From NCBI GenBank assembly GCA_024640545.1, contig JAHEEU010000005.1, forward strand, positions 1-39,957: a stretch of 39,957 bases of DNA. The letters run 5' to 3'. Both the position numbers and the translations under genes were made by a program. Positions 1 through 39,957 of this stretch are shown here, one piece after another (position 1 is the stretch's first letter; each line of letters starts with the position of its first letter). Source of the DNA: Geobacteraceae bacterium (GTDB lineage: Bacteria; Desulfobacterota; Desulfuromonadia; Desulfuromonadales; BM103). Below the pieces are notes generated by a model, which had not been told where the DNA came from, ran no database searches, and worked only from the letters and a program-made list of their open reading frames with translations.

Positions 1-108
1 CGTACCGATGATCGAGGTGAGAGCCAGTAGAATCAGGGTCACGATCGCCAGCTTCAGGGAACAGAAAAAATCCCACAGCCGGTCGGTGAAGCTCTGTTCT
101 TTACTCAA
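1..108 (-). CDS. ResB-like cytochrome c biogenesis protein, N-terminal fragment (runs off left edge)
   Basis: Reverse complement from a TTG start at 108, preceded by GGAGAAACAAC, reads MSKEQSFTDRLWDFFCSLKLAIVTLILLALTSIIGT, resembling the ResB N-terminal TM segment. Confidence 0.6.
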   Translation of the reverse strand, partial: MSKEQSFTDRLWDFFCSLKLAIVTLILLALTSIIGT

Positions 109-306
109 AGTTGTTTCTCCTAATCGATATAAGTAAAAAATGACCAAAGTATCAATGGGCAATGACTTTCAAGGAATCACATTCGGCGTTTTCATACTTT
201 TCTCCAGGCTGCAAGGTGCTGCCGGTCGGTTTATTGTCCAACTCCCAGAACAGTTGAAACAAGGTGATAACTTATGTGGCCTTAATGTGATTACAGGAAA
301 AGGGGA

Positions 307-732
307 TCATAGCTGAAGGACAACCGTACGGTGGGTCAGTACGGATTGAGAAATTCTTGGCAAGGGATTTGTAACTAATTTTGCGGTAAACAACTGAATG
401 CTTTGCCCAGGATATAAAAGAGGGATGTCCCCGCTTATGGGCACGATGGGTACAGGCACTGTGTTTATATGACGGTTAACCAGATGGGCAACATTCTGAA
501 TGGGAAGGTCCAGACAGGGGCCGCAGCACTCGTAACCGGCTATCGAGAAAGATGATCCATTTTGCCTGGTATCACAGTGCCCACTACCAAAATCATTGCG
601 CAAGACACTATCGATTTCCACATGGCCATCAAGGCCAACGCACAAGGAAAGACCTAAAGCGCCACCTGCAGACAACAACAGCAAACAAGGCAGTAGACAA
701 AGAACGATGATCTTTTTCAAAGCTAGCCTCAT
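307..732 (-). CDS. Small secreted cysteine-containing hypothetical protein
   Basis: ORF with likely start at internal Met74 (MRLALKKIIVLCLLPCLLLLSAGGALG signal peptide), then LSLCVGLDGHVEID...CDTRQNG...ECCGPCLDLPI. Confidence 0.55.
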   Translation of the reverse strand: MRLALKKIIVLCLLPCLLLLSAGGALGLSLCVGLDGHVEIDSVLRNDFGSGHCDTRQNGSSFSIAGYECCGPCLDLPIQNVAHLVNRHINTVPVPIVPISGDIPLLYPGQSIQLFTAKLVTNPLPRISQSVLTHRTVVLQL

Positions 733-1288
733 GGAAAAATCTCGACGTGCAGGTGACGTTGAAAATTCAGAACTTATGGAACTGTTTGCCTTTGACAACC
801 CGAGCAGAAGCGACTTTGTAAACACCAGGAAAACCACCTGTCCTGTGCAAAAAGGGCCACAGCCAGCAGCAGGGAACAGTGTGATATTGTAAGAAGATAT
901 TACGTCATACAGAAAGGCCGGACTCGGCGACTCTGCAACGGCTAGCAACATAGAGGATTGCTAAAAATAAATTAATGTGGAGATACGCAAAAAAACCAAC
1001 CCAGTCCTACGCAAACCGACTGTGCTTTTACACAGTTTTCATAAAGGTCGCCCGGACAGACCCACGTGGCCATGGTTTTCAGGCTAGCTCTATTGATATT
1101 CTTAACATTATTACTGGGTGCTTATTTTGGCCCAAATGCGAAAGCCCTGCTGCCCCCTGATTGAAAGGGAAAGACTCCGTCCGGAGAAGGAGTCTCTCGT
1201 AATTTTCGAGGGGTCGAATAGCAGACAGCCACAGAGAATAAGCTGCAGTGTTTTCTACACCAGTTTAGTCTACGCTTGGTCAATTTTT

Positions 1289-1594
1289 TTAGGCTTCCGG
1301 CTTAACGGGAGATACCGCATCCTGACCAACAACTGTTGTCCATAGCCGTATCTGATAGCCGGTTACAAGGCCATTCTTTACATATGGGTCCGCAGCCGCG
1401 AACCGTTCAGGAACGTCAGGAGAAGAACACTTGAACAATAGAACGGCACCATCTGCCGGTTCGGCGAGTGCTCCGCCAAGGATGAGCTCACCGCGTGCCT
1501 GTGCCCCCCAAGCCAGCTTGAGGTGTTCGTTCCGAAACTCCCCCCTGCGTTCGAGGTAGTCTGGTGAATAGTCGTAAAACATCAAATAGTGCAT
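1289..1594 (-). CDS. YciI-like family protein
   Basis: 101 aa, MHYLMFYDYSPDYLERRGEFRNEHLKLAWGAQARGELILGGALAEP... typical YciI-like pattern. Confidence 0.75.
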   Translation of the reverse strand: MHYLMFYDYSPDYLERRGEFRNEHLKLAWGAQARGELILGGALAEPADGAVLLFKCSSPDVPERFAAADPYVKNGLVTGYQIRLWTTVVGQDAVSPVKPEA

Positions 1595-1783
1595 AAGACC
1601 TCCTTAGAAGATGATTGGTGGGGCTTCTGAGATTGTCCCGCCCTTGGTTTACTATCTACGCCAAAATCGTAAAAGATGGCTTGGCAGACAAAGTATAAAT
1701 ATGTCCGAGATGTTGTGCCACCAAAAACCAACCGTTAAAAAGTCGATAAACGACCTGTTATTGGATTCCCTGGCACAGAGGAA

Positions 1784-1815
1784 ATGGCCACCTGGCAGGC
1801 CTGCCAGGTGGCCAT
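1784..1815. repeat. 32-bp perfect palindrome ATGGCCACCTGGCAGG/CCTGCCAGGTGGCCAT
   Basis: Direct reading; arms fully complementary with no spacer, 26 bp beyond the PAS gene stop. Confidence 0.85.
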
Positions 1816-1841
1816 GAAATTGCTGTATTAACTCTCTGGAA

Positions 1842-2282
1842 TCAATTTTTCTGCGCAGCTTCCAATGCAGCCAGGCGCTCACGCAACTGCTTTTCCTTCA
1901 GATGCCGTTCGGTGATATCTCGGAGAATGGCCGCGACACCGAAAGGCCTGTTATCTTCATCGACCAGCATCACGATAGAGAACTCGGTCGAGAGCCTGGC
2001 CCCGTTCCGGTGCATCGCGGGAACAGAGAGCATTTCTGACCCGTAGCGCGTGACGCCGGTCGCCATGGTCTTGTGATAGCCGTCCCAGTGGCGCGCCCGG
2101 AGTTTTTCCGGGATGATCAGGTCGAGGGACTGACCGATCGCCTGCTCGGCAGTGTAGCCGAAAACGCGCTCGGCGCCCTGGTTCCACAACCGGATGATGC
2201 CTTCGCGATCGGCAAACATGATCGCGTCAGGGGCAAGGGCAAGTATCTGCAGGCTGAGTTCTTTCACATCGATATTGGACAT
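1842..2282 (-). CDS. Stand-alone PAS domain protein
   Basis: 146 aa, APDAIMFADREGIIRLWNQGAERVFGYTAEQAIGQSLDLIIPEKLRARHWDGY...GVAAILRDITER = PAS/PAC fold; no output domain. Confidence 0.85.
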   Translation of the reverse strand: MSNIDVKELSLQILALAPDAIMFADREGIIRLWNQGAERVFGYTAEQAIGQSLDLIIPEKLRARHWDGYHKTMATGVTRYGSEMLSVPAMHRNGARLSTEFSIVMLVDEDNRPFGVAAILRDITERHLKEKQLRERLAALEAAQKN

Positions 2283-2390
2283 TATGCTCTCCTGGATGGT
2301 TTTTCAGCATCGATATCGCCAGCCATTCATGGCGGTAACGAATTTCAGAATAAGGGATTTCCATACACACGCTTCAATTTGGGCAGCCCC

Positions 2391-3995
2391 CTACGGGTTC
2401 TGGATATAGGCATTTTTTCTGGTGTAGAACCACCAGTTGAGTACCAGGCAGATGAAATAGAAAATGGAAAATCCATAGAGTGCATACTCCGGCGTCGTGG
2501 CCTTGATCTGCTCGCCGAACACCTGGGGAATGATGAAGGCGCCATAGGCTGCCACCGCGGAAGTCCAGCCAAGCACCGGCCCGGCCTGCTCCTTGTCGAA
2601 GATGATGGCGATGGAGCGGAAGGTCGAGCCGTTGCCGACACCGGTGGCGGCGAACAGGATGATGAACAGAATCAGAAACGGCACGAAATAGCTCTCCGGG
2701 GTCGCCGAGGCGTAGGCCGCTTTCATGAAATAGGCGCAGCCCAGGGCCGAGAGGATCATGACGATCGAAACCCATTGGGTGACGATGGCGCCGCCGAGCT
2801 TGTCGGAAATCTTGCCACCGACCGGGCGGATCAGGGCACCGATAAACGGGCCCATCCAAGCGAACATCAGGGCACTGGGCCCGTTCGGGTTGGCGGTATT
2901 GTGTGTCAGGACCCCGTCAACCATGATGTGTGAGAAGCCGAAGATCACCTTGATCGACAGGGCGAAGGCTGCCGAGTAGCCGATGAAGGAACCGAAGGTC
3001 ATGGTGTAGATCACCGTCATGGCCCAGGTGTGCTTGTTGTCGAAGATCCGATACTGGCGATCGAGGTTGGCGCGCAGGTTCCCCTTGGTCAGGTACTTCA
3101 TGCCGAACACGGTGGCGGCGATCACCAGCGGCAGCACGATCCATTTGCTGAGCAAACCGAGTCCGACCGGGGCAGGCAGCAGCAGGTAAAGACCGACAGA
3201 CGCGGTCACGAAAGCGATCAGCAGCAGCCCTGTGATTTTGGCGAAGCTGAGCGGTGTCGAACCGATATCCGGCGAAACGGTATCGGTGGTGATATTGTTC
3301 ATGCCGAAGAAACCGGCGAACGCCAGGGGAATCAGCAGAACCAGCCAGACGAAGCCGGCATTGTGAATATAGGTCTCGGTGCCTGCCGGGATCTTGCCGA
3401 TCAGCGTACCGCTGGTATTGATCAGGGTCTGCGGGTTGCCGCCGAAGATCCCCATAGTCATCACCAGCGGTATGAGGATCTGCATGGTGGTAACACCGAA
3501 GTTGCCTAAACCCGCATTGAGGCCGAGGGAGGTTCCCTGCACCCGCTTGGGGAAGAAGAAGCTGATATTCGACATGGATGAGGCGAAGTTGCCGCCGCCA
3601 ATACCAGAGAACAGGGCGAGGAAGTAGTAGACCTCGATGGGTGTGGCCTTGTTCTGCAAGGCGAAGCCTGTGCCGATTGCCGGGATCATCAAGAGGGCAG
3701 TCGTGAAGAATATGGTATTACGCCCACCGGCGATGCGGATCAGGAAGGAACTGGGAATTCTGAGCGTCGCCCCGGTCAGCCCCGCAATCGCCGAGAGGGT
3801 AAAGAGTTGCGATTGGGTGAATGGATAGCCCAGGTTGATCATCTGGACAGCGATGATGCTCCAGTAGAGCCAGACGGCGAATCCGCACAGCAGGCTCGGG
3901 ATCGAAATCCAGAGATTGCGGGTGGCGATCTTTTTGCCCGTGGCATTCCAGAACTGCTCGTCTTCGACATCCCATTTATCAAGATTAATCGACAT
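2391..3995 (-). CDS. narK2: Nitrate/nitrite transporter, NarK family (MFS), second copy
   Basis: Start likely at internal MSINLDKWDVEDEQFW; multi-TM MFS protein in the nar cluster. Confidence 0.85.
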   Translation of the reverse strand: MSINLDKWDVEDEQFWNATGKKIATRNLWISIPSLLCGFAVWLYWSIIAVQMINLGYPFTQSQLFTLSAIAGLTGATLRIPSSFLIRIAGGRNTIFFTTALLMIPAIGTGFALQNKATPIEVYYFLALFSGIGGGNFASSMSNISFFFPKRVQGTSLGLNAGLGNFGVTTMQILIPLVMTMGIFGGNPQTLINTSGTLIGKIPAGTETYIHNAGFVWLVLLIPLAFAGFFGMNNITTDTVSPDIGSTPLSFAKITGLLLIAFVTASVGLYLLLPAPVGLGLLSKWIVLPLVIAATVFGMKYLTKGNLRANLDRQYRIFDNKHTWAMTVIYTMTFGSFIGYSAAFALSIKVIFGFSHIMVDGVLTHNTANPNGPSALMFAWMGPFIGALIRPVGGKISDKLGGAIVTQWVSIVMILSALGCAYFMKAAYASATPESYFVPFLILFIILFAATGVGNGSTFRSIAIIFDKEQAGPVLGWTSAVAAYGAFIIPQVFGEQIKATTPEYALYGFSIFYFICLVLNWWFYTRKNAYIQNP

Positions 3996-5523
3996 GCGCG
4001 GCCTCCTTGGCGTAATCTTCAAATATCGTTGCTTTCTCTTCTTCAATCTTCTGCATGTCTTCAGGGTGTTTCTCGCGCATCATCTTCTGCACGGTAAGGT
4101 GCATCCAGAGCAGGCAGGCTAGCGAGAGGGCGAACATGAACATCCAGCAGCTGGTCCATAACCCCGTGTATTCAAGCAGGTAGCCAAATATGATCGGGCA
4201 GAAAAAGCCCCCCAGGCCGCCGAGCACTCCGACCATGCCGCCGACCACCCCGACCTCTTCCGGAAAATAGTCCGGAATCAGTTTATAGACCGCCGCCTTG
4301 CCGATACCCCAGATGCTGCCGAGCAGGATAACGAAGACAGCGAAGATCCAGACGTTCGCCTGGAAGAATATCCGGGTCACACCCTTGGCGAGGAGTTCCT
4401 TCTTCTTGACCGTCTGACCGACTTCCACCGCCGGTTCCTGCCAGGCCTGCTTGGTCGGGAAGATCAGCATCTGGCTGTCCACGTAATTTTCAATAGCGGG
4501 CTTCTGCTTGATGTTGTAGGTCACGTCCCCGACGACGACCGCCGTATCCGTTATGGCGGTCACCGTACCGGTACGCTTCGCCATCACCCCCCGCCCCGGT
4601 GAGTAGATGTCCATCTTCGGGATGATGACCAGGAAGCTGATCAGCACCGAGGCGCCGAGGACCCAGTACATCACGGCCCGACCGCCGAACTTGTCGGACA
4701 TCCAGCCGCCGAGGGCCCGGATCACCCCGGAGGGGAGACTGAACGCCGAGGCGAAGAGGCCGGCGGTGACCAGCGGCAGGTAATAGACATTGACGAAGTA
4801 GGGGACCAGCCACTGCGAGAAGGCGACGAAGCAGCCGAACACCAGGAAATAGTAGAGTCCGAAGCGCCAGACCTTGACATCGCTGAGCGGGGTGAGCATC
4901 TCCCGGAAGCTCTTGGTCGACGAAGCCGGCTTCTTGTTTTCGGCGAAGATAAAGAAGACGACGCCCATGACGGCGAGCATGATCGCGTAATAAACCGGGA
5001 GCTGCCGCCACCCCTCGAGGTTGGCACCGTTGTTGGTCAGCTTGTTCAGCAGGGTTGGCGCCAGCAGGGTGGTCAGCGCCGCTCCGGCGTTGCCGGCGCC
5101 GAAGATGCCGAGGGCGGTCCCCTGGTTTTTACGCGGGTACCACACCGATGAGAAGGCGATGCCGATGGAGAAGCTGACCCCGGCCAGGCCGAACCCGAAA
5201 CTGCAGAGAGCGAAGGTCGTGAAACTGTCTGCTTTGGAAAGCAGGAACATGGGGATCGCGCAGACGAACAGGAGCGTCCCGTAAACCGGCTTGCCGCCGA
5301 ATTTGTCGGTCAGCATCCCCGCCGGCAGGCGGAAAAGTGACCCGGTCAGGACCGGGATGCCCATCAGCCAGCCGATCTCGATCGGACCCCACTTAAAAAC
5401 CTGGTTGTCGGCCAGGAAGGTCACCAGCACACCGTTAAACATCCAGGCCGCGAAGCAGACCGTGAAGGCGAGCGTATTCAGAAAAAGGACTTTATGCGAC
5501 TTGGCGGTTGCGACTTCTAACAT
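3985..5523 (-). CDS. narK1: Nitrate/nitrite transporter, NarK family (MFS), with extra soluble insert
   Basis: 512 aa MFS protein (GILGIFGAGNAGAA-type region, GGWMSDKFGGRAVMYW); overlaps the next narK by 11 bp. Confidence 0.85.
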   Translation of the reverse strand: MLEVATAKSHKVLFLNTLAFTVCFAAWMFNGVLVTFLADNQVFKWGPIEIGWLMGIPVLTGSLFRLPAGMLTDKFGGKPVYGTLLFVCAIPMFLLSKADSFTTFALCSFGFGLAGVSFSIGIAFSSVWYPRKNQGTALGIFGAGNAGAALTTLLAPTLLNKLTNNGANLEGWRQLPVYYAIMLAVMGVVFFIFAENKKPASSTKSFREMLTPLSDVKVWRFGLYYFLVFGCFVAFSQWLVPYFVNVYYLPLVTAGLFASAFSLPSGVIRALGGWMSDKFGGRAVMYWVLGASVLISFLVIIPKMDIYSPGRGVMAKRTGTVTAITDTAVVVGDVTYNIKQKPAIENYVDSQMLIFPTKQAWQEPAVEVGQTVKKKELLAKGVTRIFFQANVWIFAVFVILLGSIWGIGKAAVYKLIPDYFPEEVGVVGGMVGVLGGLGGFFCPIIFGYLLEYTGLWTSCWMFMFALSLACLLWMHLTVQKMMREKHPEDMQKIEEEKATIFEDYAKEAAHVD

Positions 5524-5626
5524 CTGGCCTCCTGCAATGTTTGAACTGACAGATCCTCGGCAAGGCTTTTAACGCCCATGCGCTTTTCTCACTCATGACG
5601 CAATGGAAACCTGTGCGCTAAAATCA

Positions 5627-5648
5627 GTCTTTCCTCCAAGGGAAAGAC
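5627..5648 (-). terminator. Putative intrinsic terminator downstream of narI
   Basis: GTCTTTCC-(6 nt)-GGAAAGAC hairpin followed on the minus strand by TGATTTT; about 4 bp past the narI stop. Confidence 0.55.
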
Positions 5649-5651
5649 AAC

Positions 5652-6329
5652 TCACCCGGCCCGACGCTCCCGGTACCAGACAACCACCTGGTAGGGGCGT
5701 GACAGATAAGACAGCGGCACGCTGACGACATGCACCAGACGTGAGAATGGGAAGATTGCAAGGATCAGAAAAGCATTGAAAGCATGCAGCTTAACCACCG
5801 CTGGCAGGGCAGCCAGGTACTGAACCTGGGGATCGAACTTCACCAGAGACCAGAGCCATGGGGTGGCCGTATGCAGGTACCAGACAGAACCCCAGCGCAA
5901 GGTGAAAGCGATGTAGACTCCCGTCGCGACTTGCAGAAGAAGTGCTGCCAGGACCAGCCAGTCGACGATCGTGGTGACAACCGAGACCCGGGCGTTGAGA
6001 ACCCTGCGGAAAATCAGCAGGGCAAGTGCAATCAGGGTACTGATGCCTAGGCCCAGGCCGGTCACTTCGAGCAGGTAAAGCCGGATCGGCCGGCCGAGCA
6101 GCACGCCCCACCCCGAAGGGAAGAGGAAGGCCAGGAAGTGGGCCATCAGGATTATCAGAATGGCGTAGTGCCAAGGGACCGAGCCCCAGAACAGGACACG
6201 GCTTTCCAGGAACTGGGAGGATTGCGACGACCAGGAGTAGCGATCGACACAATACCGGTAGATACCGACAGAGATCAGTAGGGCTACCGCCACGTAAGGA
6301 AACGCGCCAAACAGAATCATGTCACTCAT
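5652..6329 (-). CDS. narI: Respiratory nitrate reductase gamma subunit (cytochrome b)
   Basis: ILFGAFPYVAVALLISVGIYRYCVDRYSWSSQSSQFLESRVLFWGSVPWHYAILIILMAHFLAFLFP characteristic of NarI. Confidence 0.95.
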   Translation of the reverse strand: MSDMILFGAFPYVAVALLISVGIYRYCVDRYSWSSQSSQFLESRVLFWGSVPWHYAILIILMAHFLAFLFPSGWGVLLGRPIRLYLLEVTGLGLGISTLIALALLIFRRVLNARVSVVTTIVDWLVLAALLLQVATGVYIAFTLRWGSVWYLHTATPWLWSLVKFDPQVQYLAALPAVVKLHAFNAFLILAIFPFSRLVHVVSVPLSYLSRPYQVVVWYRERRAG

Positions 6330-6901
6330 GATAAACACTCCTTTTGCCGGCCGGCTGCCAGCCGATCGCTGTCAGGTGTGGCTGTCTCGGTCAGAAAGCA
6401 TTGCAGGGCCTTGATCAGGGCGAGATAGGGGTGATTTTCCGTCTCGATCCCCAGGGTGATTTTTTCCAGTGCAGGAAGAAGCCCATCCCGGATAATCTCC
6501 AGCCGGCAATCCTGGTCGCTGATCGAGCCGATAAAACGCAACACCTCGCTCAGGTGATCGGGGAGCTCATTGCCGGGGGTGAAGCCATGCTGCCGATAGA
6601 GCTCGGCCAGCTTGAGCATGAACATGGTGCGCTGCTGGCTCTCTCCGCAGAGTTGGTATCCGACGTAGGGGTGGCAGAGCGCCTGCAGATCGAAGGTCCC
6701 GGTAAAAGCCTCTTCGATGCGAGAGGCCTCACTTGCACCAAGAAAATCGCTGAACCTTCCCACGAAATCATGGGCCTCGGCGCTGATCCCCTTTAGCCGC
6801 TCGGCACACGCAGCAGCACGTTCTGCGGCGCGACCGTCGGGATAAGAGAGCAGAGCCGCAAACTGCCGGCAGATTTCCTGATGTCTGACCAGTTCATTCA
6901 T
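6326..6901 (-). CDS. narJ: Nitrate reductase molybdenum cofactor assembly chaperone
   Basis: MNELVRHQEICRQFAALLSYPD..., position between narH and narI. Confidence 0.92.
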   Translation of the reverse strand: MNELVRHQEICRQFAALLSYPDGRAAERAAACAERLKGISAEAHDFVGRFSDFLGASEASRIEEAFTGTFDLQALCHPYVGYQLCGESQQRTMFMLKLAELYRQHGFTPGNELPDHLSEVLRFIGSISDQDCRLEIIRDGLLPALEKITLGIETENHPYLALIKALQCFLTETATPDSDRLAAGRQKECLS

Positions 6902-6903
6902 GA

Positions 6904-8397
<1,494 letters not shown>

Positions 8398-8420
8398 AGC
8401 TCCTTGATCGACCCTGGCTG

Positions 8421-11400
8421 TTACCAGTTCGGCTCCCCTTTGAGTTTCCGCACCATGATGTAGGTGTCGCGGTTGGCGCCGGTCGGACCCCAGTAATTCC
8501 AGCCGTAGGTGAACTGCCCGTATCCGCCGAGCATCAGGTTCGGCTTGAGCCGGATACGATTCAGGCTGTTATGACCTCCGGCCCGCTTGTTGCCACGCAA
8601 CGGCGACTTGGGGACGCCGACGGTGCGTTCCGGCGAGTGGTAGAGAAAAGAGATGCCGCGCGGTAATCGCGAGCTGACGATCGCCCGGGTCACCACCACG
8701 CCGTGATCGTTGTAGACCTCGACCCAGTCGTTGTCGACAACGCCGATAGCCGCGGCATCCTGATCGTTGATCCAGAACGGGTGGCAGCCGCGGGACAGGG
8801 TCAGCATGCGGTGGTTGTCACTATAAGTGCTGTGGATGCTCCACTTGCCGTGCGGCGTCAGGTAGTTGAGCATGATGCTCTGCTCGTCGGCCTCGGTCAC
8901 CAGGAAGTCCTGCAGCGTACTGTGGTCCGGCTTCGGCTTGTAGGTCGGCAGGTGTTCACCGGCAGCGATATAGCCCTGGTGGTCGAGATAGAAGTGCTGG
9001 CGACCGGTGAGGGTTCGCCAGGGGACCAGCTTCTCGACATTCAGGCAGTAGGCCGAGTAGGCGCGACCGTTATTGGTGAGGCCGCTCCAAATCGGGCTGG
9101 TGAGCAGGCGGCGCGGCTGGGCGTCAAGATCGGCAAAGGTCGTGCGCACGCTACGACTGTGCTCCGCCAGGTCGGTCAGGGGCAGGCCAACCTTCTTCTC
9201 CTCGGCCTGGAAAGCGCGGTAGGCGATTTCGCCGTTGGTTTCCGGGGCAAGATGCAGGATGACATTGGCGGCGTCGGCCGCTTCCGCCAGCGAGGGGTAC
9301 TCGTGACCGCCCCACTTTTCAGTTGGGCCCCTCTCCTTCAGTTCGTCGTAGAAATCATCAACCGCGAAATTGAGGCCGTGGGCGCCGATGCCATTCTTGG
9401 GCACCTCCGGCCCATAGGAGATGAACCGCCTGTAGAGGTTGACATAGTCACGCTCCACGACCACCAGCCCGGGCATGGTCTTGCCGGGGATCGGTTCACA
9501 CTCTCCCTTGCTCCAGTCCTTGATCTCCGGCTGCGCCATCTCGGCCGGGGTGTCGTGCTGCAGGGGCACGGCAACGACCTCGCGGACCGGGTCAGGCAGG
9601 TGGGTTACGGCGAGCTCACTGACTTTTTTGGCCAGAGACTTGAAGATGTTCCAGTCGCTGCGCGACTCCCAGCACGGAGGCACCGCTTCCTGCAGCGGAT
9701 GGATGAAGCTATGCATGTCGGTGCTGTTGAGATCGTCCTTTTCGTACCAGGTGGCCGTCGGCAGGACGATATCCGAGTAGAGGGCCGAGGTATCCATGCG
9801 GAAGTTGATGTCAACCACCAGGTCGAGTTTGCCTTCGGGGGCCTGCTTGTGCCACTTGACCTCCTTGACGAACTCCTCGGCGGTTTCCGGGGCCACGCTG
9901 TTGGTGTGGGTCCCCAGATAGTGTTTGAGGAAATATTCATGCCCCTTGGCACTCGACATCAGGGCGTTGCCGCGCCAGATGATCCACATGCGCGGCCAGT
10001 TCTCCGGTGCATCGGGATCCTCGACGGCAAACTTCATTTTTTTCTCCGCCAGTTGACGAACCGTCCAGGCGACGATCTCCTGGTTGCTGCCGGCACCGGC
10101 CGCTTCAGCCTCATTCACCACCTCGATCGGGCTGCGGTCGAACTGGGGATAGAAGGGCAGCCAGCCGTTGCGGACGGCTCGGACCTGGTGGTCCATGGTG
10201 TGGCCTGCAGTAATCGCGTTGCTTTCCGCCACGGGGTTGATCCTGGTCTCGTCGGAGGTCCGTTCGTAGCGCCACTGGTCGCTGTGCACATAATGGTAGG
10301 ACGGCGCATTCTGGAACCGCGGTGGCTTCGACCAGTCGAGGGCGCCCATGATGGTCGCCCAGGGGGCCACAGGCGCAAGTTTTTCCTGGCCGACATAGTG
10401 GTTCAGTCCGCCGCCGTTCTTGCCGACGCAGCCACACAGCATCAGGGAGACGATCCCGGCCCGGTAGATCAGGTTGGCGTGATACCAGTGGTTGATGCCA
10501 GCACCGATGATAATCGAACACTTGCCCCCGGTCTGCTCAGCGGTGGACGCCCACTCACGGGCAAACTGGATGATGTTGGAGCGGTCGATGCCGGTGTATT
10601 TTTCCTGCCAGGCGGGCGTGTAGGCGCCTTCGGAGTCATAGTCCGCCGGGTAGTCGCCGGACAGACTGCGGTCGACCCCGAACTGGGCCATCAGCAAATC
10701 GTAGACCGTGGTTACAGCGATCCGGCCCTTGGCCGTTTCGAGGTATTTGACCGGCACGCCGCGCTGTACGGTGCCGCCACCGCCGAAATCGTCAAACGCC
10801 ACCAGCAGGACATCGTCGGAGGTTTCCAACAGGGAGAGGACTGGGTCGAGTTCGCTGCCGTCCTGGCCGTCCTGCATCTGCAGGTTCCACTGACCTTTCT
10901 TCTCCTGCCAGCGGAAACCGAGCGTTCCCAGAGGCATGCGCGGCTGAGCGCTGGCGCTGTCCCAGACCAGGTATTTGAAGCCGGCGTTCTCTTCTTTGTG
11001 ATAGCGCTCCAGGCCGCTGGCCGTGGCCATGCGGCCCGCGGTGAAATGACCGTCTTTTTCCTGCAGTTCGATCAAAAAGGGCGTGTCGCTGTAACGTTTC
11101 AGGTAATCGATGAAGTAAGGCGTTTTGGCCTTGTGGTGAAATTCAGAGAGGATGACATGATTGACCGCCATCCAGAAGGCGCCGTCCTGGCCGGCATGGA
11201 GCGGAATCCACCAGTCGGCGTATTTCGAGCTCATGCTGAAATCCGGAGAAAGAACGGTCACCTTGCTGCCGTTGTGGCGGGCCTCGGTCAGGTAGTGCAC
11301 ATCCGGGGTCCGGGTCATGCCCGGGTTCGAGCCCATAACCGCGATGTACTTGCTGTTGTACCAGTCGGCGCTCTCGGCCACGTCGGTCTGCTCCCCCCAT

Positions 11401-12041
11401 ATTTCCGGCGAGGCGTTGGGCAGGTCGCAGTACCAGTCATAGAAGCTCAGGTTGGCTCCCCCGAGAAGCTGCATGAAACGTGAACCGCCGGCGAAGCTGA
11501 GCATCGACATGGCCGGGATCGGCGAGAAACCGACCAGGCGGTCGGCGCCGTACTTCTTGATGGTGTAGATCGTCGAGGCGGCGATGATTTCCTCGACCTC
11601 ATCCCAATTGGAGCGGCGGAAGCCGCCCTTGCCGCGGGCTTTCTGGTAGCTTTTGCGTTTGACCGGGTCTTCGACGATCGCCGCCCAGGCGGTAACCGGG
11701 TCGTCATGTTCGGCGCGTGCCTGGCGCCAGAGGTCGGTAAGCACGCCGCGCAGATAGGGATACTTGATGCGTAGCGGACTGTACAGGTACCAGGAGAAGG
11801 AAATCCCCCGCTGGCAGCCGCGCGGCTCGTAAGGTGGAATACCGGCTTCGAGTTCGGGGTAGTCGGTTGCCTGCAGTTCCCAGCCGACGATACCGTCCTT
11901 GACATGCACATTCCAGGAACAGCTGCCGGTGCAATTGACACCATGGGTGCTGCGCACCACCTTGTCGCACTGGTTGCGGTTGCGATAGAACTCTTCCCAC
12001 TTCCTGGACTTGGGGTCGACGATATCCTTGATCCAGCTCAT
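8421..12041 (-). CDS. narG: Respiratory nitrate reductase alpha subunit (molybdopterin)
   Basis: [28 protein letters not shown]..., [34 protein letters not shown]; strong NarG similarity over 1206 aa. Confidence 0.98.
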
Positions 12042-12565
12042 GCGATCTCTCCCTTCCCGTAACGGGTCCTCTCGACCAGTGGCTTCCGCACACCCTGGAG
12101 CCTCCGCCAGCCCAGCAAACCGATCAGCACCAAGAAAAATACGGTTGCCATTGCTGTATGCAGGGCCAGCGCGAGACCGGTATGTGCCGTCTCACCCTGG
12201 GAGACGCTGCTGAAGAAGGCAACCAGGTCAGCCTGTTCAGCCTCGGTCAGTGGGCGTTCCGAGTAGATTGCGTTCATGCTTTCGAAAGATAGATCTTCCA
12301 GGACCCCGACAACTCCCTCTTCGCCGTAATCGGCAAACAGGGCCGTCAGGTCGGGGCCGTAACTGGCTCCGGACGCATAGCCCAACTCATGCCCGGCGAT
12401 CGCGTGACAGGCCAGGCAAGGCGCGCCCCCATTTGAGAAACTGATGGTGCCGACAAAGAGAGCCTCGCCACGCAGCGGGTCTCCCGATTGGGCCAAAGCC
12501 GGCGCTGAGAACAGGAGCAGCCCAGCTGCCAGCAAAGTAAAGCAATGCATCGCTCGTCTAGTCAT
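12038..12565 (-). CDS. Monoheme cytochrome c with C-terminal membrane anchor, first gene of the nar operon
   Basis: Signal peptide, CLACH heme motif, C-terminal [26 protein letters not shown] overlap with narG. Confidence 0.88.
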
Positions 12566-12732
12566 CGGTCTCCCTCTTCCAGCCGAAAAGCGCCAGGATA
12601 TTCAGTTGTTGTGTTCAAGACTCGAAAAGATCTGGGTTGCAGCTATGTAAAAGCAACTTGTTGGTTTGAAGGTGAGGAACTGTTGCGGGAAGGACGCTGT
12701 TCGGGCGGGCAACAATTCCAGATGGCCTACCT

Positions 12733-12738
12733 ATAATA
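12733..12738 (-). promoter_or_regulatory. Candidate -10 element of the nar operon (TATTAT on minus strand)
   Basis: One mismatch to TATAAT; places a TSS near 12726, about 39 bp from the centre of the FNR-like box. Confidence 0.4.
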
Positions 12739-12757
12739 CAATGTTTTATCGATATAA

Positions 12758-12771
12758 TTGACCTGCATCAA
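12758..12771. promoter_or_regulatory. FNR/CRP-superfamily binding site candidate TTGAC-CTGC-ATCAA
   Basis: One mismatch to TTGAT-N4-ATCAA, between divergent nar and mob operons. Confidence 0.75.
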
Positions 12772-12813
12772 AAAAGCGCAAAACAACCGGTTTCATTTTT
12801 CAAACGAGCTGAT

Positions 12814-12819
12814 TATACT
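12814..12819 (+). promoter_or_regulatory. Candidate -10 element (TATACT) for the mob/mod operon
   Basis: Five of six match to TATAAT, predicted TSS about 61 bp from the FNR-like box centre. Confidence 0.35.
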
Positions 12820-12828
12820 GATTTCGCT

Positions 12829-13428
12829 ATGCATATTTCGCACAACGCACTCATGGACGACATCACCGGGGTCCTTCTGGCGGGCGGCAAAAGCCGCCGC
12901 ATGGGATACGACAAGGCACGCATAATGGTCGGCGGGCAAACCTTGTTTTGCCGATCACTCGACCTGCTGCGCCGGCATTTCCAGGCGGTTTTCATCGCCG
13001 GCGACCGTCCGGACCTGGCGCCCCCCGACCTGCCGGTGATTGCCGACATTTATCCTGGCAGCGCCCTGGGCGGTCTCTATACCGGCTTGCGCTCTGCGAA
13101 AACCGAGTGGATCTTCGTCGCACCCTGCGACATGCCCCACCCCGACGCGCGGATTCTCGAACTGCTGGTCAGCCGGCGCAACGGTTACGATGCCGTCGTC
13201 CCGCGTACCCCGGAAGGCTACGAACCGGTGTTCGCCCTCTATCACAAACGCTGCCTGCCACAGATGGAGGCGATGCTGCAGCAGGGGCAATACCGCATCT
13301 ACGACTTCTACCAGCGCATCAATATCCATTTTCTCGACTGGCATGAATTGCCAGGCGATTGGCAGCGCAGCCTGTTGAATATCAACACCCCGGATCAGCT
13401 GGCCCGACTCAGGGAGGAACTCTCATGA
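12829..13428 (+). CDS. mobA: Molybdenum cofactor guanylyltransferase
   Basis: MDDITGVLLAGGKSRRMGYDKA...FVAPCDMPHPD...; start may be the internal Met at 12853. Confidence 0.92.
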   Translation: MHISHNALMDDITGVLLAGGKSRRMGYDKARIMVGGQTLFCRSLDLLRRHFQAVFIAGDRPDLAPPDLPVIADIYPGSALGGLYTGLRSAKTEWIFVAPCDMPHPDARILELLVSRRNGYDAVVPRTPEGYEPVFALYHKRCLPQMEAMLQQGQYRIYDFYQRINIHFLDWHELPGDWQRSLLNINTPDQLARLREELS

Positions 13429-13934
13429 CCCCGCCTGTCGTTTCGATCGTCGCCAAGAGCGGCACCGGGAAAACCACCCTGCTGGAGAAGTTGATTGTGG
13501 AATTGAAACGACGTGGCTACCGGGTCGGGGCCGTCAAGCACGACGCCCACAGTTTCGACATCGACCGCGAGGGGAAGGATTCCTGGCGGCTGACCCGGGC
13601 CGGTGCGGACACCATGCTGATCACCTCTCCGGAAAAGCTCGCCATGGTCAAGCAGTATCATGCAGAACAAGAGCCGACCCTGGCGGAAACCGTTGCCGCC
13701 CATTGCGGTGATCTCGATATCGTCCTAACCGAAGGATTCAAGAAGAGCGCAATGCCGAAGATCGAGGTCCACCGCCGCGAGCGCAGCTCAAAGCTGCTGT
13801 GCCGAGACGAAGAGCAGGATCCGACCCTGATAGCGGTTGCTTCGGATAGCGCCCTGAATCTCGATGTGCCGCTGTACGACATCAACGATGCCGAGGGTCT
13901 TTGCGACTTCATCGTGGAGAAATTCCTGTCATGA
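13425..13934 (+). CDS. mobB: Molybdopterin-guanine dinucleotide biosynthesis protein B
   Basis: VSIVAKSGTGKTTLLEKLIVELKRRGYRVGAVKHDAHSFDIDREGKDSWRLTRAGAD = MobB P-loop protein; ATGA overlap with mobA. Confidence 0.95.
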   Translation: MTPPVVSIVAKSGTGKTTLLEKLIVELKRRGYRVGAVKHDAHSFDIDREGKDSWRLTRAGADTMLITSPEKLAMVKQYHAEQEPTLAETVAAHCGDLDIVLTEGFKKSAMPKIEVHRRERSSKLLCRDEEQDPTLIAVASDSALNLDVPLYDINDAEGLCDFIVEKFLS

Positions 13935-14293
13935 GCCAGCTCCGCATACGCAGCAAAGTCTGGTTGGAAGTCGATGGCCAGCCCTTTCTTGGCGATGGGC
14001 GCTATCGCCTGCTTTCAGCAATCCAGCGCAACGGCTCGATCAATGCCGCGGCCCGCGACCTGGGAATGTCGTATCGCAAGGTATGGGCCCAGTTGCAGGC
14101 AATGGAGGAAACGACTCCTTTCCCTCTTATGGAGCGCAGGACCGGCGGAAAAGATGGCGGGGCAACTCACTTGACAGCCGAGACGCTTACATTGATGAAA
14201 CGGTTCGGGGAGGTGCGCACCAGAGTCAACGCGGCAGCAGACCATTGCTTTCACGAATGCTTTGCAGGGGACCATGACGATGTTGCTACGTAG
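13931..14293 (+). CDS. ModE-like winged HTH protein without TOBE/molybdate-binding domain
   Basis: RIRSKVWLEVDGQPFLGDGRYRLLSAIQRNGSINAAARDLGMSYRKVWAQLQAMEE; about 120 aa only. Confidence 0.85.
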   Translation: MSQLRIRSKVWLEVDGQPFLGDGRYRLLSAIQRNGSINAAARDLGMSYRKVWAQLQAMEETTPFPLMERRTGGKDGGATHLTAETLTLMKRFGEVRTRVNAAADHCFHECFAGDHDDVAT

Positions 14294-15107
14294 CCTTGCA
14301 TGTCTTGGTTTGCTGCTGGCAGTCACCGCGCCGGCCCTGGCCGGGCCAACCCGCCCCGTCGTGGTCTTTGCCGGCTCCGCAGCACAACCGCCGCTTGAAG
14401 TCGCTGCGGCAGCCTTCCAGGCAAAAACCGGCACCCCGGTGATCCTCCACCTGGGGGGCTCCGGCGCCATGCTCAACCAGATTCGATTGACCGGCCTCGG
14501 GGATCTCTATATCCCAGGATCACCGGACTACATGGAGAAAGCCAGGGTGTTGGACCTGATCGAAGACGCTGAGTTCACGATCGCTTACCTGATCCCTGCG
14601 ATCCTCGTCGCCAAGGGGAATCCTCTCGGGATCAGCGGCTTGCAAGACCTGGAGCGGCCGGGGCTGCGCATCGGCATTGCTGACCCTAACGGGGTCTGCG
14701 TCGGCCTCTACGCGGTGGAAATTCTCGAGGCCAATCACCTGACACACAAAGTCCGGCCCAACCTGCGCGGCATGGTGGAAAGCTGCGCCAAGGCGGCGTC
14801 CATGATCCCTCTCAACCAAGTGGATGTCGTGTTGGGCTGGCGTGAATTCGCCGCGTGGCAACCCGACGCCATGGAGACCATCCCGATCGACGCAGGGGCC
14901 GTCCCTCGACTGGCTTACATCCCTGCTGCGGTGCTGCGTCATGCGCAGAACCGCCCCGGAGCCATGGCTTTCGCTGCCTATCTGAAATCCGCCGAGGGCC
15001 AGGCTTTTTTTCACAAGTGGGGCTACCTGACCGACGAGAAAGTCGCCCGTGAGCTGGCTCCTCGGGCACGTATCGGCGGCACCTATACACTGCCGGAGGA
15101 TTGGTGA
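14274..15107 (+). CDS. Molybdate/tungstate-type ABC transporter substrate-binding protein
   Basis: Signal peptide; VVVFAGSAAQPPLEVAAAAFQAKTGTPVILHLGGSGAML...; genomic context; oxyanion specificity not resolvable. Confidence 0.8.
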   Translation: MTMLLRSLACLGLLLAVTAPALAGPTRPVVVFAGSAAQPPLEVAAAAFQAKTGTPVILHLGGSGAMLNQIRLTGLGDLYIPGSPDYMEKARVLDLIEDAEFTIAYLIPAILVAKGNPLGISGLQDLERPGLRIGIADPNGVCVGLYAVEILEANHLTHKVRPNLRGMVESCAKAASMIPLNQVDVVLGWREFAAWQPDAMETIPIDAGAVPRLAYIPAAVLRHAQNRPGAMAFAAYLKSAEGQAFFHKWGYLTDEKVARELAPRARIGGTYTLPEDW

Positions 15108-15892
15108 TGCTGCGCCGCGACACCGTCTTTAGATTCACCATGCTCCTGCCGCTGGTCATCCTCACCGGCTACTTTCTGCTGCTGGTCGGCAGCCAGTCGG
15201 CGTTCTTCAGTCTCTCCGGGTTCTTCGAGCAGTTATCCCAGGCGGATATCCGCTCGGCGATCGCCCTGAGCCTGCTGGCCGCAACGGCCAGCAGTGCCGT
15301 TGCCGTTGCGTTGGCGATCCCCTCCGCTTACGCGCTGGCCCGCCTCGACTTCCCCGGAAAACGTCTGGTCGACACGTTCATCGATCTGCCGATGGTACTC
15401 ACGCCGATCGCTCTCGGCACCCTGATCCTGATGGCCTGGAATACCGCCTTCGGCAGGATTCTGGACAGCTTCGGGTTGACCTTCCCTTTCACCATGGCCG
15501 GCGTCATCCTGGCCCAGTTTACCGTGGTGGTGGCCATCAGCGTACGCATGCTCAAGGCCACCTTCGAGCAGGTCAGCCCCCGCCAGGAGCAGGTCGCCCG
15601 GTTGCTGGGATGTTCGGCCTTCGGCAGCTTTCTTCATGTCACCCTGCCGCTGGCCAGGCGCGGCATCCTGGCAGCAATCATACTGACCTGGGCCCGGGCT
15701 GTCGGTGAATTCGGCGCCACCGTCATGGTGGCCGGTACCGCCAGGGGTCAGACCGCAACCCTGCCAAGCAGCATCTACCTGGCCATGTCGATGGCAGACC
15801 TGCCGCGCGCCGTGACCCTTGTGGTGATCCTGATCGGCATCTCGCTCCTGGTCCTCTTCGGAGTTCGCCTGGTGATGGAGGAACGAAGATGA
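15107..15892 (+). CDS. Molybdate/tungstate-type ABC transporter permease (ModB/WtpB-like)
   Basis: ALSLLAATASSAVAVALAIPSAYALARLDFPGKRLVDTFIDLPMVLTPIALG...GEFGATVMVAGTARGQTATLPSSIY. Confidence 0.88.
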   Translation: MLRRDTVFRFTMLLPLVILTGYFLLLVGSQSAFFSLSGFFEQLSQADIRSAIALSLLAATASSAVAVALAIPSAYALARLDFPGKRLVDTFIDLPMVLTPIALGTLILMAWNTAFGRILDSFGLTFPFTMAGVILAQFTVVVAISVRMLKATFEQVSPRQEQVARLLGCSAFGSFLHVTLPLARRGILAAIILTWARAVGEFGATVMVAGTARGQTATLPSSIYLAMSMADLPRAVTLVVILIGISLLVLFGVRLVMEERR

Positions 15893-17019
15893 TCCGGGTC
15901 GAGCAGCTCACGGCTCGTCGGGGGCAGTTTACCCTGGGCCCCATCGACATCGATCTCGAGGGGGATTCCTACCTGACTCTGCTTGGGCCTTCCGGTGCCG
16001 GCAAGACCCTGTTCCTGGAAACCTGCATGGGACTGGCGTCCCCGGCAAGCGGACGCGTCTGGCTCGACGGCAAGGATGTCACGCGAACCGTTCCGGAACA
16101 GCGCCATATCTCCTACCTGCCACAGGACCTGGCGCTTTTCCCGCACCTCGGCGCCCGCGACAACATCCTTTTCGGTGCCAGGCGGCGTCAGCTGAAAAGG
16201 GAACAGGTTGATGCTCGGCTCGACAGCCTGGTTGAACTGCTCGATCTGCACAGTATTCTGGGCCGTGATGACGTGTCCACCCTCTCGGGGGGTGAAAAAC
16301 AGCGTGTTGCCCTGGCCCGCGCCCTGCTGCCCAATCCCCGTCTGCTCTTTCTCGACGAACCATTTTCAGCACTGGACGCAACCGTCAAACGACAGCTTCA
16401 GGTTAAATTACGCGAAATCAACCGGCAGTTAGGGGTCACCATTCTCCACGTGACTCACGACCAGGAAGAAGCATTCATGCTGGGAGAGCAGATTGCCGTG
16501 ATGATTCACGGCCGCCTGCAGCAGGTCGGCTCCCGTGATGACATCTACTATCGGCCGGCCACGATCGACGTGGCCCGGTTCCTGCGGAACCAGAATATTT
16601 TCGACCTGACGGTCGAAGATATCCTGCCGGATGGATCCTTGCGGCTCGGCAATGGTATCAGCCTGATTGCGCCAGGATATGACGGCGCCGAAAGAGGTGT
16701 CCGGCTCGCCACAGGCATCCGCTCTGAGGAAGTAATGGTCATCCGGCCGGACCGGCCGATCGGCCCGGAGCTGCAGGACAACCTGTTCCTCGCCACCGTC
16801 GACGATATCCTCGTCTTCGGCGGCACCCATACACTGTCTGTCCGGCTCCAGGACAGCGGCGTCACCGTCGATGTCGAACTGCCAAACTGCGCCATGCGCG
16901 ACCTGGGCTATGCCGTCGGCGATACCCTGCAAGTCTGCCTGCGCAAACGCAGTCTTTGGACGATCCCGCTCAATGGCACAGCGGTTGCGAAGGAGGCTCC
17001 GGATGATCAGTTACGATGA
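15889..17019 (+). CDS. Molybdate/tungstate-type ABC transporter ATP-binding protein (ModC/WtpC-like)
   Basis: Walker A GPSGAGKT, signature LSGGEKQRVALARAL, Walker B LLFLDEPFSALD, C-terminal TOBE-like region. Confidence 0.9.
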   Translation: MIRVEQLTARRGQFTLGPIDIDLEGDSYLTLLGPSGAGKTLFLETCMGLASPASGRVWLDGKDVTRTVPEQRHISYLPQDLALFPHLGARDNILFGARRRQLKREQVDARLDSLVELLDLHSILGRDDVSTLSGGEKQRVALARALLPNPRLLFLDEPFSALDATVKRQLQVKLREINRQLGVTILHVTHDQEEAFMLGEQIAVMIHGRLQQVGSRDDIYYRPATIDVARFLRNQNIFDLTVEDILPDGSLRLGNGISLIAPGYDGAERGVRLATGIRSEEVMVIRPDRPIGPELQDNLFLATVDDILVFGGTHTLSVRLQDSGVTVDVELPNCAMRDLGYAVGDTLQVCLRKRSLWTIPLNGTAVAKEAPDDQLR

Positions 17020-18190
17020 GGCACTGGGGCGGGTTCTTGACAGTTTGTCCAGCCTGCCAGCACATGAGGTCTTCCTCGAAAAGGCGGTGGGCCTCGTCCT
17101 GGCATCCCCGGCCAGGGCCATCTGGGACATGCCATCCTGTGACAACTCGGCTATGGACGGCTTTGCCATCGCCGGAAAGCCGGCGGACCTGGCCATTGGA
17201 CTGGCAGTCGCTGGAGCGTCCTATGCCGGCCGTCCATATCCCGGCATACTGCAGCCCGGACAAGCAGTGCGCATCACCACGGGTGCGGCCCTGCCGCGAG
17301 GGGCCAACACTGTGGTCCCTCTTGAAGAGGCCGAGGAGAGGAACGGATCTATCCACCTGACCCAACCCCCGCAAGTCGGCCAGCACGTTCGTTACCAGGG
17401 AGAAGAGTGTCGCGGCAGCGATGTTCTGGTTGAAGCGGGGACTTTATTGCGCGCCGGTAACATTGCGCTGTTGGCCAGCGCCGGTGTCGATCGCATCAGA
17501 GTCTACCGGCGGCCGCGCGTTGCCGTGATCTCGACCGGCGATGAACTGGTGGAACTCGGTCAGCAGCCCGGCCCCGGCCAGATCATCAACTCAAACCTGC
17601 ACCTATTGAGAACCCGCCTGACGGAATGTGGCTGTACCCCTGTCTGCATCGGGATCGGCGCCGATGATCCCGGCCAGCTTGAGCAACTCATCGACCATGC
17701 CCTTGACGCCGACGTCATCATCTCTACGGGCGGCGTATCGGTTGGTGAAAAGGATCACGTACAGGCTACGCTCGAAAAACGGGATTTCAGGAAAATCTTC
17801 TGGAAGGTTGCTATCAAGCCAGGCAAACCTGTGCTTTTCGGCATGCTCGAGGGCAAGCCGTACTTCGGGTTGCCTGGAAACCCTGCGGCTACGGCAGCGA
17901 CCTTCGAACTGTTCGTCAAACCCGCGTTGAAGCGCCTTGCCGGACACACCTTTGTCCTTCCTGAGAAGCGCAGGGCGGTCTTGACCGACGAGGTCGCGGG
18001 CGGCGGTATGCGACAGGTTTTTCTCTGGTGTCGGCTCGAGTGGCAGGAAAGCAGCTATCGGGTCACGGTCTCACGACACCAGGGATCAGGACAGAATCGT
18101 TGTTTGAGTACCGCAAACGCCATAATTCCAGTGCCTGTTGGCATCAGCAAGCTGCAAGCGGGAGAACTCGTAGAAGTTTTTCTGTTTTAG
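17003..18190 (+). CDS. moeA: Molybdopterin molybdenumtransferase
   Basis: MISYDEALGRVLDSL...DNSAMDGFAI...RVAVISTGDELVELGQ...GQIINSN...GGVSVGEKDHV...FGLPGNPAA. Confidence 0.95.
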   Translation: MISYDEALGRVLDSLSSLPAHEVFLEKAVGLVLASPARAIWDMPSCDNSAMDGFAIAGKPADLAIGLAVAGASYAGRPYPGILQPGQAVRITTGAALPRGANTVVPLEEAEERNGSIHLTQPPQVGQHVRYQGEECRGSDVLVEAGTLLRAGNIALLASAGVDRIRVYRRPRVAVISTGDELVELGQQPGPGQIINSNLHLLRTRLTECGCTPVCIGIGADDPGQLEQLIDHALDADVIISTGGVSVGEKDHVQATLEKRDFRKIFWKVAIKPGKPVLFGMLEGKPYFGLPGNPAATAATFELFVKPALKRLAGHTFVLPEKRRAVLTDEVAGGGMRQVFLWCRLEWQESSYRVTVSRHQGSGQNRCLSTANAIIPVPVGISKLQAGELVEVFLF

Positions 18191-18201
18191 CAGCCATGGC
18201 A

Positions 18202-18236
18202 CGCCCTGGATGCAGTGATGCGTCCAGGGCGTTTTT
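18202..18236 (+). terminator. Intrinsic terminator after moeA
   Basis: CGCCCTGGA...TCCAGGGCG stem followed by TTTTT. Confidence 0.88.
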
Positions 18237-18296
18237 ATAACTGACGATTCGTGTGACAGGCATGGGCCTCCCGTGCCCTTGCACAGGTGACGCAAA

Positions 18297-20162
<1,866 letters not shown>

Positions 20163-20192
20163 TGCCCGACTCCTTTGTGCAGATTTTTGGCG

Positions 20193-21506
20193 CTAAAGGA
20201 TTAGACCTCCGAACACGAATCCCAGGATCACGGCAAAGACTATGGTGCAGGTGCCTGGGATCAGGAAGGGATGGTCGAAGACGTATTTTCCCACCCGGGT
20301 GGAACCGGTATCATCAAACTCGATGGCAGCAAGCAGGGTCGGATAGGTCGGCAAAACGAACAGGGCGCTCACGGCCGGGAAAGCGGCCACCGCCGCCAGG
20401 GGAGTGACCCCGAGAGCGAGGGCTGCCGGCATCAGGGCCTTGGTGGTCGCGGCCTGGGAATAGAGCAGCATCGAGGCAAAAAACAGCACCACGGCCAGAA
20501 GCCACGGCTTTGATTCGAGCAGGTTGCCGGCAAAGACGTTGATTTCTTCGAGGTGGGCAGCCACAAAGGTTGTGCCCAGCCAGGCGACCCCGAGAACGCA
20601 GATGCAGGCGCTCATGCCGGACTTGAAAGTGGACGCATTGAGGATATTCTTCGCCTCAACCTTGCAGGATAGGGTGATCAGGGTTGCCGCGGCCAGCATG
20701 AAGGTGATGATAGCATGGTCCCGCCCGATGACAGGCTCCCTGACAAGACCGACCGATGGGCTGATGGCAACGGCATAGGAGAGAACACAGACGATACTCA
20801 GGCCGAAAATCAACACCGATCGCTTGGCCTGCGGGGTGATTTCCCTGGCCTCGGATTCCCCGGTGGCAGACGCTTCCTTGATCAGCCCTTTGGCCAATCG
20901 TTCCTGGTAGTAAGGGTCGTCTTTCAGATCTTTCCCCAGGAAGTTCGTCACGAAAGCGGCCAGCATAACGGCCAGGAAACTGCTTGGAATGCTGACCATA
21001 AGCAGCTGGATATAGTCGAAACCGATTTTTTCCAGTTCACCGGAAAAAAAGACCACGGCAGCAGAGATCGGTGAGGCGGTTATCCCGATCTGGGAGGCGA
21101 CCGCGGCAATGGAGAGCGGTCGGGAAGGCCTGATCCCTTCACGCTTGGCAACTTCGGCAATGACCGGCAGGGTGGACAGGGCAGTGAGGCCTGAGCCGGC
21201 GAAGAGGGTCATTGAATAGGTGACCATCGGGGCCAGGAAGGTAATATATTTCGGCTTGCTTTTCAAAACCTTCGTCGCGATGTGCACGAGGTAATCGAGC
21301 CCCCCGGCTTCCTGCATCGCGGCGATTGCGGAAATGACCCCCATGATGATGAGGATGACGTCGACCGGGATCGAGCCTGGCTTGAGCCCGAACACGACGC
21401 CGAGGACCAGGACGCCGAAACCTCCGGCAAAACCGATACCGATACTTCCCATCCGTGCGCCGACCCAGATGAAGAGCAGCACGATCAGCAATTCAACGAT
21501 CCACAT
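20193..21506 (-). CDS. Anaerobic C4-dicarboxylate transporter, Dcu family
   Basis: MWIVELLIVLLFIWVGARMGSIGIGFAGGFGVLVLGVVFGLKPGSIPVDVILIIMGVISAIAAMQEAGGLDYLV, DcuA/DcuB-like; in tandem with aspA. Confidence 0.92.
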   Translation of the reverse strand: MWIVELLIVLLFIWVGARMGSIGIGFAGGFGVLVLGVVFGLKPGSIPVDVILIIMGVISAIAAMQEAGGLDYLVHIATKVLKSKPKYITFLAPMVTYSMTLFAGSGLTALSTLPVIAEVAKREGIRPSRPLSIAAVASQIGITASPISAAVVFFSGELEKIGFDYIQLLMVSIPSSFLAVMLAAFVTNFLGKDLKDDPYYQERLAKGLIKEASATGESEAREITPQAKRSVLIFGLSIVCVLSYAVAISPSVGLVREPVIGRDHAIITFMLAAATLITLSCKVEAKNILNASTFKSGMSACICVLGVAWLGTTFVAAHLEEINVFAGNLLESKPWLLAVVLFFASMLLYSQAATTKALMPAALALGVTPLAAVAAFPAVSALFVLPTYPTLLAAIEFDDTGSTRVGKYVFDHPFLIPGTCTIVFAVILGFVFGGLIL

Positions 21507-21572
21507 GACATCGCTCCTTTTTCGTCATCAGGCGTCATGGACAGATTGCTTGAGTCGCCCGGGACGCTTTGC

Positions 21573-22094
21573 TCAGGGAACCTGGTAGGTGCCTCGCAGA
21601 TCCAAGGTCTGTCCTGTTACTGACGATTTTCCCGCTTCCTCCTGAAAGGAAAGGGACGACCAGATGAAGGACAGCTCTCCGGTGATCCCCTTGAGGTGTT
21701 CAGTGCCGCCGACAATGGTTCCTGTGAACCGGTTGTCCTTTTGCAGTTTTTCACTCTTTAAGGTCATAAAGACTTTTGGCCCGGCGAAATCCTTCCAGAC
21801 GCAGCGGGCCTCGATTCCGGTCCCGGTGTCAGCGAAGCCGACGCAATCGGACCAGTAATCCTTCTGCCTGCCAAGACTTGTCTCCAGGTTCACATGGCCG
21901 GACAACTTGAAAGTGTAGATTTTTCTTTCATCTCCAAAAGGGAACATCTCCCGTTCGCCATTGGCGATCCATGTCCCGCTGAACTCACCTGATTCCGCCG
22001 CATGGCCAATTGTCGGCAAATCAGCCATAAGGAACAGGACACTCAGTATGATCATCAACCGGCCCCATTGTTTCTCAGAATGATTGCCGCCCAT
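21573..22094 (-). CDS. Secreted hypothetical protein
   Basis: N-terminal hydrophobic segment ending in IGHAA; GEFSGTWIANGEREMFPFGDERKIYTFKLSGHV... Confidence 0.6.
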   Translation of the reverse strand: MGGNHSEKQWGRLMIILSVLFLMADLPTIGHAAESGEFSGTWIANGEREMFPFGDERKIYTFKLSGHVNLETSLGRQKDYWSDCVGFADTGTGIEARCVWKDFAGPKVFMTLKSEKLQKDNRFTGTIVGGTEHLKGITGELSFIWSSLSFQEEAGKSSVTGQTLDLRGTYQVP

Positions 22095-22254
22095 CGCGCA
22101 TCCCCCTAAATATGTTGGTGTATGTTAAGTTTAAATATATAATCAACCCGACAACATTCAAGCCGTCAAATGAACAATCTTTAATGTTTTTTTTTATTTG
22201 GCAGACCTTTCAAGTGGCAATTTATCAGGGTAAATCTTGTAAGGAGGCTGTGCC

Positions 22255-23856
22255 ATGAACCATCGAATCCGCCTGCTCCCCCTGCAGGTTATCGCTGTAC
22301 TTTCCCTGCTGTTTATCCTGCTCGGTGTGAGCAACCTGCTCTTTTTCTGGCCGCTCGTTATTCTGCTGCCGATCCTGTTCCTGGGCCTCTGGGACCTGCA
22401 GCAGAGGAGCCACAGCCTGCTGCGCAATTTCCCGATCCTTGGCCACTTCCGCTACCTGATCGAGGAATTCGGTCCACCGCTGCGCCAGTACATCGTCGAG
22501 GACAACCGCGAGGGGAAACCCTTCAACCGGGATTTCCGCTCCCTGGTCTACCAGCGGGCGAAAAACATCGAGGCCAAAAAACCCTTCGGCACCGAACTTG
22601 ATGTCTACGATCCCGGCTACATCTGGATGGGCCATTCGATGACCCCGAAGGAGGTCGCGAAGGAACTGCCGCGCCTGACCATCGGCGGCCCCCAGTGCGG
22701 CAAACCTTACTCGGCTTCGATCTTCAACATTTCGGCGATGAGTTTCGGTTCGCTGAGCGGCAACGCAATCGAGGCCCTGAACAAGGGCGCCCGCATGGGT
22801 AATTTCTTCCACACCACCGGCGAGGGAGGGGTCAGCCGCTATCACCAGAAGCACGGCGGCGATCTCAACTGGCAGATCGGCAGCGGCTACTTCGGCTGCC
22901 GCGCCGCCGACGGCAGCTTCAGTGCCGACCTGTTCACCGAACAGGCCAGCCTCGAACAGATCAAGCTGATCGAGATCAAGATCTCCCAAGGGGCCAAGCC
23001 GGGGCACGGTGGAATCCTGCCGGCGGGCAAGATCACTGCGGAAATCGCCGAGGCGCGCAAGGTGCCGATGGGCGAGGATTGTATCTCCCCGGCTCACCAT
23101 TCAGCTTTTTCCACCCCCATCGAACTGCTCGAGTTTGTCGCCAGGCTGCGGGAGTTGTCCGGCGGGAAACCGGTCGGCTTCAAACTCTGCGTCGGCCACC
23201 CCCACGAATTTCTGGCCATCTGCAAGGCGATGCACTCAAGCGGGATAGTGCCGGACTTTATCATCATCGACGGCGGCGAAGGCGGGACGGGGGCCGCACC
23301 GCTGGAATTCTCCGACCGGATCGGCTTCCCGCTGCGCGAGGGGCTGGTGTTTGCCAACAATGCCCTGATCGGCATCGGTGTCCGCGACCGGATCAAGCTC
23401 GGCGTGAGCGGCAAGACCGCAGCCGCAGGGTTGCTCGCCGGGGCAATGGCGCTCGGGGCGGACTGGGTCAACGCGGCACGGGCCTTCATGTTCTGCCTCG
23501 GCTGCATTCAGGCGCAGATGTGCCACAGCAACAATTGCCCGGTCGGCGTGGCCACCCAGGACCCGAAACTGCAACAGGCGCTGGTCGTTGACGATAAGGC
23601 CGGGCGGGTTGCCAACTACCACCGCAACACGCTGAAAATGCTCAACGAGATAACCGCCGCAGCGGGACTCGAGCATCCCACGCTGTTCCGTCCGGAGCAC
23701 TTTTTCCAGCGCACCGGGGCGGTTGGCGTGCAAAGCTATGCGAAGCTTTACAACCAACTGGAACCAGGCGAACTGCTCGATGGCACGGAAAGCCCGCTCA
23801 TGGCCAGGTACTGGACAATGGCCCAGGCGGAAAGCTTCACGCCCAAGAGTGCCTGA
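22255..23856 (+). CDS. FMN-binding glutamate synthase family protein
   Basis: Strong AAGGAGG RBS; ISAMSFGSLSGNAIEALNKGA, IDGGEGGTGAAPLEFSD, CLGCIQAQMCHSNNCPVGVATQDP. Confidence 0.94.
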   Translation: MNHRIRLLPLQVIAVLSLLFILLGVSNLLFFWPLVILLPILFLGLWDLQQRSHSLLRNFPILGHFRYLIEEFGPPLRQYIVEDNREGKPFNRDFRSLVYQRAKNIEAKKPFGTELDVYDPGYIWMGHSMTPKEVAKELPRLTIGGPQCGKPYSASIFNISAMSFGSLSGNAIEALNKGARMGNFFHTTGEGGVSRYHQKHGGDLNWQIGSGYFGCRAADGSFSADLFTEQASLEQIKLIEIKISQGAKPGHGGILPAGKITAEIAEARKVPMGEDCISPAHHSAFSTPIELLEFVARLRELSGGKPVGFKLCVGHPHEFLAICKAMHSSGIVPDFIIIDGGEGGTGAAPLEFSDRIGFPLREGLVFANNALIGIGVRDRIKLGVSGKTAAAGLLAGAMALGADWVNAARAFMFCLGCIQAQMCHSNNCPVGVATQDPKLQQALVVDDKAGRVANYHRNTLKMLNEITAAAGLEHPTLFRPEHFFQRTGAVGVQSYAKLYNQLEPGELLDGTESPLMARYWTMAQAESFTPKSA

Positions 23857-23924
23857 TCGCTGTTGGGGAAATGAACGGCCCCGCGACTGGCCGCAGGGCA
23901 TTGCACCCCTGGTCGATTAAAAGT

Positions 23925-24860
23925 ATGCATGTTGCTTCGAAAGTGCCTGCGCAGTTCGACGGGATCAGCGTGACTCGCTACCTGGCATGCCGCTTTACCT
24001 ACTTGCCGGAGGCTGGCTGGCGGGAGCTGGTCAGCGAGGGAAGAATTTACTGCAATGGGACCCGCTGTGACGGGACATCCACCGTCTCCAGGGGAGACCT
24101 TGTCGGATGTGATCTGCCCGATTTCGAGGCACCGGCCATCAACCTCAATTACACCATTGTTTATAAGGATGAGTGGCTGCTGGGCATCGACAAGCCGGCA
24201 GGGTTAAGGGTGCACAGCCGGGGCAAATTCGTCAACGCCAACCTGATGTACCATCTGCGCCACATCCATCGGCCGGCCTACCCGGAAGCCAACCTGGTGA
24301 ATCGACTGGACGCCGACACATCCGGCCTGGTGCTGTTGGCCAGGGATCCTGCGGTGCTCAGGAAGATGATGGAACAGTTTGCGCGGGGGCTGGTGGAGAA
24401 ACGCTATCTGGCCGTGGTCAACGGACGCCCCTCCCCCGCTGCAGGCAGCATCGAGTTGCCGATCGGTCCGGTCACGGGTGCCCGGGTCCCCCGGTTCGGA
24501 ATCGACCGGACCACCGGCAAAACATCTTTAACCCATTACAGCACCGTGCGCGAACTGAACGGCAACCTCACCTTGCTGGAACTGCGTCCGGAAACTGGCC
24601 GGACCCATCAGCTTCGCGTCCACCTGGCGGCCATTGGCCATCCGATAGCCGGCGACGCTCTCTACACCATGGGCGATGAAGAGTATCTCGACTGGGTGCG
24701 CAACCCACCGCTCCAGACCGGCTTGCTGCGCCAGGCGCTGCACTGTCACCAGTTGCAGTTTCTCCATCCCGTCCGCCAGGCCCGGCACATCCTGACCGCA
24801 CCGCTGGCTGCCGATATCAAGCAGTTCATTCGTGAAGGAGCGGTAAAGGACCGCGGTTAG
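23925..24860 (+). CDS. RluA-family RNA pseudouridine synthase
   Basis: S4-like N-terminus; NRLDADTSGLVLLARDP catalytic motif; GRTHQLRVHLAAIGHPIAGDALY. Confidence 0.92.
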   Translation: MHVASKVPAQFDGISVTRYLACRFTYLPEAGWRELVSEGRIYCNGTRCDGTSTVSRGDLVGCDLPDFEAPAINLNYTIVYKDEWLLGIDKPAGLRVHSRGKFVNANLMYHLRHIHRPAYPEANLVNRLDADTSGLVLLARDPAVLRKMMEQFARGLVEKRYLAVVNGRPSPAAGSIELPIGPVTGARVPRFGIDRTTGKTSLTHYSTVRELNGNLTLLELRPETGRTHQLRVHLAAIGHPIAGDALYTMGDEEYLDWVRNPPLQTGLLRQALHCHQLQFLHPVRQARHILTAPLAADIKQFIREGAVKDRG

Positions 24861-24896
24861 CAAACAGCAGGGCAGCCCCTTATGTCGATTATACGT

Positions 24897-25496
24897 TCAA
24901 GGCGTGTTGCCCCCCCATGAGTACTTGATCCCGGCACCCAAAGCATTTGACCCGCCCCTCACGCCATTGAACAAGCCGAAAACGCCGGACCGATGATGCA
25001 GGCGGGTGAACAGGCTCCACCCAGGCACATTCGGCACTTCGAACGCAATCTCGAACGCAAGGTAATTGAGCAGTTTCGAGGTTTTGCCGTTCTTGTCTTT
25101 TTCTATTTCAGGGTTCTGGGTGGCGTAACTGAGACCCTCCCCGACTGCAAAACTGGTATCCAGATAATCATCCCAGGGAAACGGCAGCCACCGGAAAACC
25201 ACATCGCCGTTGAGCTCGAAATGGTCCTGGTACCCCCAGTGTTTTGCGACCTGCCCTTCCGCTTCGACAGCGATCAGCTCTTTATAAATGGTCAGGTTCT
25301 TGCCAAGGGCCACGACAAGGAACCTGGAGTCCTCGAATTTAAGGTCCCGGGAAAGAATGTCGTCAATACTGTTCTCTGTGGCCTGGCCCCCATAAGTGCT
25401 GACAAACCACTCGTTTTCGGAGGCAGCCAGGCACTGTCCCCCCAGCATTAAAACCATCAGGGTGACAACAACAAACCGGAACAGAATGGGTTGCAT
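24897..25496 (-). CDS. Outer-membrane beta-barrel, possible PagL-like acyloxyacyl hydrolase
   Basis: Signal peptide; LFTRLHHRSGVFGLFNGVRGGSNALGAGIKYSW C-terminus with an H-x-S element. Confidence 0.55.
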   Translation of the reverse strand: MQPILFRFVVVTLMVLMLGGQCLAASENEWFVSTYGGQATENSIDDILSRDLKFEDSRFLVVALGKNLTIYKELIAVEAEGQVAKHWGYQDHFELNGDVVFRWLPFPWDDYLDTSFAVGEGLSYATQNPEIEKDKNGKTSKLLNYLAFEIAFEVPNVPGWSLFTRLHHRSGVFGLFNGVRGGSNALGAGIKYSWGGNTP

Positions 25497-26023
25497 AAAT
25501 GAGCTCCAATCCTCATCAAGAATTGTCGTACAAATTCAATCTGAACTATAGAACCACAGCAAGTTTTTTTTCAAGCCCTTACGCCCCCGCAGCAAACTGC
25601 AAAGTCTCCTGAAATTCCGGAAGATCAATCCATAGGATATACAATTTACATCGAGAACAAAGCCCTGCAGCAGAGACACGGAATATCTAGGGAGAATCTC
25701 TCGTTCGTGGAAAGTGGTGGGAATACCCTTTTGAAGAGATCCGCTTTTTTTGTTTTCTCGAGAGGACGTCTGCTCAGCGGGGCCAGAACCTATAGCAGTG
25801 CGCCCATAATCACAAGGGCCCGGTTAAGACGACCTTCAATTCACGAAAGACCTCCCGCTCCATGTTTCCCTTGAAATTGGCAGGCAGCGAATGTTGCAGT
25901 ACTGCATAAGCCGCCTATCAGCGATGCGGGGGGATCGACCGGATCCCCCATGAATTCATAAGCAGCCCTGAAAAACCTGCGCCTTGTCATCGAACAAAAA
26001 TGGCTTGTGCGATAAGTATATTT

Positions 26024-26043
26024 TATGGTACCACAATACCATA
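26024..26043. promoter_or_regulatory. Inverted repeat TATGGTA-N6-TACCATA, candidate operator upstream of the GNAT/Rrf2 operon
   Basis: Perfect 7-bp arms in an AT-rich upstream region. Confidence 0.45.
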
Positions 26044-26118
26044 ATATGGATTTAACCTGCCGGCACAAGTGGCGCAACGGCTCCTATGGCCACGCTTAGC
26101 CCAGACTGCCGCTGAGCA

Positions 26119-26583
26119 ATGGATATTGAGATGACTGACCTGGTCACCATCCGCAACGCCGTGATTTCAGACTTTGCAGCCGTGATCGAGCTCGACCTGG
26201 TCGGCGATCCGGCAGAGAAGCCAGACTATTGGCGAAGCATCTTTGACCGCTATGTGACTGCCGGCAGGAAAGGCAGGATTTTCCTCGTCGCCGAGCAAGC
26301 TGGCAAGGTGATCGGCTTCATTGTCGGGGAAGTGCGTGCCTGGGAATTCGGCTCGGCACCCTGCGGGTGGGTCTTTGCCTTGAGCGTGTCGCCCCACACC
26401 CGGGAATTGGGGGTCGGCCAGCTGATGCTCACCGAGATGTGCCGGCGGTTGAAAAAGGCCGGGGTAGCCACCGTTCGGACCATGGTCGACCGGGAGAACA
26501 AGCTGACGCTGTCCTTTTTCCGCAGCCAGGGGTTGCGAACGGGCCGCTATGTCGAACTCGAAAAACCGCTCGATGAAATTTAA
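26119..26583 (+). CDS. GNAT family N-acetyltransferase
   Basis: VTIRNAVISDFAAVIELD...GWVFALSVSPHTRELGVGQLMLTEMCRRLKKAGV; start may be 26131. Confidence 0.9.
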   Translation: MDIEMTDLVTIRNAVISDFAAVIELDLVGDPAEKPDYWRSIFDRYVTAGRKGRIFLVAEQAGKVIGFIVGEVRAWEFGSAPCGWVFALSVSPHTRELGVGQLMLTEMCRRLKKAGVATVRTMVDRENKLTLSFFRSQGLRTGRYVELEKPLDEI

Positions 26584-26610
26584 CCGGGCCTTCGCGACTG
26601 GGATCCTCTC

Positions 26611-27042
26611 ATGAAAATTCACAAGGCGAGCCTGTTTGCCCTCTATGCCGTGCTCGAACTGGCCAGCGATCCGGAACGCCAGCTTTCGGCCACCGAAATC
26701 GCCGACAAGTACGGCATTTCCACCCACCATCTGGCGAAGATTCTGCGCACCCTGGTGCGTTCGCGAATGGTCCAGGCCGTACGCGGCGCCGGCGGCGGCT
26801 ATCGCTTTACCGGGATTGTCAATCGCACCACGCTGCTCGATGTCATCGAGTTGTTCGAGACCCTGGAATCAGACCTCGACGCCCCGGGCCCTAGGACCCA
26901 GGCTGGCGAAGCCATTATCGAGGAACTGCAGAGCATCACCCGTGAGATCGACGACCTCACTAGGGCGGTTCTCGACACCATCACTCTGGAAACCGCACTT
27001 AACAGCGCCCGCCAGCGCGCCGGGACAGCTTCTCAAGAATAA
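26611..27042 (+). CDS. Rrf2-family transcriptional regulator
   Basis: SLFALYAVLELASDPERQLSATEIADKYGISTHHLAKILRTLVRSRMVQAVRGAGGGYRFT. Confidence 0.92.
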   Translation: MKIHKASLFALYAVLELASDPERQLSATEIADKYGISTHHLAKILRTLVRSRMVQAVRGAGGGYRFTGIVNRTTLLDVIELFETLESDLDAPGPRTQAGEAIIEELQSITREIDDLTRAVLDTITLETALNSARQRAGTASQE

Positions 27043-27597
27043 GCCTTCGAATCCCCCCCCTGCTACCACGTTTATTTCAGTTAAGGTCCTGCCCAAGCTC
27101 GGCGTTGATTTGTGGAAATCAATTGTCCTGTGGATTTTCAAGCAGTCCATGCGGAGATCCTCAGAGGAGAGCCCCGACTGATGGCAACCGGCAGGGACCA
27201 GCCTGAACTGAAAAGCTTCCTTACGGGAAACCTCTTCGGAGTCTGATGCAGTGCGGCGCGCTTGATCACCGCAATCCCGGCAGTCGAATTTTTTTGCAGA
27301 GCCCTGTGGCTCTGCTATGGTCACTTAACTTAGGTGCGGGCGAGACGGCTTTCCTCAGCGATCGGCTTAATCTCTACTTGATTTATCCTAGCAATGATTG
27401 ATAATGAGGGAGTTTATTGATCAAACGCATGGTGAATCTTTACGAGCCGTTCTTTTTGTTATAATTGCTCGGCGATTCGGACCGTGTCTTCGCTATGGTG
27501 TTTTCTCGAAGCCTGGGAATCCATCGCCGATCCATACTTGGCAGCATAAATAATATAATTTGTTCGATCTACAAATAATTTGCCAAAGGAGTTCACC

Positions 27598-28581
27598 ATG
27601 AAATCAGTCCTGTCCTGGGCCCTCCGCAGTGCCCTCCTGGCCCTGCTGCTGGTTCATCTCCAGCCGGTCGATTCCATTGCTGAAAAGACCATCAATATAG
27701 GTACCGGCAGTATTACCGGTGTCTATTACAATACCGGCAGTGCCGTGGCTAAGATGTTCAACCAGAAGCGGCAGGAGTACGGTGCATGGATGCTCAACCG
27801 GCCGTCGGCAGGGTCGCTTGAAAACATTAACGAAGTCCTGGGAGGACAAAACCAGTTCGGCATTTCCCAGGCCAATTTTCTTTTTAATGCCTGGAACGGG
27901 ATGGGCCTCTGGGAGAACTCGCCCAAGAAGACTCTGCGGGCCGTTCTGGGGCTCTACACCGAAGACCTCACCCTGATCGCCGCCGATGACGCTGAGATTA
28001 ATACAGCGATCGACCTGAAAGGCAAACGGCTCAACATCGGCGAGCCCGGATCGAGCGACCACGAGACATCAGGAGAAATTCTGGCCGTGCTGGGCATTGA
28101 TCCGGCAAAAGACCTGCAGCTTTCCGAAGAGCCGACCTATATCGCATCGGAAAAAATCCAGTCCGACGACATCGACGCCTATTTCTACACGGTCGGGCAC
28201 CCCAACCTCTCGGTCATTGAGGCGATATCCGGTGAGCGCAAGGTACACATCGTCCCTTTTGAGCCTGATTTTATTGACAAGCTCGCGGCGCTGAGACCTT
28301 ACCTGTTAGCGGACCAGATCGACGTCACATTTTACGAAAAACTGGAGAGCAAGGCCCCGGTTCCGACCATCGGCATCAAATCGGTTCTTTTTACCAGAGA
28401 GGACGTCGGTGAAGAGACCGTCTACCGGGTGGTCAAATCGATTATGGAGAATCTTGACCTGTTCCGTCGCCAACACCCGGCCTTCTCCAGCCTGACGAAG
28501 GAAAATATGTCGCATGGAGTCATTATCCCTTTGCACCCCGGAGCCGAGCGCTACTTCCGCGAAGCGGGGATCGCTTATTGA
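27598..28581 (+). CDS. TAXI-family TRAP transporter solute-binding protein
   Basis: INIGTGSITGVYYNTGSAVAKMFNQKRQEYG...SAGSLENINEVLGGQNQFGISQANFLFNAWNG...LKGKRLNIGEPGSSDHETS. Confidence 0.92.
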   Translation: MKSVLSWALRSALLALLLVHLQPVDSIAEKTINIGTGSITGVYYNTGSAVAKMFNQKRQEYGAWMLNRPSAGSLENINEVLGGQNQFGISQANFLFNAWNGMGLWENSPKKTLRAVLGLYTEDLTLIAADDAEINTAIDLKGKRLNIGEPGSSDHETSGEILAVLGIDPAKDLQLSEEPTYIASEKIQSDDIDAYFYTVGHPNLSVIEAISGERKVHIVPFEPDFIDKLAALRPYLLADQIDVTFYEKLESKAPVPTIGIKSVLFTREDVGEETVYRVVKSIMENLDLFRRQHPAFSSLTKENMSHGVIIPLHPGAERYFREAGIAY

Positions 28582-28642
28582 GGTCGCCGATAGTTTCGTT
28601 ATTGGGCCTTTTTGATATAACTATCAAGTGCAGGAGGACATA

Positions 28643-29932
28643 ATGCACAAAATCTACTTGCTGGTTCTGGTCTGTTTGCTGACGGGTCTTCTGGCCGGTA
28701 CGGCGGAAGCGGAGAAGCCCTACTTCTTCCCGTATGTCAACCCCTACGAGGCGACGGTCATGGAAGTGCCTTCGATTTACGAAGCGCAGCTGCCGGCCGA
28801 AGTGCCGACCAAGGATTTTCGCATCCATCCCTTCCCGGACCGCAAGACTCCTGACGTTTTCTGGTACGACAAGGGCCTGGCCTGCTCCCTGGTTTACCAG
28901 AAGCACGAGGCCCCGCTGGTGTTCATCATTGCCGGCACCGGTGCCCGCTATAATTCACCGAAGATGATCAACATGCAGAAGGCCCTCTACCAGGCCGGCT
29001 TTCATGTCATTTCCATCTCTTCACCGACCATTGCCAACTTTATCATCAATGCCTCGGAAGGCATGGTTCCGGGGAATCTGTATGAAGATGCCAAAGATCT
29101 TTACCGGGTCATGGAAATGGCCTACGAAAAGGTGCAGAACAAGATCAAAGTGACCGACTTCTACCTCACCGGGTACAGCCTTGGCGGCATCCAGGCCGCC
29201 TACGTGTCGATGCTCGATGAGGAAAAAAAGCGTTTCGATTTCAAAAAGGTCCTGTTGATCAACCCCCCGGAAAGCCTGTATAATTCGGTGTCCAAGCTTG
29301 AGAAGCTGCTGGGCGACAATATCCCGGGTGGCGCGGCCAATTTCGATCTCTGGTACCAGCAGCTCCTCGACGATCTCGCCGGAATCTATGAAGAGATGGG
29401 ATTCTTCGACCTGACCGGCGACTACATCTACAAGGCCTACAAACGTCATCCCCCGCGGGAGGATTTCCTGGCGGCCCTGGTCGGGCTGTCATTTACCTTG
29501 AGCTCCTCCGATATGGTGTTCGCCTCCGATGTCATGCGCGGTGGCGGCTACATCACCCCGAAAAATGTCATCATGAACAATTCGACCTCATTGCGGCCTT
29601 TTGCCCAGGTCGCCAACCGGACCAGCTTTACCGATTATTTCCGTGAATACTTCTACCCGTATTTCCGCCAGCAGGAACCGGGCCTGACCGAGCAGAACCT
29701 GATCGATCGACTGACCCTGAAGAATATCGAGAGTTACCTGCGCAGTGCCAGGAAGATCGGCCTGCTGCACAATGAAGATGACATCATCATGCTCCCCGGC
29801 GAGGTCGATTACCTGCATGGCGTCTTCGGCGACCGGGCACAGATTTATCCCACGGGGGGGCACTGCGGAAACATGAATGATCCCACAGTGGTCCGTTTTA
29901 TAGTTGATTTCTTCAAAGGGCAGGAGGGCTGA
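28643..29932 (+). CDS. Secreted alpha/beta hydrolase-like protein
   Basis: Signal peptide MHKIYLLVLVCLLTGLLAGTAEA; nucleophile elbow TGYSLGG; late His in TGGHCGN. Confidence 0.8.
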   Translation: MHKIYLLVLVCLLTGLLAGTAEAEKPYFFPYVNPYEATVMEVPSIYEAQLPAEVPTKDFRIHPFPDRKTPDVFWYDKGLACSLVYQKHEAPLVFIIAGTGARYNSPKMINMQKALYQAGFHVISISSPTIANFIINASEGMVPGNLYEDAKDLYRVMEMAYEKVQNKIKVTDFYLTGYSLGGIQAAYVSMLDEEKKRFDFKKVLLINPPESLYNSVSKLEKLLGDNIPGGAANFDLWYQQLLDDLAGIYEEMGFFDLTGDYIYKAYKRHPPREDFLAALVGLSFTLSSSDMVFASDVMRGGGYITPKNVIMNNSTSLRPFAQVANRTSFTDYFREYFYPYFRQQEPGLTEQNLIDRLTLKNIESYLRSARKIGLLHNEDDIIMLPGEVDYLHGVFGDRAQIYPTGGHCGNMNDPTVVRFIVDFFKGQEG

Positions 29933-29934
29933 TC

Positions 29935-30699
29935 ATGACTGCATTCATTCAAAGAAAACGGCTGCTGCTGGTCTTGCTCTCAGGGCTCCTGCTGTTGAGC
30001 GCCTGTTCGACAACCCCGAAGACCACTCCCGAGACCGAGCCGCCGATGCGGACGTATGAGGAACTGGTTGACCAGAGCAAGAGCTCCCCGATCGATGTCT
30101 ATGACCCGCTTGAAGGTTTCAACCGCGGGGTATATCGTTTCAACTACTACTTCGACAAGTTCATTTTCCTGCCGATTGTCAACACCTACGAATTCATCAT
30201 GCCGACCTTTGCCCAGAAGGGTGTGTCGAACTTTGTCGACAACGTCTACGAATTCAGTAACTTCACCAACAACCTCTTGCAGTTGAAGTTCAAACAGAGC
30301 GGCATCACCCTGGCACGTTTTGCGATCAACACGACCGTGGGAATTGCCGGGTTGTGGGACCCGGCAACAGAAATGAATCTATACAGGCAGAAAGAGGACT
30401 TCGGGCAGACCCTCGGTCACTACGGGGTTGGCAACGGACCGTACCTCGTGCTGCCGATCCTCGGGCCGTCCAACCTGCGTGACGCCACTGGTGTGGTGGC
30501 CGATTCCGTTGCTTTCAGCAGCTTCGGTCCCCCAGCCTGGGTGGACGACGATGACGCGACCCTGGCTTTCAACGTCGTAACCGCGATTGACAAGCGTCAC
30601 CGGGTCCCGTTCCGCTACTATGGAACAGGATCGCCATTCGAGTACGAGATGATTCGCTTGCTGTATACATCGCAGCGGCAGATTGTTATCGAGAAATAA
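29935..30699 (+). CDS. mlaA: MlaA/VacJ family lipoprotein
   Basis: Lipobox LLLLSACS; YDPLEGFNRGVYRFNYYFDKFIFLPIVNTYEFIMP...GVSNFVDNVYE...DFGQTLGHYGVGNGPYLVLPILGPSNLRD. Confidence 0.95.
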   Translation: MTAFIQRKRLLLVLLSGLLLLSACSTTPKTTPETEPPMRTYEELVDQSKSSPIDVYDPLEGFNRGVYRFNYYFDKFIFLPIVNTYEFIMPTFAQKGVSNFVDNVYEFSNFTNNLLQLKFKQSGITLARFAINTTVGIAGLWDPATEMNLYRQKEDFGQTLGHYGVGNGPYLVLPILGPSNLRDATGVVADSVAFSSFGPPAWVDDDDATLAFNVVTAIDKRHRVPFRYYGTGSPFEYEMIRLLYTSQRQIVIEK

Positions 30700-30715
30700 A
30701 GGACTTACCCTGTCG

Positions 30716-30754
30716 AACCCGTTACGGCCGCATGCTTTGCGGCCGTAACGGGTT
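30716..30754 (+). terminator. 17-bp perfect stem-loop after mlaA, likely terminator (T-poor tail)
   Basis: AACCCGTTACGGCCGCA-TGCTT-TGCGGCCGTAACGGGTT. Confidence 0.6.
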
Positions 30755-30868
30755 TCCGGGGCCAAGTCCAGACAGTCGGAGAGGCGGCCGACCAGCACAT
30801 GCTCGGTGATGTTCTTGAGAACCTTGCTCTACACACCACGTCCGGGGCATTCAGACCCTGACCATCAG

Positions 30869-30959
30869 AAAAAAAAGCCCCATAGTCAGGAGTGACTATG
30901 GGGCAACGGGTTTATGGGTTTTTCTTTTAGGAGGGTAGAACATGAAGAAGTATGTTCTG
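30869..30959 (-). ncRNA. Candidate small RNA (~90 nt), novel
   Basis: Minus strand: 7-bp hairpin AGAACAT-(8)-ATGTTCT at the predicted TSS, unpaired ACCCTCCTAAAAGAAAAACCC, 12-bp stem GCCCCATAGTCA-CTCC-TGACTATGGGGC, then T8. Confidence 0.65.
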
Positions 30960-30965
30960 GTGAAT

Positions 30966-30993
30966 ATATTACCCGTTTAGTTATATATGTCAA
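30966..30993 (-). promoter_or_regulatory. Sigma70-like promoter for the candidate sRNA
   Basis: TTGACA-N16-TAATAT (or N17-AATATA) on the minus strand. Confidence 0.6.
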
Positions 30994-31360
30994 GCAGAAA
31001 ATTTGCTCGCTCAACATAGCCACCCGTCACTGGTCCAAACAGCAATTTTCATTTGGGACAAGCAGGAGACGAACTGTCTCCATCAATCCTCCCCCGGACT
31101 CCTCCTGTAAGACTTGCAAACGTTCAGTAATGGACCTCGCCTCTGGTCACCCGCAGCGATTATTTCCCGGACTATCTATCTCCTTCAAGGCCTGATGCCT
31201 TGACCGCAACGTTAAAACTCATAATGGGGCTTTCTCAGCATTCATTGCCTAGCCTCTGAGAAGCGACCCTATATGGAGCGATCTGGTCCGGTCCGTCACA
31301 AGGCCGGCACCAGTCGCCAATTCAGGCCATAAAATCTTGGCTCCGAAGAAGTAGAGCACA

Positions 31361-31388
31361 TTGACACGACTCAATGAAGAGTTAGAAT
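31361..31388 (+). promoter_or_regulatory. Sigma70-like promoter upstream of glnA
   Basis: TTGACA-N16-TAGAAT. Confidence 0.55.
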
Positions 31389-31560
31389 AATAAATATGGC
31401 ATTAATTTTACCAATGATTCGCTTCGACCACTCGATGATCAGGCCCGCCTGAAAATACTTATGGTTTGTTCTTGAAAGTCTCCGATCCACCAGCTGCCGG
31501 CCTTAGGCCCTAGCCATGTAACACACCCTCACACGCTTGCCTGTCAAAAGGAGTTTGTCC

Positions 31561-32889
31561 ATGACCCGTCAGGAAATAATGAAAGTCATTCAGGAAAAGA
31601 GTGTTAATTTCTTCCGTCTGCAATTTGTCGATATTTTTGGTTTCATGAAAAACGTTGCGATCCCTCTCAGCCAGATCGAAAAGGCCCTGGACGGCCAAAT
31701 GATGTTTGACGGGTCGTCGATTGACGGTTTTGTGAGAATCAATGAATCGGACATGTATCTCAAACCAGATTTCAATACCTTCGTGGTCCTGCCCTGGCGA
31801 AGCAAGAACGGCGTCAATGCGGCTCGCATCATCTGCGATGTCTACAAGTCCGACGGGACACCCTTCGAGGGATGCCCAAGGGTAAACTTGCAGAGGGTCC
31901 TGGCAGAGGCCAAGCATCTCGGCTACACCATGAATGTTGGGACCGAGTGTGAATTTTTTCTTTTCAACAAAGACGAGAAGGGGAACCTGGCCACGGAAAC
32001 AAATGATGTCGCCGGATATTTCGACGTTGACCCGGATGACACGGGTATCGGCTGCCGCCGAGAGATCATTGAAACCCTCGAGGCCATGGACTTTGAGGTC
32101 GAGGCCTCTCATCACGAGGTGGCCGAGGGCCAGCATGAGATCAACTTCAAATATGCCGATGCTCTGAAGGCCGCAGACAATACCGTGACATTCAAGTGGG
32201 TGGTCCGCTCGATAGCCGCAAAATACGGCTTCCACGCCACGTTCATGCCCAAGCCGGTTTTCGGCATCAACGGCTCCGGCATGCATACGAATCAGTCTCT
32301 CTTCAACCTGGACGGCAGCAATGCGTTTTTTGATGAAAAAGGGCCGCTGAAGCTAAGTGAAACGGCCTATCATTATATCGCCGGCATTATTAAAAACGCG
32401 CGCGGGTTTACTGCCGTGACCAACCCCCTGGTCAACTCCTATAAACGCCTTGTGCCGGGCTATGAAGCTCCGGTTTACGTCGCCTGGTCGGCCTCCAACC
32501 GCTCGGCGATGATCCGCATCCCTGCGTCTCGAGGGCTGGGCACCCGTACCGAAGTGCGCTGCCCGGACCCGGCCTGCAATCCGTACCTGGCTCTGGCAAT
32601 GATGCTCGGTTCAGGTCTCGACGGGGTGAAGAACAAGCTTGCCGCTCCGGCTTCGATCAACGTTGATATTTTCAAAATGACGCCGGAGGAAAAAGAGGCC
32701 TCGGGCATCGACAGCTTGCCTGCCAACCTGCAAGAGGCAATTGATGCCTTCAAGGAGAACCCGATCGCCAGAGAGGCCCTTGGCGAGCACATTTACAACA
32801 AGTATATCGAGGGGAAAGAGAAAGAATGGGATTCCTACCGGACGGCAGTCACCGACTGGGAGGTTAAGACATATATGAAAAACTACTAG
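31561..32889 (+). CDS. glnA: Type I glutamine synthetase (GSI-alpha-like)
   Basis: [73 protein letters not shown]. Confidence 0.96.
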
Positions 32890-33114
32890 GATTCTCGGCA
32901 ACCGGGACGTTGATCAAACATCGGCCTGTGTCGCCAGTCTCTCTAAAAGAACCCGGTGACGAGAGTTTATCAAAGAGGTGAACGCCTGATTAAAACACCG
33001 CGAAGGAATATCGGGGGTTTTTAACTTTTAACTCTCCTAGCGTTCTGCGTTGATATTTGGTTGATCAAATATCCTTAGAACTTCTGAGAAAGACTGGCAG
33101 CAATACTTATAAGA

Positions 33115-33150
33115 AAGCCCCAGCCAGCGAAGTCTGGTTGGGGCTTTTTT
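33115..33150 (+). terminator. Intrinsic terminator
   Basis: AAGCCCCAGCCAG-N6-CTGGTTGGGGCTT followed by T-run. Confidence 0.85.
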
Positions 33151-33252
33151 GTCTCAATTGAAGCGCAAAAATCTTACTGGCCCTGCAATCTAGGAATCCG
33201 GCCCCTGCCTTTAATCCGTCCTGTCAGTAGTAACAAAAAAGAAGGAAGAGGG

Positions 33253-33486
33253 TTATAGAGGAGAACGCCTGTCGGGGCCGTTAAAGGGGCGATAGGCCTC
33301 ACGCCTGTCCTTCACTCTAATAGGGTCAATACCAACAGTTACCCAACCACTCGATCGTTTAAATTTCATTAAGTATTTCTTTTCGAGTAGGACATCAAGT
33401 GCTGAAGACGTCAGGTATTGATAAGTCCCATCTCTTGTAATGACATGAAGAAGCTGTTGCTCGGTTCTGGGATCAGACATGTTCAT
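33253..33486 (-). CDS. Small conserved-looking hypothetical protein
   Basis: 77 aa with RBS AAAGGAGATGAAC; C-terminus DRREAYRPFNGPDRRSPL. Confidence 0.65.
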   Translation of the reverse strand: MNMSDPRTEQQLLHVITRDGTYQYLTSSALDVLLEKKYLMKFKRSSGWVTVGIDPIRVKDRREAYRPFNGPDRRSPL

Positions 33487-33712
33487 CTCCTTTCTCCCTT
33501 AACCTTAGTAAAATACTGCCTATAACAATCTACATAGACCTCTCGCAACAATTATGCCGTTAAAAAACTTTTAATATCCAATGAGTTGCGCTTCACCTCC
33601 TAGCGAACTGGCGAGGATGTAAAATTATCCGACGTGAATTTGCTAAGCTGATAAGCATGATAAGCTCTTTCAGTTTTCACAGCAGAGATAATACAGAAAC
33701 GTTGATCACACG

Positions 33713-33740
33713 GCCCCAGCCATCCCCGGTTGGGGCTTTT
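33713..33740 (+). terminator. Intrinsic terminator-like hairpin
   Basis: GCCCCAGCC-N6-GGTTGGGGC-TTTT. Confidence 0.65.
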
Positions 33741-33917
33741 ATTTATCCGCATCATTTGGCATTGCTTAGATTGGCGAAAATGCAAAATTCTTATGTCTGC
33801 AATGTAAGAAAAAGCCCCAGGTCCCGAGATCGAGGGCTTTCGCGTCTGATTGATGGTGATCAATAAGAATGGCCCCCCCAAGTCGGAAGTGCCATTTTCA
33901 TGCCTTACAGATGGAAT

Positions 33918-34259
33918 TTATTGCGGAGGGTCAACCACGCAGTAGAATGAGGTATCATCCTCACACGGGAGATAATAAATATCACCTTCCTCCACGTAGT
34001 AATAGGTTTGACCTCCAACAACGACAGTTCTTGCCCCATATGGTAAAGTAGCTCGTCGGGTGCCCACGGCAACATTTCCATGGGGACCTTTCACCGCAAC
34101 GTTACCTCTTGGTCGTTCTACAACTTCTCCACCATGTCGACCTTCAACAGCTCTCTCTCCACGGGGAAAGGCCTCTACATTACTCCACAAGCATGAAAAA
34201 ACCATGACCGCAACCAAAAGTAAAAATGAAGCCAGATTTCTAGGTTTCTCTAATCTCAT
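33918..34259 (-). CDS. Secreted hypothetical protein with GNVAV repeats and Tyr-rich C-terminal region
   Basis: Signal peptide, RGNVAVKGPHGNVAVG, LPYGARTVVVGGQTYYYVEEGDIYYLP. Confidence 0.65.
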   Translation of the reverse strand: MRLEKPRNLASFLLLVAVMVFSCLWSNVEAFPRGERAVEGRHGGEVVERPRGNVAVKGPHGNVAVGTRRATLPYGARTVVVGGQTYYYVEEGDIYYLPCEDDTSFYCVVDPPQ

Positions 34260-34444
34260 AATATACCCTTTCAGGATTCTGAATATGTTGAATATCCTTT
34301 AGTAGTTGGAGGTATCTATTATCTAGTTTGGTTATTTTCTCGTGTCATTCATCCGTATCCAACCCTGTCTGCTGCGGATGAAGTAATACCACTGACTATT
34401 TCCTGGCCACAGACTAAACCGTGGGAAAGTTGTGGCTTGTAACG

Positions 34445-35155
34445 CTATTCAATCCAACCTTGTTCCTGGAACCGCTTTTTAAGTACGTCTGCAATTTCCT
34501 TTGCAATGTCCCTAGCCCTGCCCTCGAGCGAGTCGTTGCCGGTTTTGTGATCATGTATTTTCATGCCAGTGCTGACAATGAGACCCAAAGGGTTATGTGT
34601 GGCAGCTAGTGCCAGGACACCCACCGCCCCACCCGGGGTTTTGGGCCCTGTCGAATCTGCCGAACCAGACCCAAGTTTGCGCAATCCATTAGCTGTCATT
34701 TGGAAGCCTTCGGCCGCCACCTTCAATTCAGATTCTCCAGAACCAAAGCCGATAACGATCCGCTTTTTTTCACTGCCCTCAGACACGGAAACGAGGGCTC
34801 CCCGAATAACAAGATCGTTGACCTGTGGCTTGGTCTCCGCCGTTGGCCTTGCTGCCGGCATCCCCATGGCGCTGATGTTTTTCACCAGGTTGGAGGCAAT
34901 TTCAGCACCCAGTTTGCGGCCTGCGTCGATTTGCTCAGTAGTTTGTGGCGTGTCATGATCAGAAAATTTCTCGGACAGCGCAGAATCCGCAGGAACATCG
35001 GCTGCTGTGGCGACGAAGTCGTAGACCCAAATGTGATCTGGTTTAGGGATTTCCTGAACCACGATTTCGTTTCTTTCTGTGATTTTTGTCCCAGCGTAAA
35101 CCGCGAGGGGCAGTAGCAAAAACAAAAAAAGCAGAATATAGCTACGTGTTTTCAT
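34445..35155 (-). CDS. DUF4410-like secreted protein
   Basis: Signal peptide; IWVYDFVATAADVPADSA...LGAEIASNLVKNISAMGMPA...LVIRGALVSVSEGSEKKRIVIGFGSGESELKV. Confidence 0.75.
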   Translation of the reverse strand: MKTRSYILLFLFLLLPLAVYAGTKITERNEIVVQEIPKPDHIWVYDFVATAADVPADSALSEKFSDHDTPQTTEQIDAGRKLGAEIASNLVKNISAMGMPAARPTAETKPQVNDLVIRGALVSVSEGSEKKRIVIGFGSGESELKVAAEGFQMTANGLRKLGSGSADSTGPKTPGGAVGVLALAATHNPLGLIVSTGMKIHDHKTGNDSLEGRARDIAKEIADVLKKRFQEQGWIE

Positions 35156-35295
35156 TGGAGACCTCCCTTTAATAGATTTAAGTTGAAAGGTTACCTAATA
35201 AACATCATGCATGATATTGATTGTTTCATTAAACGTGAATAATAAGATCACTAAGATGGTAATTTGGGTATAACAACGCCCAAGGACACTATGCA

Positions 35296-36252
35296 TCACC
35301 AAAATGTACTCAACCCAACGACGAAACTGTCCGAATCAACGCCGTTAGATTCCAGCGTTCGAGTGCCTACGTAAGATATTTTGCCTCCAAAGTGACGATT
35401 CAAAGGTATACCGACGCCGAGTGCCCATATCAGGTCCTGCTTACAATCGTCTTTTTGGGTCCCGTCAATTGAGGAACGGCCGCCATAATCATATCCGGCA
35501 CTCGCGCTCGCCCAAACCCCAGGGCGGAAGGTATAAATGAGATGCCCATTCAGTGAGTAAAGCGGGTCCTGCTCAAGTTTATGTTTGTTAAGGAAATCGT
35601 TATTGTCAGTATATATTGCAACGATTGCGGTCGTTTCAAACGACCATTTCCCTCGAGCATGGATTAATCCGATCTGGGGGCGGAAGGTGAACCGGTTGGT
35701 GCCGAGGTTGATGAGTTTATCGTCCATGTATTCACCGGTAGGCAGTTGAACTGACAGCCCTGTGCCGACAATGGTTTCAACCTTCGTTGCTGCACGATAT
35801 TTAGCGTACTCCTGAGGCTGCAGAGGCGGTGCACCGTAAAGATTGATCGCAAGCCGAACAATAGTGTCAGTCCAACCATTCCGCCTGACAGTTGTTGGGA
35901 CGCCGTCAACCAATCCTTCCCAACGGCCCTTCTGGTACCCTTGCAGAAAATCGATCCTGGCTGATTTATCAAATAAGGAAAATGTTCGAGTGTACTTCGC
36001 TACCCAGGTATCCAGATCTACTTGAGCATCTTCAATTTTGAGGACAGGGTCAAAGCTGATGTCAGCATTGGTATAGGCATAGCCCGCGCCGGCAAAGTTC
36101 GTATCAATGGGGAGATGGGCCCATCTCCTAGGCTCTAACTCCTCTGCAAGGCCTGAATTTGCACAGGATATTAACAATTGAAACAAAAGAAGTCCGTAGA
36201 CAAATCTATTTCCCAATTTACATTGGAAAAACATGCGACGACCCCCCAGCAA
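35296..36252 (-). CDS. Outer-membrane transporter-like beta-barrel (phenol-degradation MetA-pathway-like family)
   Basis: PRRWAHLPIDTNFAGAGYAYTNADI...GLSVQLPTGEYMDDKLINLGTNRFTFRPQIGLIHARGKWSFETTA; C-terminal aromatic FW. Confidence 0.75.
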   Translation of the reverse strand: MLGGRRMFFQCKLGNRFVYGLLLFQLLISCANSGLAEELEPRRWAHLPIDTNFAGAGYAYTNADISFDPVLKIEDAQVDLDTWVAKYTRTFSLFDKSARIDFLQGYQKGRWEGLVDGVPTTVRRNGWTDTIVRLAINLYGAPPLQPQEYAKYRAATKVETIVGTGLSVQLPTGEYMDDKLINLGTNRFTFRPQIGLIHARGKWSFETTAIVAIYTDNNDFLNKHKLEQDPLYSLNGHLIYTFRPGVWASASAGYDYGGRSSIDGTQKDDCKQDLIWALGVGIPLNRHFGGKISYVGTRTLESNGVDSDSFVVGLSTFW

Positions 36253-36779
36253 TTTTCAAAAACCCAGATAAATTAAGGTCTCGTCAATCTACACTAGGCG
36301 TGTTTCTAGATCAAAGAGGAAAGTCTCTCAGTTTTTTTAATTGGTTTCCTTATCTAAAGGCTTCCTGAACCTTGCCGCTATTGGTAACTCTCTTAAGGAC
36401 AGCGTGGTCTTGTTAGTAGCGTTCGGCTCGGGAAAGATGATATGTTAACGCCTAGCTTTGTTTATAATTAATGCAGGGCCATTTCGAGACTTGTGCCTTC
36501 CTTTGCACCGTGTCCACCTCCAGAAGTCTCCTCATGCGAGTTTGCTGCCTTCAAGCACATCAAACCCAAGCCGGGAGCCCTGCAAGGTATTCAGGCGGCA
36601 TTGCGCCAAGAGCAAAGATCATCGCTTTGGCAATATCACAAGTTGCCCCGCCGAACATTACAACGCTCATATAAAGAACAATAAACCATGTAGCCGCAAG
36701 GAATTAAAAGCTTTTTCACAAATTTCTCTGGCACTTATGCAGAAGTAAAAGTTTCCAAAAAATTCAAGAGGACTGATGC

Positions 36780-38618
36780 ATGTTCTTCACCCGAAAAGTA
36801 ATCAGCGTAGAGGTTCGCTGGCTGTTCTGGCTTTTTGTTTTCAATATAATTCTGGCCGTAGCGGTGTCATGCCTATACCTGAGGACTTCGGGGGCGGCGC
36901 CTGAATCAACGGCTCTTGCCCTGTGGTTACTCTCCGCGATAAGCCATTATTCATCAATTGGCATCATCCCGTTTTTACTGTGCTATTTTTATCTCTTATC
37001 CTTAAGGAGAAGCCCTCGCTGGTTGAACATATTCGTTGTGATATTGTTCTCCTTCGCAGCATCTTTGCTGTTTGTTGACGTTATCGTATACGGATTATAT
37101 CGTTTTCATCTGAACGGTATGGTGTGGAACCTCATTGTAAGTGGGGTTGCCCTAGAGGTGCTATCGATACCCTGGACGACTTGGCTCGCCTTTGCTTTAG
37201 CCGTTGGCACAATCATCCTGGTACAGATCATTGCTGTGACATTGTTGCAGCGATATGTGCACAAGCTGCCGAAAATTCTCACCGTTGCAGTGTTCCTTGT
37301 GGTGATCATGATCGCCAACCAAGCCATCTATGCGTGGGCAGATTTTGTGCAATATTCTCCCGTGACCCGTTATGCCAACCTGCTCCCCGCCTACCGACCC
37401 CTTACTGCTAAACGCTTTCTCACCAGAATAGGGTTCAAACCAGTCTCGCACCCGCCCGCTTGGTCCGAACCTGTCTGGAGCAGCCTGCACTATCCACTTG
37501 AAGAACTTCAATGCGCCCCCCCTGAAAAACGCAAGAACATCCTAATGATTGTCATCGATTGCTGGCGCTTCGACATGCTGAATCTGGAGGCCGCCCCGAA
37601 AATCACTGAATTTGCGGCTGACAGCTTGGTTTTTGAAAACAACTACAGTGCGGGGAACACCACAAGGTTCAGTTTTTTCTCGTTGCTGTACGGAATATAC
37701 GGTACATACTGGCAGGCCTTCTTGACCGAGCAGCGGGGGCCTGAGTTGCTGCACCAGGTCAGGAAAGCCGGTTATGATGTCGGTATATACGCAAGTGCAC
37801 CACTATCCAACCCTGAGTTCGACCAGACCGTATTTGTTGACCTGCTCGACAGAATCAGCTTGAATCAACCAGGCAACCGGCCAGTGGACAGGGACGTGAC
37901 CATTACTGATAAGATGGTTAAGTTCCTCAAGGAGCATGACCCTTCACGGCCGTTTTTCGGTCTGCTTTTCTATGACGCCATTCATGCAAAACAGTTCCCT
38001 CCCGAGTTTGCCAAACACACTCCCTACCTCGAAAACGTCAACTACATTACTCTTGGTCCCGGGCAGGACCCAGTGCCGATGCGCAACGCCTACCTCAATG
38101 CCATGGCCTTCGTCGATGCCAATATTGGAGCAGTGCTTGAAACGATCGGGCAACGGGGACTTCTCGACGACACCGTGGTGATCATAACCGGTGACCATGG
38201 CGAGGAGATCAATGATCTTGGGCTCAACTACTGGGGACACAACAGCAACTTCGCCCAGTATCAGGTTCGCACCCCTTTGATAGTGAGAGTTCCCGGGCAG
38301 GTTCCCAGACGTTTTACCCATGTCACCACCCACCTTGACGTCGTACCGACCCTCATGCAGGTCGTATTCGGTTGCACCACGCCATCGTCGAGTTACAGCA
38401 ATGGTTATCTTTTGACTGATCCTGTCAGTCGACAGTTCGTGCATGTGAGTACTTGGGATAGCTTTGCCTTGGTGGAGAAGAACAGGATAAGTATCTTCGA
38501 GAATAAGGGTAGCTCCGAGGTGGTAGACGCCAGCTATCAACCGATCGAGGGGGCAGCGGTTGAACCAAAGCTTTACCGGGCAGCCCTTGAAGGAATGAGC
38601 ACCTTTTATGCACGATAA
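36780..38618 (+). CDS. YejM/PbgA-like membrane sulfatase-fold protein
   Basis: N-terminal TM helices; ILMIVIDCWRFDMLNLEAAPKITEFA, NNYSAGNTTRFSFFSLLYGIYGTYW, VVIITGDHGEEIND. Confidence 0.88.
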   Translation: MFFTRKVISVEVRWLFWLFVFNIILAVAVSCLYLRTSGAAPESTALALWLLSAISHYSSIGIIPFLLCYFYLLSLRRSPRWLNIFVVILFSFAASLLFVDVIVYGLYRFHLNGMVWNLIVSGVALEVLSIPWTTWLAFALAVGTIILVQIIAVTLLQRYVHKLPKILTVAVFLVVIMIANQAIYAWADFVQYSPVTRYANLLPAYRPLTAKRFLTRIGFKPVSHPPAWSEPVWSSLHYPLEELQCAPPEKRKNILMIVIDCWRFDMLNLEAAPKITEFAADSLVFENNYSAGNTTRFSFFSLLYGIYGTYWQAFLTEQRGPELLHQVRKAGYDVGIYASAPLSNPEFDQTVFVDLLDRISLNQPGNRPVDRDVTITDKMVKFLKEHDPSRPFFGLLFYDAIHAKQFPPEFAKHTPYLENVNYITLGPGQDPVPMRNAYLNAMAFVDANIGAVLETIGQRGLLDDTVVIITGDHGEEINDLGLNYWGHNSNFAQYQVRTPLIVRVPGQVPRRFTHVTTHLDVVPTLMQVVFGCTTPSSSYSNGYLLTDPVSRQFVHVSTWDSFALVEKNRISIFENKGSSEVVDASYQPIEGAAVEPKLYRAALEGMSTFYAR

Positions 38619-38703
38619 CAATTTCTTTTTCAGAAAGTTGTGGTCAAAGCTGGGGGGCTTATTTATATTCCTACTTTTTCCGGGTGCTCAGATTACTCCC
38701 TAA
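38608..38703 (+). CDS. Possible 31-aa hydrophobic small protein overlapping the sulfatase stop
   Basis: MHDNNFFFRKLWSKLGGLFIFLLFPGAQITP, ATG inside the end of the sulfatase gene. Confidence 0.3.
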   Translation: MHDNNFFFRKLWSKLGGLFIFLLFPGAQITP

Positions 38704-38835
38704 AGGTATACCCACCCCAACTGTTTTGCAGCATGACTTACCGGGCGTTCCCACGGAATTATGACCTGTTTCTCATCGCGTCCAATGACCCAAGTGGTAT
38801 ATTTGAATCATTCTTATCCAACTGCGGAGGTAGTC

Positions 38836-39321
38836 ATGTTCAGGAAATACGTGCTGACGACAGGGCTTTTCTTGGCGATGCTGACCTATGCTTCTGCAGA
38901 GGTCTATCGTTGCCGAACCGCGGATGGCCGGTTGGTTATGACGGACAACCAGACCAAACTGCCTGCTGGTTGCACGCCGGTTGAAAATCCTCCAGGGACG
39001 GGCACCTTCAATGTCATGCCGAGCACCGAAGGGAGCGCCGTCCAGAGCCCTGCAAGGCAAAGTGAGGAGGCAGCCAGGCCCGACGCAACCGGAGGGAGTG
39101 CCGTGCAGGACCAGGCTCAAGCGCTGGTGCAGGGCTATAATGATGCCGTGACCAGACGCTACCATTCGAGCCGGGTCGTTGAGCAACAGCGGGCCATGCG
39201 GGAGATTACTGAATTGCGGCAGAAGAAACAGGAGACCCTTGAAAGCCTCGCCAAAAGCAGTCTAAGCCTTGATGAACGCAACTCAGTCAGAAAGATTCTC
39301 GATGGTATACCGCCCCGATGA
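38836..39321 (+). CDS. DUF4124-like secreted protein
   Basis: Upstream GGAGG; MFRKYVLTTGLFLAMLTYASAEVYRCRTADGRLVMTDNQTKLPAGCTPV. Confidence 0.75.
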   Translation: MFRKYVLTTGLFLAMLTYASAEVYRCRTADGRLVMTDNQTKLPAGCTPVENPPGTGTFNVMPSTEGSAVQSPARQSEEAARPDATGGSAVQDQAQALVQGYNDAVTRRYHSSRVVEQQRAMREITELRQKKQETLESLAKSSLSLDERNSVRKILDGIPPR

Positions 39322-39467
39322 CGGCTGTTATCGTGCACGTCCGGGAACACAGCGCTTCGTGGCAGGGAAATCATCGCCTCGGGCGGGGCGGCGCCGGGAA
39401 TCATGGCTCCGACATTGATTTGTCTGGCAAGACATCACAGCTGAAAGGCATCGTGAGAAGTTGACTT

Positions 39468-39957
39468 ATGACCCAGGGTTCCTTTGCTGGTGACATCTTC
39501 TGGGGGCTGCATTTTCTCATCCAGGTCACGCTGATCGTCAGGGTGCTGCTGCGGCCTCATCGGGATCCTGCGTCACGGGTCGCCTGGGTCGTGGTCATCA
39601 TCGCCCTGCCGGTGCTGGGGTTCCTGGCCTACATCCTGCTGGGCGAAACGAACATCGGCCGACGCCGCAAGGAGCGCATGCGCATCATCCTTGCCCAGTT
39701 GGCGGAGGTGAACGTCGACCCGGAGGCTCAGAAGGCGAACCTTCCCGGCGATGTGCCCCAGGATTACGCGCACCTGTTTCAGGCCGGGAAAACGGTCAAC
39801 GGCTTTGACGTCATCGGCGGCAATCGGGCGCACCTTCCGGAGGACTCAAATGCGACCATCGCCTCGCTGGTGGCAGACATCGACGCCGCGACTGACCACG
39901 TCCACCTGACCTTCTACATCTGGCTGCCGGACAACAACGGCTGCAAGGTGGCGCAGG
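39468..39957 (+). CDS. Cardiolipin synthase, N-terminal fragment (runs off right edge)
   Basis: MTQGSFAGDIFWGLHFLIQVTLIVRVLLRPHRDPASRVAWVVVIIALPVLGFLAYILLGETNIGRRR...IDAATDHVHLTFYIW. Confidence 0.88.
   Translation, partial: MTQGSFAGDIFWGLHFLIQVTLIVRVLLRPHRDPASRVAWVVVIIALPVLGFLAYILLGETNIGRRRKERMRIILAQLAEVNVDPEAQKANLPGDVPQDYAHLFQAGKTVNGFDVIGGNRAHLPEDSNATIASLVADIDAATDHVHLTFYIWLPDNNGCKVAQ

Follow-up and report, generated by a model that had tools for sequence, protein, structure and literature searches.

The gap between mlaA and glnA in the 39,957-nucleotide stretch of Geobacteraceae DNA analysed here (the window) raises the question of whether its minus strand encodes a small RNA and, if so, what such an RNA might act on and how it might be controlled. 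A first-pass annotation had proposed a new small RNA gene of anti-Shine-Dalgarno (anti-SD) character at this position. Our analysis demonstrates that the window sRNA is one member of a dispersed multicopy family of the Desulfuromonadales, which reaches up to about 17 copies per genome. The family is new and previously uncatalogued, and its kind resembles that of LhrC, the cuckoo/NfeR1 sRNAs and sX13.

Structure of the window copy

The sRNA of about 90 nt occupies positions 30869-30960 of the minus strand, on which all of the following parts lie, and the corresponding covariance-model match extends over positions 30867-30965 with 96 bits. Upstream reside the -35 hexamer TTGACA (30988-30993), which varies little or not at all among the aligned copies, and, separated by a 16-nt spacer, the -10 hexamer TAATAT (30966-30971) in a region that is kept across copies. 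This sigma-70-type promoter comprises 10 of 12 consensus bases and is present where the first-pass annotation had placed it; transcription would start near 30960-30958. Hairpin 1 (30937-30958) is formed by seven base pairs between AGAACAU (30958-30952) and AUGUUCU (30943-30937) that enclose the CUUCUUC-rich loop ACUUCUUC. The C/U-rich linker ACCCUCCUAAAAGAAAAACCC connects it to a terminator stem of 12 bp (30877-30904), recognized by base-pair changes and by the fold, whose loop CUCC constitutes a second anti-SD motif. The terminator tail is a run of eight T residues (30869-30876), apparent from the sequence, which might serve as a possible Hfq-binding U-tail. All of these elements, including the three accessible C/U segments, had been described beforehand and were recovered here. 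Within positions 29500-32000, the only terminator-like site is that of the sRNA. Promoter-like matches alone occur near chance level (four found, 2.0 expected) and are insufficient; the window element stands above chance because it is conserved in other copies.

The predicted fold of the 91-nt window RNA consists of the two hairpins, with a minimum free energy of -28.3 kcal/mol compared to -10.9 +/- 2.4 kcal/mol for shuffled sequences (z = -7.3; reached by none of 200 shuffles). Among 44 distinct copies, changes on both sides of a base pair were observed in four of the seven pairs of helix 1 and in five of the 11 pairs of helix 2, values that were reached in none of 500 shuffles, and 96.4% of the paired cells can pair, as opposed to less than 50% in slid controls. 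As the copies are mutually related, all such conservation counts are not independent. The sRNA has no conserved ORF, as had been claimed for the window copy: 33 of 62 copies possess no closed ORF within the transcript, those of the remainder are at most 24 aa long, and length variation among copies (ACCCTCC or ACCTCC) shifts the frame. A 45-aa ORF with a GTG start on the same strand begins upstream of the sRNA promoter.

Distribution of the family

The genome from which the window derives (3.0 Mb in 268 contigs, 88% complete) contains at least seven dispersed copies. Six were identified by DNA matching, the five besides the window copy being 72-85% identical in alignments that span the promoter through the T-run, and the seventh was located via its operator on the contig that bears iscR (C259). 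When the same DNA query was compared to 147 genomes, matches were obtained in most members of the family to which this genome belongs. A covariance-model search of related genomes, which the first-pass annotation had suggested, was carried out with model R1, counting copies at 60 bits or above; it yielded seven copies in the own genome, eight in G001, 13 in G005 and 17 in G014. Members of other families of the order possess one strong R1 copy each (e.g. G045, G056 and G051), and single copies that retain the operator were found in loci L021, L025 and L026 of such families. Genus g7 (G007, G011, G013) gave no DNA match and weak model matches only. Across 247 genomes of the phylum, matches were confined to the own genome and, in G188, to a single contig (L402), which is probably mis-binned, as it bears a flanking repeat of the type found in genus g5. 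Public records that share the sRNA terminator have hosts named Desulfuromonadales, Geobacteraceae or Deltaproteobacteria. Copies also occur in two records of Shewanella sp. MAG-BB-1 (L092, L105), which look like mis-binned Desulfuromonadales contigs. Carriage by phages was rejected, as the terminator pattern had no match in viral contigs.

The window RNA has no match above threshold in Rfam 15, and no description of the family was found in the literature searched, with subscription papers lying outside this search; the literature searches likewise returned no base-pairing sRNA family of such kind in Desulfuromonadales. Multicopy conservation and covariation, together with the lack of an Rfam match, substantiate the earlier proposal of a new small RNA gene.

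Genomic setting and dispersal

The hairpins and the promoter are conserved in relatives. The neighbouring genes of the fetched copies are unrelated to one another. For this reason the position between mlaA and glnA, which had been given as the setting of the gene, is incidental, and synteny with these two genes was rejected as a clue to function. Many of the copies in genus g5 reside inside a longer repeat with conserved flanks. Upstream it adds roughly 100 nt, at the end of which is a terminator-like hairpin (GGCCACC...GGTGGCC), and downstream some 75 nt (TCAGGGTNNGTAGTAATTT); it surrounds the copies at L225, L227, L228, L231, L233, L235, L236 and L244 and may explain the dispersal of the sRNA. 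Promoter and operator are retained in nearly all copies, the promoter being absent from a few (the second copy at L225, L260 and L247).

T-loop-like strings are located upstream of several copies. Integration linked to tRNA genes was rejected, as a scan of 37 loci with ARAGORN revealed no tRNA, and so was an association with riboswitches, since c-di-GMP-I riboswitches lie near copies in two of ten loci scanned. At L225 and L235 (isolate IMCC39146), c-di-GMP-I-GGC riboswitches are located closely downstream of the copies. A second, longer class of RNA without any Rfam match has only the CCTCC part and a C-rich terminator in common with the sRNA. It is characterized by the conserved core AACCATCGAAGRCTTGCTGTGGCAGGC and by other conserved upstream blocks, and occurs at L066, L098, L251, L252, L253, L254, L246, L230, L262, L024, L222 and L223 (for the most part family f1), at L217, L219, L220, L221 and L224 (family f8) and in the own genome (C99, C152).

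A segment antisense to translation start regions

Read as its reverse complement, the sequence CUUCUUCAUGUUCUACCUCC gives a whole start site, GGAGG-spacer-AUG-AAG-AAG, which specifies Met-Lys-Lys. The conserved CUUCUUCAUGUUCUACCUCCUAA corresponds in reverse complement to UUAGGAGG-UAGAAC-AUG-AAG-AAG, which comes close to an ideal start region. In the window copy, this antisense segment (ACUUCUUCAUGUUCUACCCUCCU, the complement of AGGAGGGUAGAACAUGAAGAAGU) is located at 30929-30951 and comprises CAU (30944-30942) and CCUCC (30934-30930). The anti-SD character assigned by the first-pass annotation thus holds with respect to the SD complement but is too narrow a description, since the antisense part covers the SD sequence, the spacer, AUG and AAG AAG. 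In 55 of 62 non-identical copies, CAU is positioned 5-7 nt before CUCC, compared to 27% in shuffles, a count that is not independent given the relatedness of the copies, and the bases preceding CAU in the 62 copies for the most part form the antisense of AAG AAG or AAG AAC. CAU is nearly invariant even though 12 of 44 copies leave its stem partner unpaired, an argument for its being kept for something beyond the stem.

Within the family of the host, genes with starts that fit AGGAGGT-N3-8-ATGAARAAR encode mostly exported proteins, such as a PpcA-like triheme cytochrome, porins, TRAP substrate-binding proteins, lipoproteins and multiheme proteins. In a sample of 722 genes, the start-anchored match was higher for genes with a signal peptide (p = 2e-4); the top 5% of these matches included 10 signal-peptide genes among 36, as against 112 of 722 overall (p = 0.055). 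Raw duplex energies did not separate signal-peptide genes from others, and the duplex energy across the whole 5' domain was rejected for target ranking as too noisy. Two genes of the own genome that had been selected by the pattern before any energy was calculated, a porin gene (C61) and a ppcA-like gene (C139), gave -25.6 and -23.1 kcal/mol, respectively, with the window copy, both ranking in the top 0.3% of a background sample drawn from G005. An extended ppcA match was sought in relatives and is not conserved there. A gene for Hfq is present in 17 of 21 genomes of the family, including the own genome and all 11 of high completeness.

The operator and candidate Rrf2 regulators

The copies have in common, in the stretch from TTGACA to the transcription start, an imperfect palindrome, ATAYCTGACY-N5-RGTAAGATAT; in the window it reads ATATATAACTAAACGGGTAATATAT (30964-30988, minus strand), with one mismatch to the pattern, and overlaps the promoter. 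Its spacing, ATA-3-GACY-5-RGTM-3-TAT, is that of the type-1 sites of IscR, an Rrf2-type regulator, as judged from the E. coli consensus. Type-1 sites are bound by the cluster-bearing form of IscR (PMC4055776). Such an operator over the promoter occurs far above chance in the genome, as would be expected of an IscR/Rrf2 regulon: allowing up to two mismatches, there are 12 operator places compared to one for the reversed control. When the core was loosened and up to one mismatch allowed, 10, 17, 17 and 6 places were counted in four relatives versus 1, 3, 2 and 0 for the reversed pattern, and G007, which lacks strong sRNA copies, has a single place. Judged by its sequence, the operator points to control by Fe-S, iron or redox status; nothing was found that points to nitrate or nitrogen control of the window sRNA.

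Four Rrf2 genes of the own genome score above the Pfam cut-off. An unnamed paralogue on contig C45 has the IscR-like motif MIITRATEYAIRAILYMSRQP...C-X6-C-X5-C-X2-H. NCBIfam classifies its product as an unassigned Rrf2 protein, with the RirA, IscR and NsrR models all below cut-off (IscR equivalog, 64.9 bits; cut-off 207.55). On a matrix of sRNA operators, on which the operators used in its construction score 14-31, an operator-like site closely upstream of the start of this gene scores 13.5-17.4 in nine of 13 orthologues; only three of the 722 upstream regions in a G005 sample attain a score of 13. Weaker sites are present in G002 (10.3), G009 (8.9) and G006 (4.9). In G007 the paralogue gene is present and its upstream site is absent, so that the genome missing the sRNA is missing this site too. 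The paralogue is apparently autoregulated. A related conserved site of the same spacing, ATAATTGACAGTTTTACTCAGGTAT, occurs in the cysE-iscR-iscS promoters of relatives, from which it is known, as the corresponding promoter of the own genome is lost at a contig end. The half-sites of the sRNA operator are identical neither to those of the iscR-promoter site nor to those of the paralogue's own site, which makes any assignment of the binding protein tentative. A further Rrf2-type gene, devoid of cysteines, is located within the window 4 kb from the sRNA (26611-27042, plus strand); it is not favoured as the regulator because it lacks Fe-S ligands.

The palindrome also precedes protein genes (L383, L391, L389, L390, L401, L394, L392, L385, L387, L398, L382, L400), which by our reading of their sequences include those for small thioredoxin-like proteins, a peroxiredoxin, a DsrE-like exported protein, malate synthase, an alkylsulfatase-like protein and a paralogue of ribosomal protein S4. 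This redox-flavoured set might represent a possible wider redox regulon, in which some members may belong to other Rrf2 proteins.

Comparison with known systems

The family has several conserved stand-alone copies with accessible anti-SD motifs, as is characteristic of multicopy C/U-rich sRNAs, and by analogy it plausibly works most like LhrC1-5, the alpha-r14/NfeR1 cuckoo sRNAs and sX13. LhrC1-5 of Listeria are stress-controlled multicopy siblings under LisRK that block SD sequences (PMC4132741). They are of similar size, with two hairpins flanking a single-stranded CU-rich stretch, and their loop, linker and terminator loop all contain CU-rich motifs. However, there is no relation at the level of sequence family: LhrC (RF00616) is the best sub-threshold Rfam match of the window RNA, with 25.5 bits as against a gathering threshold of 110, and Spot 42 (RF00021) gave 18.1 bits as against 80. 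In addition, the present family has an Rrf2-type operator in place of LisRK control, up to 17 dispersed copies, and a CAU and Lys-codon antisense that has not been described in LhrC. The alpha-r14/cuckoo sRNAs of Rhizobiales, including NfeR1, are stress-linked and block translation initiation (PMC10746234, PMC3927594); they are likewise multicopy, with anti-SD motifs in unpaired regions. Whereas they fold into two to four hairpins that all present CCUCCUCCC in the loop, the window sRNA has two hairpins, with CUUCUUC in the loop of hairpin 1, CCUCC in the linker and CUCC in the terminator loop. The Hfq-independent sX13 of Xanthomonas, which forms three stable stems with 4C/5C loops (PMC3771888), also directs C-rich single-stranded motifs at G-rich start regions, but the CAU antisense part is absent from sX13, and the three 4C/5C loops are absent from the window sRNA.

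With respect to control, the promoters resemble IscR type-1 promoters in the operator spacing ATA-N3-GACY-N5-RGTM-N3-TAT over the promoter, and the candidate repressor has three Cys and one His residues spaced nearly as in IscR. Differences are that one half-site of the sRNA operator is often TTAC, that the candidate regulator does not qualify as an IscR equivalog and that what is regulated here is a family of sRNAs.

Terminator loops of the CTCCTGR type were also observed in Pseudomonas (L057-L060, L063, L064, L067) and in C-rich RNAs of Thermomonas (L062, L072, L101, L112), the latter of which we take to resemble sX13. As the terminator-loop pattern alone is in common, these matches were set aside as family members; the window sRNA and the sX13-like Thermomonas loci share the pattern by convergence.

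Alternative explanations

A dispersed repeat of the MITE or REP kind might carry a promoter and a terminator without any trans-acting function, and the unrelated neighbours, the longer repeat around many g5 copies and the loss of the promoter at L225 (second copy), L260 and L247 would fit such an element. However, both hairpins exhibit compensatory changes, promoter and operator are kept in nearly all copies, and a single copy with its operator has been retained at each of the three loci from other families of the order; therefore, selection acts on the RNA and its control, and we regard a mere repeat as very improbable. Another alternative concerns which bases of the RNA matter. If it were a generic C-rich SD blocker in the style of sX13 or LhrC, only CCUCC and CUCC would count, CAU and CUUCUUC would be mere hairpin sequence, and any mRNA with a strong SD would be a target. 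That CCUCC or CUCC is retained in 61 of 62 copies and CAU is missing from several, that sX13 and LhrC act via such motifs (PMC3771888, PMC4132741), and that signal-peptide genes do not stand out by duplex energy all speak for this explanation. We nevertheless consider it rather unlikely, given that CAU is near-invariant at start-codon spacing from CUCC despite changes in its stem partner, and that the bases ahead of it are mostly Lys-codon antisense.

A related question concerns the regulator, as the operator might be bound by the IscR protein of the cysE-iscR-iscS operon instead of the other Rrf2 paralogue, the sRNA system being otherwise the same. The conserved ATAATTGACAGTTTTACTCAGGTAT site of identical spacing in relatives and the location of the seventh own copy on the iscR contig would be consistent with this assignment. 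It appears doubtful to us, since the scores of the cysE-iscR site on the sRNA-operator matrix are mostly around 8, compared to 13.5-17.4 for most paralogue sites, and since G007 retains iscR yet shows no strong sRNA copies and no paralogue site.

Proposed model and implications

The best model, which we hold to be probable though by no means certain, is that of sibling sRNAs controlled by Fe-S status that block ribosome loading on mRNAs of Met-Lys-Lys, mostly exported, proteins. The copies themselves, their conserved promoter, operator and hairpins, the antisense segment and the presence of an Hfq gene are observed; expression of the sRNA, the identity of its regulator, the signal, the targets and the outcome are what we infer from sequence. 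Each copy of about 90 nt is a stand-alone gene for what would be a trans-acting RNA, with a sigma-70-type promoter across which lies a palindromic operator of the IscR type-1 (Rrf2) kind. The repressor, a cluster-bearing Rrf2 protein that is most likely the C-X6-C-X5-C-X2-H paralogue, would shut all copies together, and loss of its Fe-S cluster under iron, Fe-S or oxidative stress would release them all. The antisense segment and the CUCC of the terminator loop would then pair with strong-SD, Met-Lys-Lys mRNAs of mostly exported proteins, the best candidates in the own genome being those for a porin, the PpcA-like triheme cytochrome and transporter-binding proteins, and pairing would block ribosome loading, probably with Hfq.

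Such a system would give the Desulfuromonadales a counterpart to the RyhB-type iron-sparing sRNAs, with many copies, class-wide targets and Rrf2 control. The family behind it is unusually amplified, is linked to a candidate Fe-S-sensing repressor and is complementary to the translation starts of cytochromes and other exported proteins. More tentatively, it might be speculated that a dedicated Fe-S-sensing Rrf2 repressor and up to about 17 near-universal anti-start-site RNAs together brake strong-SD Met-Lys-Lys mRNAs as a class once Fe-S clusters are lost. If this is true, targets would be picked by the type of their start site and not by individual seed matches, and the outcome would be an iron-sparing and envelope-sparing programme that includes heme-rich periplasmic cytochromes and porins.
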